In this document: positions 1-64,000 of the stretch, piece by piece
How the letters are laid out: each line of letters begins with the position of its first letter
How positions within the stretch are numbered: the stretch's first letter is position 1
NCBI GenBank assembly: GCA_029261405.1
Contig: JAJDBK010000011.1
Location: 1 to 64,000, forward strand
Length of the DNA: 64,000 nucleotides
Source: Nitrospinaceae bacterium
GTDB lineage: Bacteria > Nitrospinota_A > UBA7883 > JAJDBK01
Direction: 5' to 3'
Made by a program: the position numbers and the translations under genes
Notes under the pieces: generated by a model
Database searches by the model: none
Seen by the model: the letters and a program-made list of their open reading frames with translations, nothing else
Told to the model about the DNA's origin: nothing

Positions 1-146
1 TCCCGAAGGGAACGGATATCGAAAAAATAACGGAGGAACAGATCAGATGGATAGAGTGGCAGTTGAACAACCGCCCTCGGAAATGCCTCGGCTACCAAAC
101 CCCGGCGGAGGTCTTTGATAAACTATGCGGTGCACTTGCTACTTGA
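1..146 (+). CDS. IS30-family transposase, C-terminal end (partial)
   Basis: Frame 3 is open from the window edge to TGA at 144-146 and encodes about 47 residues. The stretch QLNNRPRKCLGYQTPAEVF is the typical end of the DDE integrase domain of IS30-family transposases (family consensus LNNRPRKRLGYKTPAEVF). Only the last part of the protein lies in the window, so whether the element is intact cannot be judged. No terminal inverted repeat could be assigned with confidence in 147-174, just before the stop of the convergent downstream gene. The motif is short but highly characteristic. Confidence 0.85.
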   Translation, partial: PKGTDIEKITEEQIRWIEWQLNNRPRKCLGYQTPAEVFDKLCGALAT

Positions 147-174
147 ATGCGGCCTATTCGGCGACAGGCCCTTA

Positions 175-669
175 TTACCTTCTTCCTTTCCCTCCACCTT
201 TTCCACCGCTCCTTTTTTCGGGGCCACTCTTTTCAGCCTGAATAGAGCGGTATATCTTCATCTGATCGCCGTTGAGGATTTTTGAGAGACGCAGTTCCGT
301 GTTTTCGCTGATCTGGTCGAGGGCTATACGCATCTCACGCCTCCCCGCATTCCCTTCCGCCTCATAATTCCCGATGACCGCGTGACGCATGGCGTACATA
401 CCTTCGATAACCGGGGTGACACTTGCGAACTCCTCCACGGTCAGGTTCATTCGCTCTTTCATGATTTTCAGTATCTCGGCGGGTGACCGCTCACCCTTTT
501 GCTTCATTGCATCCGGCTTCTTGTCTCGGGACGGACGCTCACCACCACCACCCGGTCGCCCTCCACCTCTGGCCTCAGCAGTATCACTTGCCATGGCCGG
601 AATTATCAACCACGCTAAAACCAGCGAAAACAAAATGATACGGTCACAGCGTAAATAACTTTTTCGCAC
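175..669 (-). CDS. Small secreted glycine-rich Spy/CpxP-like protein
   Basis: 164 residues. The GTG start at 669 is chosen because GAGGAG lies six bases upstream. Residues 1-28 form a signal peptide (charged start, hydrophobic IILFSLVLAWLIIP, AMA-type cleavage site). A Gly/Pro/Arg-rich linker follows to about residue 55, then a helical region (about 60-150) containing LTVEEFASVTPVIEGM, and a basic Gly-rich tail. The helical part with its LT-x-EE element recalls periplasmic Spy/CpxP (LTxxQ) proteins, which act as chaperones or stress sensors. The similarity is weak, so the function is inferred. It is transcribed divergently from rsgA and looks monocistronic. Confidence 0.6.
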   Translation of the reverse strand: MRKSYLRCDRIILFSLVLAWLIIPAMASDTAEARGGGRPGGGGERPSRDKKPDAMKQKGERSPAEILKIMKERMNLTVEEFASVTPVIEGMYAMRHAVIGNYEAEGNAGRREMRIALDQISENTELRLSKILNGDQMKIYRSIQAEKSGPEKRSGGKGGGKGRR

Positions 670-773
670 GCGATCTCCTCAGGGTTTGTCTTGTTAGACA
701 GGTAGCAGAGATAAAAAGTTCCCGAACCTGATAATATGGTCAATTAATTAAACCATTAAACGGGAGCGAAACC

Positions 774-1820
774 ATTTCTATCATCGATAGCTGGGGGTTT
801 TCCACTTTCTTCGGAGAGCAGATAACGGAAGAGGAGCGGTCCCGTTTTTCTCCGGCGCGGGTGATCGAACCGGGCAGGAGTGTGGTTCGCGTAATAACGG
901 ATGACGGTGTACGGCTTGCCGAACCTGCCGGACGACTCTACGCCGACTGGCCCCCTGCGGTGGGGGATTGGACTCTGACAGCGCCAATGAACGATGACCG
1001 GGTAATGGTTCAGAGAGTGTTGACCCGCAAAACCACCATCAACAGGAAAGGGTCCGGCCTTGCAGTGCAACCGATGGCGGCGAATATCGATATCGGTTTA
1101 ATCGTTCTCCCCTTGTCAAAACCTGTCCGTCTGAATCTGGTGGAACGGGCCGTGGCGCTAATCATGGCCGGGGGCGCAACTCCCGCCATCGCCCTTACCA
1201 AGACCGATCTTTGTGATAATCCTGGCAAGGAACTTGCCAAGGTTCAGGCTGTAGCCCAGGCCGTTACGGTGATTCCGCTAAGCTCCGTCACAAAGGATGG
1301 AATCAACAAAATATCAGAAATATTTGCGCTCTCAGCAACCGTAGCCTTACTTGGGCCATCGGGCGCGGGAAAATCGACACTGGTAAACATGCTGGCGGGC
1401 GACACCGTGATGGCTACCGCCGAAGTCCGGGAATCTGACAACAAAGGACGACATACCACCACAACCCGGCGGCTGATAAAACTTCCGAACGGCTCTCTGG
1501 TGGCTGATATCCCCGGTTTTCGGGAACTGGGGCTTTCAGGAAGTGAAGCGGATCATCTGAACGACGCTTTTACAGAGATTGGCGCCCTGGCCAAAGAGTG
1601 CCGTTTCATCGACTGCTGTCACGATAACGAACCGGGATGCGCTCTCCTTACCGCCGTAGAGAGTGGCGCCCTCGAAAAACGGAGGTTTGAGAGTTATATG
1701 AAACTCTATCGGGAAGCCACATCAAACGCTCTCCGGGCAAACGAAGCGGAAAAAAGAGCCAGCGAAAAGAGGTTTGGCAAAATGGTAAAAGAAGCGAAGA
1801 GGATAAAAAAACACCGGTGA
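774..1820 (+). CDS. rsgA: Ribosome small-subunit-dependent GTPase A (RsgA/YjeQ)
   Basis: Circularly permuted GTPase that assists late 30S subunit maturation. The motifs come in the permuted order: G4 (LTKTDL), then G1 (GPSGAGKST), then G3 (DIPGF). A C-terminal zinc site follows, with the C-x4-C-x-H-x5-C pattern in CRFIDCCHDNEPGC. The first ATG/GTG/TTG codon in frame is GTG at 861, but homologous sequence continues upstream: codons 792-860 encode WGFSTFFGEQ...FSPARV, matching the usual N-terminus before the OB fold. The frame is closed by TAA at 732-734. The codon best placed as start is ATT at 774, seven bases after GGGAG (762-766), giving 348 residues. If GTG 861 were used, the protein would be 319 residues and lack the start of the OB domain. 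Confidence 0.92.
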   Translation: MSIIDSWGFSTFFGEQITEEERSRFSPARVIEPGRSVVRVITDDGVRLAEPAGRLYADWPPAVGDWTLTAPMNDDRVMVQRVLTRKTTINRKGSGLAVQPMAANIDIGLIVLPLSKPVRLNLVERAVALIMAGGATPAIALTKTDLCDNPGKELAKVQAVAQAVTVIPLSSVTKDGINKISEIFALSATVALLGPSGAGKSTLVNMLAGDTVMATAEVRESDNKGRHTTTTRRLIKLPNGSLVADIPGFRELGLSGSEADHLNDAFTEIGALAKECRFIDCCHDNEPGCALLTAVESGALEKRRFESYMKLYREATSNALRANEAEKRASEKRFGKMVKEAKRIKKHR

Positions 1821-1874
1821 GACAGCAACCACAATATGTTGTTGTAATCTTTGTTTATTGCCCATGTATATTGA

Positions 1875-2513
1875 TTATACCCCTCTAGCGTTTTCACCCC
1901 ACAATATCTTGTGTAACTGAAGGTTTATCCGACCGTCCACTCCCGATTCAAGCAACCACGCGACTAACTCTTTACCGTCAACCTTGCCCCACACAGGCGA
2001 AAAGAGAAGATGACAGTGACTGACCTTGCGCGAAACATCTACGGCGGTATTAAAATCTTCTCTTGAGGCGATTACGAATTTTAACTGGTCACGAGGTCTG
2101 ATAGCGTTGAAGTTCGGTTCATGGAAAGAGCAGTCCTGACCCGATCCGGGGAGTTTATAATCGACAACATATTCGGCGCGTTCGTCCATTACGCTTATGT
2201 CAAACGAGCCGTTCGTTTCAACTACTGTTTCATACCCGGAATCGCACAAAGCTCCAATAAGTTCAATGGTTTCCGGCTGAACCATCGGTTCACCACCTGT
2301 CACCTGAACGAGTTTTACTCCGTACCCGCTCACCTTTTCCAGAATTTCCTCGATGGAGAGAGCCGTCCCCTCGGCTTTCGCCGCATAAACGGTGTCACAC
2401 CAACTGCAACCGAGGTTGCATCCGGCAAGACGAACAAAAACGGAGGGTCTACCCGCGTGAACAGATTCACCCTGAATGGATAAAAATATTTCGGAAATGA
2501 AAATGTGAGACAT
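1875..2513 (-). CDS. queE: 7-carboxy-7-deazaguanine synthase (QueE)
   Basis: Radical SAM enzyme of the queuosine/7-deazaguanine pathway that rearranges 6-carboxytetrahydropterin to 7-carboxy-7-deazaguanine. 212 residues, normal for the family. The cluster-binding CxxxCxxC is at C32, C36 and C39 in AGCNLGCSWCDT, preceded by the family opening FLSIQGES. A VTGGEP motif near residue 96 is the SAM-binding glycine segment. The ATG lies five bases below the rnc stop with no clear Shine-Dalgarno, suggesting translational coupling. It is last gene of the fab-rnc run and convergent with rsgA. No other queuosine genes are in the window. Confidence 0.93.
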   Translation of the reverse strand: MSHIFISEIFLSIQGESVHAGRPSVFVRLAGCNLGCSWCDTVYAAKAEGTALSIEEILEKVSGYGVKLVQVTGGEPMVQPETIELIGALCDSGYETVVETNGSFDISVMDERAEYVVDYKLPGSGQDCSFHEPNFNAIRPRDQLKFVIASREDFNTAVDVSRKVSHCHLLFSPVWGKVDGKELVAWLLESGVDGRINLQLHKILWGENARGV

Positions 2514-2518
2514 CCGGG

Positions 2519-3238
2519 CTAAGAGTAGGTTGAGGCCAGGCTCTCCAGTGTCATTTTAGCGGCTTCCTGTTCCGCCTCTTTTTTAGTCCTGCCGGTACCG
2601 GCGCCGTGAGGTTTATTTTCCACCCAGACCTGGATTGTAAAAGTCTTTTTGTGATCGGGTCCGCTCTCGTCTACAAGTTTATAGCTCACTGGCGGCAATC
2701 CCTTGGAATTGATGAAAGTCTGCAACCGACCTTTGTGATCCCCCACTTTGCCGTTGATGACCGTATCGTCAATAACGTTTTTCATGATTAGCAACAGTAC
2801 CTGGTATGTAGTGTCGAAAGAGGAATCGAGAAAAATCGCCGCCACCACCGCTTCAAAAGCGTTGGCCAGAAGAGAGTTTTTATCCCTGCCGCCCGAAACT
2901 TCCTCACCTCTCCCCAATAGCAGAAATTCCCCCAGCCCGAGTTCCCGGGCCATGACTGCAAGTGACTGCTCATTTACCAGTTGGGATCTGATTCTGGAAA
3001 GATCACCCTCCCGTAGTCGGCGCCCATTGAGAACTATATAGCGGGAGACGATTAAATCGAGGGCGGAATCGCCAAGAAACTCGAACCGTTCGTTATCCAG
3101 GATTATGGGATTGTTGCATTCGTTACTGTAAGAACGGTGGGTCAACGCCTTGTTTAATAACTTTATATCCCGGAACGTATAACCTAGGCGGAGTGAAAGT
3201 TCTTTAAGTTGTGTTGTCCGGGTTTCGTCAACAGGCAT
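2519..3238 (-). CDS. rnc: Ribonuclease III
   Basis: Double-strand-specific endoribonuclease for rRNA processing and RNA turnover. 239 residues. The endonuclease signature NERFEFLGDSALDL is at about 49-62, with E50, E53 and D57 matching E38, E41 and D45 of the E. coli enzyme. The second metal-binding element is LLANAFEAVVAAIFLD: its Glu is present, and an Asn stands where E. coli has Asp114. A double-stranded-RNA-binding domain fills the last 75 residues (KGRLQTFINSKG to the end). It lies 14 bases below the fabF stop, an arrangement common in bacteria (fabF-rnc). Confidence 0.95.
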   Translation of the reverse strand: MPVDETRTTQLKELSLRLGYTFRDIKLLNKALTHRSYSNECNNPIILDNERFEFLGDSALDLIVSRYIVLNGRRLREGDLSRIRSQLVNEQSLAVMARELGLGEFLLLGRGEEVSGGRDKNSLLANAFEAVVAAIFLDSSFDTTYQVLLLIMKNVIDDTVINGKVGDHKGRLQTFINSKGLPPVSYKLVDESGPDHKKTFTIQVWVENKPHGAGTGRTKKEAEQEAAKMTLESLASTYS

Positions 3239-3252
3239 AAACTACAAGCTCG

Positions 3253-4497
3253 TTAACCTTTATGTTTGCGGAAAATCAGCGAACCGTTAACCCCTCCAAA
3301 CCCGAAGGAGTTGGAAAGGGCGCAATCGAGTTCTTTATTGATGGCTTTGTTTGGGGTATAGAAAAGGTCGCATTTCGGGTCCGGCTCCATAAGGTTAATG
3401 GTAGGCGGAATTACCCCGGTTTCGATTGCTTTTATGGTAAAGATCGCCTCAACCCCTCCGGCGGCGCCAAGAAGGTGACCAATCATCGATTTTGTCGAAG
3501 AGATGGTCAGATTATCCGTATGATAGCCAAACCCCTGCCTGATAGCGTTGGTTTCGATGGCGTCGGCCATGGTGGAGGTGGCGTGAGCGTTGATGTATCC
3601 GATATCTTCAGGCTCGATCCCCGCGTCGGCGATGGCCTTTTTCATACATCGCAACGCGCCGTTACCATCCGAGGGGGGAGCTGTCATATGATACGCATCG
3701 GCGCTCATACCGTACCCGATAACCTCGGAGTATATCTTTGCGCCTCTGGCTTTTGCGTGTTCCATATTTTCCAGAACAATCACGCCCGCTCCTTCACCTA
3801 TAACAAAACCGTCACGGTCCTTGTCGAAAGGTCGGCTTGCGGTGGCGGGATCGTCATTTCTTTTCGATAACGCCTTGGCGGCTCCAAATCCGGCTACAGT
3901 AAGACCGGTGATAGCCGCCTCGGCGCCACCTGCTACAACGATGTCCGCATCTCCACGCTCTATGATTCTGGCGGCGTCACCGATAGCCGACGCGCCGGTG
4001 GTACACGCGGTTACAGGACAATCCATCGGCCCTTTGAGACCGAAATGGATCGAGACCTGACCGGCCGCCATGTTGGCCAGCACAGCGGGAATAAAGAAAG
4101 GGGATACTTTTTTCGGGCCACGATCCAGAAGAGTCCTGCCGGTAGATTCAATCAGAGGCAGGCCGCCGATACCAGAGCCTATAACAACGCCAAACCTTTC
4201 AGATTGTTCCGTTGTCAGCTTTGATGGCTCCAGCCCTGCGTCATCCAATGCGAACTTTGTGGCGGCGATAGCGTACTGGATGAAGAGGTCCATCTTCTTG
4301 ACCTCTTTACCATCGATATAGTCTCGCGGGTCAAAGTCGGTTATCTCGCCCGCAATTTGAGTGGAGTAATCGGATGCGTCAAACCTCGTTATGGGACCGA
4401 TACCATTGCGACCGTTTACAATACCTTCCCAAGTCTTCTCCACACCCAACCCCAGAGGGGTGACCATGCCAAGACCGGTTACTGCTATATTCTTCAT
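3253..4497 (-). CDS. fabF: Beta-ketoacyl-ACP synthase II
   Basis: Condensing enzyme that elongates acyl-ACP with malonyl-ACP in fatty acid synthesis. 414 residues, full length. The catalytic triad is visible: nucleophile C165 in TACTTGASA, H305 in INAHATST and H341 in MIGHLLGAAGG. The protein opens with the thiolase-fold sequence VTGLGMVTPLG. It lies about 60 bp below acpP in the usual fabD-fabG-acpP-fabF order. Spacing and shared strand indicate one transcription unit. Confidence 0.97.
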   Translation of the reverse strand: MKNIAVTGLGMVTPLGLGVEKTWEGIVNGRNGIGPITRFDASDYSTQIAGEITDFDPRDYIDGKEVKKMDLFIQYAIAATKFALDDAGLEPSKLTTEQSERFGVVIGSGIGGLPLIESTGRTLLDRGPKKVSPFFIPAVLANMAAGQVSIHFGLKGPMDCPVTACTTGASAIGDAARIIERGDADIVVAGGAEAAITGLTVAGFGAAKALSKRNDDPATASRPFDKDRDGFVIGEGAGVIVLENMEHAKARGAKIYSEVIGYGMSADAYHMTAPPSDGNGALRCMKKAIADAGIEPEDIGYINAHATSTMADAIETNAIRQGFGYHTDNLTISSTKSMIGHLLGAAGGVEAIFTIKAIETGVIPPTINLMEPDPKCDLFYTPNKAINKELDCALSNSFGFGGVNGSLIFRKHKG

Positions 4498-4558
4498 CGT
4501 TTACGGTTAAATGATAGATTGCGGGGGCGCATCAAAAACGCCTTTTGAACCTGCCAAC

Positions 4559-4798
4559 CTAATTGCTGGCTGTGGCTTTGTCTATATAATCGTAAGCTTG
4601 CTGGACCGTCAGGATTTTTTCAGCGTCTTCGTCCGGGATCTCGATATCGAAAGCCTCTTCGAAAGCCATGACAAGCTCCACTACATCCAACGAGTCAGCA
4701 TTTAGATCGGTGTCGAATTTCGCCGAGGAGATCACCTTGTCAGGCTCTACTTCCAGTTGCTCGACTATGATCGTCTTGACCTTCTCTTCAATCGACAT
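4559..4798 (-). CDS. acpP: Acyl carrier protein
   Basis: 79-residue carrier whose Ser36 in the DSL motif ([12 protein letters not shown]) takes the phosphopantetheine arm. The helix pattern and acidity ([16 protein letters not shown]) are typical. The frame is open a little further, to a TTG at 4813, but ATG at 4798 is chosen: it follows GGAGAAG at good spacing and starts MSIEEKV like other ACPs. The Shine-Dalgarno itself would be read as codons in the longer version. It sits between fabG and fabF. Confidence 0.97.
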
Positions 4799-4860
4799 AT
4801 TTATCTTCTCCAAGAAACAGTTTTTTTTTGTCGGTATATTCTATAACAGGAACGGGCGGC

Positions 4861-4885
4861 ATAAAAGGCGTTTTCACACACGCCT
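4861..4885 (-). terminator. Hairpin between fabG and acpP (terminator or attenuator)
   Basis: On the minus strand AGGCGT...ACGCCT forms a six-base-pair stem (4866-4871 with 4880-4885), followed by TTTTAT, just after the fabG stop at 4890. It resembles a short intrinsic terminator inside the operon. If it works only partly it would set the level of acpP relative to fabG, or separate an acpP-fabF-rnc-queE transcript. Confidence 0.5.
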
Positions 4886-4889
4886 CTAT

Positions 4890-5621
4890 TCACATCGCCA
4901 TACCACCGTCGATAACCAGTGTATGACCGGTGATGTAAGCTGATTCATCGGAGGCCAGAAACAGCGCGCCCGCCGAAATATCGTCCACTTTCCCGAAACT
5001 TCCCAATGGAATGGTGGCGATGGTCTGCTCTTTTACTTTCTCGCCAAGAGCCCCGGTCATATCAGTTTCGATAAATCCTGGCGCAATGGCGTTGATCCTG
5101 ATACCCCTGCCGCCAAGCTCTTTGGCCGTCGATTTGGTCAGACCGATAAGACCCGCCTTGGAGGCGCAATAGTTCGCCTGACCGGCGTTGCCCACCATGC
5201 CCACCACCGAAGAGATATTTATGATGGCGCCCGACCTTTGTTTCATCATTATCTTGCCCACAGCGCGGGTTGTAACAAAAGCGCCTTTCAGGTTGACCCG
5301 GATAACTTCGTCGAAATCCTCATCTTTCATCCGGACCAGAAGCCCATCGCGGGTGACCCCTGCGTTATTTACCAGAATATCAATTTTGCCGAATTTTTCT
5401 TTTGTCTGCTTGGCAACCTGGTCGGCAAATGCGGAATCACCCACATCGCCTGTCATCGCCTCGATGGGTGTTCCCAGCTTTTCGATCAACGAATCAAGCG
5501 GCGTGGAACGGGTAACCAGCGTGAGGTTTGCGCCCTCTTTTGCAAATCGTTCGGCTATGGCGGCCCCGATACCTCTGCTGGCGCCGGTTATGATGGCGGT
5601 CTTGCCCGTAAGCATTCCCAT
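4890..5621 (-). CDS. fabG: 3-oxoacyl-ACP reductase
   Basis: NADPH-dependent short-chain dehydrogenase that reduces 3-oxoacyl-ACP in each round of fatty acid elongation. 243 residues. The Rossmann glycine motif is GASRGIGAA near residue 13, and the NNAG motif is at about 85-88. The catalytic residues are the Ser in INISSVVG (S137/S138), Y151 and K155 in NYCASKAG. The C-terminus YITGHTLVIDGGMAM is typical. The start lies eight bases below the fabD stop, so translation is probably coupled. Confidence 0.97.
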   Translation of the reverse strand: MGMLTGKTAIITGASRGIGAAIAERFAKEGANLTLVTRSTPLDSLIEKLGTPIEAMTGDVGDSAFADQVAKQTKEKFGKIDILVNNAGVTRDGLLVRMKDEDFDEVIRVNLKGAFVTTRAVGKIMMKQRSGAIINISSVVGMVGNAGQANYCASKAGLIGLTKSTAKELGGRGIRINAIAPGFIETDMTGALGEKVKEQTIATIPLGSFGKVDDISAGALFLASDESAYITGHTLVIDGGMAM

Positions 5622-5629
5622 ATCTCCCC

Positions 5630-6571
5630 CTATTCCTGGTTATTGATGGCTGTGAGAGCTGATACACCCTTTTCGATATCGCTCTCGTCGCTGACCTGAG
5701 TTACTTTTATCGATTTTTCTATGCGACGCATCAACCCTGCCAGAACTTTTCCCGGCCCCAGTTCGAGCGCCTGTTCTACTTCCATACCGGCGAGGGTTTT
5801 CATCGAATCCACCCACTCTACACAGCCTGTTACCTGCTTGACAAGACCATCTCTTATCTCGTCAGCGGTATCGCAGGTTTTCGCGTCGATGTTTCTTATG
5901 ACCGGGAACTCCGGATCGGAAAACTCGATATCGGCCATGAATTTTTCCAGACCGTCCCGGGCGGGTTGCATGAAACGTGTGTGGAAAGGAGCGGAGACGG
6001 TGAGTTTAACAACCTTTTTCGCTCCATTGGCTTTCATTATGTCGATGGCCTTGTCGATTTCGGAGGTTTTACCAGCTATGACGGTCTGTTCCGGGCTGTT
6101 GAAATTTGCGGGCCATACGTTCCGGAAATTCTCGCGGCACACCTCGTCCACCTTTGCGGTGGTCAATCCAATGACAGCCGCCATTGACCCTTCGCCGGGA
6201 GGTGTGGCGCTCTGCATCAGTTCGCCCCTTTTCCGCACGATCCTGATGGCGTCGGCGAAACCAAAAACCCCGGCCGCCCAACATGCGCTGAATTCCCCCA
6301 GGGAATGTCCCGCTACAGCCGCTGGCGCAAAAGCTCCTTTTTCGAGTAGAGCTTCGGTGGCGATAACGGATGCGAGCAGGATGGCCGGCTGAGTGTTGGC
6401 GGTAAGGTTCAGTTCGGTACCCGGCCCTTCGAGGATCAGTTTCCCTATATCGAATTTCAGTAGATCGTTGGCCTCTTGCACACGGGCGATAGCGTTGGAT
6501 GACGATCCGATAAGACCGGCCCCCATCCCTACAAACTGGGACCCCTGTCCCGGAAACAGAAAAGCAAACAT
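5630..6571 (-). CDS. fabD: Malonyl-CoA:ACP transacylase
   Basis: Loads malonyl groups onto ACP. 313 residues. The first codons give FAFLFPGQGSQFVGMG, the nucleophile is S90 in GHSLGEFS, and the catalytic His is in APFHTRFM. It leads the fabD-fabG-acpP-fabF-rnc-queE run. Its 5-prime end and promoter are duplicated 750 bp upstream (see the direct repeats). The usual upstream partners plsX and fabH are absent; the restriction-modification island lies there instead. Confidence 0.97.
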   Translation of the reverse strand: MFAFLFPGQGSQFVGMGAGLIGSSSNAIARVQEANDLLKFDIGKLILEGPGTELNLTANTQPAILLASVIATEALLEKGAFAPAAVAGHSLGEFSACWAAGVFGFADAIRIVRKRGELMQSATPPGEGSMAAVIGLTTAKVDEVCRENFRNVWPANFNSPEQTVIAGKTSEIDKAIDIMKANGAKKVVKLTVSAPFHTRFMQPARDGLEKFMADIEFSDPEFPVIRNIDAKTCDTADEIRDGLVKQVTGCVEWVDSMKTLAGMEVEQALELGPGKVLAGLMRRIEKSIKVTQVSDESDIEKGVSALTAINNQE

Positions 6572-6640
6572 TGACGACCGCTAATTGTTTAAATTAATTG
6601 GGAAAGATACTGGAAACAGCCCCAAAGTGTCAAGCCACAC
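6541..6640. repeat. Direct repeat copy 1 (native fabD promoter and start)
   Basis: 100 bp matching 7291-7390 at an offset of exactly 750, with five mismatches (6543, 6615, 6618, 6619, 6621). It covers the first ten fabD codons, the start codon, the leader and the promoter. Similarity stops sharply on the right after CAAGCCACAC. Confidence 0.9.
6604..6633 (-). promoter_or_regulatory. Sigma-70-type promoter of the fabD operon
   Basis: On the minus strand a perfect -35 TTGACA (6628-6633) is followed by 18 bases and a -10 TATCTT (6604-6609), about 33 bp before the fabD ATG at 6571. The duplicate repeat carries the same two hexamers at 7378-7383 and 7354-7359. Four of the five base differences between the two copies fall in the spacer, none in the hexamers. 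Confidence 0.6.
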
Positions 6641-6953
6641 AGACGATGTGCCTTTTTGCACTGATTCCTTTATGGGATTGCGATGGTGGTTCCCCCACTA
6701 CTGTACTGTTTTTACTTCACATGTATCCAAATCAATAAGAGGCGTATTATCAAGCTATTAGAGTTATTTATCAGATGAATACGACCTGTTTTTATAGCAG
6801 AATTGAATTGTCGGAATACACTCACAATCATAACTCATTATTATACAAACGTATATAACGCATATCCTGCAGTGGCGCCATCCTTGCTCCTACTAACCGT
6901 ATAGATTTATTCTCTGCATACAGACCATTCTAGCCCAGCTTAAGGAGGAGAAA
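6641..6953. other. AT-rich spacer with no gene
   Basis: About 310 bp of AT-rich sequence between repeat copy 1 and the Cys-rich gene. I see no open frame with coding character, no tRNA and no clear consensus promoter. Its composition differs from the fab genes and resembles the restriction-modification genes, consistent with acquired DNA. Confidence 0.5.
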
Positions 6954-7163
6954 ATGGATATGGTTCTTGAAAATAAAACCTTGAGTAAAATGAAATGCGG
7001 TACATGTCGTAACTTTTTCTGGATTTATCGTCCATCAATGAGTCGTGGAAATGGCTTATGTCTTGTGGAAGAGGACAAGTGCGATAGCGATTGGAACCCG
7101 GAAGGTGTTGTCAGGCATGCGGCTGATGATTGCATAAGACCAGATTGTTACTCTAAATCATAG
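6954..7163 (+). CDS. Cys-rich mini-protein, unknown function
   Basis: 69 residues behind a very strong Shine-Dalgarno (AAGGAGG, about 6942-6948). Six cysteines are arranged as KCGTCRNFF at about 15-18, GLCLVEEDKC in the middle and DDCIRPDC near the end. This suggests a small zinc- or iron-sulfur-binding fold. I do not recognise the family. It lies alone between the two fabD-derived repeats, on the strand opposite to its neighbours, and looks like cargo of a small mobile unit. No signal peptide is present. Confidence 0.6.
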   Translation: MDMVLENKTLSKMKCGTCRNFFWIYRPSMSRGNGLCLVEEDKCDSDWNPEGVVRHAADDCIRPDCYSKS

Positions 7164-7290
7164 CCTGACATTTCATAACTACTGTGACTACGCTCACAAC
7201 GATATGTGAAAGTCTCTGGAATTGCAGGCGCCCCAGTCTGATTTGCGTAGGGAATGTTTATATGAATAGGCGCTACTTGCTGATAAATGG

Positions 7291-7390
7291 ACGCCTGTCC
7301 CGGAAACAGAAAAGCAAACATTGACGACCGCTAATTGTTTAAATTAATTGGGAAAGATACTGGACACGACTCCAAAGTGTCAAGCCACAC
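7291..7390. repeat. Direct repeat copy 2 (displaced fabD promoter and 5-prime stub)
   Basis: Second copy of the 100-bp sequence at 6541-6640. Read on the minus strand it has the TTGACA/TATCTT promoter, leader, ATG (at 7321) and codons MFAFLFPGQ, then leaves fabD and runs into unrelated sequence. It is therefore a 5-prime fabD stub left by duplication or insertion, with a promoter pointing antisense to the Cys-rich gene. Confidence 0.85.
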
Positions 7391-7428
7391 CTTGTTTGTA
7401 GAATCAACTGGGGGCTATTCTCCTGGAA

Positions 7429-8375
7429 TTATATGTTATCAACGACAGAAGCCCAGTCTTCCTCTGTCCAGCGCAACGAGCCAGTGTTAAACAGATAGCC
7501 TGATTCGTGTGAAAACTTTCCTATTCCAGCAAACTTGACATCGCCAGAAACATTGTTGGTAGCTTTTATTTGGTCAAGGTCCCCTTTTTTTCTCGGCCCC
7601 TTCCATGAAGTAATCGTATAGCGCTTCCTACCTTTTTTACCCTCATATGAGAGTTCGGAATAGCCCTCGTTTTTTCTTACAAAACCACATATATAGGCCG
7701 GTATCGGTTTATATGTGGGTAGGTTATGATAAAGGTCATCCGCTTGGTGTTCAGTCAACGAGCCAACCTCAACTCCTTTTTTCAGAACCTTGTCACGAAA
7801 GACACTGATGTGCTTAAAGAATGAAAACAAATGGTCCCTTCCGGCACCACTTTCACAAAAACATGAATATCGGAATGGTCGAATTGCTTACCGGGAATAT
7901 CAAGCCAAACCCCATTCCATTTCCCTGTCTTTATGCCAATCTTCATTCCGGGTGCCCTGAATTGCTCTGCCCCCTTTCTCACTTTATGAATATCTGAAGG
8001 TAAATATTCTGTTAGAGAGCCAACTTCATGTCCGAGTTCCGCGTCAATTTGATGCTTTTCTTTCAGAAACTTTACAAAGGCAATCTCTCCGAGGTACCCG
8101 CGTGTCATGTCAGCCCATGATTGTCCAAGGTCACGTTGTCTGCTACTTCCATAATCTGTGGCAGCAGTAGTGCCAAGTATTTTCAGAGCGTCGATACACA
8201 TTCGGGCGTATTCATCTTCATCAATGAATATACTATTTGGAATAAGTCGTGACTCAACCCAGTCACCGGCATTCATCTCTTCATTAATTTCACCGCCAAC
8301 CTCAGCCTTGCTTAAAATTTTCTCTGCTGTATCAAGGCTTACTGAAAGAAAATCAGAAACTTTCTTATTGAGCAT
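7429..8375 (-). pseudogene. Type II-like restriction endonuclease, split by a frameshift
   Basis: Two overlapping minus-strand frames (8375 to 7782 and about 7830 to 7429) read as one protein of about 315 residues broken near 7830-7838. The upstream frame is sensible to FVKVVPEG. The downstream frame continues DHLFSFFKHISVFRD if one G is restored to the GGG run. The N-terminal part has a PD-(D/E)xK-like arrangement (GYLGEIAFVKFL, then PSDI, then MKIGIKTGKW and DIHVFVKV). It lies two bases below the cytosine methyltransferase, as expected of a restriction partner. The lesion is either true inactivation or a one-base sequence error. The enzyme type and site are inferred. Confidence 0.7.
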
Positions 8376-8377
8376 GG

Positions 8378-9535
8378 CTATCTTGTTTCCTGAATATCCA
8401 CAGTATCTTCAAAAGGCAAGATACCTTGTGATAAAGTTCGCTCATCACACAAAGTAGCTTCTTTCATTGAATCGCTCGGCAAGACATATCCAAAATTCGG
8501 TTGCATGTTTGCGTAGGGAATGTCGGCGAATGTTTTGAGTATTGCGTTAAAAATGGCTTTTGCCCCTGAGACAGGAACTGACATTCCTATCTGTTTTCGC
8601 ACACTCTCTTTACTACCATGAAAAATATAGTCATCAGGAAAAGTTTGTAGCCGAGCGCGTTCCCTGTTCGTTAATGCCCTGTTTTCCTCCCAGTGGTATC
8701 CATGAGTTCCACCACCCCCGCTACCAGTCATAGTGTATGCCGGTTTGTCTGGATCAAGCCGTTTATATATTTGACTGAGCTTAGCCCCTTTTACATTTAG
8801 CTTAAGGTTTTCAGGGAGGTTTGCTGTCCATGCGTTTTGTCCTGGCTTTATATGTTTTAAACGCTCAATAACGGTGGCTGATTGTCTGGTTAGTTCATTG
8901 TTAGGAGCGTTAAAAGGAATTTCAGGACAATGAAGAGCCTCCCTGCAAGTTATCAGTTTTCCGGAGGGTTTAGGAACACGAAATATCTTATTCTCATCTT
9001 GCAAGATTCCGACGATAATAATTCTTTTTCGTATCTGTGGAACACTATATTCATTAAAGTTGTATGAATGAACAGTTAACAAGTATCCGGCGTTTGCAAG
9101 ATCCCTTAAAATTAATTTAAACGTTTTACCATCATTTGCGCTTGCAAGCCCCCCAACATTTTCAGCTAGAAACCATTTTGGCTTAAACGCATGAAGGACT
9201 GTGACACCATAGCTGTAGAGGGGGCCAAAAGTACCGTTTAAACCCCTTGATTCACCTACAATACTAAAATCGTTACAAGGGAAGCCGTAAGCAAAAGCGT
9301 CAATGGCACCAAGCTTCGGGATAACGAGATTCCTCACATCCTCACATATTACAGTTTCAGGAGCGGAAGGAGTAATATTATGACGATAGCTGTTACATGA
9401 GTCCCCGTCGTAATCAGTTGCCCAGACATGGTCAATTCCGAACGTTTCTCCTGACCGTGATTTAATAACTGCTAGTTGAGCTGCCAAACCTAAGCCGCCA
9501 GGACCACAAAACAACTCGCCTAACCTGAATTTCAC
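8378..9535 (-). CDS. DNA (cytosine-5-)-methyltransferase of a restriction-modification system
   Basis: 385 residues with the ordered m5C-methyltransferase motifs: LFCGPGGLGLA (SAM binding, about 8-18), GFPCNDFSIVG with catalytic C87, ENVGGL, QIRKRIIIVG, a target-recognition region, then ALTNRERARLQTFPDDY near 300-320. It methylates cytosine C5 in a site that cannot be read from sequence. It is immediately followed by the broken endonuclease gene. Its AT-rich composition differs from the flanking fab and rseP genes, suggesting horizontal acquisition. Confidence 0.93.
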   Translation of the reverse strand: MKFRLGELFCGPGGLGLAAQLAVIKSRSGETFGIDHVWATDYDGDSCNSYRHNITPSAPETVICEDVRNLVIPKLGAIDAFAYGFPCNDFSIVGESRGLNGTFGPLYSYGVTVLHAFKPKWFLAENVGGLASANDGKTFKLILRDLANAGYLLTVHSYNFNEYSVPQIRKRIIIVGILQDENKIFRVPKPSGKLITCREALHCPEIPFNAPNNELTRQSATVIERLKHIKPGQNAWTANLPENLKLNVKGAKLSQIYKRLDPDKPAYTMTGSGGGGTHGYHWEENRALTNRERARLQTFPDDYIFHGSKESVRKQIGMSVPVSGAKAIFNAILKTFADIPYANMQPNFGYVLPSDSMKEATLCDERTLSQGILPFEDTVDIQETR

Positions 9536-9563
9536 CAGCGTATCCTATTATTAAGGTTGATTT

Positions 9564-9644
9564 CTACTCACCCGCCGACCCGCCGCCTGAGCAGGATGCG
9601 GTCAGCAGGAAGGAAAAAACGACTACGACAGCCAGGTTCTTCAC
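9564..9644 (-). CDS. 26-residue lipoprotein-like peptide (or 5-prime remnant of a lipoprotein gene)
   Basis: In phase with rseP, nine bases after its stop, a GTG at 9644 opens a short frame encoding a lysine, a hydrophobic run (LAVVVVFSFLLT) and the lipobox LTASC, followed by SGGGSAGE and stop. It is a complete lipoprotein signal followed by almost no mature protein. It may be a true tiny lipoprotein like the entericidins, or the stub of a larger gene cut by the adjacent island. The Shine-Dalgarno is weak. Confidence 0.4.
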   Translation of the reverse strand: MKNLAVVVVFSFLLTASCSGGGSAGE

Positions 9645-9653
9645 AATTTTCGA

Positions 9654-10766
9654 TTACCCGTTCATCAGGCGCACAATATCGTTATAGAAAGCGAATACCA
9701 TAAGCGAGAGAAGGAGAACAACACCCACTTGTTGCGCTCGTTCCTGGAATTTTATGTTTACCGGTTTTCCAATAAGAGCTTCGATAGTGAAAAATACAAT
9801 ATGCCCCCCGTCGAGAACCGGGATCGGGAGAAAATTCAGTATGCCAAGGTTGACCGATATCAGCGCCAGGAAGAGTACCAGGTTGACAAAACCGTTCTCG
9901 GCGACCTTGCCGGCCATCTGCATAATGCCTATAGGTCCCGCTATCTGGTCGGAGGAGATATCCCGCATGATGAGCTTGGAGACGGACCATACCGTCATCT
10001 TGGTTATGTTCCATGTCCATGTTACGCCCCGCATAAACGCATCGCCGGGGGAGTAAGTGACGATTACTTCGCGTGGGCTGATGCCTACTTGTCCTATTCT
10101 GATGGTCTTGCCTTCTATGGTTTTGGCTTCACGGGTGGCCGGCAATACCTTTATATTCGCTCGATCTCCAGACTCCCTCAGCACTTCCAGGGAAATCTCC
10201 TTGCCACCATTTTCCCTGATCTTGAGAACGATATCCTCCCACTTCTCCATCTTTTGGCTGTCGATAAAATCGATCCTGTCACCCGCGAGAAGCCCGGCTT
10301 CAGAGGCGGGTGAGTCGTCAAAAACCTTGTCGATAACCCTGGAACCTTCCGGGAGGCCGATCATGGCGGCGCCCATGACAAGAAATATGGCAAGCATGAT
10401 GTTAAACAATGGCCCGGCGGCCACAATAGCCAGCCTTTTGGAGACCGCCTGATTCAGGAAGGATTCCGGGTCGTCCGTGGCGTCCTCCGAGTCGTCGCCG
10501 TAAAACTTGACGTAACCACCAAGGGGTATCCAGGAGAGCATGTAATTGGTATCGCCCCACTGTTTACTGAATATTCGCGGGCCGAATCCGATGGAGAATT
10601 TTTCCACCCTGATGCCGGTCGCCCTGGCAACGATAAAGTGTCCGAATTCGTGGACCAGAATCAGCAGTCCGAGAGCCGCCACAGCCGAAGCTCCGAATGT
10701 GAACCATCCGTATACACGCTCAAAGGAGATTACGTCGAGTACGGAAACAAATGCAATTACGTTCAT
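9654..10766 (-). CDS. rseP: RseP-family site-2 intramembrane zinc metalloprotease
   Basis: 370 residues. The zinc-binding HEFGH is at 39-43 within the first membrane helix. One PDZ domain lies at about 125-195 (SPASEAGLLAGDRI), and the second active-site motif NFLPIPVLDGGH is near 315. In the family this protease cleaves anti-sigma factors and signal-peptide remnants in the inner membrane. It is the last full gene of the envelope run below lolA, rather than next to dxr/cdsA where it is often found. Confidence 0.93.
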   Translation of the reverse strand: MNVIAFVSVLDVISFERVYGWFTFGASAVAALGLLILVHEFGHFIVARATGIRVEKFSIGFGPRIFSKQWGDTNYMLSWIPLGGYVKFYGDDSEDATDDPESFLNQAVSKRLAIVAAGPLFNIMLAIFLVMGAAMIGLPEGSRVIDKVFDDSPASEAGLLAGDRIDFIDSQKMEKWEDIVLKIRENGGKEISLEVLRESGDRANIKVLPATREAKTIEGKTIRIGQVGISPREVIVTYSPGDAFMRGVTWTWNITKMTVWSVSKLIMRDISSDQIAGPIGIMQMAGKVAENGFVNLVLFLALISVNLGILNFLPIPVLDGGHIVFFTIEALIGKPVNIKFQERAQQVGVVLLLSLMVFAFYNDIVRLMNG

Positions 10767-10824
10767 ATTGAGAATATCCTCACCAAATTACTTGAATTAT
10801 TTTACGGTCTTCGTCGTTTACAGG

Positions 10825-11493
10825 TCAGGTCCCGGGAGTTTTACGCACGGTCACCCCTTCGGTCCTTGTAAAAGCGAAAACAGAGTCGTCAAGATCGACG
10901 TTCCGTTCTATATTGTTAAAATCTATACGGTTTTTGTTCCCGATATAATCGACAGTCACCAGACTTAAAATAACATGATCTGAGGCGTTAACGGTAAGAA
11001 GCATCGCCTTGACACCGGCTTGAGGCTCCTTGGGGACCAGTTTTAACCGGACACGGTTCAGGCTTTTATCGCTTTCCGGGACCAGTTTTACATCAAAAAT
11101 TGTGGTCATAAGCTTCTTGCCGGTCAGGAACAGGGCAAAAGCGTTTCGTTCGAGGTACCGGGCCAGTTCATCGAAATAGACAACATTTTCCGAAGGTTCG
11201 TATAACCACAAACGTTTCCCGTCCGCCAGCGTATATTTTCCTGTCGGTTCGTCATAGCTCCACAACATCATGGAGGGTTTTTTTACAAATAGCCGACCAG
11301 TATGAACCGCTGTCTGACCAAAACCTTTCGACTCGAACGACTGGGTAAATCGTGCGGTCATGGTGGTCATGTTCTGAAAAACCCGCTCGATATCCTGAAT
11401 AAGGGGTTCGCTGGATGTTTCACAATAGCCCCTCCCCGGAAGGAGTGTCATGGTTATCAGAAAAGCGCCCGCCAGAAGCGTGAAAAATCTCAT
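10825..11493 (-). CDS. lolA: Outer-membrane lipoprotein carrier protein LolA
   Basis: Periplasmic chaperone that ferries lipoproteins from LolCDE to the outer membrane. 222 residues with a signal peptide (residues 1-25, cleavage after GYC-like small residues). The LolA core includes MTARFTQSFESKGFGQ, GRLFVKKPSMMLWSYDEP and LWLYEPSENVVYFDEL. It overlaps the purN stop by four bases (ATGA), so it is translationally coupled. It sits with rseP and the LpxC fusion in an envelope-biogenesis operon. Confidence 0.93.
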   Translation of the reverse strand: MRFFTLLAGAFLITMTLLPGRGYCETSSEPLIQDIERVFQNMTTMTARFTQSFESKGFGQTAVHTGRLFVKKPSMMLWSYDEPTGKYTLADGKRLWLYEPSENVVYFDELARYLERNAFALFLTGKKLMTTIFDVKLVPESDKSLNRVRLKLVPKEPQAGVKAMLLTVNASDHVILSLVTVDYIGNKNRIDFNNIERNVDLDDSVFAFTRTEGVTVRKTPGT

Positions 11494-12104
11494 GGTTTTG
11501 TTCTCGCCCCCGGAACCTGGACAGCGCCGGTCGCTATGAGTCGCACCGCTTCAGGATAGATGCGATGCTCCTGTTCAAGGATACGCAGGCTTAACGAATC
11601 TGCGGAATCGTCGGCCAGTACCGGAACAGCCGATTGAATTATCACCTTCCCGGTATCGACCCCTTCGTCAACAAAATGAACGGTGCATCCCGATATCTTC
11701 ACCCCGTAATCGAGGGCCTGTTGTTGAGCGTCCAGGCCGGGGAAAGAGGGGAGGAGCGCCGGGTGGATATTGATAACGTTTCCGTCGAAACGATCCAGAA
11801 AAGACTTACCCAGAATTCTCATATATCCGGCGAGACATACAAGGCCGGTCTCCTCCGGTTTAACGGCGTCGGCGAGAGCGTAGTCGTACTCCGCTCGTGA
11901 GCCAAACCTTTTTCGTTCGACAATATGGTGTTCAATCCCGGCTTTTTTCGCCTTTTCGATGGCTTTGGCGTCCCGGTTATCTGTAACGAGCCGAACGATT
12001 CGGAAGGGAGTCTCTTTTTTTTCCTGAGCGTCGATTAACGCCTGAAAATTGCTACCTCTGCCGGAGGCAATTACAACGACGTTCAGTTTTTCCTGATACT
12101 GCAT
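11490..12104 (-). CDS. purN: Phosphoribosylglycinamide formyltransferase
   Basis: Third step of purine synthesis: formyl transfer from 10-formyl-THF to GAR. 204 residues. Substrate-binding GRGSNFQALI lies near the N-terminus, the catalytic Asn and His are in NIHPALLPSFPG, and the Asp is in HFVDEGVDTG. The gene is metabolically out of place in the envelope operon between lpxC and lolA, but the tight spacing (12 bp above, four-base overlap below) shows co-transcription. Confidence 0.96.
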   Translation of the reverse strand: MQYQEKLNVVVIASGRGSNFQALIDAQEKKETPFRIVRLVTDNRDAKAIEKAKKAGIEHHIVERKRFGSRAEYDYALADAVKPEETGLVCLAGYMRILGKSFLDRFDGNVINIHPALLPSFPGLDAQQQALDYGVKISGCTVHFVDEGVDTGKVIIQSAVPVLADDSADSLSLRILEQEHRIYPEAVRLIATGAVQVPGARTKP

Positions 12105-12116
12105 CTGTCCCGGATT

Positions 12117-14216
12117 TTAGCGGGAAGCCACCTTCTGTCTGCCGATGGTTTCGGGGTTGTCTTTCGGCGCCACAAGAGTTTCGTGGATTTTTTTTGTAAG
12201 AGCGATGTTTTGTGTGTGACCGCTTCTTACCGCCGTAAATTTGCCTTTAATCGGGCGACCGAGCAGGTAGAGGTCACCTATCAGGTCAAGAATTTTGTGC
12301 CGGGCAGGTTCGTTCGGAAACCGTAGCGGCGTGTTGACGATTCTTTCATCGTCGATCAGGACCACGTTGGAGAGCTTTCCACCCGCAGCCAATCCGGCTT
12401 CATTTAGGGCCTGAATATCTTTTACGAAACCAAACGTCCTGGCGGGAGCTATCGTCTCCTTATAGTATTCGGGAGTCGCGTGATTATATTGGCACTCCTG
12501 TTTGCCGATCGGTTGCGGGTACTCCAGGAAATAGTGGATGGAAAAACTGTCGCACGGCTCCACCGTAAGGCTGGGTCCGTTTACCGGGTCTCCTACCATG
12601 ATCGGTTTGTCGATGATAATCGGATCGACATAATCGGCCTGCTCCTCTACCCCGGAGTCTTCGATAAGATCACAGAAGTCGAGAGCCGATCCGTCCATGA
12701 TCGGGGCTTCGTCGCCGATTTTGATGAGCAGGTTCGTTATCGAATAGCTATGGAGAGCCGACATTATATGTTCGATGGTCTTTATGGTGACGGCGCCGTC
12801 GGAGAGGGTTGTGGCGTAGTCTGTGGAGTTGACATGCTCCAGACTTGCGCTGATGCGAGCGCCGGTGCTGATATCACCAAAAACTATCCCCGATCCGGGA
12901 GGGAGAGGGGAGAGGATGAGGCCTGTTTTAATCCCGGAATGAAGCCCGTGCCCGCACAACACAACTGAAGTTTTTAAAGTGCGTTGTTTAATGCCGCTTG
13001 TCCCGGAGCCACTCCTGTTGTCGATAAGGGTCAACTGCGTTTTTGAGGCGCCGGTTTTCTCTTTTTTCCTGTAGCCTTTCCTCTTCTCGTCCTTACGCTG
13101 TGTGGGTATACCATCCCTTGTAAGGACCGGACCGGAACACGAGTGTACCGCCCGATCGAGAGTCTCCTTTAGCTCGGTCAGGTTATCGGGCCAATCCATT
13201 TTCGTAAGGGCTTTCATGGCGTCCCGACTCACATAATCGATTCGTTTATTATATTGTTCCGCCATTTCTTCCACGAAATGGTTTACATACTCGGGAATAT
13301 CCTTTCTCCTCTCCCGCAGAGGGGTTATCGGGATCAGGTCAGGTCCAAAAACCTCCAGTAACGATGTCGCTCCGGTTTCCATAAAATCGGGACCAGCTGA
13401 CGCGATGATTCTTACGTCAGCCTCCAGGTTTTCATTGTTCGCAAGATCGGAGCTGTCTCCACGTTTCAGAAGTTCGGTCAGCCTTTCGGCTCTCTTGGTG
13501 TCCAGTTTATCTATACGGTCAAAAAACAGGGAGCCACCATCGGCCAATTCGAACCGTGAAGGTTTATCCCCTTCGCCGCCGCACAGGATGGCGTCGAAAT
13601 TTTTCGAGGTTATCTCGGCGCAGGAAACCTCAATGAACGGGCTGTTGCGCCGTTCTGACATGGAGTGAATCGCCCTGGCGGCAAGTTTTTTACCGAGGCC
13701 ATGTTCACCCGTGATAAGGACAGGTCTGTCGCTGTCGGAGGCTTCAAGAATCAGTCTGCGCGCGCTGGCCGCTGAGCTTGACGAACCGATGAGTCGTCGT
13801 GATATCAGACCTTCCGGTGTCATCGATTCTCTGTTGTTGATTCTGTTCTTTCTGTTCCTGAGAGCCTTGGATACGGTCTTGAGAAGAGAATCGATGGAGA
13901 GCGGTTTTTCTATGAAATCAAAAGCGCCGAACTTGGTAGCTTTGACAGCGGTATCGATGGAGCCGTGGCCGCTCATCATGACAACCTCGGTATCCGGGGC
14001 GACGTTTTTTAAGATCTTGAGAGTCTGAATACCGTCGATTCCGGGAATCCAGATGTCGAGAAGCACCAGGTCGGGGGTTTCGGAATGGATCATTCTCAAC
14101 GCCGACTCACCATCGGATGCGGCCTGCACATTGTACCCCTCGTCTGACAGGATACCGACCAGTGCGGACCTGATATTCTCCTCGTCGTCAACTACGAGGA
14201 TTCTCCCCTTTTTCAT
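12117..14216 (-). CDS. lpxC: NtrX-like response regulator with degenerate AAA+ domain fused to LpxC deacetylase
   Basis: 699 residues in one uninterrupted frame. Residues 1-120 are a receiver domain with phospho-acceptor D54 (LLDIWIPGIDG). Residues 140-360 resemble the sigma-54 activator AAA+ domain. Walker A is kept (GEHGLGKK, 170-177), the GAFTGA loop is absent, and the Walker B glutamate is replaced by Arg (LFFDRI, R234). The DNA-binding domain is missing; instead, after a basic linker, a full UDP-3-O-acyl-GlcNAc deacetylase runs from about 409 (IKQRTLK) to the end. LpxC catalytic residues are present: E482, zinc ligands H483, H640 and D644, and H667. LpxC makes the committed step of lipid A synthesis. 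An ATT codon at 12992 lies exactly at the LpxC start. The upstream kinase is NtrY-like. Confidence 0.93.
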   Translation of the reverse strand: MKKGRILVVDDEENIRSALVGILSDEGYNVQAASDGESALRMIHSETPDLVLLDIWIPGIDGIQTLKILKNVAPDTEVVMMSGHGSIDTAVKATKFGAFDFIEKPLSIDSLLKTVSKALRNRKNRINNRESMTPEGLISRRLIGSSSSAASARRLILEASDSDRPVLITGEHGLGKKLAARAIHSMSERRNSPFIEVSCAEITSKNFDAILCGGEGDKPSRFELADGGSLFFDRIDKLDTKRAERLTELLKRGDSSDLANNENLEADVRIIASAGPDFMETGATSLLEVFGPDLIPITPLRERRKDIPEYVNHFVEEMAEQYNKRIDYVSRDAMKALTKMDWPDNLTELKETLDRAVHSCSGPVLTRDGIPTQRKDEKRKGYRKKEKTGASKTQLTLIDNRSGSGTSGIKQRTLKTSVVLCGHGLHSGIKTGLILSPLPPGSGIVFGDISTGARISASLEHVNSTDYATTLSDGAVTIKTIEHIMSALHSYSITNLLIKIGDEAPIMDGSALDFCDLIEDSGVEEQADYVDPIIIDKPIMVGDPVNGPSLTVEPCDSFSIHYFLEYPQPIGKQECQYNHATPEYYKETIAPARTFGFVKDIQALNEAGLAAGGKLSNVVLIDDERIVNTPLRFPNEPARHKILDLIGDLYLLGRPIKGKFTAVRSGHTQNIALTKKIHETLVAPKDNPETIGRQKVASR

Positions 14217-14300
14217 GAGCGTTGCGATAAGAGTGTAAACCTCGAAATAAGTTAAAAGCAGTAATTGCTACCAGCGCAGTCTGGACTGTTGATTATACCA

Positions 14301-16556
14301 CTATTCCGCAGGCAGTTCGATTGTAAAGACCGTTCCTTTGGGCTGGGCTTTGCCGACCCGTATCTTTCCGCCATGGTCCTCCACTATCCGGCTGACGATG
14401 GCAAGCCCCAGTCCAAAACCTTTCGGTTTGGTGGAGAAATAGGGACGAAACAACTGTCGTTTTACAGATTCGGTCATGCCTTGCCCTGTGTCCGCGACTT
14501 CGATGACGATACTCTTTCCATTCTTCTGTCTGCCGGTGCGTATCGATATCTCCCCCCCACCGTTGATAGCGTCGATAGCGTTTTCGACCAGGTTGATAAA
14601 AACCCTCTTTATCTGTTCCGTATCGATATTCACAAGCTTGATGGACGGATCGAGTTTTGTGGTGAACTTTACTCCGGGCCGGGTGTGCTCGTAGAGCTTT
14701 ACCGTCTCTTCGATTATGGCGTGTAACATCGAAGGCTCCTGCGCCAGGTCGAGCAGTTTCACGTCGGAGAGTCTGGCTTCCGATGGATGGGCGTCAGAGA
14801 GCCTGGCGAGTCTGGAGAACCGTTCCACCAATGCTTTTAACTGGTCAACCTCCTGACTGATCGATACTGTGGCGTTGTTGAATACCTGGGGGAAATCGGG
14901 GGCGCCCTGCTCGAATTTGCGCCTTAATCGCTGTACGTTAAGCTGAATCGGTGTAAGCGGGTTTTTTATCTCGTGGGCTACGACCCTCGACATTTCACGC
15001 CACGCAAGCCCTCTCTGGGCCGCCAGTATCTCGGTCAGATCGTCAAAAACCAGGACCGCGCCCAGATAGTTGTTCTCCTGATCGCGCAGGACCGATACCG
15101 ACACCCTGAAAGTCCGGCGCACATCGTTGAGCGGAATCTCCAGCTCCCTCGTGATGCTGTCGCCACCCATCAGGTCCATTTCCCGCATCATCTGGCGGAT
15201 AGGGGAGGAGATGGGGGGAGCGAATACTTTCTTGTAGTTGGCGCCTTTGGCGCTCCGGGCCTCCACTCCGAGCATGGTAGCGGCCGCCCCGTTGATGGTG
15301 TTGACGGCGCCCCCCTTGTCGATGGAGATAACACCTCCGGCGGCGGTATCGAGCACCGCTTCCATATATTGTCCCCGGTGGTAGAGCTGAACGTTCGATT
15401 CGCTCAGGTTGATGTTCGCTTTCTCCAGCTTTTCACTAGATACCTTAAGGTCATGGGTCATCCTGTTGAACGCCACTACCAACTGACCGACCTCATCGTT
15501 CTGGATCGGCACGTCTATCACCACGTCGAGCCTTCCGGCCGCCACGGCTTCGGTGGCGTTTAAGATCCTTTTTAGCGGAACAGTTATACCCTTGGCCAGG
15601 TAAAACGCAATCCATATGGCGGAGAAAATAATGACGAGGGCCACCAGCGCCAACGTCACCTGATATGAGGCTTTGATGATCTCCTTTTTGATGGTCAACT
15701 GGTTGAAACTTTCGTAAGCGCGACCGATGGAGGTGACCTTGTCTACATACTTTCGTGACACCTCGTTTGCCACCACGACAACCCCTTTTAACTGATCGTC
15801 ACCGCCGTCACGCAAAGAGGCCACCGATACGGCCATGTTGACACCGGCATGGTCGTCCACACTCGTAACAACCTCGCCCAAAGCGACCTTGGCCATAACA
15901 TCGTTTCGTTCCGAGAGTTTGAACGTGAGGGCGCCATCTTTTCCACCGGCCATAACCACAAGTTCATATTCGGCGTTGTAGACCTGGATCAGATCGACAC
16001 TATACTCTTTTTGTTTCTGCTTAACGAGACGGTCCAGGCTCGGTCTGGCGCCATTTCCAATAAGGTTCCGCTGTTTTATGAGGGAGGAGAGGTATATGGC
16101 GTTTGACTCGACCCGTTTTTTCGATTCCTTATAAAGACCTTCGGCCACCTCCAACGATTCGTGCAACGTTCGTTCGATCCGTTTGTTCAGCCATTTATCG
16201 ACGGTGTCGGAAATAAGCTCCGTGGCTACAGCGAACATCATGGAGGCCGGAATCAGGGTCATGGCCAGAAATGCGACGACGAGTCTTGTCTGGAACCGCG
16301 CTCCGGTGACCTGACCCCGCCGCTCGAAATATAGTTTTACGAGGTTGCGTAGCACCAGCAAAACCATGACAACGAGCAGGAGGACGTTCAGGTTAAGAAC
16401 CAGGGCGACGGCTATGTCGTTGGAAATAGGAGCGTCCAGGCTCGAATCCTGCAAAACGATCGACCCGACCGTCATCAGAATAAAGAGGAGCGTAAGAGCG
16501 ATTACGAGATTACGGGTATTTCTTTTTCGACGAACCAGTAGCTCGTTCAACTCCAA
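14301..16556 (-). CDS. ntrY: NtrY-type membrane sensor histidine kinase
   Basis: 751 residues. Three membrane helices lie in the first 110 residues (about 16-34, 47-70 and 87-108). An extracytoplasmic sensor domain covers about 110-290, with a fourth helix at 300-320. It continues with HAMP (320-372), PAS (about 395-505), HisKA with H528 in VVAHEIKNPLTPIQ, and HATPase with NLVENAIDAI, DTGQGM and GFGLGLAIVSRIVEDHGG. This is the NtrY architecture. The cognate regulator is the receiver-AAA-LpxC fusion 84 bp downstream, so the likely phosphotransfer target is a lipid A enzyme fusion, not a standard transcription factor. Confidence 0.93.
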   Translation of the reverse strand: MELNELLVRRKRNTRNLVIALTLLFILMTVGSIVLQDSSLDAPISNDIAVALVLNLNVLLLVVMVLLVLRNLVKLYFERRGQVTGARFQTRLVVAFLAMTLIPASMMFAVATELISDTVDKWLNKRIERTLHESLEVAEGLYKESKKRVESNAIYLSSLIKQRNLIGNGARPSLDRLVKQKQKEYSVDLIQVYNAEYELVVMAGGKDGALTFKLSERNDVMAKVALGEVVTSVDDHAGVNMAVSVASLRDGGDDQLKGVVVVANEVSRKYVDKVTSIGRAYESFNQLTIKKEIIKASYQVTLALVALVIIFSAIWIAFYLAKGITVPLKRILNATEAVAAGRLDVVIDVPIQNDEVGQLVVAFNRMTHDLKVSSEKLEKANINLSESNVQLYHRGQYMEAVLDTAAGGVISIDKGGAVNTINGAAATMLGVEARSAKGANYKKVFAPPISSPIRQMMREMDLMGGDSITRELEIPLNDVRRTFRVSVSVLRDQENNYLGAVLVFDDLTEILAAQRGLAWREMSRVVAHEIKNPLTPIQLNVQRLRRKFEQGAPDFPQVFNNATVSISQEVDQLKALVERFSRLARLSDAHPSEARLSDVKLLDLAQEPSMLHAIIEETVKLYEHTRPGVKFTTKLDPSIKLVNIDTEQIKRVFINLVENAIDAINGGGEISIRTGRQKNGKSIVIEVADTGQGMTESVKRQLFRPYFSTKPKGFGLGLAIVSRIVEDHGGKIRVGKAQPKGTVFTIELPAE

Positions 16557-16651
16557 TTCCGGGTTGGCGCCAGGATTTAGTGACCACCGGAGAAATTTTG
16601 AGGTGTTTCTGAAAAGGTTAGTTATCCCATTGCAGGAGTCCTACTGGAAAA

Positions 16652-17443
16652 TCAGTTGTTCTGACTGTTCGCAGGTTTCGATTCGCTCTTTGTTCCCGTA
16701 TCAGGAGGGGGGCCGTTGAGCATGAACGGGGCTGAATTGGCCCAGTCTGTGTCGAAATCCCATAGGGCGAGAAAAAACAGGATGTAGTTAAATGGCGGAA
16801 TCAGCTTGATCGATTTCATCTCGCATCGGACCCTTACATAATAAACACCATCCAGGGGCAATCCCTCTTCGACTCCAAGATCGATACTCTCCAGATGTGT
16901 CATCCAGTTTCTCAGCACATTTATGTCGTCTATAACGTCGTAATCATCATCCCTCTTCCCGGAAGAGGCCGGGGTCGCAGGATCGTTATTCGGGGGGGTA
17001 TCTTTTTCAGCGTTGGTCGGCTCGCTTTTGTCTTCTTTTTCCGGCTTCGCTTCACCTTTTTGGGCGATCCTCAGCAGTTCGGCTGTGAAATCGATATCAC
17101 CATCGTCCTCGGCTCGTTTCTCCCAGACAAGATACTGTTTTTTGATGGTGTCGTATTTGACCATCCGTTTTATGGCAAGCTCTCTTTCGGTCTTGTTCCA
17201 GATGACGGAGCGGTTTCTTATAAGTTTTAAAAAGTAGGTGAAAGTAACCGGCGCTCCCGATTCGAGAGCTTCCAGGATCTCTTCGGAAAAAGCCCCTTCG
17301 ATTTTGGAGGAGACGAGGATCTGCGATATCGAGCCTTTTTCACGAACGACATCGAGGACATAAGCGTCATCGGCGAAGACGGTACCCGGATTAAGGGTGG
17401 TCAGGGATAAAAAGAGAGCCGGGAAAAAGAGAGCCGCTTTCAA
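16652..17443 (-). CDS. DUF4390-like secreted protein upstream of ntrY
   Basis: 263 residues. A signal peptide covers residues 1-24 (LFFPALFLSLTTLNPGTVFA). The core has VLVSSKIEGAFSEEILEALESGAPVTFTYFLKLIR-like family features: a ligand of beta strands with a conserved G-x-P-V-x-F segment. An acidic, Pro/Asp-rich insert follows (about 130-165), then a second conserved part (DGVYYVRVRCEMKSIKLIPP). DUF4390 proteins commonly precede NtrY kinases and may act as a periplasmic partner; their function is not established. Probably first gene of the envelope operon. Confidence 0.7.
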   Translation of the reverse strand: MKAALFFPALFLSLTTLNPGTVFADDAYVLDVVREKGSISQILVSSKIEGAFSEEILEALESGAPVTFTYFLKLIRNRSVIWNKTERELAIKRMVKYDTIKKQYLVWEKRAEDDGDIDFTAELLRIAQKGEAKPEKEDKSEPTNAEKDTPPNNDPATPASSGKRDDDYDVIDDINVLRNWMTHLESIDLGVEEGLPLDGVYYVRVRCEMKSIKLIPPFNYILFFLALWDFDTDWANSAPFMLNGPPPDTGTKSESKPANSQNN

Positions 17444-17586
17444 TGCGAAGCCTTGACAAGTTCAACCATGCCGCAAATCTGTCCTATCTTCGGTGGCCCA
17501 CATAAAAAAGAACTTGATTTGTCCATATATCCCACTGTTAGCGCCAACGAATTTTCTCTTATCAACGGTGACAGTATACCTTTAAA

Positions 17587-17601
17587 CCGCTCTAAAAGCG
17601 G
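17587..17601 (-). terminator. Weak intrinsic terminator after the carbonic anhydrase gene
   Basis: CCGCT (17587-17591) pairs with AGCGG (17597-17601). On the minus strand the hairpin is followed by TTTAAA. It lies about 20 bp beyond the stop at 17623. The stem has five base pairs, so efficiency is uncertain. Confidence 0.35.
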
Positions 17602-17622
17602 AAAGAAGAATAATTCATAGCC

Positions 17623-18258
17623 TTATTTACATGCGGGGCAGTTGACAAGGGTTATCTCCCTTCCTTTGTTATCCTGGATCGGTCGATTGTTCCCTCCGAA
17701 GATTTCCAGGAGCTTGTCTACAGACGATTCTGATACGGTTTGCACTTCGGTCATAACGTTCCAGCTCACACCTTCAGTGCGCGGCGGGGTGGTGAGTGAA
17801 CCTGCGAAATGGTAATAAGAACGGACCGGGGGCAATAAAAATGTTGCGTCCACCATCACACCCTCGACTATACGCTCCTCTCCTATATTGTCCGGGACAT
17901 TCTCGAATACAGGGTTTACAACCCTATTATGACCACCGCTCCGGAAGTGCAACCCGATTACAACCAAATTGTCATTCGCGTTGGAGTGGACGAGGTGCGC
18001 TTCCATGGCAAAAGAGAGACCATCGACGGTATTCTCCGAAGGGGAGTGGAAGTGGAACTGTTCAAGTTCAAACCTGGCGCCATCAATTGTAATATAACTG
18101 CCGGGATCGTAGTTGGCCTGAATTGTGTAGCCGTTGTTTATGATTTTCAGTTTTGACGGTTTGTAGAAAAACTGAAAATCGCAGGTTCCCGTTGTGTAAG
18201 GTCCGGTGATATTGATCGGCGCCTGAATGGATGTTTTTCCGCAACTAGTTGATATCAT
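17623..18258 (-). CDS. Alpha-type carbonic anhydrase, N-terminally truncated
   Basis: 211 residues. The three zinc ligands are present: both His of QFHFHSPSE and the His of EAHLVH. The substrate-loop Thr lies in SLTTPPR. The frame starts almost directly at the Cys-Gly...PINI segment. The signal peptide and the roughly 30 residues that normally precede it are missing, and the frame is closed upstream before any other start. Two further departures: the proton-shuttle His (family NNGH) is Tyr in NNGYTIQ, and the Cys of the usual TTPPC disulfide is Arg. Such enzymes are normally periplasmic; this one would be cytosolic or is a decaying gene. Confidence 0.75.
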   Translation of the reverse strand: MISTSCGKTSIQAPINITGPYTTGTCDFQFFYKPSKLKIINNGYTIQANYDPGSYITIDGARFELEQFHFHSPSENTVDGLSFAMEAHLVHSNANDNLVVIGLHFRSGGHNRVVNPVFENVPDNIGEERIVEGVMVDATFLLPPVRSYYHFAGSLTTPPRTEGVSWNVMTEVQTVSESSVDKLLEIFGGNNRPIQDNKGREITLVNCPACK

Positions 18259-18350
18259 GTCTCTTGTAAAAAAAATAACCTTTTGTTGTTGTTGCGCTGG
18301 CTTTGTCAGCGGGTAATTTTACATGAAACCTGAGAAGCTTCGTAACTTTT

Positions 18351-18378
18351 TTGTCACGGTTGCGTCTTACGCTATAAT
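18351..18378 (+). promoter_or_regulatory. Near-consensus sigma-70 promoter ahead of the RND remnant
   Basis: -35 TTGTCA (18351-18356), 16-bp spacer, perfect -10 TATAAT (18373-18378), then an AAGGGGA Shine-Dalgarno and ATG at 18399. By sequence it is the closest match to consensus I found, yet it drives only an 87-codon gene remnant. Confidence 0.65.
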
Positions 18379-18398
18379 ATAAACGCAAGGGGAAAAGC

Positions 18399-18662
18399 AT
18401 GAAACAGTTTGAAACAGATTTCGCCCACTGGGTGGTCAGCCGCCGTTGGTTGGTTCTGGTCGGAATTGTGGTCGATGACACCGTACATTTCATGAGCAAA
18501 TACCTGCTGGCGCGTCGTGAGAACGGGCTTGATCCGGCTGATGCGGTCCGTTATTCGTTCAGCGCGGTGGGAACGGCAATGTGGGTCACAACGTTGGCGT
18601 TGGCTCTCGACTTTCTTTTCCTGCCACTGTTGTTAATGAAAATTGATGGCGGAAAAAGGTAA
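18399..18662 (+). pseudogene. RND (MMPL/HAE3-like) exporter remnant with two in-frame internal deletions
   Basis: 87 residues. The first 20 (FETDFAHWVVSRRWLVLV) match the cytoplasmic start and first membrane entry of an RND exporter. The frame then jumps to GIVVDDTVHFMSKYLLARRE...VGTAMWVTTL, from the C-terminal membrane half where IxxDDTVHF is a hallmark. It then jumps again to ALALDFLFLPLLLM, the last helix. About 90% of a roughly 800-residue protein is missing, yet the frame, promoter, ribosome-binding site and stop are intact. It may be expressed as a small membrane peptide, but is most simply a deletion relic. Confidence 0.7.
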
Positions 18663-18715
18663 AGATAGAGAAAATTACGCCGAAATTATAAGGTAGGAGA
18701 AAGGAGTCCTGATTT

Positions 18716-19591
18716 ATGGATATTCGCGGTTTTGGAGCGATGTCAGAATCGGTACGAACGGTCACCGGTTTGCGGTCATCAAGCGACAAGACCAATGGTA
18801 GTCCCGCGCCAACGGTAGACAACCTTATCCCGGAGTCAGGCCCTCTCTCCGACTTGAAAGAGGATATCAGCCAGTGGGCCGACCGGAGGAGCAGTGGAGT
18901 CAAGGTTCTGCTGAAAACCCTTGGAGTTGAGGAGTCCGACTCTGAAATTAAAAGAGATGAAGAGTCGGACGACACTTCGGCTACTTCTAAAAATTCCCCT
19001 CCGCCACATGAAGGAGAGCCGCCGGAGTCTATCTCTCTGCAGGTGAGCGCCACCCGCACCGAAAACGCTGAAATCGTTGCCGAAGAGACCGTATCCGACC
19101 CGTTGATGTTCGATCTTGACGGGAATGGATCAATATCCACCACCGGCGTTGATGCAGGATTAAACTTCGATATCGACGGGGATGGTACTGCGGAGAAGAG
19201 CAGTTTCGTCGGCGGCAACGACGCTATTCTGGCTTACGACAAAAACGGCAACGGTGTTCTCGATTCCGGCAGAGAGCTTTTCGGCGACCAGAACGGCGCC
19301 GCCAACGGTTACGCGGAGCTGTCGATATACGACTCGAACGCCGATGGAAGGATAGATTCGACCGACCCGATATTCGACAAACTGCGGCTGGTAAAGAACA
19401 GGGGAGCGGACACTTTTGACATGAGCAACGCGCAGTCATTGAGGGATGTGGGCATATCCTCCATTGATCTAACCTACAGGAACGTTGCCGGGGAGACCGG
19501 CGCAGGCGACAAAGTGGCGCAAGCGGGATCATATACCAGAACAGATGGCTCTGAAGGGGCGACCTGCGACATTTTGCTGAAAAACCGATAG
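18716..19591 (+). CDS. EF-hand/RTX-like calcium-binding protein fragment or small secreted protein
   Basis: 291 residues without a signal peptide. Residues 1-125 are low-complexity, Ser/Glu/Asp-rich. From about 127 it matches the calcium-binding module found near the ends of large type I-secreted RTX proteins. It contains DPLMFDLDGNGS, FDIDGDGT, YDKNGNGVLDSGRELFGD and YDSNADGRIDSTD, i.e. four DxDxxG or EF-hand-type loops at about 133, 152, 175 and 206. No RTX nonapeptide array and no type I exporter genes are nearby. AGGAGAAAGGAG precedes the ATG. It may be a stand-alone calcium-dependent protein or a piece of a larger adhesin. Confidence 0.65.
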   Translation: MDIRGFGAMSESVRTVTGLRSSSDKTNGSPAPTVDNLIPESGPLSDLKEDISQWADRRSSGVKVLLKTLGVEESDSEIKRDEESDDTSATSKNSPPPHEGEPPESISLQVSATRTENAEIVAEETVSDPLMFDLDGNGSISTTGVDAGLNFDIDGDGTAEKSSFVGGNDAILAYDKNGNGVLDSGRELFGDQNGAANGYAELSIYDSNADGRIDSTDPIFDKLRLVKNRGADTFDMSNAQSLRDVGISSIDLTYRNVAGETGAGDKVAQAGSYTRTDGSEGATCDILLKNR

Positions 19592-19600
19592 CCGGTTTCG

Positions 19601-20281
19601 ATGCGCCTGATACCGAAAATCGTAAGAGATATAAGCCTCGTGGAGTGGATGATCATTATCGGGGTGATTTCTGCGATATATTTCCTGATCGTGGCGCCAC
19701 AATACAAAAGTATGCGTATCGCCTACGAATGTGCAAATTCAAAAAACGATCTTAAATCCTTTGCGGTGGAGCAGGGGAGGCGTTTTGACAAGACCGGACG
19801 GTACGCGAAGAGCCTGGAGGCTCTCCCCGGTTTTCGACCCTCAAAAAATGTGTCGATCATAATTGAAAAAACCAACAATGATTCGTATGTGACAAAGGCT
19901 GTAAACCCGGAGTGTAAAAAGCTGGTCAACTGGTTTTATGGTGATCTTGCGGTCGAATACAGGCGGGACTCCGCCGCAATGGATCTGATTAAATATGTAA
20001 CGGCGGGGGATACCCGAAAAGTATCAGAACTTCTTGATAATGGAGCTGATATTAATCACCGGAACTGGGCCAATGACACCCCCCTGATGGTCTCTATCGA
20101 GAGTGGACGTATCGAGAGTCTGCGACCCGATATGGTGAAACTACTGCTTTTACGAGGGGCGGATGATAATGGCGCAAAACCGTCTTTCACTCCGTTCGAT
20201 GTCGCACTGTTGTACAAAAGGGATGGGATTATCCCGACATTAAAAGAGGCGGTGGGTGTATTGGGCAAGAAGCCGGATTAA
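19601..20281 (+). CDS. Pilin-like N-terminus fused to ankyrin repeats
   Basis: 226 residues. Residues 11-35 (ISLVEWMIIIGVISAIYFLI) resemble a type IV pilin/pseudopilin N-terminal helix with Glu at +5. The following VAPQYKSMRIAYECANSKNDLKSF also fits the pilin helix. The Gly at -1 needed by prepilin peptidase is Asp, so it may stay as an uncleaved membrane anchor. From about 130 two or three ankyrin repeats follow (AGDTRKVSELLDNGADINHRN..., DMVKLLLLRGADDNGAKPSFTPFDVA). It starts nine bases after the EF-hand gene stop, so the two are probably co-expressed. Function unknown. Confidence 0.6.
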   Translation: MRLIPKIVRDISLVEWMIIIGVISAIYFLIVAPQYKSMRIAYECANSKNDLKSFAVEQGRRFDKTGRYAKSLEALPGFRPSKNVSIIIEKTNNDSYVTKAVNPECKKLVNWFYGDLAVEYRRDSAAMDLIKYVTAGDTRKVSELLDNGADINHRNWANDTPLMVSIESGRIESLRPDMVKLLLLRGADDNGAKPSFTPFDVALLYKRDGIIPTLKEAVGVLGKKPD

Positions 20282-20291
20282 GATAGCGGGG

Positions 20292-21041
20292 TTACAGAGC
20301 CAGAAATTTTTCCGCTCGCATCTTTCTTCTTACATGAACGCCGACCAGCTCTTTTACCATCATGTTGATTTCCGCCATGAGTGGTTGTGAAACTCCGAGT
20401 CGATGCAACCTGTCAGAAGGGAGGTTAAGACTTTTTTCGAGGAGTTTTAAGGCGCCCTGACTGATTTTACCGGTTCCGTTACCATATCTGTAGCAGGAGC
20501 CACAGATAGCGCCACCCTTAACCGCGTCAAAACCGCTCTTCCGGCCTGTCACCCCTCCGCACGACACACATCTGTCGAGTATCGGTCTGTACCCGGCCAA
20601 CGCGAGATATTTCAGCTCGAAAAGACGTAACAGAAGATCGAGTCTCGTTTTATTGTTCTCTTTTGTGAGACCGACCCAGAAATCGAGCAGGGTGGAAAAA
20701 CCGGTCGAGTTAGCCTCCTTGCCGACTTCAATAGCGTCCACAAACTCCACCGACGCAAAAGCCCGGTTAATCTTGTCAAAATCGTTTCGCAGATTAAGGA
20801 AAGGCTCCGTTATATCCAGGCCGTTGAGACTGTAAAGGTCGGTGGTCTCTTTCCCGAACCAGATGGCGTTTGCCAGGATGAAAGGCTCCAGCCGCCCGCC
20901 GAACCTGCTTTTGGTCTTGAGGGCGCCTTTTACTACCGCTTTGATCTTGCCGTATCGGCTGGTGAACAGGGTGACAATAAGATCCGCCTCACCGAATCTG
21001 GTCCTTTTAAGGGTCAGGGCCGGGGAGTTATACAAGGGCAT
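20292..21041 (-). CDS. recO: DNA repair protein RecO
   Basis: Recombination mediator that works with RecR to load RecA at gaps. 249 residues. The N-terminal OB fold opens LYNSPALTLKRTRFGEADLI, with KGALKTKSRFGGRLEPF. A helical domain with four zinc-ligand cysteines (CVSCGG and CGSC) lies around 155-180. It follows era on the same strand, a common pair, but the two are separated by a 164-bp MITE-like element. Confidence 0.94.
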   Translation of the reverse strand: MPLYNSPALTLKRTRFGEADLIVTLFTSRYGKIKAVVKGALKTKSRFGGRLEPFILANAIWFGKETTDLYSLNGLDITEPFLNLRNDFDKINRAFASVEFVDAIEVGKEANSTGFSTLLDFWVGLTKENNKTRLDLLLRLFELKYLALAGYRPILDRCVSCGGVTGRKSGFDAVKGGAICGSCYRYGNGTGKISQGALKLLEKSLNLPSDRLHRLGVSQPLMAEINMMVKELVGVHVRRKMRAEKFLAL

Positions 21042-21057
21042 CTGGAATTATCCGGCC

Positions 21058-21221
21058 AGGAGTCTGTCGGACTTAGAGGTTCATTAGCGAAAAAGTCTGG
21101 TTTTGAGTCAGATTTATTGCACTTTTGAGGTGAATAGTGAACCTATTCGCCGAAAAAGGGCGGAAAATCTGGCCAAAACCGGGCTTTTGTAGCAGAATCA
21201 TTCTAAGTCCGACAGGCTCCT
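21058..21221. mobile_element. MITE-like element, copy A (between era and recO)
   Basis: 164 bp bounded by 19-bp terminal inverted repeats (AGGAGTCTGTCGGACTTAG at 21058-21076; CTAAGTCCGACAGGCTCCT at 21203-21221) with one mismatch. It carries no open frame. A central hairpin has stem GGTGAATAG (21129-21137) and CTATTCGCC (21143-21151). Its reverse complement aligns along its whole length with 51320-51483, roughly four positions in five matching by eye. One end overlaps the era stop codon. It looks non-autonomous; no transposase with matching ends is in the window. Confidence 0.8.
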
Positions 21222-22110
21222 AGTCACCGTAGCCAAAATCGTTCAACCGGCTGTCACTATCGGTCCATTTCCGTTTCACCCGAACGTTAAGGTCGAGGAA
21301 AACTTTGGTTTGCAACCTGTATTCAAGGTCTTTGCGGGCCGCCTCACCGATGGTTTTAAGGGTCGCCCCTTTTTTACCGATGACCATGCCCTTGTGGGAG
21401 TCGCGGTTAAGAATGATTGAGGCGGTAATGGAGGTCACACCGTTCTCCCGGTCGATCACCTCTTCCACCAGTACCGCAGTCGAGTAGGGAAGTTCATCGT
21501 GCAGGAACAAAAAGATCTTCTCCCGGATGATCTCGGCGAACATGAAACGTTCCGGCTGGTCGGTAGTCGTCTCCGCCGGATAGAACATCGGCCCTTCCGA
21601 AGCTCTGTCGGCGAGGAGTTTTACCAGCGTGTCGAGGTTCTCCCCGCTTCTGGCGCTTATCGGAACAACTTCGTCGAACTTGTTTTCGGCGGTCAGTCTG
21701 GTTATGAGATTGAGCAGAGCCTGTTTTTTAATCATATCGATCTTGTTAAGCAGGAGAAATCTGGGGGTTCTGGTCTCTCCTAACCTGTCGAGGGCGAATT
21801 TATCGGGTCTGATATCGGGACGTGACGCATCGCTTACAAATAGCTGTAGATCAGCGTCGGCTCCCGATTTCACCGATATGTTGGTCATGTAGCGGTTCAG
21901 CTTTGACCTTTCACGCATGACACCCGGAGTGTCCATGAAGACTATCTGTAGGTCGGGGCGGCTCATGACCCCGATAATACGGTTGCGGGTGGTCTGCGGT
22001 TTAGGGGAGGTTATGGCGACCTTGGCGCCTACAAGCTGGTTGACGAGAGTCGATTTCCCTACGTTGGGAGGCCCTACGACTGTGACAAAAGCGGATCGGA
22101 TAACTTTAAT
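21220..22110 (-). CDS. era: GTPase Era
   Basis: Ribosome-assembly GTPase that binds 16S rRNA. The G1 motif GPPNVGKST, switch region PKPQTTRNRI, G3 DTPGV, G4 NKID and a C-terminal KH domain (HKGMVIGKKGATLKTIGEAAR) are all present. The first ATG in frame (21966) lies after G1, so it cannot be the start. The frame is open upstream only to a TGA inside ccmC and has no ATG, GTG or TTG there. ATT at 22110, eight bases after AGGA, gives a normal 296-residue Era beginning MKVIRSAFVTVVG. The stop TAG uses two bases of the neighbouring MITE. It lies 10 bp below ccmC. Confidence 0.93.
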   Translation of the reverse strand: MKVIRSAFVTVVGPPNVGKSTLVNQLVGAKVAITSPKPQTTRNRIIGVMSRPDLQIVFMDTPGVMRERSKLNRYMTNISVKSGADADLQLFVSDASRPDIRPDKFALDRLGETRTPRFLLLNKIDMIKKQALLNLITRLTAENKFDEVVPISARSGENLDTLVKLLADRASEGPMFYPAETTTDQPERFMFAEIIREKIFLFLHDELPYSTAVLVEEVIDRENGVTSITASIILNRDSHKGMVIGKKGATLKTIGEAARKDLEYRLQTKVFLDLNVRVKRKWTDSDSRLNDFGYGD

Positions 22111-22120
22111 TCCTAAATTC

Positions 22121-22792
22121 CTATATTCTTTTGAGCTTCAACTCGTCCACCTTGGCCCTGAGATTCTCCAGACGTATACGCTGAATCAGGACGAGGGCGA
22201 AAAGAAGAAAAAATGTGACCATGCAAACCTGTAGCGCGGTTGCCATGTCGGGGTGAAGCTCCGGTTTCGGGGGATGGATGCCTCTCGACCAGAGCTGAAC
22301 GGACCAGTGGACCAGCGGCACGTCGGCGTACCCCACAATGCCCATGACAGCGGCGTATTTTGCCCGGAGAATTTCTTCGTCTACACGGCTTCTTAGAATG
22401 AGATAACCTACGAAGATCAGCCACAACACAAGCGAAGTAGTAAGCCTCGGATCCCATGTCCAGTAGGCGCCCCAGATCGGTTTACCCCAAAGCATCCCGG
22501 TGAGGATCGTAAGGGACGCCAGCAGAACACCAATCTCAGCTCCGCAGAGAGCGTATCGATCCCACTTCAGATCGCGTGTCCAGAGATAGCCTATCGATCC
22601 TGCGAATGTGACGAAAAATCCGACGTAACAGAGGATGGCTATCGGGACGTGGAAATAGAATATTTTTTGTGGCCATCCCATTACAGCCTCCATCGGCGCG
22701 TAGAAAAAGATCATGTAGATGGAGAGCAACATAAGTGGAAGGCCAAGCGCCACCAAGCCGTTTACCACAGCTCTCAAGGGAGCTTTTTTCAT
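22121..22792 (-). CDS. ccmC: Haem exporter/handling protein CcmC
   Basis: 223 residues with six membrane helices. The periplasmic tryptophan-rich WWD-type motif is WGKPIWGAYWTWDPRLT. Two flanking His residues that bind haem in the family lie in YFHVPIA and PLVHWSVQLW. CcmC loads haem onto CcmE for cytochrome c maturation. Its ATG overlaps the ccmD stop (ATGA). No ccmE or ccmF is in the window. The C-terminal helix (IQRIRLENLRAKVDELKLKR) is charged and cytosolic. Confidence 0.9.
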   Translation of the reverse strand: MKKAPLRAVVNGLVALGLPLMLLSIYMIFFYAPMEAVMGWPQKIFYFHVPIAILCYVGFFVTFAGSIGYLWTRDLKWDRYALCGAEIGVLLASLTILTGMLWGKPIWGAYWTWDPRLTTSLVLWLIFVGYLILRSRVDEEILRAKYAAVMGIVGYADVPLVHWSVQLWSRGIHPPKPELHPDMATALQVCMVTFFLLFALVLIQRIRLENLRAKVDELKLKRI

Positions 22793-22929
22793 GAATTATC
22801 GCCGCTTAAGTCGGATAGCTCCTTCTCCAGCCGCGCGAGTTTCATGTTTATAATGGCGATATATCCGTAAAAAAAGACCCAGATAATGGCGTATGTCGCC
22901 AAAACAAAATTCAATCCGAAACCGTCCAA
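22789..22929 (-). CDS. ccmD: CcmD-like small membrane protein
   Basis: 46 residues. It starts at TTG (22929), ten bases after GGGAG, and ends at a TGA overlapping the ccmC ATG. One membrane helix (FVLATYAIIWVFFYGYIAI) is followed by a charged helix KLARLEKELSDL. Size, topology and position between ccmB and ccmC are exactly those of CcmD, which couples CcmABC to CcmE. The family is too short for strong sequence evidence, so context decides. Confidence 0.8.
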   Translation of the reverse strand: MDGFGLNFVLATYAIIWVFFYGYIAIINMKLARLEKELSDLSGDNS

Positions 22930-22974
22930 ACTAAAATCAACTCCCGATAAACCCGCTATTAAGCGCAGGTGAAA

Positions 22975-23655
22975 TTACGATTCTTCGATGATGTTGTCGA
23001 ACACCATCCATGCGACCACCAAGTATACCACGTTGAATATCAGAAGAACCTTCATCCAGATCATCAACTGCTCAACAGGCTGGTTCATGATAAGCCCGCC
23101 GCTGAATTTGACCGCCGCTATAACGACCGGCGCCACTACAGGTAACAATAAAAGCGGCCCCATCATCTCTCTGGCCCGAAGGTTTACCGAGATAGCGGCG
23201 ATGAGGGTTCCCACAGTGATAAAACCTGTGGCGCCAAGGAAAAACGATAATGCCTGCCAGAGAGGTCGCTCCATAACATTGACGTTGTAGAGCAGGATGA
23301 ATATCGGCGTAATGATCGTCATGGTTGCGAGCATGAAAAGCAGGCTTGAGAGCATCTTGCCGAAGAATATTGCGCTACGGTCGATCGGCGCCAGCATCAG
23401 GGCCGACATGCAGTCTTCATCCTTTTCGTACATGAAACCCCGGTTCATGGTCAACGCGCCGGAAAAGAGAAACGCCACCCACAAGACACCCGCCGCCGAC
23501 TCACGAGCGTTTCCTTCCGCCATGTCGAATGCGAAGTTGAAAATCACCACAGTCAGGAGCGAGAACATAAACGTGGTCGATATGATCTCCTTGCCCCTGA
23601 TCTCCATCGACAGATCCTTGGCGACTATCGCTTTTACACCCTGGAAAAATGTCAT
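22975..23655 (-). CDS. ccmB: Haem exporter membrane subunit CcmB
   Basis: 226 residues, six membrane helices. It opens MTFFQGVKAIVAKDLSMEIR as in CcmB, with FAFDMAEGNARESAAGVLWVAFLFSG and a cytoplasmic ED-rich loop (EKDEDCMSALMLAPIDRS). The frame extends upstream to 23730 inside ccmA, but ATG 23655 is chosen: it starts at the family N-terminus one base after the ccmA stop, with GGAGG 14 bases upstream. It forms the permease of the CcmAB ABC complex. Confidence 0.92.
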   Translation of the reverse strand: MTFFQGVKAIVAKDLSMEIRGKEIISTTFMFSLLTVVIFNFAFDMAEGNARESAAGVLWVAFLFSGALTMNRGFMYEKDEDCMSALMLAPIDRSAIFFGKMLSSLLFMLATMTIITPIFILLYNVNVMERPLWQALSFFLGATGFITVGTLIAAISVNLRAREMMGPLLLLPVVAPVVIAAVKFSGGLIMNQPVEQLMIWMKVLLIFNVVYLVVAWMVFDNIIEES

Positions 23656-23656
23656 G

Positions 23657-24391
23657 TCAGTAGTGTTTACCTCCGACGATTGTAAAATACCTCTCCGTGA
23701 ACTCGTCCGGATTAAGGCCATCGGTATCACATGTCATGGCGATCTTCCCGGCCACCTGCACCACCACTCTCCGGCTGATGGCAAGCCCGACCCTGATGTT
23801 GTGAGTCACCATTATGAAGGTTTTTCTCTCGTCGTGAAGATGCGACAGCGTATCTTTTAATATCTCTGCGGCGTGCTGGTCGAGGCCGGTGAACGGTTCG
23901 TCGAGCAGTATGATATCGGGGTCGTGGACCAGCGCCCTGGCAATAGAGAGCCTCTGTTTCATGCCTCGCGAGAAGGTCGCAGTGATGTCGTCTGCGCGGG
24001 ATGTCAGCCCGACCCGTTTGAGCAGTGCATCGGCTTTCTCATCCGGGTCAGCGACTCCGTAGAGGCGGGCGAAAAAAAGAAGATTCTCCCTGGCGGAGAG
24101 CTGGGTGTAGGTCATGCTCTGGTGGGAGATATAACCGATCCGGTGTCTTATGGTTTCGCCATACTCGTACGTTACATCGGCGCCCTCCACTGAAAGGGAG
24201 CCTTCATCCGGTCTTATGAGTCCCGCCAGAATTCGAAACAGAGTCGTTTTCCCGGCGCCGTTCGGGCCGAAAATAACCACAGCGTCCCCTTGGTCGATTT
24301 TCAGGGATACACCGTTGACGGCGACAACCTTGCCGAACCGTTTTACGACATCCGTTACCTCGATCAGCGGGGCTGTGTTCCCGTCATTCAT
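23657..24391 (-). CDS. ccmA: Haem exporter ATP-binding subunit CcmA
   Basis: 244 residues. Walker A GPNGAGKTT, signature FSRGMKQRLSIARAL, Walker B IILLDEPF and an H-loop (VTHN) are present. It is the ATPase of CcmABCD, which drives release of holo-CcmE. It heads the ccmA-B-D-C run. The presence of era directly below, and of acetyltransferase genes directly above, means that no other cytochrome c genes accompany it here. Confidence 0.92.
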   Translation of the reverse strand: MNDGNTAPLIEVTDVVKRFGKVVAVNGVSLKIDQGDAVVIFGPNGAGKTTLFRILAGLIRPDEGSLSVEGADVTYEYGETIRHRIGYISHQSMTYTQLSARENLLFFARLYGVADPDEKADALLKRVGLTSRADDITATFSRGMKQRLSIARALVHDPDIILLDEPFTGLDQHAAEILKDTLSHLHDERKTFIMVTHNIRVGLAISRRVVVQVAGKIAMTCDTDGLNPDEFTERYFTIVGGKHY

Positions 24392-24394
24392 ATC

Positions 24395-25825
24395 TTAAAA
24401 CCGGAAATAGATAAACGTCTTGTGAGTATGAGTGGCTATGACAGCCAACGAATATACCATCATAGAGCAAAGAAAGAGGATATTTATTCCTTCCACCATA
24501 ACGCTCGCGGCTCCACTGCGCCGGTAGTATCTTTTTATTAACCGTTGCAAGAGCGGGTTTATCGGCATACAGATCAGAAACGCCAGGAGGGTGATGGTCC
24601 ACAAGTAGCTGTCCATAAAATAACCGACAGGCCACATCACCGATGTTATCCCTTGCGCTCCGCACATCGCGGCAATGAAATCAAGAGCGTAACTCATCGA
24701 TTCCGATCGAAAAATCGCCCATCCAACGAGCAGTACCAGCAGTACATAGGCATGATGTATGACAGGGTGGGCGGAGTCGAGCCGGTGTCCGAAAGGTGTG
24801 CGTTCCAGGGCGAGAAACATGCCGTGAAAGAGACCCCATGCAAGGTAGTTCCAACTGGCGCCGTGCCATAATCCGCAGAGGATGAAGACAATGAGCAGGT
24901 TCATATATGTGCGGGCGTGGCTGAACCGGTTTCCGCCGAGCGGGATGTAGAGGTAGTCCCGAAACCAGGAGGAGAGCGTTATATGCCATCGTCGCCAGAA
25001 ATCGCGAAGCGACTTTGCGATATACGGATAATTAAAATTCTCAGGGAAGTTGAATCCGAACATTTTTCCGAGTCCGATAGCCATATCGGTATACCCCGAA
25101 AAATCGTAATAGATCTGGAAAGCGAAAAGGGTAACTCCGAGCCAGGCTGTGACCATCGAAAGCTCTGTGGCGGGTGTGGCGAAAATCAGATCGACGGGAT
25201 ATGCGAGGGTATCGGCGATAATCACCTTCTTTGCAAGTCCGACGATAAAACGCTTTGCGCCCATGGCGAATTTGCGGGTATTAACGGTTCGGTTGTCTAT
25301 ATCCTTCTCAATCCAGGCGTATCGCACAATCGGACCTGCGATCAGTTGGGAGAACATGGAGATATACATGGCCAGCGAGAGAATATTCCGTTGAACCCTT
25401 GCCTCGCCCCGATAAACGTCCACAACATATGAAATCGCCTGGAAAGTGAAGAACGATATGCCAAGGGGCAGACTCACTTTAGGGTCGGGAAGTATCGTTA
25501 CGCCGGTTGAAATAACGATCTCATTTATGTTGGCGACGATAAAGTTGAGGTACTTGAAGAAACAAAGGAACGCAAGGTTGCATACCACGGCGCCCATCAG
25601 AGCGTTGAAGGCGTTTTTGCCCCCTCTCAGCCGGTCGATCAGCAGACCGAACCCGTAGTTCATGGCGATGGAAAAGAGAAGTAGAACTACATGGTGATGA
25701 TCGCCCCACGTATAGAAAAGAATGCTGGCCACAACAAGAACAACGTTGCTTCGCCAGACAAAGTGGTAGAAAAAGAGCAGGCCCGGCAGGAAAGCGAAAA
25801 GAAATACAGGGGCGCTAAACAGCAT
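24395..25825 (-). CDS. MBOAT-family O-acyltransferase (AlgI-like)
   Basis: 476 residues, about ten membrane helices. The family motif is around residue 315 (ILCGLWHGASWNYLAWGLFHG-like, with the catalytic His in LWHGAS). The N-terminus MLFSAPVFLFAFLPGLLFFYH and PLGISFFTFQAISYVVDVYRG are typical of AlgI. It is expected to move acetyl groups across the inner membrane for O-acetylation of an exported polysaccharide. It overlaps the stop of the AlgX-like gene (TAATG), so the pair works together. No alginate polymerase genes are present, so the polymer is unknown. Confidence 0.9.
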   Translation of the reverse strand: MLFSAPVFLFAFLPGLLFFYHFVWRSNVVLVVASILFYTWGDHHHVVLLLFSIAMNYGFGLLIDRLRGGKNAFNALMGAVVCNLAFLCFFKYLNFIVANINEIVISTGVTILPDPKVSLPLGISFFTFQAISYVVDVYRGEARVQRNILSLAMYISMFSQLIAGPIVRYAWIEKDIDNRTVNTRKFAMGAKRFIVGLAKKVIIADTLAYPVDLIFATPATELSMVTAWLGVTLFAFQIYYDFSGYTDMAIGLGKMFGFNFPENFNYPYIAKSLRDFWRRWHITLSSWFRDYLYIPLGGNRFSHARTYMNLLIVFILCGLWHGASWNYLAWGLFHGMFLALERTPFGHRLDSAHPVIHHAYVLLVLLVGWAIFRSESMSYALDFIAAMCGAQGITSVMWPVGYFMDSYLWTITLLAFLICMPINPLLQRLIKRYYRRSGAASVMVEGINILFLCSMMVYSLAVIATHTHKTFIYFRF

Positions 25826-27714
25826 TACCGCATTGCCTGTCGTGGAATGTCAAACCGTGTTCTTTCGATACCATCCCGGTTTTTGTTGTCGTTGGCTATT
25901 ATAATAGTGACGGCCCTGTTCGCCCCTGTATCAATGATGTAGCTCTTTTTAAGTCTGGTCGGTGGCAAGATCCATCTTGTCCGGTTTTCGTCAAGAATAC
26001 CGAGAGCTATTTTTCCCTTCAGGCTTCTAACAGGGAGACTCAATGCGTACCGGCTGTAGGAGTCTACTTCTATTGCCTGCGTGTTCGCCTGGTATCTGAA
26101 AGCCGAATCATCTCCATCAACGATATAACTATCATCGGTTACAGTAAGTTTCACCCCCTCCGATAATTGCCATTTGTCAAACTCCGGGATCGCAAGCGGA
26201 ACTGATTCTGCGCTGGTATGCACAAGCGCGCCACTTTCGACCTGTTTATTGTCGTTATTGACGATTGCAATGGAGATTGATCTGTTATCGCCAGTATTGA
26301 ATGTGTACTCTTTATCAGCCAGGCGAGGAAGGTCTATCCACTTCGACCCGGTTTCATCCAGAACACCGACAGCCATACTGCCGCCCGTAACGGTCATGGG
26401 AAGTCGAAACGAAACCCTGGTATCAGGCCAGACCGATATGCCCGGCGATACCGCCTGATAACCGTTTTCCGAATTGTCGCCCGACAAAATATAATCTTCT
26501 TTCTCCCTGGCAAGCTTGACACCCTTCAGTAATGTCCAGTTGGAGAGGTCCGGGACCGTTAATTTTGTGAAGTCACGCTCGATACCATCCGGGTTTCCTG
26601 TTTTTTCTCCAAGAGCTCTCTCTACCCGCTGGTAGATAACTATGTCCGGTTTTTCCCTATCTATTATCTCCAGAGGGAACTGCTCATTGGCAGTCGGGAA
26701 AAACTCCCAGATGTTGCAAAAAACCGCTCTCCTGAAATGCTCCGCCAGAAAACGCTCCATATATGAGGTGAAAGAATCGCCATACATGACCAACGATGGC
26801 GCTTTCGGATCGTCCCGGGTATAAACCTTCATCTCCCCTTTAAGCAAAGGGCGAATTTCCTTTTTTGATGTCCAGCCGTTTATCGGCTCAAGTTCCCAGT
26901 TTTTCCCTGTAAAAGGGACCCCGAGCAGAACACCCGAGTTCATCGGGGCTTTCGACTCGTAGCTTTTCCTGTGGTCGCTTATCGACGCGGGTTCAAGCTG
27001 TGGGAACGAGTGTGAAAGGCGCTCAATTACAGTTTGGGCCGCCGCAAAAGCTCCGTAATGGTTCCAGTGGGTGTCTTTTTTGTAGTAGGTCTGCCGTTTT
27101 TTTGTAGCTTTCTGCAATGCGGGCCTGACATCAATCACATCTACAGCGGAGTTTAGTCGCATATAATCGATCAACTGGTCGAGCCGCGAGTTTTTGCCAA
27201 CCCGCTCAATCCATCCGGGTAGTTTGTGTGGGTAGATGGTCCCCTTGTTTGATACTGGTAGAAAATAGAACTTCGCGTTACCACCGGCAAGCCACTGTCT
27301 CCTCTCCTCCATGGCCTCGGTCCAGTTCCTGAGAAGCTCTTCGTCCAGCCGGTTCGTGAAGCGGTAATCTGAAATGTCAAGATGACGCCATCCGAGAAAA
27401 ATGAAGCCGTCTTTTCCTACCAGAACGTTTCTGTTTCCAGAAACACCGAACATGGAGTATTTCATCGAGTTGATGAGGCTTATCAGGTAAGGGCGGAAAC
27501 CGAAGTTGTCATTGATGAAGCTCTCCAGCCCTTTGGCGAACGAGACGATACGCAAATTTCGCAGGTCTTCGGCGGGAAAAGAGGCAAGCCTCCGGTTCTC
27601 TATGAATGAGGGATAGAGGTTGACACCTGAGATGGTGACAAACAGCGGGAGGAAAATGGTTGCCAGGAATAACGCTACGATCACCGTTTTCCGTATCGGG
27701 GTAAATTCCATCAA
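25825..27714 (-). CDS. AlgJ/AlgX-like SGNH acetyltransferase with two C-terminal tandem modules
   Basis: 629 residues. An N-terminal membrane anchor (about 9-30) is followed by an SGNH-type catalytic domain. The catalytic elements are KKDTHWNHYGA (D214, H216) and MYGDSF (S314). The domain acetylates polysaccharide in the periplasm using acetyl groups delivered by the downstream AlgI-like protein. Residues 393-488 and 515-611 form an internal repeat: WTLLKGVKL/WQLSEGVKL, VGVLDETGSKWIDLP/LGILDENRTRWILPP and IAIVNND/IIIANDN. Each looks like a beta-sandwich, perhaps carbohydrate-binding. This C-terminal pair makes the protein longer than typical AlgJ/AlgX. Confidence 0.85.
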   Translation of the reverse strand: MMEFTPIRKTVIVALFLATIFLPLFVTISGVNLYPSFIENRRLASFPAEDLRNLRIVSFAKGLESFINDNFGFRPYLISLINSMKYSMFGVSGNRNVLVGKDGFIFLGWRHLDISDYRFTNRLDEELLRNWTEAMEERRQWLAGGNAKFYFLPVSNKGTIYPHKLPGWIERVGKNSRLDQLIDYMRLNSAVDVIDVRPALQKATKKRQTYYKKDTHWNHYGAFAAAQTVIERLSHSFPQLEPASISDHRKSYESKAPMNSGVLLGVPFTGKNWELEPINGWTSKKEIRPLLKGEMKVYTRDDPKAPSLVMYGDSFTSYMERFLAEHFRRAVFCNIWEFFPTANEQFPLEIIDREKPDIVIYQRVERALGEKTGNPDGIERDFTKLTVPDLSNWTLLKGVKLAREKEDYILSGDNSENGYQAVSPGISVWPDTRVSFRLPMTVTGGSMAVGVLDETGSKWIDLPRLADKEYTFNTGDNRSISIAIVNNDNKQVESGALVHTSAESVPLAIPEFDKWQLSEGVKLTVTDDSYIVDGDDSAFRYQANTQAIEVDSYSRYALSLPVRSLKGKIALGILDENRTRWILPPTRLKKSYIIDTGANRAVTIIIANDNKNRDGIERTRFDIPRQAMR

Positions 27715-27734
27715 ACCGTCATGAATAATGGGGG

Positions 27735-28217
27735 TTAATCGTTCCCGAACATTACACCATGAGAGCCGAGAAGAGCCGCCAACACGGTGATGAGGCTGAG
27801 CGTCAGCAGAACCCTGTGCATTCTCTCGATTATCCGGAAAGTCTGTTCAGGGTTTACACGCGCCCTATCCTGGAACCATTTGTGAAGGATAAGCGGCTCT
27901 AAAACGAAGAGAACCATGGTGAAAATAAACCAGACGGCGGTCATTGCGTGGACCCACCAGTAGCCTATCGATTCGTAACGGTCCCAGGCGTTCAAGGCGT
28001 ATAGCATGTAAAATCCCGTAAACCCTGTCAGGAGGGTAGTGAACCTCGACTGCCAGGCGAAACGGTTCTCCAGGGCTGAAAAGATGCGAATCCGCTCCTC
28101 CGGTGTCCCCATCGTCCTGATAGCAGGAAGCAGTACCGTGGTGACCATTGATACCCCACCGATCCAGATGACAACACCCAGAACATGCAGTCCGCGAGCC
28201 AGGGTAATTTCGTCCAT
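27735..28217 (-). CDS. CopD-like integral membrane protein
   Basis: 160 residues from the ATG at 28217, which has GGAGAG 13 bases upstream. A GTG at 28265 would add 16 residues but has no Shine-Dalgarno. Four membrane helices are visible: about 6-32, 58-76, 85-108 and 131-155. The opening ARGLHVLGVVIWIGGVSMV and the His residues in the helices resemble CopD/YkoY-type (UPF0093/DUF420-like) putative haem- or copper-related proteins. It lies 21 bp above the AlgX-like gene on the same strand. Function uncertain. Confidence 0.6.
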   Translation of the reverse strand: MDEITLARGLHVLGVVIWIGGVSMVTTVLLPAIRTMGTPEERIRIFSALENRFAWQSRFTTLLTGFTGFYMLYALNAWDRYESIGYWWVHAMTAVWFIFTMVLFVLEPLILHKWFQDRARVNPEQTFRIIERMHRVLLTLSLITVLAALLGSHGVMFGND

Positions 28218-28502
28218 AAACGCTACGTTTCTCTCCGATGGTGCAAAAAAGGATGATAATACCACCAGAATGTAGCTGAATCGGCTACAAAAGAGCCGGA
28301 ATACCTGTTTTCGATCTGATTTTCACCACCAGATCGCACAAAATAGGGCAAAACGAACGATTGCTTTAATGGTAGAATGTTGCTGACCAGAAGATAAATG
28401 GAGCTTTGTTCGGAGTGAATTGTTGTTGACCATACACGTTAGCTGGCATAAACTGAGATATACCATTGGGTTTACTTTAATCAATTCGCCTCGGGATATC
28501 GA
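28218..28502. promoter_or_regulatory. Divergent intergenic region
   Basis: 285 bp between the CopD-like gene (minus) and the DnaJ gene (plus). A candidate plus-strand promoter is TTGACC followed about 17 bp later by TAAACT around 28428-28456. I see no repeat or RNA structure. The promoter call is weak. Confidence 0.3.
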
Positions 28503-29420
28503 ATGTCAACGGCACACAATCGGTCCATGACTTTAAAGGAAGCCAGAGTTGTCCTCGACATCGATGAAAAGACCCACATCGACCAGATAAAACAATCTTA
28601 CCGAAGGGCCGCACGGCTCTACCACCCTGATGTGAAAACCGGCCTTTCAGACCCGGAGCGTTTTTATCTCGTAGTGACAGCCTACAACCTGATTATTCAG
28701 GACATGAAAAAACGCGAACTTCGAAACGATAACGGTGTCAATTTCGGCGCTGAAGGTTTCGCCACAAGACCGGAAGATAGAAAAAAAGGCGTTTTTTCCA
28801 AAGCGGGCTCCTTTTTCAAGGGCTTTTCCTCAAAGCGGGAGGCCAAAGAGGCCAAATGGGAATCGGCGAAGAAAAAAAACGGGTCAGACAGCTTCTATAA
28901 ACGCCGGTCCGCCGGTCTTATCTCCTTAAAAGAGCTTATTTCAAGGTTCGACCAATCGACCGACACATGGGTTCAGATCGAGTCGGCTCATACTATTTTC
29001 GACAGTTACAAGGGCCGGTTCGAGATGTTCGCGGTACCGAGACTTAAACGCTCGAAAGAGACTGTACAGGCGGAGCTTATAGGTCTGCTCGGAAAACTCG
29101 GCTCCTTTTCGGCGTTAAGATCAATAGCCCCATACCTGACTTCGCGTAACAGGGAAGTTCTGGCGGCGACGTTTCTGGCGCTCGATGGCGCGGGGAGCCG
29201 TGGCGACAAGATACTCGACCACTACCTCAACCCCTCATCCGCTTTCATGTATCAACTGAAAACTATTTTTCGGAAATCGGATTTCGAGAAAAGAATTTTC
29301 AAGGACAGGATCATCCCGCCAGAGAAACTCAGGCGCCTTTCAGCGATTATGCGGAACACCGGCGTTCCCTTAAAAGATCTGCTCGAAGAAATAGGGGTCA
29401 CCTTGCCGCATTCCGCATGA
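28503..29420 (+). CDS. J-domain protein with C-terminal HEAT-like repeats
   Basis: 305 residues. A DnaJ domain occupies about 8-72 with the HPD tripeptide in ARLYHPDVKTG, which activates DnaK. A basic linker follows (about 90-135), then a helical repeat region from 140. In it, KELISRFDQSTDTWVQIESAHTIF, VQAELIGLLGKLGSFSALRSIAPYL and REVLAATFLALDGAGSRG read as HEAT-type helix pairs. The HEAT part probably selects clients or anchors the protein. No signal peptide. It is followed 28 bp later by a cNMP-domain gene, so they are likely co-transcribed. Confidence 0.8.
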   Translation: MSTAHNRSMTLKEARVVLDIDEKTHIDQIKQSYRRAARLYHPDVKTGLSDPERFYLVVTAYNLIIQDMKKRELRNDNGVNFGAEGFATRPEDRKKGVFSKAGSFFKGFSSKREAKEAKWESAKKKNGSDSFYKRRSAGLISLKELISRFDQSTDTWVQIESAHTIFDSYKGRFEMFAVPRLKRSKETVQAELIGLLGKLGSFSALRSIAPYLTSRNREVLAATFLALDGAGSRGDKILDHYLNPSSAFMYQLKTIFRKSDFEKRIFKDRIIPPEKLRRLSAIMRNTGVPLKDLLEEIGVTLPHSA

Positions 29421-29448
29421 TAACGTATTTACACTGCCGCAGATAAGG

Positions 29449-29967
29449 ATGCCTGACAAAAGGATAAATGAGGAAATGAGCGAAGATATACCGACCGACC
29501 CGGAAAATCTCAATCTTATTGAGATATTGGAGTCCGCCCCTCATTTTTCATATTTCACCTTCGATGACAAGAAAACACTGGTTCAATATGTCAGGCCGGT
29601 GACGTTTCTTCCCGGAGATTTTCTGATCCATGAAGGCGAGACCATGGAGACCGTTTATTTCATCATCAGCGGCAAAGCCGAGGTAGTGAAAATGAATATA
29701 GATGGGGACAAGATCGGTATTGCGGATATCAACCGCGGTGAGATCGTCGGTGAGACCTCACTGGTGCCGACAGCCGTCGAATCGACCGTAAGAATCCGCG
29801 CTACGGAAAAGATATTTGCCCTGGCCCTATCCCGAAAGTCGTTTCGTAAAATGATGTCCGGATCGACCGGTATCGCCTTCAAAATCCTTTTTGACGTGAT
29901 GAAGTTTCTTCGAATGCGTCTTAACGACACCTCCAACAAGCTGGTTGACGGCGCTGGCGGTTGTTAA
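29449..29967 (+). CDS. Cyclic-nucleotide-binding-domain protein (single domain)
   Basis: 172 residues. The CRP-like beta-roll occupies about 45-150: LPGDFLIHEGETMETVYFII, ISGKAEV, and the phosphate-binding-cassette region GEIVGETSLVP. The cassette has GE but lacks the Arg-Ala pair that binds the cyclic phosphate (ESTVRIRA instead). Ligand binding may therefore be altered or lost. There is no DNA-binding domain. It could act as a regulatory subunit. Its 3-prime end lies just ahead of the parvulin gene. Confidence 0.75.
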   Translation: MPDKRINEEMSEDIPTDPENLNLIEILESAPHFSYFTFDDKKTLVQYVRPVTFLPGDFLIHEGETMETVYFIISGKAEVVKMNIDGDKIGIADINRGEIVGETSLVPTAVESTVRIRATEKIFALALSRKSFRKMMSGSTGIAFKILFDVMKFLRMRLNDTSNKLVDGAGGC

Positions 29968-30019
29968 TAGAATCCCATTCTTTTATAAACAGAACAATCT
30001 TTCGACAGGAGACGCCCAA

Positions 30020-31111
30020 ATGGCTGTCCGCTTACACCATATTATCGCCATGACCTCCCTGATGGCCTTTTCCATCATGGCTTGCCAGCCTGAAACAGCC
30101 GAAAAAACCTCGGAAGGAATAACGAAAACCCACGATGTTACAAGCTTCACCATTGACGACGGCAAAGAGGAGCCAAAGAATATCAGCGTTGTTGATGTTC
30201 AGGCGTATTTAAAAAGCCTCCCGGAAACTGTGGCGGAAATAGATGGCCAGAAGATCGGCAAGAAAGAGTTTGAAACCCAGCTATCGTCACTTGCTGATAT
30301 GGTCAGCACAGGGCACGCTCCGATGAATGAAAAGATGTTCGGCGATATGCGGAACAATATCTTTGCCACTCTCGTTACGACCCATGTGCTTTTAAGGCAA
30401 GCTGATAAGGAGAGCGTCAATACCGATCCGGCCATGGAAGAGGATACCTTCCAGAAGATGAAAAAACAGGCGCCGGACGAAGACTCTTTTAAAAAAGCGC
30501 TGGCGCAACGGAACATGACCGTTGAGACCTTGCGAGCGGAGATCTCAAAGGGGCTACGGATAAGAGCGTTGCTGGAGAAAAACGTTATATCAACAGTTAC
30601 CATCTCCGAGGAGGATGCGCGAAAATATTACGACTTGAACCAGCTTGAGTTTGAACGGCAGGAGGAACGCAGGCTTGCGCATATTCTCGTTTCGGTCAAA
30701 CACGGCGACAGCAAAGAGAAAGAAGAAGCGGCCAGAGAGAAGATAGGGTCGATCAGGAAAAGGATAGTTGCAGGGGAGAAGTTTGCTGATCTTGCCAAGG
30801 AACTTTCCGCCGACAAGTCATCCGCTGGCAAAGGGGGTGATTTAGGTTTCGTACCGAAAGGAAAAACGGTCCCCGATTTCGAAAAAGCGGCGTTCGCACT
30901 CGCTGTGGGTGAAATGTCAGGCGCAGTGAAAACCAGGTTCGGATACCATCTCATCAAGGTTTTAGAACAGCGACCAGCAGGTATGACCACCTTCGAGGAA
31001 GCAAAAGGACCATTAATGGAAAAGCTTAAATCGAAACAAACAGGCGAAAAAGTAGCCAAATACATAGTAGACCTGAAAGAAAAAATGAAAGTAAAAACAT
31101 TCATCAACTAG
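30020..31111 (+). CDS. Parvulin-type peptidyl-prolyl isomerase lipoprotein (SurA/PpiC-like)
   Basis: 363 residues from ATG 30020, which follows AGGAGA at seven bases and gives a lipoprotein signal (MAFSIMAC, lipobox Cys about residue 19). The longer in-frame start would bury this signal. A SurA-N-like helical region is followed by a parvulin domain (about 205-300: RRLAHILVSVK, FADLAKELSADKSSAGKGGDLGF, KTRFGYHLIKVLEQRP). It is expected to help fold outer-membrane or periplasmic proteins from a lipid anchor in the periplasm. Confidence 0.88.
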   Translation: MAVRLHHIIAMTSLMAFSIMACQPETAEKTSEGITKTHDVTSFTIDDGKEEPKNISVVDVQAYLKSLPETVAEIDGQKIGKKEFETQLSSLADMVSTGHAPMNEKMFGDMRNNIFATLVTTHVLLRQADKESVNTDPAMEEDTFQKMKKQAPDEDSFKKALAQRNMTVETLRAEISKGLRIRALLEKNVISTVTISEEDARKYYDLNQLEFERQEERRLAHILVSVKHGDSKEKEEAAREKIGSIRKRIVAGEKFADLAKELSADKSSAGKGGDLGFVPKGKTVPDFEKAAFALAVGEMSGAVKTRFGYHLIKVLEQRPAGMTTFEEAKGPLMEKLKSKQTGEKVAKYIVDLKEKMKVKTFIN

Positions 31112-31182
31112 TGGCAGGGCCACAGCCAATTTCGCTAACGCTGGGAGTGGCAGGGCCACAGCCAATTTCGCTAACGCTGGGA
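31111..31182. repeat. Exact tandem duplication of a 36-bp unit
   Basis: The unit starting GTGGCAGGGCCACAGCCAAT at 31111-31146 is repeated exactly at 31147-31182, beginning at the last base of the parvulin stop codon. It contains the palindrome TGGCAGGGCCA. Similar fragments follow (CGCTGGGAG near 31260), and a GGGCCACAG block recurs at 33473-33481 beyond recG. The rest of 31183-31348 is GC-rich non-coding sequence. Confidence 0.85.
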
Positions 31183-31348
31183 GCCGGATGACTGATTCCA
31201 GGCTGTTCGCCGGGGCCTGTGGCCCGGGCTTCGGTGGCGTGGCCACGGCGAAGATCGCTGTCGCTGGGAGTCGCATGGTTGTTTACGCTCGTGTCGGGAG
31301 AGTAATAAACCCATCCCCATGACTCCGATAGAAAAGACGTGAAGTGCG

Positions 31349-33466
31349 GTGAGGCCGCAACCACTCTCCGCCAGTAGCCCGGTTCAGTTCCTCAAGGGTG
31401 TTGGACCTAAAAAGGCCACATCTCTTTTAAAGCTGGGTATTCGTACTGTGGCCGACCTGCTGTTCCATTTTCCGGTACGTTATTCCGCTCCTGTTGCGCT
31501 GAAGCATATCGACAAGATCGAGGCGGACAGGATCGAGGCCGTTCGATGTTCGGTAAAGTCATCCCGTATCTCGTTTCTCAAGGGGGGGCGAAAGAGGATT
31601 TTCGAGGTTCTCTTTACTGACGGAACGGGTATCTTGCGAGCCACCTGGTTTTCGTTCCCGGCAAAGAGCTACAAAAACAGGTTCGAACCCGATAGCCGAT
31701 GGATCGTTCGGGGGAAGGTGACATTCAACCGTTACCGTGGATCAAAGGAGATGGTTCACCCGGAAACTGTATCGGCGGACGAGTATGACAAGGAGGGTTC
31801 AGGCGAGCTTGAAGGTATTCTGGCCTACTACAGTCTGACGGAAGGAATAGCCCAGAAGAGTCTTCGAGTCGTAATCGAAAGCGCCATGGAGCACGTTAGC
31901 GAATTGAAAGATTGCGTGCCGGATGCGATCAACGAAAAATACCAGATTCCTTCTTTGCAACACTCTCTCCGCGCGGTTCATCAACCCGTGCCGGAGGCTG
32001 ATTACGACGCTTTGAACCTTATGGCGACACGAGAACAGAAAAAGCTGATTTTTACCGAGTTTTTCCTGCTCCAGGCGGGGCTGGCCTTGAAAAGACGGTC
32101 TGTCCGGCAGGAGGTTCCCGGAACCGCTTTTGATGTTGATGATGAACTGCGCCGGAAGATAGCGCATGTTTTTCCGTTCAGCTTTACAAGGGCGCAGGAA
32201 CGGGTAACGGGGGAGATCGTCGATGATATAACCACAGACAAGCCAATGAACCGCCTTCTGCAAGGGGATGTAGGATCGGGCAAAACCGCCGTGGCCCTGG
32301 CGGCGGCGTTAATGGCTGTCAGGAACAAAAAACAAGCCGCCATAATGGCTCCTACCGAGATCCTGGCCATGCAACACTACAAGAAGATAACCGAACTTTT
32401 AGCCGATAGCAAAGTCAACGTCAAGTTGTTAACGTCCGGGGCAAAAGGTAAAAAAGAGACGTTACAGGCCATAACCGATGGGGATTCTCACATCACCGTA
32501 GGAACCCACGCCCTGATACAGGATAAAGTGATATTTGCAGGGCTGGGGCTTGTGGTTATAGACGAACAACACCGATTTGGCGTTCGGCAACGGGCGGAGC
32601 TTATAGGAATGGGAGAAAACACCCACACGCTCATAATGACCGCCACGCCTATCCCGCGGACTCTGGCTATGACTCTCTACGGCGACCTCGACATTTCCGT
32701 CCTCGACGAACTACCTCCCGGAAGAACACCTGTGGTCACAAAAATCTACTCCCCTTCAAACAGGGAATCGGCCCTGTCACTGATAAAAAAAGAGGTCGCC
32801 AAAGGACGGCAGGCGTTCATCATCTATCCGCTGGTGGAGGAGAGCGACAAGCTGGAACTGAAAGCCGCTGTCACCATGTATGAATCGCTTAAAGACGGCC
32901 CCTTTTCTGATCTTACGCTGGGCCTTACCCACGGCAGGATGAAAGGGAGCGAAAAGGATGAGGTGATGGAACGTTTCACCAAAGGGGAGATAGATGTTCT
33001 CGTCAGCACCACAGTGGTGGAAGTGGGAATCGACCAGCCGAACGCCACAGTTATCATGATCGAACATGCGGGAAGATTCGGGTTGTCGCAACTGCATCAG
33101 CTAAGGGGCAGAATAGGCCGAAGCTCCCATCAGTCGTACTGTCTGCTTATGTCTGAAGAGAAACAAGCCGCTCAATCCCTTGCACGGTTAAAGATTCTGA
33201 CAAAAAGCGAAGATGGATTCAGAATCGCGGAAGAAGACCTGGCCATCCGTGGATCGGGCGATTTCTTCGGCGCAAAACAGTCGGGTCTGCCAGAGTTTCG
33301 GATCGGAGATATTCTGAGGGATCACAAGATAATGTCAGCCGCCAGAGCCAGCGCATTCGAACTGGTAGAAAAAGACCCCGATCTAAAAGCCCCGGAACAC
33401 AAAAACCTCCGCACAGCAATAGAAGAGAACTGGCAAGAAAGATTCGCCCTAGGCGAAATAGGCTAA
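31349..33466 (+). CDS. recG: ATP-dependent DNA helicase RecG
   Basis: Branch-migration helicase that regresses stalled forks and processes Holliday junctions. 705 residues from a GTG start. The wedge/OB region opens LKGVGPKKATSLLKLGI...FHFPVRY. Helicase motifs I (LQGDVGSGKT), II (DEQHRFG) and III (TATPIPRT) follow, then the C-terminal domain with DVLVSTTVVEVGIDQPNA and QLRGRIGRSSHQ. It is convergent with the T6SS gene tssM, only 14 bp apart. Confidence 0.96.
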   Translation: MRPQPLSASSPVQFLKGVGPKKATSLLKLGIRTVADLLFHFPVRYSAPVALKHIDKIEADRIEAVRCSVKSSRISFLKGGRKRIFEVLFTDGTGILRATWFSFPAKSYKNRFEPDSRWIVRGKVTFNRYRGSKEMVHPETVSADEYDKEGSGELEGILAYYSLTEGIAQKSLRVVIESAMEHVSELKDCVPDAINEKYQIPSLQHSLRAVHQPVPEADYDALNLMATREQKKLIFTEFFLLQAGLALKRRSVRQEVPGTAFDVDDELRRKIAHVFPFSFTRAQERVTGEIVDDITTDKPMNRLLQGDVGSGKTAVALAAALMAVRNKKQAAIMAPTEILAMQHYKKITELLADSKVNVKLLTSGAKGKKETLQAITDGDSHITVGTHALIQDKVIFAGLGLVVIDEQHRFGVRQRAELIGMGENTHTLIMTATPIPRTLAMTLYGDLDISVLDELPPGRTPVVTKIYSPSNRESALSLIKKEVAKGRQAFIIYPLVEESDKLELKAAVTMYESLKDGPFSDLTLGLTHGRMKGSEKDEVMERFTKGEIDVLVSTTVVEVGIDQPNATVIMIEHAGRFGLSQLHQLRGRIGRSSHQSYCLLMSEEKQAAQSLARLKILTKSEDGFRIAEEDLAIRGSGDFFGAKQSGLPEFRIGDILRDHKIMSAARASAFELVEKDPDLKAPEHKNLRTAIEENWQERFALGEIG

Positions 33467-33480
33467 CGGCTGGGCCACAG

Positions 33481-36400
33481 TCAGTTTTGGGTTGCCATGA
33501 TTGAGGCTTTCAGGTGGTCGAAGGCTGTTTGGGCTTCCTCCGCTGTGGCGTAGGGGCCGATGCGTAGCCTGTAATATATTTTCTCTTTCAGTGTGGCTTC
33601 ATCGACCACAGCTTCCTTGTCATCGAGACCAAGCGCTTTGATTGCGCTTTGGGCGAACTCTTTCTTCCTGAACATGCCTATCTTTATGTAGTGGGAACCA
33701 CTTGCAGATACGACGGGTTTATCGGGCGAAACGGTGTCGATCTTGCCGGGTGTTGTATCTTTTACATCATGAGGGGCGGCGTTCTTCTCCTGACCGGTAG
33801 TTGCATTCTGGCTCCGCATCATCGCTTCGCTACTGTTTTTAACTTTGGATTCGGGCGGGTTCCAGCATGAGGTTATGGTTTTCGGAACCGCCACCTTCTC
33901 CCACATGGTCCTGATACTAGCAAGCTCCGCATTTTTTTTCTGGTTTTCGAAGTTTCTCTCTTCGTTAGCTTTCTGTTCAAGGTCGTCGAGTTTCTTGAAG
34001 TCGGCCAGCAGTTTATCCTGCCCGGTCACACTGAAACTCGGTTCCATATAAAGCAGACCGGCATTTGCGAGTTCTTCGCTCTTCGACGGGAAATGCTCGG
34101 CTCCGTATCGCACGGTTCCGTCCCTGAACTCTCTGATGAAATCCAGGAAACCTCTATCGCCTTTCCATGTTTTTGAGACGGAAAATTTCTCGAACTTTAT
34201 CGTAAGTGTAGTGTCGCTACAGGCGCCGTATTTCCATGGGAAATTATCGCTGACCGGGAAGTTGTAGTTTTCCACTGTGAGCGGTTTTTCTGCGCAATCG
34301 ACGGTCAGCGTGGTGACAAATGGTCTGGCTTTGGCGTCTTCGTTCACATCGGTGGGAATGCCGCTTAATGTAACATTATACGTCTTGGCCGCGATATCCT
34401 GTTTGAGTGTATCTACGGGATTAACGGCAGGCGCGTCTGGCGACGGCGCCGATTGTTTCGCCTCCGCTTCCAGTCGGGCTTTCTGTCTCACACCGTCGTT
34501 TAAGAACTGGAAAAACTCCTGTTTAAAACCGATGGTGTGGCCCCAGGCGCTGAACGGATAGTAGTTCTTATAATCCTGCCAGATAAACGGCTTTGCTGTC
34601 TCCCCGGTATAAGCCCATACTTTGCCCCCCTCTCCAAAAAGTTTTGCGCGAAGATCGTCCGCCGGAATACCGTAGACGCTTGCCAGAACATCAGACTCCC
34701 ACTTTGTCTGCAAGTAGCAGGCGGTCTCTTCATTGGCGTATTTCAGAATAAAACCGAAGGGGCCCCGAAGGATTTTCCAGAACGCTTTCCCATGTTCGTT
34801 GGCGCCTATGAAGTCGTTCTTGATCTGGATAAGGTTGTCGTTCGCCTGATTGATAGCCGCGTCCTTGACACCCGGATCTACCGCATACTGGAAAAACTCC
34901 GATGTGGTTTTGTAAGCGTGCCCCGCCCCTGCCGCAGAGTCTTTCCATACCTTGGCAATCTGTTCCTGGTAGTTTTTAAACAGTTCGGCGGCGTTGATCT
35001 GTGCGTTTACAGAATCCATGGTCGATGCGCCGGAGACGCTCGATCCTTTGTCCATCGCAGTTTTCAGCTTTGACGAGAAGAGCCTTCCGAAAAAGGAGGT
35101 CTTCTTCATAATGTTGCTATCATCCCCTTCCAGCGCCTGTAACGAGCGAAACTCGAAAGCAAGCCTCAACCATACCGGGTTGGAAAGATCGTCCTCGGCG
35201 GCCTCAAACTCACTGTAGAGCGTATTGAGCATGGAGTTGTAGGGGCCATCGATGGTGGTGATCCGGGTGACCATCCGCTTCCACTCTTCCTTGTCGTAAA
35301 GAGTTTTGCTACCATCGGCAAAATTCAGGATAAAATTCTCCCAGGAATTTAGCCGCATGGTGAAATACCAGTCGTCGAACCGTCCTTTCAGTCTTTCGTA
35401 GGCGAGTTGGCTTGAGGTGGCGTTCTCAAGCTCTTCTAAAAAGCTGTATATCGCTTTTTTTCCTTTTTGGGTAAAGGCGGGCTGAACGCTTGGCAGATCC
35501 GGCACGGTCCTGCTTCCTTGCCAGAACTGTTCTACGGTTATCCTCTTTATATCCCTGCGCCCATCCACCCACGCCACCAGCCAACGCAGATTCCCTTCCT
35601 TGGGGAGCGCAAGTTCGTTGATCCACTCCCGCATAACCCCCAGATCCTTTTTCAACCCTTCGGTATCGTTACGCCAGGCGATATAACTGACGTAAAAAGT
35701 GTCGAACTTACCTGCGGAGGCCATATCAACGCCAGGGTCGAGCGATATTAACGCCGCAGGGGAAGGGAGTGGAAGCTCCATCAACTCCTCGAACGTCGCC
35801 CCGGCCAGGCGGGCCCTGATGATGTTTATCCTTCTTACGACATGTTCGACGAACTCACCGAAGATATTGTCCGGCAACTTCGAATGGGAGCCGCTGACCT
35901 GTATGGAAAGGTTCTTGTCGATCTCGCTCATCACCGATCGGCGGAACCTTTCGGTATAAACACTCTTGGCTTTCCGCTCCAACCTCGATACGTTCTGGGA
36001 AAACGGGTATTCCATTATGGAAAATCCGAGGTCGATATCCTCGATATCCTCGATAATATTCTTGTAGTTGATTATGAGGGGAAGGTCTTTCCTGAGAACT
36101 CCGCTAAACTCCTCGTTGAGCGGGAAATCGTTTATAACCCCCTTTACAGTTTTGAAAGTTTTCGTAAAGGAGAAACTGAGGATCGCACAAAGGGCCAGCC
36201 CTGTAACCGCCCAGGTTACGAGCCAGGCCCGACCGGCAAGCTTCCTTCTGGCCAGACTCGACTTTAACGGAGCTACAAGTGTCTTGTCGTTAGGGAGGGT
36301 TTTGTCGAAGAAATCGCGGAGAAAAAGACCTCTTTTTCGTTCCGACCCGAAAGAGCCGCTGGAATGGACACTGCCGCCTGTAAGACCGAATCGTTCCAGT

Positions 36401-37521
36401 ATCGAAGAGCTTTCCGGCCCTGTGTTTACGCTGGAAGAGAAAAACAGTCCACGAACAAAAGGTGTCTCCTGATACGGGTTGTCGGAGAAAGCGCCCGAGC
36501 AGAATGCGTAGAGGGCCGGTTTCAACGCTGAAATCTCCCTTGGCAGGAGAAGGGCGCCCATCTGGTTTTGCAGTGTGTTGACGCTTTTGGCCTTCGCGCC
36601 ACGCATAAGGGCCAGTCCAAGATCTTTTAACCGGTCAACTATGGTATCGAGAGTCTCTTTCAAAAATTCATCTACGTCTCTGAATTTGCTCCCCGCCAAC
36701 GCGCCGAGGGACTGGTTGAGGGTCTCCTCGTCGATCCGGGACTGCCATTTATCCATTCCGTACAAGAGGTCGATTTTTGTAACCAGGATATATACCGGGA
36801 AGTTCGCTTGGATCAGGTCCATTATTTCGTCTATACGGGCCCGAATCTCTTTTCCCTGGTCACGCAACTGATCGTGATCTTTATTCACGAGATCATCAAC
36901 GCTAACCGTAACAATAAGCCCGTTGATCGGCTCTTTTCTCCTGCTACGCCTAAGCAGGGAGAGCAGTTTTCGCCACTCCTCCCTGGCAAACCCCTCCTCC
37001 TGGGAGACGGCGTATCTGCCGGCGGTATCGATAAAAACCGCCTTGTCAAAAAACCACCAGTCACAATTTTCGGTCGGCCCAACCTCCGCAGGTTTCAACT
37101 GGCTCTTTATGGGCGAAGCCAGCAATGCGCCTGCCAGCGCCGCTGTTTTACCCGATGAAGGAGCGCCGATGGTCAGAAACCAGGGGAGAGCATAGAGGGG
37201 ATTTCCCGATTTGCGCAGTTTGGAGCGGTTAAGGGTTCTGTTGGCTGTTTTCCACTTTTGCTGTATCTCTTTTAGTGATTCTTTCAGGCTTTTTCCCTGG
37301 ACACCAAGGACCGATTTCGCCGCCGCTTTTCGTATGGCTTTTCTGGCAGTCTTCCATATGACCACCAACAGCCACAAAAGGAGCAGGAAAACAAAAAATA
37401 TCGGTATCGCCGACCAGAGAGGCCAGATCATCCATTGCGAGTAGATAACGCTACCGGCTACCAGAGCCAGTAGCCCTACAACGATGAGAACTACCTTCAG
37501 AATCGTTTTAAGTATCTTCAC
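33481..37521 (-). CDS. tssM: T6SS membrane-complex protein TssM (IcmF) with C-terminal SPOR domain
   Basis: 1346 residues. Membrane helices lie at about 7-27 and 37-57, and a third near 430-450. The cytoplasmic NTPase-like domain has Walker A GAPSSGKT at 119-126 and DTAGRY. The large periplasmic part covers 455-1200. The unusual part is the end: residues 1277-1346 read HYIKIGMFRKKEFAQSAIKAL...YYRLRIGPYATAEEAQTAFDHL, a SPOR domain, reached through a Pro/Ser/Thr-rich linker. SPOR domains bind glycan strands lacking stem peptides in other proteins. TssM spans from TssL in the inner membrane to TssJ at the outer membrane. It is last gene of the T6SS operon, ending close to recG. Confidence 0.93.
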   Translation of the reverse strand: MKILKTILKVVLIVVGLLALVAGSVIYSQWMIWPLWSAIPIFFVFLLLLWLLVVIWKTARKAIRKAAAKSVLGVQGKSLKESLKEIQQKWKTANRTLNRSKLRKSGNPLYALPWFLTIGAPSSGKTAALAGALLASPIKSQLKPAEVGPTENCDWWFFDKAVFIDTAGRYAVSQEEGFAREEWRKLLSLLRRSRRKEPINGLIVTVSVDDLVNKDHDQLRDQGKEIRARIDEIMDLIQANFPVYILVTKIDLLYGMDKWQSRIDEETLNQSLGALAGSKFRDVDEFLKETLDTIVDRLKDLGLALMRGAKAKSVNTLQNQMGALLLPREISALKPALYAFCSGAFSDNPYQETPFVRGLFFSSSVNTGPESSSILERFGLTGGSVHSSGSFGSERKRGLFLRDFFDKTLPNDKTLVAPLKSSLARRKLAGRAWLVTWAVTGLALCAILSFSFTKTFKTVKGVINDFPLNEEFSGVLRKDLPLIINYKNIIEDIEDIDLGFSIMEYPFSQNVSRLERKAKSVYTERFRRSVMSEIDKNLSIQVSGSHSKLPDNIFGEFVEHVVRRINIIRARLAGATFEELMELPLPSPAALISLDPGVDMASAGKFDTFYVSYIAWRNDTEGLKKDLGVMREWINELALPKEGNLRWLVAWVDGRRDIKRITVEQFWQGSRTVPDLPSVQPAFTQKGKKAIYSFLEELENATSSQLAYERLKGRFDDWYFTMRLNSWENFILNFADGSKTLYDKEEWKRMVTRITTIDGPYNSMLNTLYSEFEAAEDDLSNPVWLRLAFEFRSLQALEGDDSNIMKKTSFFGRLFSSKLKTAMDKGSSVSGASTMDSVNAQINAAELFKNYQEQIAKVWKDSAAGAGHAYKTTSEFFQYAVDPGVKDAAINQANDNLIQIKNDFIGANEHGKAFWKILRGPFGFILKYANEETACYLQTKWESDVLASVYGIPADDLRAKLFGEGGKVWAYTGETAKPFIWQDYKNYYPFSAWGHTIGFKQEFFQFLNDGVRQKARLEAEAKQSAPSPDAPAVNPVDTLKQDIAAKTYNVTLSGIPTDVNEDAKARPFVTTLTVDCAEKPLTVENYNFPVSDNFPWKYGACSDTTLTIKFEKFSVSKTWKGDRGFLDFIREFRDGTVRYGAEHFPSKSEELANAGLLYMEPSFSVTGQDKLLADFKKLDDLEQKANEERNFENQKKNAELASIRTMWEKVAVPKTITSCWNPPESKVKNSSEAMMRSQNATTGQEKNAAPHDVKDTTPGKIDTVSPDKPVVSASGSHYIKIGMFRKKEFAQSAIKALGLDDKEAVVDEATLKEKIYYRLRIGPYATAEEAQTAFDHLKASIMATQN

Positions 37522-38271
37522 TTATTCCAGCGCCTGAAGAAATTCGTTTATCTGTGTGTAGAGTTCGATATCGTACACAATATAGAGGATCAGAAGGAGG
37601 GCGGCAGGCGCCAGAAACATTATGATTTCTGTTCTCGAGAACCGTTTGAACCGGTTTGGATCGGAATCCTCCTGGCCGCTATCCTGATATCCGGCAGGTA
37701 ACAGTTTTAACGATTCAAACCCCTTTTTCCCCCCCTGCATGGCGGATATTGCTGTTGATCCGGCGTGTGCGGAGATATCGGTTTCCGCATCCCCTGTCGA
37801 TTTTGCGTTTAGAAACTCCTCGAAATGGGCTTGAACCAACTCACCAGGAACATCCCTTTCGGCCCGCAGGTAGTATTTGCCTTTCAACCCCAGTATAAGA
37901 CATACGAGAAAGACCTCCCGGACGTTATCCTTATCTGGTGTCAGGGAGTCGAGCCACTTGAAAAACTCCTCCCCCGCCCTGGCCGTGTTGAAATAGCTTC
38001 TTTGTAACTGTTCTTTCTTCCATTGGTCGGCTTCCGCCCACCCGGAACACATCACCAATTCATCAAGCCAGGTAACAACGGCGAAGAGGGCGAGCTCGTA
38101 ATCCTCTCCTGAAAACCCCTGTTTTTCAGATTGTTCTTTCGATTCGTCCAACAGCATGACGATCCGGTTTCGGAATTCATCGTAATTCCCCCCTCTGTAG
38201 GCGGCCTCCTCAAAGAAGAGCCGCCCGTAGGCGAAGATATTGGTAAAACAGTCCGATAGCCTCACCATCAC
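37522..38271 (-). CDS. tssL: T6SS membrane-complex protein TssL (DotU)
   Basis: 249 residues. A cytoplasmic helical hook domain (LSDCFTNIFAYGRLFFEEA, ALFAVVTWLDELVMCSGW, GKYYLRAERD) is followed by one membrane helix near the C-terminus (IIMFLAPAALLLILYIVYDI). It stops about 15 residues after the helix, so there is no OmpA-like peptidoglycan-binding extension. The wall-binding function may have moved to the SPOR domain of TssM, with which the gene is directly contiguous. Its start overlaps the tssK stop. Confidence 0.92.
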   Translation of the reverse strand: MMVRLSDCFTNIFAYGRLFFEEAAYRGGNYDEFRNRIVMLLDESKEQSEKQGFSGEDYELALFAVVTWLDELVMCSGWAEADQWKKEQLQRSYFNTARAGEEFFKWLDSLTPDKDNVREVFLVCLILGLKGKYYLRAERDVPGELVQAHFEEFLNAKSTGDAETDISAHAGSTAISAMQGGKKGFESLKLLPAGYQDSGQEDSDPNRFKRFSRTEIIMFLAPAALLLILYIVYDIELYTQINEFLQALE

Positions 38272-39659
38272 CTCCTGCGGGCTACCAGTTCAGCCTTAAG
38301 GTCTTCCGGGGCGTTATCGAGGAAAAAGGCCACGTTCCTCGATTTCTCCACAAGGTCCCACTGTTCCCCCATCTCTTCGACCCGGAAATAGAGAGCGGCG
38401 GAACGACGGGGCATCCCCTGGGGCGGCACCTGCAGATGTAGTAACTCAATCCCGGATAATGCGCGGGAGACAAGATCCTGCAAAATCTTGCGCGCTCCCA
38501 TCTTCGCCACGCTCTGGACTGAGCGGAGCAGTTCGTCAAGATCGGTTTCGGTCCGCAAGACAAGGTAGAATCTGTTTTTCGGGTCGAGGAAGTTGTCGGG
38601 CAGATCAGCTGAAAAGATGTCGCCATCCTTTTCAAGGCGAACCATTTCGTCCACTCCGACAGTAATTTCGTTTAACAGGTGGCCGATCAGGTTGTGGGCC
38701 ACAGAAAAACATTTATATAGATCGCTATGGTCGTAGGCGGGGATCCCGGCTCCGATCCCGTCGGAGGACTCACCAAAAACGTTCATCCTTTCGGTGAATG
38801 TGCTCAGTTCGCCGATCAATTGGCGAATAACTCCGTATACGTCCCACGGATGGACCGACACAGGCTCTGTTACATGGGTGAGAAGGGGAGCGAAGCTGTT
38901 GAGCGAGTTAAGCGCCAGGATATACAACATATGGCTTGAGTCAAGCTCCGCCTTCTGCATCTCGCTGGGACTCTTGTACTCCTCCAGGTTCCTTATTCGC
39001 CCTGCGATCTCGTCCCGTATCTCCTTGATAATACCCGACAGGATAGGCGATGCGGTAATGTTTACGCATGGGGGGATAAACCTGCGAGAGAGAATAATGG
39101 AGTCACCATCCCTTTCGAGTATGGCTATCGGAATTATGTCGTAGTCGTCGAGGCGGTCCTGCTCGGTCTGGAAAAATATCCTTGCGACGTAGTAGAGGCT
39201 CGATACCTGCCCGGAGGGACCATCGTGGAATATGTCGTTTACCTCTTCAGGCTCAATGGTAGATACAAACCGCGTGTGGATTTCAGACTCTTCGGCCAGG
39301 CTTTTCACCATGGAGACGTTCCTGTCGATCTGACCCAGTTTTTTTAGCCCAAGGTAAATTGTCAGAGGTTTGTCACCCTCCATCCACTCCTCGTCGAAAA
39401 GGCGTGGTTTTATGATGGCGTTTCCCGGGAACTCGAGATAGGAGCCATCGGAGAAGAGAAACGTTCCGCTTTCGACCTCAAAACGCCTGTTCAAGAGAGC
39501 CGACTCGTTGATCTTAAGATCGGATACGCCCCAGAAATGGGGTAGCCCAAACTTCGAATAAGGCTTCAACCGGAACTGGTGATGCAGGTCAGTCATCTGA
39601 AAATGCTGTGGCTGTAGAAAAAGCCCCTGCCGCCAGAATAGAGGTCTTTTGATCTCCAC
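38268..39659 (-). CDS. tssK: T6SS baseplate protein TssK
   Basis: 463 residues. The N-terminus KRPLFWRQGLFLQPQHFQMTD is the hallmark of TssK, which links the baseplate wedge (TssEFG) to the TssJLM membrane complex. The C-terminal part includes IELLHLQVPPQGMPRRSAALYFRV, the domain that contacts TssL/TssM. It overlaps tssL by four bases and tssJ by one, typical of coupled translation. Confidence 0.94.
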   Translation of the reverse strand: MEIKRPLFWRQGLFLQPQHFQMTDLHHQFRLKPYSKFGLPHFWGVSDLKINESALLNRRFEVESGTFLFSDGSYLEFPGNAIIKPRLFDEEWMEGDKPLTIYLGLKKLGQIDRNVSMVKSLAEESEIHTRFVSTIEPEEVNDIFHDGPSGQVSSLYYVARIFFQTEQDRLDDYDIIPIAILERDGDSIILSRRFIPPCVNITASPILSGIIKEIRDEIAGRIRNLEEYKSPSEMQKAELDSSHMLYILALNSLNSFAPLLTHVTEPVSVHPWDVYGVIRQLIGELSTFTERMNVFGESSDGIGAGIPAYDHSDLYKCFSVAHNLIGHLLNEITVGVDEMVRLEKDGDIFSADLPDNFLDPKNRFYLVLRTETDLDELLRSVQSVAKMGARKILQDLVSRALSGIELLHLQVPPQGMPRRSAALYFRVEEMGEQWDLVEKSRNVAFFLDNAPEDLKAELVARRR

Positions 39660-40309
39660 TATAGATCCCCTTCGTCGTTATTGGCTTTTTTACGCAATTC
39701 TTCTCTTCTCTTTTCCCTGTCTTTTTTCAGGTTTTTGTCTGTCTCCGCCTTCGTGAGAAGTTTCGCGGAGACAATCTTGTCAGAGCCAAGGAATAGCCTT
39801 AGCCAGAAAATACCCGGTTTGGCTTCACTTTTTTTAAATAATAAACCCTCCGAGTTTATATCGATAGGAATCGAGTATAACTTCGCAACACTTGCAGGGT
39901 CGCCGAGATTGAAATAACCGGCGACAATACCTATATACTCCGCAGACTCCATTCTGGAAAGAGTAACCGGTTTTCTTGCGTCCTGGTAGACTATTATCCT
40001 GTCGAACGACAAAACTGTATCGTCCACCTTTCCCTTCATCAACAATGTTCGTAACCCATTGGATGTGGAAGAAAGGTCGTTGAAAGTATTAGGTTTTGAT
40101 AGCTGGTAGACTCCCACCACCACGGAATGAGGCTGGTCGTTATGCAGGTTGAGGTTGTTGTCGGTGATGATATCGAAAAAAACCTCCTTGTCACCGAAGA
40201 CCCAGTCAACCTTGTCCGGCTCCGTAGAGAGGGACGAACAGCCGGTCAGCGCCAGCGCGGCAACAAGAGATATAACAAAACGCATCCCTGTCTGGTGAAA
40301 AGAACTCAT
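39659..40309 (-). CDS. tssJ: T6SS outer-membrane lipoprotein TssJ
   Basis: 216 residues. The lipobox is LALTGC, with the acylated Cys near residue 24. A start at M9 would give a shorter signal; neither start has a strong Shine-Dalgarno. The beta-sandwich core has the TssJ pattern HSVVVGVYQLSKPNTFNDLS and PGIFWLRLFLG. After the core there is an unusual 30-residue, highly charged helix (KAETDKNLKKDREKRREELR). TssJ anchors TssM under the outer membrane. Confidence 0.88.
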   Translation of the reverse strand: MSSFHQTGMRFVISLVAALALTGCSSLSTEPDKVDWVFGDKEVFFDIITDNNLNLHNDQPHSVVVGVYQLSKPNTFNDLSSTSNGLRTLLMKGKVDDTVLSFDRIIVYQDARKPVTLSRMESAEYIGIVAGYFNLGDPASVAKLYSIPIDINSEGLLFKKSEAKPGIFWLRLFLGSDKIVSAKLLTKAETDKNLKKDREKRREELRKKANNDEGDL

Positions 40310-40323
40310 ATGACAGGTTGGCC

Positions 40324-41091
40324 TTACGATAACTTCACAACGTAGACTTCCGCGTCTTCGGAACCTGCGTATTCCGAAAAGAGGATCGAACCGGGCGAAC
40401 CAACCACCCTTACATAATAGGAGCTGTCGCTATCTACATCGTTCTTCAGCGCCCAGGCGGTATATTCCGTCTCCCCCAAGTTAAGTTTCAGACCTTGCTG
40501 GGCGTAGTTAAGAACCGAACTGTTCGGCAGGCCGCCCTTGGGGCCTGTGGCCTGGAAGTTTATCTCCCCATCCGAGATCCCGAACATGACACCTTTCCAG
40601 GTATCTGAAACCGGCCCCACTTCAAACCACTGTCCCAGCTTCTCATCACCAAGAATATCGAACCTGTATTCACCGGTGACAACCTTTGGCGCCACTGCTG
40701 TCTTCGCCACAAGCTTGGCGGTCCAGGCTGATGACTCAGCAACAACCAGAGCATTGGCAAAGGGTGTGGGCGGATTTGAGATGGTTTTGCCGTCGCAAAG
40801 AAAAAAGATCGGGAATTTAACCCCTTTCACCGCCTGAACGGTCAACGCAAGGAGAGAAAGCCCATACATAACAGACGGTTTTTCGATCTCTTCTTCCGAA
40901 ACCAGAATCACCCAGGCCACAACATCTTTTTCGATCATGCGCTCACGGCTTCCGACCCAGGTCATCTTTTCGTTCTCGTCGGCCCAGAAATGGCCCTCCG
41001 GCGCCATACCGTAGGTTTTAACCTGGGCCATGATCTTTTGCACCCGGGGCTCATCCTTGGCAAGTGAAGTTATCCAGACAGTCTTTTTCAT
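40324..41091 (-). CDS. T6SS-cluster protein of unknown function (alpha/beta N-domain, beta-rich C-domain)
   Basis: 255 residues from ATG 41091 (GGGAAG four bases upstream; a GTG at 41103 is the alternative). I do not recognise a family. Residues 1-110 look like an alpha/beta sandwich: KKTVWITSLAKDEPRVQKI, ERMIEKDVVAWVILVSEEEI and KFPIFFLCDG give alternating strands and helices, with a TIR- or flavodoxin-like rhythm. Residues 140-255 are beta-rich (YRFDILGDEKLGQWFEVGP, GVMFGISDGEINFQA, YYVRVVGSPGSILFSEY). No signal peptide or membrane helix. It sits between clpV and tssJ, 15 bp above tssJ, so it is an integral part of the operon. Confidence 0.6.
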   Translation of the reverse strand: MKKTVWITSLAKDEPRVQKIMAQVKTYGMAPEGHFWADENEKMTWVGSRERMIEKDVVAWVILVSEEEIEKPSVMYGLSLLALTVQAVKGVKFPIFFLCDGKTISNPPTPFANALVVAESSAWTAKLVAKTAVAPKVVTGEYRFDILGDEKLGQWFEVGPVSDTWKGVMFGISDGEINFQATGPKGGLPNSSVLNYAQQGLKLNLGETEYTAWALKNDVDSDSSYYVRVVGSPGSILFSEYAGSEDAEVYVVKLS

Positions 41092-41136
41092 TCGGCTTCC
41101 CACTTATTGATACGTTCAGTAACTCCATATAGTAAG

Positions 41137-43878
41137 TTATCTGAACTCAATTTTAAACGATTCGTCTTCGTTAAGATCAAGTGTCACTCCCTGAGGCGAT
41201 TCATCCTGGCTCATAAAACTCAAAATCTCCCGTGACATCTGCGGCATAACAGAGCCGTTTAAGATATAGTCGATGTTCCTGGCGCCGGTCTCGACCTCAG
41301 TGCATCGGGCCGCAATCTGGTCAACCACTTTCTCGGTGAAGTCGAAAACCATCTTGTTGTTACGCATGAGCCGGTCGGCTATCTTCTTGAGTTTCAGTTT
41401 GATAATACCTTTGAGCGCCTCTGCGGGGAGGGTGTAGAAAGGCGCAATGGTAGTTCTGGCAAGAAGGGCCGGTTTAAAATGGGCCGACAGGATCGGTCTG
41501 ATGGCGGTTAGTAGCAGGTCATGATCCGGCCTCTCCCCTTCCGCGCACATCTCATGGATGACATCTGTGGCGAGGTTACTCGTAAGGATAACAACCGTGT
41601 TTTTGAAATCAACCATTCTCCCTTCGCTGTCGGAGAGCATTCCCTTGTCGAAAACCTGATAGAAAAGGTTTAGTACGTCGATATGCGCCTTTTCCACCTC
41701 GTCGAGAAGGACGATGGAATAAGGACGTTGCCTTACAGCTTCCGTCAGGATTCCGCCTTCACCATACCCGACATAACCGGGAGGGGAGCCGATAAGACGG
41801 CTGACCGTATGTTTCTCCTGAAACTCGCTCATGTTGATGGTGACTACAGATCGTTCACCACCGAACATCAGGTCGGCAAGGGTCAGCGCCGTCTCGGTTT
41901 TGCCTACGCCCGACGAGCCGACCAGCATGAATACTCCGATAGGCTGGGCCGGGTCTTTTACTCCCGCTTTCGATGAACGGATAATCTCAGCCATAATCGA
42001 CAATGCCTCGTCCTGGCCAACGATACTCTTTCTGAGGTTCTCCTCAAGTTTCAGTACGCTTTGCGCCTCATCCTTAAGCAGGTTTCCGAGTGGTACACCG
42101 GTCCAGTCGGCCACAACTTTTGAGACAACCTCAGGCTCCACCTCCAGGTGTATCAGCCGATCACCATCCGCCGCCTCGTCCAGGGCCTCTTCGGCCTTGA
42201 TGAGCCTGGCTTTAGCATCGTCCAGGTTGATGGTCTCTTCATCTTCGGAAGTCTTCCCCTCCCCTGACGAGGCGGGCTCTTGGGTAGAGTCGGCCTCGTC
42301 AGAGGTTTGAACTATGGCGGGTTCGTCGCCCGAAATCAGGCTGTAATACTCTCGTCGGGCCACTATCAGTTCATCAGCCGCCGCTTTCTCTTTTAGCCAT
42401 TTCGCTGTTAACACTTCTATATCAGCATTGGTTTTCTCAGTCACAACATCTATCTCGGCGAGCCGCTCCTCGTCCACCGGGTTGTTGTAGGCCTTATCAC
42501 GCTCCATCGCCTTTTTCTCACGGGCCAGAGCCATGATGGTCCGTTCCAGATCCTCCAGAGCCGCTGGTTTGGAGCTGATGCTCACCTTCACCCGGGCCGC
42601 CGCAGTGTCGAGCAGATCAATCGCCTTGTCGGGCAATTTCCGTCCGATGATATAGCGGTCCGAGAGTTCGGCGGCGGCGACGATTGCGTCGTCCCGCATT
42701 ATCACGTCGTGCACCTTCTCGTAGCTATCCTTTAACCCGCGCAGGATCAGCTTGGTGGTGGCCACAGATGGCTCTTCAAGTTTGACAAGCTGGAAACGCC
42801 GGGCAAGCGCAGGATCCTTTTCGAAATATTTCTTGTATTCGCTCCAGGTGGTGGCCGCTATAGTGCGAAGCTCACCACGGGCCAAAGCCGGTTTTAAAAG
42901 GTTGGCCGCATCTGAGCCTCCAGCGGAACCGCCCGCTCCCACCAGGGTGTGCGCTTCGTCGATAAACAGAATTATCGGTATCGTCGAAGCCTTGATCTCG
43001 TCAATTACCCCTTTGAGCCTCTTCTCAAACTCACCTTTCACCGAAGCTCCCGCCTCCAGCAGTCCCATATCAAGGCCGATCAGGCTCACCCCTTTTAACA
43101 GGTCAGGAACGTCCCCTTCGACGATCCGAAGAGCCATGCCCTCCACTACCGCAGTCTTCCCCACACCCGGGTCGCCAACTGCAATCGGGTTATTTTTCCT
43201 TCTTCTGGCCAGAATATCGACCATCTGACGGATCTCGTCGTCCCGTCCGAATACAGGGTCGATACCCCCCTCTCTCGCCTTCGCCGTAAAATCGACACAG
43301 AACCGGGAGAGGGCGCTACCGTCACCCCGGACCGGGCCTCCCGCCGCGCCTCCTTTACCCGCGCCGCCATCACCGGCGGAACCATCGTCACTCTGGATCG
43401 CCCCTTCTATGGAGCCTGCCACAATCGCGTGTATTCCCTCTTTTAGAGCATCGCGTTTGACTCCCCGCAACATATCGACATAAGCGCCGGAGGAGAAGAA
43501 ACTTGCCCTGCCCAAGAGCGCGGCGAGCACAGCGCCAGACCTGATTTTCCGGTCGAAAAAGTCGATGGAGGAGATCAGCCACGCCTCCTGCACAAGCTCC
43601 AACAATAGCGGTGAAAAGACCGGTTTGCCTGCGTTACCCGTCTTCAGGTCTTCTATGGCCTCGTTAACGGCCCGCTGGACAACCCCGACATCGATGTCAA
43701 ACTGTTTTAATATCAAGGGTATGTCAGACTGAAGATCCTCCATGGCCTTGGCCAGAAAATGTTCTACAGTCACTTCGTAGTTGGTCCTGCCAAGACAAAG
43801 GCCGGCCGCCCCCTCAAGCATGCTGGTGCAGTATGGATTAAGACGTGTCACAAGAGACTTGATATCTACGGTAATCAT
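41137..43878 (-). CDS. tssH: T6SS sheath-recycling AAA+ ATPase TssH (ClpV)
   Basis: 913 residues. A Clp N-domain is followed by AAA1 with Walker A GDPGVGKTAV, a middle domain (shorter than in ClpB), an acidic Asp/Glu/Ser-rich insert around 520-560, and AAA2 with GSSGVGKTE and a Walker B region LLDEVEKAH. It disassembles the contracted TssBC sheath. GAGGGG precedes the ATG. The N-domain and placement in the cluster distinguish it from ClpB. Confidence 0.94.
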   Translation of the reverse strand: MITVDIKSLVTRLNPYCTSMLEGAAGLCLGRTNYEVTVEHFLAKAMEDLQSDIPLILKQFDIDVGVVQRAVNEAIEDLKTGNAGKPVFSPLLLELVQEAWLISSIDFFDRKIRSGAVLAALLGRASFFSSGAYVDMLRGVKRDALKEGIHAIVAGSIEGAIQSDDGSAGDGGAGKGGAAGGPVRGDGSALSRFCVDFTAKAREGGIDPVFGRDDEIRQMVDILARRRKNNPIAVGDPGVGKTAVVEGMALRIVEGDVPDLLKGVSLIGLDMGLLEAGASVKGEFEKRLKGVIDEIKASTIPIILFIDEAHTLVGAGGSAGGSDAANLLKPALARGELRTIAATTWSEYKKYFEKDPALARRFQLVKLEEPSVATTKLILRGLKDSYEKVHDVIMRDDAIVAAAELSDRYIIGRKLPDKAIDLLDTAAARVKVSISSKPAALEDLERTIMALAREKKAMERDKAYNNPVDEERLAEIDVVTEKTNADIEVLTAKWLKEKAAADELIVARREYYSLISGDEPAIVQTSDEADSTQEPASSGEGKTSEDEETINLDDAKARLIKAEEALDEAADGDRLIHLEVEPEVVSKVVADWTGVPLGNLLKDEAQSVLKLEENLRKSIVGQDEALSIMAEIIRSSKAGVKDPAQPIGVFMLVGSSGVGKTETALTLADLMFGGERSVVTINMSEFQEKHTVSRLIGSPPGYVGYGEGGILTEAVRQRPYSIVLLDEVEKAHIDVLNLFYQVFDKGMLSDSEGRMVDFKNTVVILTSNLATDVIHEMCAEGERPDHDLLLTAIRPILSAHFKPALLARTTIAPFYTLPAEALKGIIKLKLKKIADRLMRNNKMVFDFTEKVVDQIAARCTEVETGARNIDYILNGSVMPQMSREILSFMSQDESPQGVTLDLNEDESFKIEFR

Positions 43879-43912
43879 TTTATCCCCTCATAAAATAAAA
43901 TTCAGCTTATGG

Positions 43913-44896
43913 TTACAACCGGAAGAAAGCTCCGGCGTTTTTTTTCGGTTCACCTGAAAATACCCAGGTGTCCAGTCCCAGCCTGCTCCAGTTTTTCGCC
44001 CCCGGTCTCGTGGTCGAAAGGCTGGAGGCTAAAATAATAAACTCGACGATTCTCTCAAGAGGAGACTCCAGATAGAACCTCGTTAAAAACTCCAGGCTTT
44101 CATGCCCCGCGCTTCCCGGAAGCATGGTGTGAAACTTCTCCCCGGTCATCGGACCTATCTCAAGTTTGATGGCGCTCATTCTGTCATCCATCTCCACTCC
44201 AAGATAAGAATCTGATCCCAGCGAGACACTTTTACCGCCAAGGTGAAGAGTCTGATCCGCAGGTATCTTTACCCTCCTCTGGTAGCACTGGACAATCCTG
44301 ACGTTAACACCACCGAAAAAATCGCCCAGGATGGCTCGCAAACCCATGGCCGAACGGGGGAACTGGTTAAGAAGACCGGCGTATCTCGCCAGGGACATCC
44401 CCTCTGGAGCCTCCTTTTGAAAACTTGTCTCGCCAAGACCTATCAGGGAGAGAATTCTGTCACTACAAACCGGGTCCTTCTCTTCGCTAACCTTGATAAA
44501 AAGGTTGTATTTGCTCCAGGCGTCGTAAAAAACCGGGTATAAAACATTGTGAATAATGTCGAGGAAGTCGCGCTGTACAGACCTTGCCTCCAGCTCTTCG
44601 TCGAGCAGATCCTCGGTGTAGAAGGTGGGTAACGGAGATGCGACTCCGTATAACCCCAGGAAAGTCGCCACCACATCGTAGATTTCACTCTCTTCCCGTT
44701 TAGTTACACTCTCAAGATCCGATTCCGGAAAGTTTAGCGCCAGTTCCGGTTTTATATAGATTGATTTGTTATCCGCCGAGAGCGGGTCAGGGTTTCCGTT
44801 TTTTCTGGCCTGCAGTTTCAGCAGTCGTATGACCTGAAAGAAAGAGAACGACCTCCCCTCCTTTAATAAGCTGTTCTCGACATCCAGAAGTTTCAT
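43913..44896 (-). CDS. tssG: T6SS baseplate protein TssG
   Basis: 327 residues from ATG 44896, which overlaps the tssF stop as ATGA and begins KLLDVENSLL...FSFFQVIRLL in the family manner. An upstream ATG at 44929 would overlap tssF by 37 bases and add 11 residues. Conserved features include VSPL/ASPLPTFYTEDLL, FLDIIHNVLYPVFYDAWSKY and the late GQTLHLGGKS-like segment. TssG pairs with two TssF to form the baseplate wedge core. Confidence 0.92.
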   Translation of the reverse strand: MKLLDVENSLLKEGRSFSFFQVIRLLKLQARKNGNPDPLSADNKSIYIKPELALNFPESDLESVTKREESEIYDVVATFLGLYGVASPLPTFYTEDLLDEELEARSVQRDFLDIIHNVLYPVFYDAWSKYNLFIKVSEEKDPVCSDRILSLIGLGETSFQKEAPEGMSLARYAGLLNQFPRSAMGLRAILGDFFGGVNVRIVQCYQRRVKIPADQTLHLGGKSVSLGSDSYLGVEMDDRMSAIKLEIGPMTGEKFHTMLPGSAGHESLEFLTRFYLESPLERIVEFIILASSLSTTRPGAKNWSRLGLDTWVFSGEPKKNAGAFFRL

Positions 44897-46635
44897 GTGA
44901 GGGGTCTCTCGCCGAGTCTCGCCCGCCATTGCGTTACCTCGCCAGTCCGCTCGCCCTTAACCTCGAACATGGTGAATGAATTGATCGAAGCGTACGAGCC
45001 GAAAAAGAGGTCGAGCACACAGCCGAAAAGATATAGATCCCCCGGCCCGGCAAAGTAGTCTTCGTTCACGTTAACCCGGATAACGCTCCCCCGTAGCATG
45101 ATGCCCCCCACGATCCTTTGGGAAGGTGTCACAGCAACTTCGTTTATACCGTCGATCCTTTTCCTGTTCGAAATATAGGTCGATAAATCCTTCGCTTTCG
45201 CCCCATCGTCAGAAAACAGATAGAGGTTGAGCAAGGTTTTGAGCGTATCAGCCGTAGCCACGGAGAGGTAGTTAAGCGACATATGAGAGAGCAGACGCCA
45301 CAACGTCTCTCCTCCGACGGGGGGTGGTATGTAGGGTGTGGCCGGAATGATATTTGTAAAATCGAGTCTTTCCGGTGATGTGTCGGTCGGTTTGGAGATA
45401 TCACCCACGCCGAGACTCTCCGGTTTGTGGCCGTTGCTACAGGTAAGGTCGATCGACAACGTTTCTGTGGCCGCCACTTCCAGGGAAGGCGGATATGTTA
45501 TCGAGAGGAAATATTCTATGGTATGTGATATTTTTGATGGTTTTAACGTGATCTTGTACGTCCCAAGATTTTCGGTAACTGATCCGAAAAAATCGAACGG
45601 CGCGTAAACTATCTCGTCAGCCTCCCCCTGGCGGTATCCACTCACCTTGTTGACCGTGTAGACCTGAAGTTTGTCCCGCATATATTCGGACGCCCTGATT
45701 CTGTATTCGATCTTTTTGTGGTCAAGCGACACTGGCTGGGCGTCGTGTCCGAACAGATTTACCGCCGGCGTGCAGTTCAGGCGAAAAGTCTCCTTGTCGA
45801 TCTTTGGAACCCACTTTGGAGCGTCGTTCAGATGAAAAATCACCTCGAACCGGTTCCCCGCTGGTGGTTCTGTAAAAGCCGAAAGGCCCGTAAGGTCCAC
45901 GAAAAGGAATTTTTGAGGAAGCACCATATACTCCTGCAACAACCGGTATCCGGGAAACGATCTGGCCGGATAGGGGAAAAGCCCTCCATCCTCTTCAAAA
46001 CCGGTGGCCCTGACACACTCTGGAGCGAGGCTATGGTATTGACCACCGTCTGTCCCTATCGATACCCTGTCAACGTACCGCATCAGAAGATAAAAAATCT
46101 TCGTGGCGTCTCCAAGGTTTTCGTTTATGTAGAGCCTTATGTCGCCGCGACTCCACTGAGTGAGGTCTACCCCGGCAAGCTCGAAGGTGAGCTTTAGCGA
46201 TGAAGGGACTCCGGGCCGAAGATCCATATCAGCGCCCGCAAGGCTTAACTGGTCAACCTTAACGTCCCTGCATGTCTGAAAAAGACATTGAACACCGTCT
46301 ACCGGAGCGGATGCAAGCCGTGTACCAGCCTTCACCATGGCAGGTTCGTTAAGAGAGTTTTTTGGCGCGAAGGATATTATCGTTGTAGAAGGAACGGGCC
46401 TTAGACATTGGGGGAAGAACATGCCCATCAGGCTCTGAACAATTTCGGGGAACTCGTCGTCGAGTTTCTGCCGCACCTGGCCTGTAAGGAAAGCGACCCC
46501 CTCTAACAACCGCTCCACATCGGGGTCGGATGTCGGGCCGGCCAACATGGGAGCCAAAGCGGGATGGGCCTTTGAAAACTCCTGGGCCAGGTCCTTTAAG
46601 CTTGCGAGTTCACGCTCATAATAGGGATTCAGCAT
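44893..46635 (-). CDS. tssF: T6SS baseplate protein TssF
   Basis: 580 residues. It opens with the conserved YYERELASLKDLAQEFSKAHP and DPDVERLLEGVAFLTGQVRQKLDDEFPE. The rest includes the PLNLFGH-like motif (AVNLFGHDAQP) and a late RRIVGGIMLRGSVIRV-type strand region. It belongs to the T4 gp6-like wedge together with TssG and TssE and is coupled to tssG by overlap. Confidence 0.94.
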   Translation of the reverse strand: MLNPYYERELASLKDLAQEFSKAHPALAPMLAGPTSDPDVERLLEGVAFLTGQVRQKLDDEFPEIVQSLMGMFFPQCLRPVPSTTIISFAPKNSLNEPAMVKAGTRLASAPVDGVQCLFQTCRDVKVDQLSLAGADMDLRPGVPSSLKLTFELAGVDLTQWSRGDIRLYINENLGDATKIFYLLMRYVDRVSIGTDGGQYHSLAPECVRATGFEEDGGLFPYPARSFPGYRLLQEYMVLPQKFLFVDLTGLSAFTEPPAGNRFEVIFHLNDAPKWVPKIDKETFRLNCTPAVNLFGHDAQPVSLDHKKIEYRIRASEYMRDKLQVYTVNKVSGYRQGEADEIVYAPFDFFGSVTENLGTYKITLKPSKISHTIEYFLSITYPPSLEVAATETLSIDLTCSNGHKPESLGVGDISKPTDTSPERLDFTNIIPATPYIPPPVGGETLWRLLSHMSLNYLSVATADTLKTLLNLYLFSDDGAKAKDLSTYISNRKRIDGINEVAVTPSQRIVGGIMLRGSVIRVNVNEDYFAGPGDLYLFGCVLDLFFGSYASINSFTMFEVKGERTGEVTQWRARLGERPLT

Positions 46636-46695
46636 TTAACTTCAGTTACACGATAAAGCGGAAAGGGACCGGATAACAAGGAACTGCGGATACCG

Positions 46696-47112
46696 TCACG
46701 TTACTATTTTCACTTTCCCCTCGGGAGTAATGGCGGTCATAAACTGTATCGGTATTCTCCGGTCATCAACTTCGATATCCCCCTGCAACTCAAACCGCAT
46801 GGAAAATACATCGTCCTGCTGGGCCTTGAAAGAGATCCGGGGCGATTTTACCCTCGGCTCGTATTTTTCAATCACCTCGTTAATGCTCTTTTCTATCTCC
46901 CGCGTGGAGCCGGTGGCTATGGAGCCCGCTACGTTAGTGAAATCGGGAACACCGAAATCCTCCCGAATGGGGACGGATCCCTGCCGCGTATTCAGAATAC
47001 GTTGCAGGTGGCCGATTATCGAGTCTTTGAGAACCTCAACATCCCCTTCACTGGTGCGTCCGCCACTATCCTCCAGTGAGGATATGCGCTCCAAAAGCCT
47101 CCGCTCACGCAA
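46696..47112 (-). CDS. tssE: T6SS baseplate protein TssE (gp25-like)
   Basis: 138 residues from a TTG start eight bases after GGGG. Conserved gp25 features are LKDSIIGHLQRILNTRQGSVPIREDFG, the EPR segment (YEPRVKSPRI) that nucleates the sheath, and a closing beta strand region. It lies between hcp and tssF. Confidence 0.92.
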   Translation of the reverse strand: MRERRLLERISSLEDSGGRTSEGDVEVLKDSIIGHLQRILNTRQGSVPIREDFGVPDFTNVAGSIATGSTREIEKSINEVIEKYEPRVKSPRISFKAQQDDVFSMRFELQGDIEVDDRRIPIQFMTAITPEGKVKIVT

Positions 47113-47124
47113 GAAATATCCCCG

Positions 47125-47610
47125 TTACTTCGGAGCTGACCAGGAATCCTCGGCTTCGATGCCGTCAGGCGCCCAAGTCCAGATGATCTTCTCGTAAGTC
47201 ACAGAAACGTCTTCCATATGGCCGAAAGTCTCGCTGGCCGCGTCAAGGGTGTTCGGCATCCAGGTTCTTACACCTACGATGATGGCGTTTTCACACTTGA
47301 TGGTGTAATAAAGCTCCTCGCTACCTTCGGGCGATATGCGATACATGTCGAGCTGAACATTGCTCATCTGCTCACCTGAGCAGAGCGCCTGGAACAGTTT
47401 AGGTGAAGACTTGTCCACTTCCTTGGTCAACGTCAACGGACCGTGAACCCGTTTGCCGGTCGGGAGGCCTGTCTGCGGGCTTTTCGGTATATCAACGGTG
47501 TGTTCGATAGCGGAGATGAGGATAGTCCCCTCACGACCGGCTATGGTACACGAACCTTCAATGGCCCCCTGGTTGTTACCTTCGAGCGTTAGATGCGCTG
47601 GCATCGGCAT
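47125..47610 (-). CDS. hcp: T6SS tube protein Hcp (TssD)
   Basis: 161 residues. It begins MPAHLTLEGNNQGAIEGSCT, a typical Hcp opening, followed by VDIPKSPQTGLPTGKRVHGPLTLTKEVDKSSP and YTIKCENAIIVGVRTWMPNT. Hexameric rings stack into the inner tube expelled during firing. AAGGAG precedes the ATG. No C-terminal toxin extension is present. Confidence 0.95.
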   Translation of the reverse strand: MPMPAHLTLEGNNQGAIEGSCTIAGREGTILISAIEHTVDIPKSPQTGLPTGKRVHGPLTLTKEVDKSSPKLFQALCSGEQMSNVQLDMYRISPEGSEELYYTIKCENAIIVGVRTWMPNTLDAASETFGHMEDVSVTYEKIIWTWAPDGIEAEDSWSAPK

Positions 47611-47656
47611 AATAAATTCTCCTTGATTAAAATGATGTTACATCAATTAAAACTGG

Positions 47657-49147
47657 TTAATTCTTCTCCAGTTTCCCCACAAGTGATAACGTAAACGAAG
47701 CGCCCATATACTTGAAATGAGGACGCACTTTAAGGCCGACACGATACCAGCCCGGATCGCCATCGACATCAGAGACTACAACCTCCGCCTGACGAAGGGG
47801 ACGTCTGCTCCTGACTCCCGGCGCAGGGTTGTCCATGTCGGCGACGTATTGTTTTATCCAGTCGTTAAGCTCCCGCTCGATATCGGGTCGTTCCTTGCCG
47901 GTACCGATATTCTCCCGCTGGATTACCTTGATATAGTGAGCCAGCCTGCTGACAACGAAGATATAGGGCAACTGGGTTCCCAGTTTGTAGTTCATCTCCG
48001 CCTCTTTCCCCTCTTTCGTGGCGCCGAATATTTTCGGTTTCTGCACGGAGTTGGCGGAGAAGAAAGCGGCGTTATCAGTCCCCTTGCGCATGGTCATGGC
48101 CATAAAACCTTGCTCCGCCATCTCGAACTCACGTCTTTCCGAGACCAGAACCTCGGTCGGTATCTTCATCTGGGTCTCCCCCATCGCTTCGTAGTTGTAG
48201 ACCGGCAGGTCTTCAATGGCGCCTCCCCCCTGGGGACCGATAATGTTGGCGCACCAGCGATAATTGGCGAAGCTCTCGGTCAGATTGGCGGCGAATGCGA
48301 AGGCCGCATTACCCCAGAGAAACTTCTTGTTATCGTCTGTAACCACCTCGGAGTAGTTGAATTTCTTCGACGGTATGGTGTCCGGCCCGTAAGGCAGACG
48401 CAGAAGGAAATGGGGGGCGGTGAGGCTTACGAACCTCGAATCCTCCGACTCCCTGAAACTGTTCCACTTGACGAACTGTGGCATCTCGTAGATAGCCGAC
48501 AGATCCTTCAAACCGGGCAGTTGTGAAAAATTCTCACAACCGAACATAGCCGGTCCGGCGGCGGCGACAAAAGGGGCGTGGGTCATGGCGGATACAGAAG
48601 CCATGTCCTGTAGAAGTTTGATATCCTGGGCGCCAGGACCGAACTCAAGGTTGCCGATGATCGCGCCGTACGGTTTTCCGCCGAACTGGCCGAACTCGGC
48701 TGTGTAGGCGAGTTTATAGAGACCCGACTGGGTAATCTCGGGAGCGTCCTCGAAGTCATCAAGCAGATCCGCCTTGCTCGCGTTGAGCAGGTCAATCTTG
48801 ACGTTCTCCCTGAAATTCGTCCGGTCCACCAGGAATTTCAATGATCGCCAGGACGATTCGAGTTTCTGGAAAGTCTCGTTATGCAAGATCGCATCGACCT
48901 GCGCGGAGAGTTTTTTGTCTATATCCGAGATCATGTCGTCAACCATACCTGCGGTGATCTTTTCACCTGCCCTGCCCGGTTCCATCAACCCGGTTATCAG
49001 GGCCTGAATCCCCTGTTTCGTAATGTCGTACGATTCGTCGCCTTTTTTGGTTTTGGTCGCCTCTACAAGAGAGTCGATAAGCGAAAGCCCCCCCTCCTCA
49101 ACGGATAGTTCCTGTTCCGCTACTTCTTTATTGGCATCTTCGGCCAT
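47657..49147 (-). CDS. tssC: T6SS sheath protein TssC
   Basis: 496 residues, full length. Typical segments are LHNETFQKLESSWRSLKFLVDRTNF, EFGQFGGKPYGAIIGNLEFGPGAQD, FLRLPYG-like LLRLPYGPDTIPSKKF, and CRSRRPLRQAEV-like GVRSRRPLRQAEVVV near the end. With TssB it builds the contractile sheath. It is 30 bp below tssB. Confidence 0.96.
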   Translation of the reverse strand: MAEDANKEVAEQELSVEEGGLSLIDSLVEATKTKKGDESYDITKQGIQALITGLMEPGRAGEKITAGMVDDMISDIDKKLSAQVDAILHNETFQKLESSWRSLKFLVDRTNFRENVKIDLLNASKADLLDDFEDAPEITQSGLYKLAYTAEFGQFGGKPYGAIIGNLEFGPGAQDIKLLQDMASVSAMTHAPFVAAAGPAMFGCENFSQLPGLKDLSAIYEMPQFVKWNSFRESEDSRFVSLTAPHFLLRLPYGPDTIPSKKFNYSEVVTDDNKKFLWGNAAFAFAANLTESFANYRWCANIIGPQGGGAIEDLPVYNYEAMGETQMKIPTEVLVSERREFEMAEQGFMAMTMRKGTDNAAFFSANSVQKPKIFGATKEGKEAEMNYKLGTQLPYIFVVSRLAHYIKVIQRENIGTGKERPDIERELNDWIKQYVADMDNPAPGVRSRRPLRQAEVVVSDVDGDPGWYRVGLKVRPHFKYMGASFTLSLVGKLEKN

Positions 49148-49176
49148 ACTATTATCCTTTCCCTTTTAGAAAGACG

Positions 49177-49674
49177 TTATTTATCCTGTTCGTCCAGACC
49201 AAGCTCACCTAAAAGCTTGCCTCTTGTAGTTTCGTCCTTCACAAGCTCCTGGAGTTGTTTTCGGAACTCGGGAACGTTCCCAAGCGGGCCCTTGAGCGCT
49301 TTGAGCGCGTCTCTCAAACCGACAAGAGACTGAAACTCAGGCACTTTCTCCACTATAGCGTCCGGTTCGAAATCCTTGATCGAATCGAATTTTACATTAA
49401 TTGCCAGGTTTTCGTTCTCCTTGCCCTCCTCCATCTTGTTCGCCACGTTAAGGTCGAGCGAGAGTTTCTGGGCCTTGAGTACATCGTTGAAATTGTCTTT
49501 GTCTACGCTGATAGCTTTCCGGTCCTCAATCGATTCGTCATGTTCCCGCATGGTGAAGTCGCCCATCACCAGCAGTTTCAGCGGAAGCTCCACCTCTTCC
49601 TTAGCGTCTCCAGTAGCCGGTCGATAGACTATATTGACCCGCTCTTTCGGGGCCACTGATCCTTCTTTACCCAT
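49177..49674 (-). CDS. tssB: T6SS sheath protein TssB
   Basis: 165 residues from ATG 49674, five bases after GGAGG. An in-frame TTG further up overlaps the Shine-Dalgarno and is rejected. The family features are RVNIVYRPATGDAKEEVELPLKLLVMGDFT, RKAISVDKDNFNDVL and FEPDAIVEKVPEFQSLV. It is the partner of TssC in the sheath. Confidence 0.95.
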   Translation of the reverse strand: MGKEGSVAPKERVNIVYRPATGDAKEEVELPLKLLVMGDFTMREHDESIEDRKAISVDKDNFNDVLKAQKLSLDLNVANKMEEGKENENLAINVKFDSIKDFEPDAIVEKVPEFQSLVGLRDALKALKGPLGNVPEFRKQLQELVKDETTRGKLLGELGLDEQDK

Positions 49675-49715
49675 TGCCACCTCCAAATATGTTCATGTTT
49701 TTATAACTCTATTTT

Positions 49716-51233
49716 TCATCCGCCCGAGATCTTGAGAGCCTCGGACATGTTTATCAAAGCCATCCGGTTCCAGATCTCCACACTTTTTGCCGCAAGCGAT
49801 CTGTCGGATAGACCTTTATAGCCATCAAAAACCGTCTTTAAACCCTTGAGGGCCAGATCCGGCTCCCAGGTTTCCAGGGAGTATTTTTCGATATCGGATA
49901 ATATCCTGCTGAAATAGGGGGCGACTGTAGACGCTTTTTTGTTCTTGATCATGAATTCGCACAAGCTGATACGCGCTTCCATGCTACTCCTTGCGCCGTT
50001 CCCTTCGTTGATAAGGTCGGTCAGGTAACCGGTGGCAACCGCTATGCCATCATCTTTTAACGCCTTTTGAGCGTTTTGCATCGCATCGTTTAGCCTGGAG
50101 CCGTTCTTCCCTGTGTCGGACTTGCCTGCTGTGCCGCCACCACTCCCGAGAGAGATACCGGAAAGCCACTCTTTGGTCACATCGTCCGCAAAAGGCTCCC
50201 CGGTCGCAAAAGAGAGCGATTCGATCCCCTTTATTCGCCAGACAAACAAAGCTGTCTGGCCACAGACCTCTTTTTTCGCCTCTTCATATTTTTCGCCAAG
50301 AGTATCGAAAGCTTCGGCCACATGACGGTGAAGATCGAGCCAGAAGATATACTGCCCGACATTCTTCTCCGCAAACTTTATTACGTTGGCCGGATCGCCA
50401 CTCTCCTGCGTAACCTTGAACGCCTGATGAACTGGTGGTGGTGGCGCTGGTATTTTTGTTTTTCCATCTGTCGCCGGGGGGGCGTGGAGAAGTTCGCTCC
50501 AGGCCGCCATCCTGACCACCCGGTATGGCGTGGGGTCGGCAAGATTCTCGTCTCTCAAAAACTGGGCCGACTCACGAACTTTTGCGAATCCACCCCTCAA
50601 GACCTTGAGGGCGTCCTGCTTCGAGGCTACAGGGCCACCTGCTGTAGTAGCTGATTCACCGGCGGCGCCCTCCGCCGGTTTTTCTTTCGGTGGCGCGATA
50701 GCGGGTATACGCCTGACCCGCTCCCCGATCTGGCTTAAGACAGGACCCTCTTCGTCCTTTTCTCTCAAGGTTGCGTCGAGGGTTTTGAACAGGCCCGCCA
50801 GTTCGTCGGCGAACTCTTTCTTTACAGGGGCCGGTTCATTCTCCTGGAGAAACTCTATTGTCTTGTCTACCCACCACTGGAGCGCGTTTCTTCTGCCGCG
50901 CATCCGTTTTTTGGGCGGGAAGAGGGTATCCCAATAAACGGAGGCAAGATCGTTCAAGACCGTAAACCCGATCATCAAGGCTTCACCCGCTGGCTTGGTA
51001 TTCAGGAGGGCGACAGAAAAATAGCTGGCGACAAGGAGATCCTTCGATTGGGTTGCGAGGATATTGGAGGAGTGGTCAACCACCATTTTCCAGTCAATAG
51101 CGCCCACTGCGGAAACGGAGGAATATTTATCGACTTCCGCCTGCAACACCTCGAATTCAGGCTCGTTTCTGACATCAATACCCGCAGGGGATTCGGCGCT
51201 CACCGGATCGGCTCCGAGTTTCATCAGGTCCAT
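49716..51233 (-). CDS. tssA: T6SS cap/baseplate protein TssA (ImpA N-domain)
   Basis: 505 residues. The ImpA-related N-domain occupies about 10-130 (EFEVLQAEVDKYS, IDWKMVVDHSSNILATQSKDLLVASYFSVAL, YWDTLFPPKKRMRGRRNALQWW). A middle region with a Pro/Ala-rich linker (about 185-210) is followed by a long helical C-terminal part ending in IWNRMALINMSEALKISGG. TssA coordinates tube and sheath assembly. It is first gene of the structural T6SS unit and is preceded by a MITE-like element that may form part of its promoter. Confidence 0.9.
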   Translation of the reverse strand: MDLMKLGADPVSAESPAGIDVRNEPEFEVLQAEVDKYSSVSAVGAIDWKMVVDHSSNILATQSKDLLVASYFSVALLNTKPAGEALMIGFTVLNDLASVYWDTLFPPKKRMRGRRNALQWWVDKTIEFLQENEPAPVKKEFADELAGLFKTLDATLREKDEEGPVLSQIGERVRRIPAIAPPKEKPAEGAAGESATTAGGPVASKQDALKVLRGGFAKVRESAQFLRDENLADPTPYRVVRMAAWSELLHAPPATDGKTKIPAPPPPVHQAFKVTQESGDPANVIKFAEKNVGQYIFWLDLHRHVAEAFDTLGEKYEEAKKEVCGQTALFVWRIKGIESLSFATGEPFADDVTKEWLSGISLGSGGGTAGKSDTGKNGSRLNDAMQNAQKALKDDGIAVATGYLTDLINEGNGARSSMEARISLCEFMIKNKKASTVAPYFSRILSDIEKYSLETWEPDLALKGLKTVFDGYKGLSDRSLAAKSVEIWNRMALINMSEALKISGG

Positions 51234-51302
51234 AGGACAACCAGGCTTTCAGAGAACGGGCGCAAAGGAAAAGAAAATATCAATACACCGGCCACCATTA
51301 AA

Positions 51303-51332
51303 ATTATAGACCCTCCCCTAGGAGCCTGTCAG
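51303..51332 (-). promoter_or_regulatory. Putative hybrid promoter for tssA
   Basis: On the minus strand a perfect -10 TATAAT (51303-51308) lies 70 bp before the tssA ATG. Eighteen bases upstream, CTGACA (51327-51332) matches five of six -35 bases. The -35 is inside the terminal inverted repeat of the MITE-like element, the -10 is outside it. The element may therefore have created or remodelled this promoter. Confidence 0.45.
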
Positions 51333-51483
51333 ACTTAGGATGATTCTGCTACAAAAATACAGCTTTGGCCAGATTCTCCACTCTTTTTCGGTGAATAGGT
51401 CCACTATTCACCTCAAAACAGCGTACAATCTGACTCAAAGCTGAGTTTTTTCGCTAACGAACCCCTAAGTCCGACAGACTCCT
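51320..51483. mobile_element. MITE-like element, copy B (between tssA and the PAAR-like gene)
   Basis: 164 bp with terminal inverted repeats AGGAGCCTGTCAGACTTAG (51320-51338) and CTAAGTCCGACAGACTCCT (51465-51483), flanked by CTAG on both sides. The central perfect hairpin has stem GGTGAATAG (51390-51398) and CTATTCACC (51404-51412) with loop GTCCA. It is homologous along its length to the reverse complement of copy A. It splits the T6SS cluster into a spike cassette and a structural operon. Confidence 0.8.
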
Positions 51484-51485
51484 AG

Positions 51486-51505
51486 CCTCTCCCTCAAACG
51501 AGAGG
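51486..51505. other. Short hairpin beside MITE copy B
   Basis: CCTCTC and GAGAGG form a six-pair stem with an eight-base loop in the 95-bp stretch between the element and the stop of the PAAR-like gene. No T-tract follows on the minus strand, so it is at best a weak terminator of the spike cassette. Nothing else is recognisable in 51484-51579. Confidence 0.25.
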
Positions 51506-51579
51506 GGCTTGCATTCCAATTACGATCAGGCATTGTAACCCAGTTAACCGGAATTGCAAACTACTACTCTACAAGCCCT

Positions 51580-51981
51580 TCATGTCATTATTACGCACTG
51601 GAACTGGCTGGGAACAATGCTCATTCCCGGCACATTCGGCGCCATGCCGTTATGGGCGGACATCGAAGTGAGCTTGGTTGCGGGCATACATCCTATGAGA
51701 CAAGTAAAACTTCCGATCATATGTCTTGATGGCCCCATAACAATCTGCGACGCCACTCCCCCTGTCACTCCGGGATTATCTCCGTTGCTCATCGGTATGG
51801 TCGTCATCATTGTATGCGCCGGTGTTCCGCTTACAAAACAGTTATAGACCGCCGGAACACCCATCATGCCCATGGTTGTATTCGGGTAAGGAATCGGTAT
51901 AACAGGCGCCGGGGGTATCGGGGTTTTGCAGACATCCGGCATCCCGAAAGTCATTCCGCCCATTTGTGTGTTAGCGAACAT
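51580..51981 (-). CDS. PAAR-like (DUF4150-type) T6SS spike-tip protein
   Basis: 133 residues, Met/Pro/Gly-rich. The DUF4150-type opening MFANTQMGGMTFGMPDVCKTP is followed by PIPIPYPNTTMG and VMGPSRHMIGSFTCLIGC, the PAAR-like beta segments. It is expected to cap VgrG at the tip of the tube. A strong AAAGGAGGG precedes the ATG. It is last in the spike cassette and carries no toxin extension. Confidence 0.88.
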   Translation of the reverse strand: MFANTQMGGMTFGMPDVCKTPIPPAPVIPIPYPNTTMGMMGVPAVYNCFVSGTPAHTMMTTIPMSNGDNPGVTGGVASQIVMGPSRHMIGSFTCLIGCMPATKLTSMSAHNGMAPNVPGMSIVPSQFQCVIMT

Positions 51982-51991
51982 TTTCCCTCCT

Positions 51992-52630
51992 TTAACCTAG
52001 CTGTATCAGGTCGCCGTTTATCTTGATATTGTTTTTGGCGGTAATAATTGTGTTTTCGCCATGCGCCACAAAGGCGGTCCCCGCCCTGTAATGAATCATG
52101 TCGGCCCGAACCGTCTCCGTCTCTTCCACGGTCCTGTACGACCTCTTCAACCTTTGCGAAAGCCGCTCAATAATCGAATCAAAAGTTTTGGCGAATAACT
52201 TCACGACTTTCACATTGCCGGAAAAGAGGCTCCCCACGAAAGACATGTTATCCGCCACCACTTTTCCCTCCATGGCGGTAAGGCCAAAAGTTGTGGCGGA
52301 GACAGAGACTTCCCCCGCTGATCCGATATTCACTTTTTCACTGGCCAACACGTTCAGTTCGCCGTTAGCGACACAGAAGGTCGTATCTCCATCGAACGTT
52401 ATTGTCTTGCCAGAACCATCGGCCCTTTTCAGGACAGACAAAACATACGCTTCGTTTTCTCCGAGGATCGAGACCAGAACCTTATCCCCCGCCTTAGGAT
52501 CGAGAAGACAGCCCGCCGCCCGATCGGCTGTAACAACTCCCGATTCCGATTGAACCAGAATCGTTTTGCCCTTCAGCGCTAAAACAGAACCTGTGGAAAG
52601 TGTCATCAGGTCGTTCGCTATTTTATTCAT
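51992..52630 (-). CDS. DUF3540-type T6SS spike-associated protein
   Basis: 212 residues. The N-terminal OB-like part reads VLALKGKTILVQSESGVVTADRAAGCLLDPKAGDKVLVSI; the C-terminal half is a beta-rich ladder (ELNVLASEKVNIGSAGEVSVSA, ENTIITAKNNIKINGDLIQLG) like the needle of VgrG. DUF3540 proteins are found with DUF2169 and PAAR-like genes in T6SS cassettes. Their exact role is not established. It lies 10 bp above the PAAR-like gene. Confidence 0.82.
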   Translation of the reverse strand: MNKIANDLMTLSTGSVLALKGKTILVQSESGVVTADRAAGCLLDPKAGDKVLVSILGENEAYVLSVLKRADGSGKTITFDGDTTFCVANGELNVLASEKVNIGSAGEVSVSATTFGLTAMEGKVVADNMSFVGSLFSGNVKVVKLFAKTFDSIIERLSQRLKRSYRTVEETETVRADMIHYRAGTAFVAHGENTIITAKNNIKINGDLIQLG

Positions 52631-52659
52631 GGTTTTCCCCTCGTATTTTCAATTTTCTT

Positions 52660-53718
52660 TCAGTCTTTTTTTACCCAGTCCTCTGCTTCCGCCCGCTGGC
52701 TGTCTTCGCCGAGAGCCAAAACGCGACTATCGGTATCCCATTTTGAATTTTCTTCCTTGATCCTGTGCAGGTTCGCCCTGAACAGAGTCGAGCCGGACAT
52801 GTCGGCGTCCGTGAGATCGGCGTGGGAGAAATCGACATACGTAAGGTCGGAATTCTTGAAAACCGCCCCTTTGAGAAGGGCTTTGGCGAACTGAGCCTGT
52901 TGCATGTCGCATTTTTCGAATCTCGTGTTTTCCGCCTTGGCGTCCATGAAGATTGAGTTCTGCAGATAGGAGCCGCTAAAATCCACCCCTTTTATCGTCG
53001 CCTCGGAGAAGAGACATCCCCTCCCTTTTATCTCCACAAGTTTCGCGCCGGTAAGGTCGGCCTTGACAAATCCGGCCTGGGTCAGGTCGGAGCCTGTGAA
53101 GTCCGCCCCGGCAAGGTCGGCCTCGCCAAACTGGGTCAGCGTAAAATCCATACCGCGCAGATCCTTGGCGCCCAGTTTTGATTTGACTAACGTTGTGACG
53201 TAAAACTTCGCGCCTCTAACCTTTGCAGTGGTCAGGTCAGCTTTGTAGAGTGTCGTGTGGGTAAGGTCAGCTTTTTCGAGAATCGCATCGTCCAGTCCCG
53301 ACTCCAGAAGGCTGGCGCGGGTAAGGTCCGCCCCGGTGAAGTCGGCTTTGGCAAGGTCACACTTGATAAAGTTGGCCACAAAAAGGTTCGCCCCGGTGAA
53401 AAGAGCGCCGGTGAGATCACCATGCGATATCGATGCGGCAACCATATAGGCGCCCTTTAAGGAAGCGCCTTTCATAGCAGGTTTGGTCAAGGTGCATATC
53501 CGCATTTTGGCCCCAGAGAGATTGGCCCCCTCGAAACTGCAATTTGTGAATACCGACTCCACAAGGTTAACTTCCGTCATGTTGGCGTTATCGAACTTTG
53601 TATCATCGAATATACCGCCAGACAGGTCACAGCCGGAGAGGTCAACCCCGGACAGATCGGCTCCTGTAACAGGTTCTCCTGTCCGGTTAAGTTCGAGTAA
53701 CTCTTCGCGGGTCACCAC
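52660..53718 (-). CDS. Pentapeptide-repeat protein of the T6SS spike cassette
   Basis: 352 residues, almost entirely pentapeptide repeats of the A(D/N)LXX type from about residue 15 to 330, for example ADLSGVDLSGCDLSGG and ADLTTAKVRGAKF. It should fold into a right-handed quadrilateral beta helix. The start GTG overlaps the end of the DUF2169 gene by seven bases, so the two are coupled and share the repeat type. No enzymatic domain is visible. It could be an extension of the spike, a second adaptor, or an effector carrier. Confidence 0.85.
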   Translation of the reverse strand: MVTREELLELNRTGEPVTGADLSGVDLSGCDLSGGIFDDTKFDNANMTEVNLVESVFTNCSFEGANLSGAKMRICTLTKPAMKGASLKGAYMVAASISHGDLTGALFTGANLFVANFIKCDLAKADFTGADLTRASLLESGLDDAILEKADLTHTTLYKADLTTAKVRGAKFYVTTLVKSKLGAKDLRGMDFTLTQFGEADLAGADFTGSDLTQAGFVKADLTGAKLVEIKGRGCLFSEATIKGVDFSGSYLQNSIFMDAKAENTRFEKCDMQQAQFAKALLKGAVFKNSDLTYVDFSHADLTDADMSGSTLFRANLHRIKEENSKWDTDSRVLALGEDSQRAEAEDWVKKD

Positions 53719-56627
53719 TGTTCGTCCTGCGCCTCATCAAGCCTGGAACGAGTGAGGTTGGCTTCCGTAAAGTTGGTGTTGTCGTTCATCTTCGCTTTAA
53801 TAAACTCCGCGCCAAACAGATTAGAGCCGGTCAGGTCAGCATCGTCCAAAATGGTTTTCTGTAACAACCCCTCTGTCAGGTTCGCGTAGGCGATAGTGGC
53901 TCCGGTAAGATCGGTTTTCTGAAATCTTGCTCTGGTGGCGTCGGCAAGGTCGAGGTTCGCTTTTTTCATGTCGCACTCGGAAAAATCAGATTCGTCGAGG
54001 ATAGCCTCCCTGAAATCAGCCCCGGCCAGACCGGTTCCCCGGAAGTTAGAGCGCAATACCGTGGCTTTCCGGAAATTTGCTCCATTAAGGGAAGTATCCT
54101 TTACCATTGCCGCTTCCTCTATTATGGCGTTAGAGAAGTTGGCTCCGTCCGCATTCGATTCCACTACGGTTGTTTTGAGGAGGTTGGCGCCGGTAAAATT
54201 GGCATTCTGAAGGTTCGTCTTTATAAAGGTCGCTTTTTCCAGGCTGGCGTCACTAAAGTTGGCTCCACTGATATCGGCTTCCATGAAGAGCGCGCTTTTG
54301 GCCGAAACGCCGGAAAGGTTGGCGCCGGTCATCTTCACATTTGCAAAACTGACACTGGCAAGCAGAATTGGAGAATCCATGTCCAGATCGTCCACATCAA
54401 TACCACCAAAATCAGCGCCGGAGAAATCGGCGCCGGTGCAGTCCGATTTTTCTATAATGGCGCCGGTCAGGTCAGCCGCCCCTATCTTTACTCCGGTCAG
54501 GTTCGCATCACCGATGTTAGTCTCTCTGAGTTTCGCTCCTGAAAGATTGGCGCCTGAAAGATTAGCCTTGGCAAGCACAGTCCTGGTGAGGTTCGCTTTC
54601 ACAAGGTTACAGTTGGAAAGGTTGGCGCCTTCAAGGTAGGCGTTATTAAGGTCGATACCGGAGAGGTCAAGCCCCGAAAGATCAAGCCCCGTAAGATCCC
54701 ATTCCGCAAAACTCTCCCCTCGCGCTTTCCCCTCCAACAGTTTTTCCCTAAGCGTCTTTAGTTCATCCGGGTCCCAGGGCGTGGCGGGTGGATAGTGGTG
54801 ACCATATCTCTTATATGTATCCTTGGAGTCTTCCTGGGCGATTTTTGCATGTTTTTCGACATCTGGAACCTCCATTTTCTCCCTGGCGGTCTTGAGATTC
54901 TTCTCGAAATCGGGATCGTTTTCCAAAACCAGCTTCTTTGTTTCCGGGTCGATATTCTCAAAGTTTTCCAGTTGTTTGAACTGCTCCTTATACTTTTCAG
55001 TTATTTCATCCGCCGTGATGAACTGACCACCCTTTTTCTTTTTAGCCTGTCCCTCTTTAACCAACTCATCGAAATCGAAATTCAATTTTTCATCCGGTAT
55101 ATGCGGAGCCAGATTCCTGTCTTGTTTGATACTATTTATCGACGACTCATAACTCTTTTTTATAGCGCCCAGTTTTTCTTTCATTTGGGCTTCCGCCTTC
55201 GCCTTCTCGGCCATGACCATGGCTTCTTTCTCGGCGACTACCTTATCCACATCCTGCGTGGCAAAAGCGATCATTTCATCCATGCTCATCTTTTTTGGCG
55301 TCGGCGGGATCTTGTCTGGTAAATCGGGTTTCTTGAAATCGGGTTTCGTTACATCAAGGCCCAACTCTTTCATCTGGATCTCATACTTTTTCCACTGATC
55401 TTCTATTCCCTTGAACTGCTCCTCCACTTTTTTCTTTGCTTCATCCAGCTCTTTTTGCGCCTTGATTCTCGATTTTTTGGCGTATATGCCGTCAATGCCA
55501 ACAGCTTCCTCGATCTGCTGTTGAAGTCCGGAAGCGGCGACAGATTCATTTTGAGCAAGAAGGTCTTCCTCCTTCAGTTGATATACGGCGGCGTGTTCCG
55601 GGTGTGTCCATCGTTTAAAAGTCTGATCGTAATGCTCGCCAGTTTTAGGCTGACCCATCTTTTCAAAACCGGCCATGATATCCGCCACATCCTCGGCGTC
55701 GTCCGTTTTTACATTCGCCTGGGCGCGAAAGATAACGATTCCGGTTTCCGATTCCGGAAAGAGCCATACGGTGTCGAGCCGGGTCTTTAATTCTTCAGTT
55801 TTTTTCGGTGAGTTCTTGCGTGTAATAAAGACTCTGGCGGCCACCTCCGGAAGTATGGAACCAACCTTCGGTTTTTTTGGGTGCATTCCACTGATCTCGA
55901 ATTTCTCGTTACCAGTAAAAAAACCTTCCCACCATTGATCGGGTTGGGTCCCGTTAAAATAGGTCCAGTCCATATCCTGCGGAAAGCCGGGGTATTTCTC
56001 CTTTTTCCATTTCCTGTCGAAAGTTCCCATTTTTGCCATCCGGTCAGGAGTCATGATTGGCGCCGGAAGAAAGGCGGCGGGTTTTGGCGTGTCTTCAGGC
56101 AGAATGATAAATTCTTTCGGGTCCTCTATATTGGGAAGGGGCCACGGCTCCTCTCCCGCCTTCATTTTTTCTGTCGGAAAACCTTTGCCTGAAGTATTGG
56201 CGTCAAAACCCTCTCCCCCGAAAGCGTTTTCCCATGAAACCTCCATTTCGGTGAACGGTTTTGCTTCGGTGGCGTCAAAGTCCCACAATGTTTTTGATTT
56301 CCAGAAACGGTCCCCGTGTACCAACAGTTTTTTCTTGACCGGTCCCATGGTAACGCTCACCTCTGACGAGACCAGAGGTGAGCCGCCGGGCGTGTAACAT
56401 TTTCCCGCCACGATAACCTCACCTTTCGGCTTCGGCATAACCATATCGACCACCGCCTCCTTGCCCAGGATTTCACCCACCTGCGCCCAGAGTTGCGCCT
56501 CGGTAAGGATGACAGACGGTTTATCGAAGGAGAAAAGGCCCATGACAGCAATCATAAGTGAACAATTGCCGCCCTCTTCGTACACCTTGTAGAGAAGGCT
56601 TAACTGCTTCGGCTTTAAAGTTCGCAT
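53712..56627 (-). CDS. DUF2169 adaptor-like protein with coiled coil and pentapeptide repeats
   Basis: 971 residues in three parts. Residues 1-340 are a DUF2169 domain (LVHGDRFWKS, VSWENAFGGEGF, WTYFNGTQPDQWWEGFF). In other bacteria DUF2169 proteins act as T6SS adaptors that load effectors onto the VgrG/PAAR spike. Residues about 360-620 are charged and helical, with predicted coiled coil (AQKELDEAKKKVEEQFKGI). From about 640 to the end run pentapeptide repeats (FAEWDLTGLDLSGLDLSGI onward). It lies between vgrG and the second pentapeptide gene, overlapping the latter. The cargo is not identified. Confidence 0.88.
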   Translation of the reverse strand: MRTLKPKQLSLLYKVYEEGGNCSLMIAVMGLFSFDKPSVILTEAQLWAQVGEILGKEAVVDMVMPKPKGEVIVAGKCYTPGGSPLVSSEVSVTMGPVKKKLLVHGDRFWKSKTLWDFDATEAKPFTEMEVSWENAFGGEGFDANTSGKGFPTEKMKAGEEPWPLPNIEDPKEFIILPEDTPKPAAFLPAPIMTPDRMAKMGTFDRKWKKEKYPGFPQDMDWTYFNGTQPDQWWEGFFTGNEKFEISGMHPKKPKVGSILPEVAARVFITRKNSPKKTEELKTRLDTVWLFPESETGIVIFRAQANVKTDDAEDVADIMAGFEKMGQPKTGEHYDQTFKRWTHPEHAAVYQLKEEDLLAQNESVAASGLQQQIEEAVGIDGIYAKKSRIKAQKELDEAKKKVEEQFKGIEDQWKKYEIQMKELGLDVTKPDFKKPDLPDKIPPTPKKMSMDEMIAFATQDVDKVVAEKEAMVMAEKAKAEAQMKEKLGAIKKSYESSINSIKQDRNLAPHIPDEKLNFDFDELVKEGQAKKKKGGQFITADEITEKYKEQFKQLENFENIDPETKKLVLENDPDFEKNLKTAREKMEVPDVEKHAKIAQEDSKDTYKRYGHHYPPATPWDPDELKTLREKLLEGKARGESFAEWDLTGLDLSGLDLSGIDLNNAYLEGANLSNCNLVKANLTRTVLAKANLSGANLSGAKLRETNIGDANLTGVKIGAADLTGAIIEKSDCTGADFSGADFGGIDVDDLDMDSPILLASVSFANVKMTGANLSGVSAKSALFMEADISGANFSDASLEKATFIKTNLQNANFTGANLLKTTVVESNADGANFSNAIIEEAAMVKDTSLNGANFRKATVLRSNFRGTGLAGADFREAILDESDFSECDMKKANLDLADATRARFQKTDLTGATIAYANLTEGLLQKTILDDADLTGSNLFGAEFIKAKMNDNTNFTEANLTRSRLDEAQDEQW

Positions 56628-56663
56628 AGAGATAGTGTTACAGCGAGCGGTTCAACGCCAGGA

Positions 56664-58949
56664 TCATATTTTCTTGAAAGCTGAATTATCCGCCACAATT
56701 CCTTTCGTTCTTATCTCATTTATCCCCATCTCGACTTTGGTCCAGGTAGTCTTGTTCTCAATGCCTATGGTTGCCCTGTATTTGTTATACCCGTTTCTTA
56801 TTTCAAAATGAGTGCCGGAAAGGGTATCAATTCTCAATCCTGAATGAATCGTATTTATATCCATAGCGTGACTCTTGAGTGAAAAGTTATACCCCGCAAA
56901 GTCGAGCGCTATTTTTGCCGCCTGCGCGGAAAGGCTGAATTTCAACAAGCCAAAAGCAAAACTTCCGGTCCCGCCTAAAGAAACACCAACGGACGCCGCA
57001 ATGGTAATGCTCTCCTTTAAACCAGCGTACAGACTGAACGACTGGGCCAGAGAAATGCTTTCTGTAGCGGCTAAAGTCATCTTGAGCGAGTGTCCCATCA
57101 TAAAGTCACATTTACTGCCATGGTACCTCGAATAGCTATTGCCCTCAGTCATTTTGCTTTCGGCGGCTTTCCATTTTACTGTCGAATCTTTATAGTAGGT
57201 TTCGGTAAAAGCGCCATTTACCGTCATGTCGTAATCCCCACCAACATCAATCTTCAGGTTATCTTCAACGTTGATATTCATACCTTTGGATTCGAAAGTC
57301 GCCGTAGCCGAAGCGCCGGCGCTACCAACGTCTACCCGGCATCCGTTTGCCGCCCGGTGCCGAGCGTTGCCCAGGGTGTACGTCTCAAGATTGGTTGCGG
57401 TAGTCGCATTGTCATCGGACATCATCAACCAGTTTCTGTCGCTGGCTGTAACCAGTCGCGTTTCCTTGGTGTGGTTGTTATCGACCATTGCCGGATTCAC
57501 AGAGTTCGGGACGGCGCCTGTAATGACCGGCCTGTCAGGGTCGCCGTTTACAAAACTTATCAAAAGATCCGCGTCATGGCGAAGGGGGAATCCAAAACCT
57601 TCAGCGGTCCCGGAATAAGGAGTCTGGAGCCGTACATAACCAGATTTCCTCGCGCTCCATGGAAATCTGACCTTATAACGGCCCATGCTGTCCGGTTGGG
57701 CGTATTCCGCCGTCGGTGGATCGGCCTCTATCTTTGCGTTCAGTGAACCTGCAATGGAAGGTTTCGGAGTTTTCCGCGTAGGCCTGTACTCGAAAGTGGT
57801 ATCGGAGCTGTTGAAAGGAATCGCCGAAAAACCACATATGTATACCGGGGCGTCATCGGGAGCGCCGATAACGGCGTCAGCCACCATGCTAGTGGCCTGA
57901 CAACCGCTGTGCGTTACACTCTCTACAATGTACCTCTGGTTGGCGGAACTGTGATAGTGGGAAGAAAGGTCGAAAAGATAACCGGAATGAAAATTACGGC
58001 TACCGCTCGACCCGTTATAGACCGCGCTCCGGCACGATATCTCCTGCGCCCGCACCTTCGCAAGTTTTCCCGCGTGGGCGCTGTTCTTAATGTTCTCTCC
58101 GTGCATATAGACCGTTCCGACACCGCTGGTCGATACAGTCGATTCTGCGCTTATGCAGGCGGTGGAGGCGTTTTCGTAGTTGTAATCGGTGAGAACAACC
58201 CTGTTAGGAGTGGGGCTGAAAATTGAATGGAATGACTGAACCGACCCCTGTCGTTGATTTTCATTCCTCGGATCATTGTTAAACGGAAGAGACCAGTTAC
58301 TGGGCGTTGCCAGTAGCGAGCTTTTCCGGTCGGTGATTATCAGTTTGTCCTTTGAAGCGTTAGTGTCATGCTCGAAATAATAATAGATTCCGTAATGTTC
58401 CATCCAGCGGGAGATAAAGTCAAAGGCTGTTTCGTTGTACTGGATGAACATGTCGTGAGTTGTGTACTTTTCAGCGTCAGTCGTCAGAAACAGTTCGAAG
58501 TCTGTGCCGGATTGCCATGGGGTAGCGCCAGGCGCATTTCCGAGTACCTCGGAGATAAGCTCGACAATGGTCTTGCCGATATAGATGTCGTTGACCTGAT
58601 CATGGGTCATGAGCCACATCCTGGGGACGAGCGTGGCCTTGTAGAAGTAGTAATCTCCAGACTTGTCCAGTTGCTCAAACTCCGAGATTATTCCGTAAAT
58701 AAACTTGGCGTTGGCGGTGGTACGGGTATGGTCATATATGATGAAACGACCCGATTGAGATATGACATCAGCCGGAACCACAGATACACCATCGGTCACC
58801 AGATGGATTTCGTAGTTGAAGAGTTGGGATATACTCTCAGTCCCAGTGAAATAAACCGGTGCGAATTCGGTGTCCGACTCTGGACCGGTGGTTAACGTGA
58901 ACCTCATCCGCTCCTGTTTACCTGACAGGAACATATCAATGACAGCCAT
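56664..58949 (-). CDS. vgrG: T6SS spike protein VgrG (TssI)
   Basis: 761 residues. The gp27-like base begins FTLTTGPESDTEFAPVYFTG, with the late-base motif around YFEHD and RNENQRQGSVQSF. The gp5 OB fold includes GRYKVRFPWS and GFGFPLRHDADLLISFVNGDPDRPVI. A beta-helical needle follows from about 510. The last 150 residues are alternating hydrophobic (ESISLAQSFSLYAGLKESIT), compatible with needle extension and not a recognised toxin. It is first gene of the cassette, with its own promoter. Confidence 0.93.
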   Translation of the reverse strand: MAVIDMFLSGKQERMRFTLTTGPESDTEFAPVYFTGTESISQLFNYEIHLVTDGVSVVPADVISQSGRFIIYDHTRTTANAKFIYGIISEFEQLDKSGDYYFYKATLVPRMWLMTHDQVNDIYIGKTIVELISEVLGNAPGATPWQSGTDFELFLTTDAEKYTTHDMFIQYNETAFDFISRWMEHYGIYYYFEHDTNASKDKLIITDRKSSLLATPSNWSLPFNNDPRNENQRQGSVQSFHSIFSPTPNRVVLTDYNYENASTACISAESTVSTSGVGTVYMHGENIKNSAHAGKLAKVRAQEISCRSAVYNGSSGSRNFHSGYLFDLSSHYHSSANQRYIVESVTHSGCQATSMVADAVIGAPDDAPVYICGFSAIPFNSSDTTFEYRPTRKTPKPSIAGSLNAKIEADPPTAEYAQPDSMGRYKVRFPWSARKSGYVRLQTPYSGTAEGFGFPLRHDADLLISFVNGDPDRPVITGAVPNSVNPAMVDNNHTKETRLVTASDRNWLMMSDDNATTATNLETYTLGNARHRAANGCRVDVGSAGASATATFESKGMNINVEDNLKIDVGGDYDMTVNGAFTETYYKDSTVKWKAAESKMTEGNSYSRYHGSKCDFMMGHSLKMTLAATESISLAQSFSLYAGLKESITIAASVGVSLGGTGSFAFGLLKFSLSAQAAKIALDFAGYNFSLKSHAMDINTIHSGLRIDTLSGTHFEIRNGYNKYRATIGIENKTTWTKVEMGINEIRTKGIVADNSAFKKI

Positions 58950-59008
58950 TTCACCACCCCCTGAGAAAACGTTTAGAGTCCGCTACAGATACTGGTTTGT
59001 TGACTTCC

Positions 59009-59037
59009 ATTCTATTAAACCACCTGTTCAAAGTCAA
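59009..59037 (-). promoter_or_regulatory. Sigma-70-like promoter for vgrG
   Basis: Minus strand: -35 TTGACT (59032-59037), 17-bp spacer, -10 TAGAAT (59009-59014), about 60 bp before the vgrG ATG at 58949. Both hexamers are one base from consensus. Confidence 0.5.
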
Positions 59038-59156
59038 TTCCGCCTGGTTTCTATATAGTTGAAATTAAAAGACCATGTTTGCGTGGAAGCCCCATTTTTC
59101 CAAAACATGATAAGCTTGCCAGACTTTTTTACTGGTTTGGAAAGCGAGCCGTACAG

Positions 59157-59969
59157 GTGATAAAAAGAACGCTCATTATTTTTTCCGCATTGACCATTCT
59201 TGCGCATGGTTTATCAAGCGCCCAGGAGTCGGTTCCCGTCCCCGACCTGCCAGAGCCGCCTTCAGCCCTTGTAGAAGAAGCCCCGACTATAACCGTCGGC
59301 GCGTACTACTGGATGGCGCCACTATCACCATTCATACGAGGCGACAACAGGGGGGTTGCGGGTGACAGGATCAACGCATCGGATGACCTTAATCTGGTCA
59401 GCGATATCGGCATTCCGGGAATAACCGCATCGGCTACCCTGAAAAACCGGCATATCTTCTCCTTCGATATGTTCCTGATGACCTACACCGGCGACAAGAC
59501 CCTCGAAAACGATCTGGTCTTCAACGGCGTGCGTTACCCGGCCTACTCACACCCCTCCACAACCATCGACATCATATCTGGAGGACTCGACTACAACTAT
59601 GCGTTTGATCTGAACGAAAAAGGATATCTGGCCGCCAAGGCGACGGTAAAATACGTGTCGATAACCACCGCTGTGGTCACAGACGAAACACCCTCCAACG
59701 GCTATTCGAAGATGCTGATTCTGCCCGGTTTAGGCGGTTCCATGAAGGTTATCTGGAACGAATATATAACCATCGACCTCGACCTCTCCGCTCTACCCAT
59801 GGGAGGGGCGCAGTTCTACGATACATCCCTGACTCTCATCGGTACCATATCGAAGGATATGGCGGGTTCCGTGGGGTGGCGACGTTACAAGGTGTCGGAA
59901 AACTCGGAAGGCCAGCTTATCGATTTTATCTGGAGCGGCCCCTTCGCAACTTTCGAACTGGCGTTTTAG
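59157..59969 (+). CDS. Predicted outer-membrane beta-barrel protein
   Basis: 270 residues from the GTG at 59157, chosen because it gives a clean signal peptide (IKRTLIIFSALTILAHGLSSAQ). A TTG at 59079 would add 26 residues before it. After a Pro-rich stretch (VPVPDLPEPPSALVEE) the protein consists of alternating strands such as ITVGAYYWMAPL, HIFSFDMFLMTYTG, GYLAAKATVKYVSI, and ends in a terminal Phe (ATFELAF), the signature of barrel insertion. No family is recognised. It is divergent from vgrG and convergent with the glycosyltransferase gene. Confidence 0.7.
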   Translation: MIKRTLIIFSALTILAHGLSSAQESVPVPDLPEPPSALVEEAPTITVGAYYWMAPLSPFIRGDNRGVAGDRINASDDLNLVSDIGIPGITASATLKNRHIFSFDMFLMTYTGDKTLENDLVFNGVRYPAYSHPSTTIDIISGGLDYNYAFDLNEKGYLAAKATVKYVSITTAVVTDETPSNGYSKMLILPGLGGSMKVIWNEYITIDLDLSALPMGGAQFYDTSLTLIGTISKDMAGSVGWRRYKVSENSEGQLIDFIWSGPFATFELAF

Positions 59970-61495
59970 CTCTGACCGAGTTTAGCCGACAACATTCCGT
60001 ACACCTCTTTTAGTGCGGTGGAGCCGGGTATTCTGGTAACTGAGTCTTTCAGCGTATCAAGAGCCAACGCTGTGGCGCCGATTTCAAGCTGTCGTTCCAC
60101 TACCAGCATGACCACCTTCTCGTCGTATGGGTCGATAGCCATTACCTCTTCAGCCACCTTCCCGGCAAGAACGTTATCGTCTATCAGTTCGATCCAGCGC
60201 AAAAGCCAATCCTTGTCCCGGAAACCTGATAGATACAGTTTTCTGTAGATCTCCTCGGCGATCCCGCCATGACCTGTAGCGAACGCCTGCTCAGCCAGTC
60301 TGAGAAACACAGTGGCGCACGGTTTTACGGTGAGCGGCTCCTCCTGAGCCGCCAGTCTGGCCGTAACCTCGGCCACCCCCTCCCAGGAGTTGTCGTTGAA
60401 TTGAAAGAGGGCTTCGCCGCAGTTAGCCTCCGGAGTCGGAGCAACATTAACAGGTCCCGTCGCTAACCTCCTCCCCTTTCGTCGGTACAGGTCGAGGTAG
60501 ACCTCTTCGTATTGTCTAACGCACGCCAGACCTGAAAACCGGTTTTCAACCGTCAGACGAGCGGCCCGCCTCATCTCCTCCCATCGAGGTGTGTCACGAA
60601 CGGCAAGAGCCTCCTTCACTGTCTCGATGATCGCCTGTTTGTCAGTTGGCGAAACAAGCCAGCCATCCACGCCGTGAGTGATTATCTCCGCCATGCCTCC
60701 ATCGTCAGCTACCAGCGGAATGGCGCCGGACGCCATCGCCTCAATGACAACAAGGCCGAAGGGTTCTTTTATTGAAAAAAGAACCATAATGTCACTCTTC
60801 CGGTACAGATTCGCTATATCGCTTCTCAATCCGAGGAACCTGACTCTGCTGGTCGATTCACCGTTCTGGCTCCTTCCGGCCATCCACAATTCAATCCGGT
60901 CATCAAGAGGGAGCAGATCGTCGGCCAGTTCGTCGAGGTGAAATCCCATATTCTTCTCCCTGCGGGTCGATTCGAGCAGGATGATCGAAGGTTCCTCTTT
61001 TTTCCCTTCGCGGAACGGAAATTCGGAAAGGTCTACGCCGTTATGGATCGTGACGGTCCTGTCGGGATGGAACTGGGCTTTTTTCACCGACTCCGATACA
61101 CATATGGAAGTGTCGATATACCCGAAAAGCTGTCCCGGCTCCGTTAAGTGCATGATTTCGATGATTATCGGAGTTTGGGCCGTATGAGCGGCTTCGCACA
61201 CCACCGGCTCAAATCCACCGGAGAACTGTACGATATCAGCGGAGCCAAACAGGCTCAGAAGGGAATTAAACCGATTCTTATCGCCGATAAAGTGGTATGG
61301 GATCGAATCGTCGTAAGGAATCTCTTCAGGGTTTCTCCGGGTAGTGACTACAAAAAGAGGATCGACGATATCACGGTTCAAAAACCGGTGGTAGAAGGTG
61401 TCCATCCGGGCGATACCACCACCGTCACCCGTCCCGATAGTGCAATGCACGAGTTTTAGTGGCTTTCCCGGCGTTACCCGCTCCTTCTCGCTCAT
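59966..61495 (-). CDS. GT4-type glycosyltransferase with C-terminal helical extension
   Basis: 509 residues. Two Rossmann halves are visible: the N-half has HCTIGTGDGGGIARMDTF, the C-half ILLESTRREKNMGFHLDEL. The family EX7E motif is in KEPFGLVVIEAMASGAIPLV, followed by GGMAEIITHG and DGWLV. The last 150 residues are helical and repeat-like (AEQAFATGHGGIAEEIYRKL, LVVERQLEIGATALALDTLK), probably TPR. Acceptor and sugar cannot be read. It is grouped with the lipoprotein and MotB-like genes on the minus strand. Confidence 0.9.
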   Translation of the reverse strand: MSEKERVTPGKPLKLVHCTIGTGDGGGIARMDTFYHRFLNRDIVDPLFVVTTRRNPEEIPYDDSIPYHFIGDKNRFNSLLSLFGSADIVQFSGGFEPVVCEAAHTAQTPIIIEIMHLTEPGQLFGYIDTSICVSESVKKAQFHPDRTVTIHNGVDLSEFPFREGKKEEPSIILLESTRREKNMGFHLDELADDLLPLDDRIELWMAGRSQNGESTSRVRFLGLRSDIANLYRKSDIMVLFSIKEPFGLVVIEAMASGAIPLVADDGGMAEIITHGVDGWLVSPTDKQAIIETVKEALAVRDTPRWEEMRRAARLTVENRFSGLACVRQYEEVYLDLYRRKGRRLATGPVNVAPTPEANCGEALFQFNDNSWEGVAEVTARLAAQEEPLTVKPCATVFLRLAEQAFATGHGGIAEEIYRKLYLSGFRDKDWLLRWIELIDDNVLAGKVAEEVMAIDPYDEKVVMLVVERQLEIGATALALDTLKDSVTRIPGSTALKEVYGMLSAKLGQS

Positions 61496-61513
61496 CGGCC
61501 CACCTTGTGCGGA

Positions 61514-62302
61514 TCAGAGCTGACCGGCTATCTCATCTAATGTAAGCACCATCTCGCCTGAACGGGGCTGGCCGGCCTTTAAACTCTGGTTGCCGATCGA
61601 CTCCAGACTATTGAGCGATATTGTCTCATGCTCCTCGTAACCGGCCTCCTTGTCCTGTTTCATCATATCGGCCACCGACATGGCCTGAGAGGCGTGCCCC
61701 TCATTCACTTCCTTACCCTTTACAGGTCTACGCTTTTTCTTCACCTTACCGATTTTTTTACCAGTTGTTTTGTCTGTATAACCACCGACATCATCCTGGG
61801 TCCATACGACTATTACCTCATCACCGGTGCCGGGAATCATGTCGGGTCCACCCGAAACTATCAGGATGTCGAAACTCTGCTTGGCGTTACCCACTACCCA
61901 GTAGCACTCCCTCCCCCAGGCGTCGAGTGGTTTTTTTATCTGCCCCGGCGCTGGCCACTTTCCGGTTTGCCGCCTGAAAGCGATAACGGCGTTCTGGAGC
62001 TTAATAAGGGAAATTGCCGTGAGAGAAAAACCTGCGTCATCGACTGAACCGGCAAGTCCCATATGCATAAATTTGGCCTTCGATTCCGCATACGATGCTG
62101 TATGGCCGTATTTTGAGTTAATCAGGTCCATTCTTTTCAGCGCCTCATCGGTTTTGCCCTGTTTATACAACAAAATTACTTCCTTAATGGCTTTTTGGGC
62201 CGCCATTTCCGTGGGCAGGTCGGTGGCGCCGCCTCCGCCACCGGAACAGGCCGTAAAAGTTATGGCAAAAATAATGGCTACTATGGAATTGAATGGTTTC
62301 AT
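61514..62302 (-). CDS. Lipoprotein with pseudopilin (GspG)-like C-domain, unknown function
   Basis: 262 residues. The lipobox is ITFTAC, with Cys near residue 19, then a Gly-rich linker. Residues 30-75 look like a TPR-type helix pair (EVILLYKQGKTDEALKRMDLI). Residues 95-175 (LQNAVIAFRRQTGKWPAPG, LDAWGRECYWVV, FDILIVSGGPDMIPGTGDEVIV) closely resemble the soluble half of GspG, including the Ca-loop-like DMIPGTGDE. A basic stretch KKKRRPVKGK and an acidic tail follow. Start-to-stop spacing with the MotB-like gene is eight bases. It may be a structural partner of that protein. Confidence 0.7.
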   Translation of the reverse strand: MKPFNSIVAIIFAITFTACSGGGGGATDLPTEMAAQKAIKEVILLYKQGKTDEALKRMDLINSKYGHTASYAESKAKFMHMGLAGSVDDAGFSLTAISLIKLQNAVIAFRRQTGKWPAPGQIKKPLDAWGRECYWVVGNAKQSFDILIVSGGPDMIPGTGDEVIVVWTQDDVGGYTDKTTGKKIGKVKKKRRPVKGKEVNEGHASQAMSVADMMKQDKEAGYEEHETISLNSLESIGNQSLKAGQPRSGEMVLTLDEIAGQL

Positions 62303-62309
62303 CCGATTA

Positions 62310-63224
62310 TTACCCCAATTTAAAAAGAAACTCTACTCGCCGATTCAGTATACGGGTTTCGGGTCTGTCGTTGGAAAATAGTGGTCTGGAATCGGCGAAC
62401 CCCGCGGCCGCCAACTTATGAGCGGGCGCCCCCTTCTCAAGCAGGTACTGCAAAACTGTGGAAGCCCGGATCACCGAAAGCTCCCAGTTGGAGGGATATT
62501 GCGCTGACCGTACCTTCGTACTGTCGGTATGCCCTTCGACCACCAGAAAAAGATTCTTGTTTCCGCTTAGAAGACCCACCACGCTGTCGAGAAAACCGAC
62601 CCCCTTCGGGTTCAACTCCGCCGTACCGGCCTTAAATAGCAGGCGGCTTTTCATTCTGACTCTGACCCCTTCGTCGGTGGAAGTTATGGAGGCCGAACCC
62701 TGATGGCCCTCCCGGACCACAGCGTCATGCACAACATTAACGAGCTTCTCCCTCGGGCTGGAACTGGCCGCGCTTATATTGCTGTCTACATCGGCCATCT
62801 CACCCTGGGAGACCGCCTGATAGGAGCCACTGGTCAGATCGCTTACCCCGAACCTTTCGGCCATGGAACCGACCAGTTCACGGTATTTCACTACATCCAT
62901 ATTTGAAAAAGAGAGGATGAGAACGAAAAACGTCAGCAACAAGGTGGCCAGGTCTGCGAAAGTCACAACCCAGGCGGGAATTTCAGCTTCACTCTTTTCG
63001 ATTTTCCCCTTTCGAGGCGGAGGGGGCGGCTCCAGGGCGGCGATCTCATCATCGCTCGCTTTTCTCGCGGAGATTTTTCTGCCGTCCCGGGCGGCCCTGA
63101 TTTTTGTTTTGCAATTCGGGCAGGAATAGATAATACCTTTAACAGAGATCTTGTTGACCGGCGCCTTGGCCTTGGTTTTACACGACGGACAAGGGATAGA
63201 CACCGAAGAGGCCGCCGCCACCAT
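62310..63224 (-). CDS. MotB/OmpA-family protein with N-terminal zinc ribbon
   Basis: 304 residues. Residues 12-38 hold two CxxC knuckles (CPSC, CPNC), a zinc ribbon, followed by a Pro-rich linker. One membrane helix with the MotB plug signature comes next (WVVTFADLATLLLTFFVLIL; D91 corresponds to the proton-carrying Asp). From about 185 an OmpA-like peptidoglycan-binding domain contains VVEGHTDSTKV, SNWELSVIRASTVLQYL and NRRVEFLF. MotB-type proteins form ion-driven stators with MotA, but no motA or flagellar gene is nearby. The zinc ribbon is not usual in MotB. It is divergent from eno. Confidence 0.85.
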   Translation of the reverse strand: MVAAASSVSIPCPSCKTKAKAPVNKISVKGIIYSCPNCKTKIRAARDGRKISARKASDDEIAALEPPPPPRKGKIEKSEAEIPAWVVTFADLATLLLTFFVLILSFSNMDVVKYRELVGSMAERFGVSDLTSGSYQAVSQGEMADVDSNISAASSSPREKLVNVVHDAVVREGHQGSASITSTDEGVRVRMKSRLLFKAGTAELNPKGVGFLDSVVGLLSGNKNLFLVVEGHTDSTKVRSAQYPSNWELSVIRASTVLQYLLEKGAPAHKLAAAGFADSRPLFSNDRPETRILNRRVEFLFKLG

Positions 63225-63346
63225 CTCTTCTCCTTAACTAGTTTATTACGATACTCAAGTGAAACCAGACCGAGTCTTACCCTCGTTACGATATCACATG
63301 AAGAAGCCGGGCTAAACCTGATTCTCCACTACTTATCGACCGATTC

Positions 63347-63355
63347 TGGTATTAT
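63347..63355 (+). promoter_or_regulatory. Extended -10 promoter element for eno
   Basis: TGGTATTAT gives an extended -10 (TG at 63347-63348, TATTAT at 63350-63355), 48 bp before the eno ATG. I see no good -35, as is usual with extended -10 promoters. A GAGGGG Shine-Dalgarno precedes the ATG. Confidence 0.4.
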
Positions 63356-63357
63356 AA

Positions 63358-64000
<643 letters not shown>

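Follow-up and report, generated by a model that had tools for sequence, protein, structure and literature searches.

A response regulator fused to LpxC, a candidate for direct two-component control of lipid A synthesis in several bacterial phyla

The window (the whole 64,000-nucleotide stretch of Nitrospinaceae DNA analysed here) carries on its minus strand a gene that joins an NtrX-like receiver, a degenerate AAA+ region and a complete LpxC deacetylase in one open frame (Table 1). An initial annotation had described this frame without giving its strand, and the residues it named in the receiver, at R234 and in the LpxC catalytic centre were all found at the positions assigned to them. The gene order DUF4390-ntrY-fusion-purN-lolA-rseP is common to the window and its same-order relatives, with ntrY directly upstream of the fusion, as for a regulator encoded with NtrY, and much of this order is seen again in several other phyla. 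Beside the ntrY locus lies a carbonic anhydrase of the alpha (eukaryotic) type (PF00194). Elsewhere in the window, a C5-cytosine DNA methylase (PF00145) is followed by two ORFs that overlap each other in different frames, neither with a Pfam match, which are perhaps a frameshifted restriction enzyme. A type VI secretion-like locus, recognized by eye from ORF translations only, encodes TssM-, TssL-, TssK-, ClpV-, TssG/TssF-, TssC-, TssA- and VgrG-like proteins, among which lie two pentapeptide-repeat proteins.

Table 1. Positions of the fusion gene, its domains and other features within the window.
Feature	Position	Strand	Evidence or remark
Receiver-(AAA+)-LpxC fusion gene	12117-14216	-	ATG start, 699 aa; sole LpxC detected in the genome
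Receiver domain (aa 6-115), NtrX-like, phospho-acceptor D54	13872-14201	-	Pfam (Response_reg, whole-protein E 4e-32), NCBIfam
Degenerate AAA+ and lid (aa 142-381); Walker A present, R234, no GAFTGA, no HTH	13074-13793	-	Pfam: Sigma54_activat, aa 142-279, 4.5e-23, profile positions 1-146 of 168; AAA_lid_14, aa 301-381
Disordered linker (aa 375-405)	13002-13094	-	AlphaFold2 pLDDT < 50
Complete LpxC deacetylase domain (aa 411-678)	12183-12986	-	Pfam (2.7e-83; 280 bits, cut-off 27), NCBIfam, Foldseek
NtrY sensor kinase (NtrY_N, HAMP, PAS, HisKA, HATPase); H-box HEIKNP, His 528	14301-16556	-	Probable cognate kinase
DUF4390 protein	16652-17443	-	Conserved neighbour upstream of ntrY
purN	11490-12104	-	Conserved downstream neighbour
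lolA (outer-membrane lipoprotein chaperone)	10825-11493	-	Conserved downstream neighbour
rseP site-2 protease	9654-10766	-	Conserved downstream neighbour
Alpha-type carbonic anhydrase	17623-18258	-	PF00194
C5-cytosine DNA methylase	8378-9535	-	PF00145
Two overlapping ORFs after the methylase	7782-8375, 7429-7830	-	
Type VI secretion-like locus	33481-58949	-	

The initial annotation had named a stop or frameshift between the AAA+ and LpxC parts as the observation that would count against a fusion protein. The frame is open, and the fusion is uninterrupted in about 40 independent assemblies; a missed stop or a chimeric contig is therefore very unlikely, and an assembly artefact was dismissed as an explanation. 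The possibility that LpxC is translated on its own from a start within the gene was likewise rejected: there is no methionine near the junction, and the sole alternative in-frame start in codons 370-415 is a TTG at codon 395, upstream of which no sequence resembling a ribosome-binding site was found. The aligned linkers of the family also showed no conserved start position.

The LpxC part passes the cut-off of the NCBIfam LpxC equivalog (TIGR00325; 245 versus 187 bits) and matches the Aquifex LpxC in fold (Foldseek TM, target, 0.94). Its zinc ligands H483, H640 and D644 correspond to E. coli H79, H238 and D242, and E482, T594, K641 and H667 to the catalytic E78, T191, K239 and H265. The fusion is the sole LpxC found in the source genome (G000; 3.27 Mb, 99.48% complete). 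A second, ordinary LpxC was found neither there nor in the other fused genomes, each of which had one LpxC match (partial in G011). LpxK is encoded in the same genome, in which no other LpxC was found; this lends indirect support to the putative deacetylase activity of the fusion and makes it probable that the fusion is the essential enzyme of lipid A synthesis. A Pfam match to FabA/FabZ was sought in the window fusion, and none was found. Between aa 417 and 629 of the window fusion, 16 LpxC positions (e.g. G432, Y491, K499, C515, E553, P567 and L620) are invariant or almost so throughout the fused clade, whereas unfused LpxC has other residues there; these are candidates for contact with the receiver or for a difference in substrate.

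The receiver has the residues expected of a response regulator (PF00072), namely an acidic pair (D10, D11), a phospho-acceptor aspartate (D54), a Thr/Ser (S82) and a lysine (K104), all at canonical positions and nearly invariant across the family. The D54 equivalent and the KP motif are kept in fused members despite deletion of the AAA+ region in several lineages, and the acidic pair is weakened in one short member (L150; DS instead of DD). NtrX was the best NCBIfam model for the window protein (NF051870; 269.9 bits over aa 6-364), and the receiver and AAA+ parts match NtrX best by fold too. The protein misses the NtrX equivalog cut-off (600 bits) and has no C-terminal Fis-type HTH. No separate NtrX was found in the source genome at that cut-off, other regulators scoring at most 403 bits; at least 17 of the proteins encoded there are ordinary sigma-54 activators.

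The H-box of the window's NtrY is intact. Away from the fusion, ntrY was located in the sister family (f6) and in two further genomes (G028, G031), and the several kilobases of its surroundings that were read contain no NtrX-like regulator. Because NtrY either adjoins the fusion or lies elsewhere without a neighbouring NtrX, the receiver of the fusion is its most economical partner. The earlier proposal that NtrY is the likely kinase is thus supported by its adjacency in most lineages and by its solitary position in others, and the sequences suggest that NtrY phosphorylates the fusion receiver. A kinase with NtrY_N was present in 20 of the 23 fused genomes versus 4 of the 33 unfused outgroups; common ancestry inflates the P value of this contrast. 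Two of the fused genomes in which NtrY_N went undetected, G015 and G020, are 92-94% complete.

Walker A of the window protein, kept as previously described, reads GEHGLGK (K176), and Walker B reads LFFDR, with R234 where glutamate is expected. Neither the Walker B glutamate nor the GAFTGA loop of a sigma-54 activator (bEBP) is present. None of the fused members has a GAFTGA, including L136, which has an intact-looking Walker B and is the only member in which the Walker B DE was seen. Caulobacter NtrX is also without GAFTGA (PMC10274813). The loop had been described as lost: its absence stands, but not as a product of decay after the fusion, since an absence common to all members and to Caulobacter NtrX was probably inherited. 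Control of LpxC by nucleotide binding through Walker A, which the initial annotation had also envisaged, fared less well. The Walker A lysine is missing in L019 and L021, both of the window's order, and the AAA+ region is absent from several receiver-LpxC lineages, so that nucleotide sensing is ruled out as a universal mechanism and is unlikely as the core one. Given its confident AlphaFold2 fold and a dN/dS below 1, the AAA+ region of the window lineage likely keeps a structural role.

Loss of the DNA-binding domain was confirmed for the window protein and its order. No HTH was found, by Pfam or in the sequence, in the window protein, its whole class or the short forms without AAA+. About 10 members of other lineages carry, between the AAA+ lid and LpxC, a stretch that resembles an HTH; Pfam called HTH_8 in L133, L134 and L063 (slightly below the curated cut-off in L063) and not in L136 or L027. 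These members, three of them with HTH_8 among those scanned, are what would be expected if the protein were still a transcription factor to which LpxC is merely attached. With the HTH absent from the window protein, its class and the short forms, and the AAA+ region decaying, such a dual function would be ancestral at most, or limited to the HTH-bearing lineages, and we consider it most improbable.

A profile built from the LpxC part of the fusions was searched against 385 genomes, 324 of which had some LpxC. There were 40 full matches (351-487 bits), and the next score was 261 bits; the fused type is thus present in 40 of the 324 sampled LpxC-bearing genomes. A long fused frame was found in every same-order and same-class genome with a detectable LpxC, those relatives with no LpxC match being 76-86% complete genomes, and the window's phylum is small as sampled. 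Outside this phylum, 21 matches represent 14 family-level groups. Phylum-restricted searches placed G117, G065 and G252 in three separate phyla, and since there are matches outside these and the window's phylum, at least five phyla have a fused LpxC. All four genomes of G065's phylum have the fused type. In the small phylum of G252, fused LpxC occurs in one family and ordinary LpxC in another, a possible sign of horizontal transfer or replacement. A receiver was found in every fused member with a readable complete N-terminus (L064 is truncated by a contig end, and G385, G387 and G392 were assessed by score and frame length only).

In a maximum-likelihood tree, the 40 fused LpxC domains form one clade (100/100) that excludes all 21 unfused sequences and has a stem of 1.37 changes per site. 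The fused LpxC therefore has a single origin, and the architecture, for which the initial annotation had advised a domain search and taxonomic mapping, is not a singleton but that of an old cross-phylum family. Three architectures occur: receiver-AAA+-HTH-LpxC (e.g. L133, L134, L136, L063), receiver-AAA+-LpxC (the window, its class, L135, L142) and receiver-LpxC without AAA+ (L020, L143-L147, L149, L150). The short form requires up to three label changes on the tree and, as far as the starred branches alone go, may have arisen once. These architectures, together with an N-terminal part that best matches NtrX, make a complete ntrX joined to lpxC the likely ancestor. The order of decay suggested by architecture, with the root within the clade not fixed, runs from NtrX (receiver-AAA+-HTH)-LpxC through loss of the HTH to deletion of the AAA+ region.

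The domains of the fusion differ in constraint. Mean pairwise identity among the 20 nearest long forms was 62% for the receiver, 31% for AAA+, 11% for the linker and 60% for LpxC (53%, 30%, 13% and 54% in a wider set). In close pairs (Nei-Gojobori), dN/dS was 0.03-0.17 for the receiver, 0.04-0.15 for LpxC, 0.10-0.31 for AAA+ in long forms and 0.2 to >1 for the linker; many dS values are high, and it is the contrast between domains that is reliable. By both identity and dN/dS the receiver is constrained about as strictly as the LpxC enzyme; it is retained and under purifying selection. These observations bear on whether neighbouring ntrX and lpxC genes fused by historical accident, leaving the receiver as a passive leader. 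Fusion of neighbours is a simple origin with which the operon ntrY-(ntrX-lpxC)-purN-lolA-rseP is compatible, but selection acts on the receiver as it would on an essential enzyme, whereas the domains that once accompanied it drift or disappear; the phospho-site is conserved, and the receiver is never lost in readable members. A passive leader therefore seems very unlikely.

Taken as one regulated enzyme, a reading of receiver and LpxC supported by the conserved phospho-site and the sole LpxC, the fusion would be a response regulator with LpxC as its output, through which NtrY sets lipid A synthesis post-translationally; we regard this as reasonably probable. The membrane sensor kinase would phosphorylate D54, a change in the receiver, probably at its dimerisation face, would alter the lipid A precursor output of the tethered LpxC, and envelope signals would thereby reach the enzyme directly. 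That phosphorylation changes LpxC output, at the post-translational level, we infer from the sequences; that it lowers output is a guess based on how NtrYX acts in Rhodobacter and Caulobacter. AlphaFold2 gave a pTM of 0.48 for the full-length protein and 0.68 for a 430-aa short form, with a flexible linker and no fixed packing of the receiver on LpxC. A rigid allosteric contact is thus not predicted for the monomer, and receiver-driven dimerisation, localisation or stability remain as routes.

Stability could be governed through the amount of LpxC, phosphorylation exposing the protein to FtsH/LapB or Lon or hiding it from them, as with other targets of receiver-governed proteolysis. LpxC is classically regulated by proteolysis, and the source genome encodes a LapB-like protein (LapA_dom, TPR, Zn_ribbon_LapB), so that proteolytic control may coexist with the fusion. 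However, LapB-like proteins also occur in genomes with unfused LpxC, which leaves the fusion unexplained, and no degron is visible in the sequence; we think control of amount unlikely. That the fusion arose because LapB was lost is ruled out by the LapB-like protein. This protein (L161:609-1904, contig 20 of the source genome) carries a LapB rubredoxin domain at its C terminus, together with LapA_dom and TPRs, and resembles a LapA-LapB composite.

Localisation could instead be the point of the receiver, as a tether that binds membrane-bound NtrY and thereby brings LpxC to the inner membrane or releases it from there. NtrY is predicted to be membrane-bound, the linker is long and flexible, the receiver is retained where everything between it and LpxC is lost, and there is precedent in Neisseria, where membrane localisation of LpxC is Ght-dependent (PMC12444477). 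Yet in several lineages NtrY is not encoded next to the fusion, receivers usually dock on kinases only transiently, and the conserved phosphorylation residues would be unneeded for pure docking, which makes a tether quite unlikely. We hold with moderate confidence to a built-in receiver that regulates LpxC post-translationally across several phyla, NtrY acting directly with no transcription step, in a protein derived by stepwise conversion of a transcription factor. A one-time fusion of a complete ntrX to lpxC would have been followed, in descendants including the window's order, by loss of the DNA-binding part and demotion of AAA+ to a spacer or scaffold, which some have deleted.

LpxC, an antibiotic target, catalyses the committed step of lipid A synthesis and is the pathway's main point of control. 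A membrane sensor could here adjust lipid A synthesis by acting on LpxC itself, not via gene expression. If so, this would be, to the best of our knowledge, the first two-component system to control lipid A synthesis directly at its enzyme, and a complete transcription factor would have become the regulatory domain of an enzyme whose expression its relatives control. The family illustrates that a transcription factor can be stripped to its regulatory domain, with intermediate stages surviving in living lineages. The natural 430-aa receiver-LpxC forms are small enough for the question to be tested with one purified protein.

The two partners are linked transcriptionally elsewhere. NtrYX lowers lpxC transcription in the alphaproteobacteria Rhodobacter and Caulobacter (PMC12444477); without NtrYX, the R. 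sphaeroides lpxC transcript rises about ninefold and LPS about twofold, and no NtrX site lies upstream of lpxC in this species (PMC7240162). The fusion joins an NtrX-like regulator and LpxC in one chain, and the circuit here appears hard-wired. A 2025 review lists FtsH/LapB, Lon, Ght and the transcriptional NtrYX or ChvGI as lipid A regulators, considers LpxC regulation beyond enterobacteria a largely open question, and does not mention a receiver or fusion in its text (PMC12444477). We found no published receiver-LpxC fusion among open-licence PMC papers, and as far as we found a response regulator with this output enzyme has not previously been described. FtsH/LapB and Ght (PMC12444477) also control LpxC post-translationally, but as separate proteins, none of them a two-component receiver in the same chain.

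With NtrX (Brucella structures 5M7N, 5M7O and 5M7P) the window protein shares the receiver and AAA+ region, the NtrY partner and, as in Caulobacter NtrX, the absence of GAFTGA; it differs in having no DNA-binding domain, a degenerate AAA+, a C-terminal LpxC and a score of 270 versus 600 bits. LpxC-FabZ (PRK13188) is also a natural LpxC fusion, but its partner is a second enzyme placed C-terminal of LpxC, whereas here it is an N-terminal signalling domain. Other LpxC proteins have the same fold and catalytic residues, to which the fusion adds the N-terminal receiver and AAA+ and a long-stemmed clade of its own. Response regulators with enzymatic output include CheB and the GGDEF and EAL proteins. 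They likewise hold receiver and enzyme in one chain, but their enzymes synthesise or degrade signals or modify signalling proteins, whereas the enzyme here belongs to essential outer-membrane biosynthesis.
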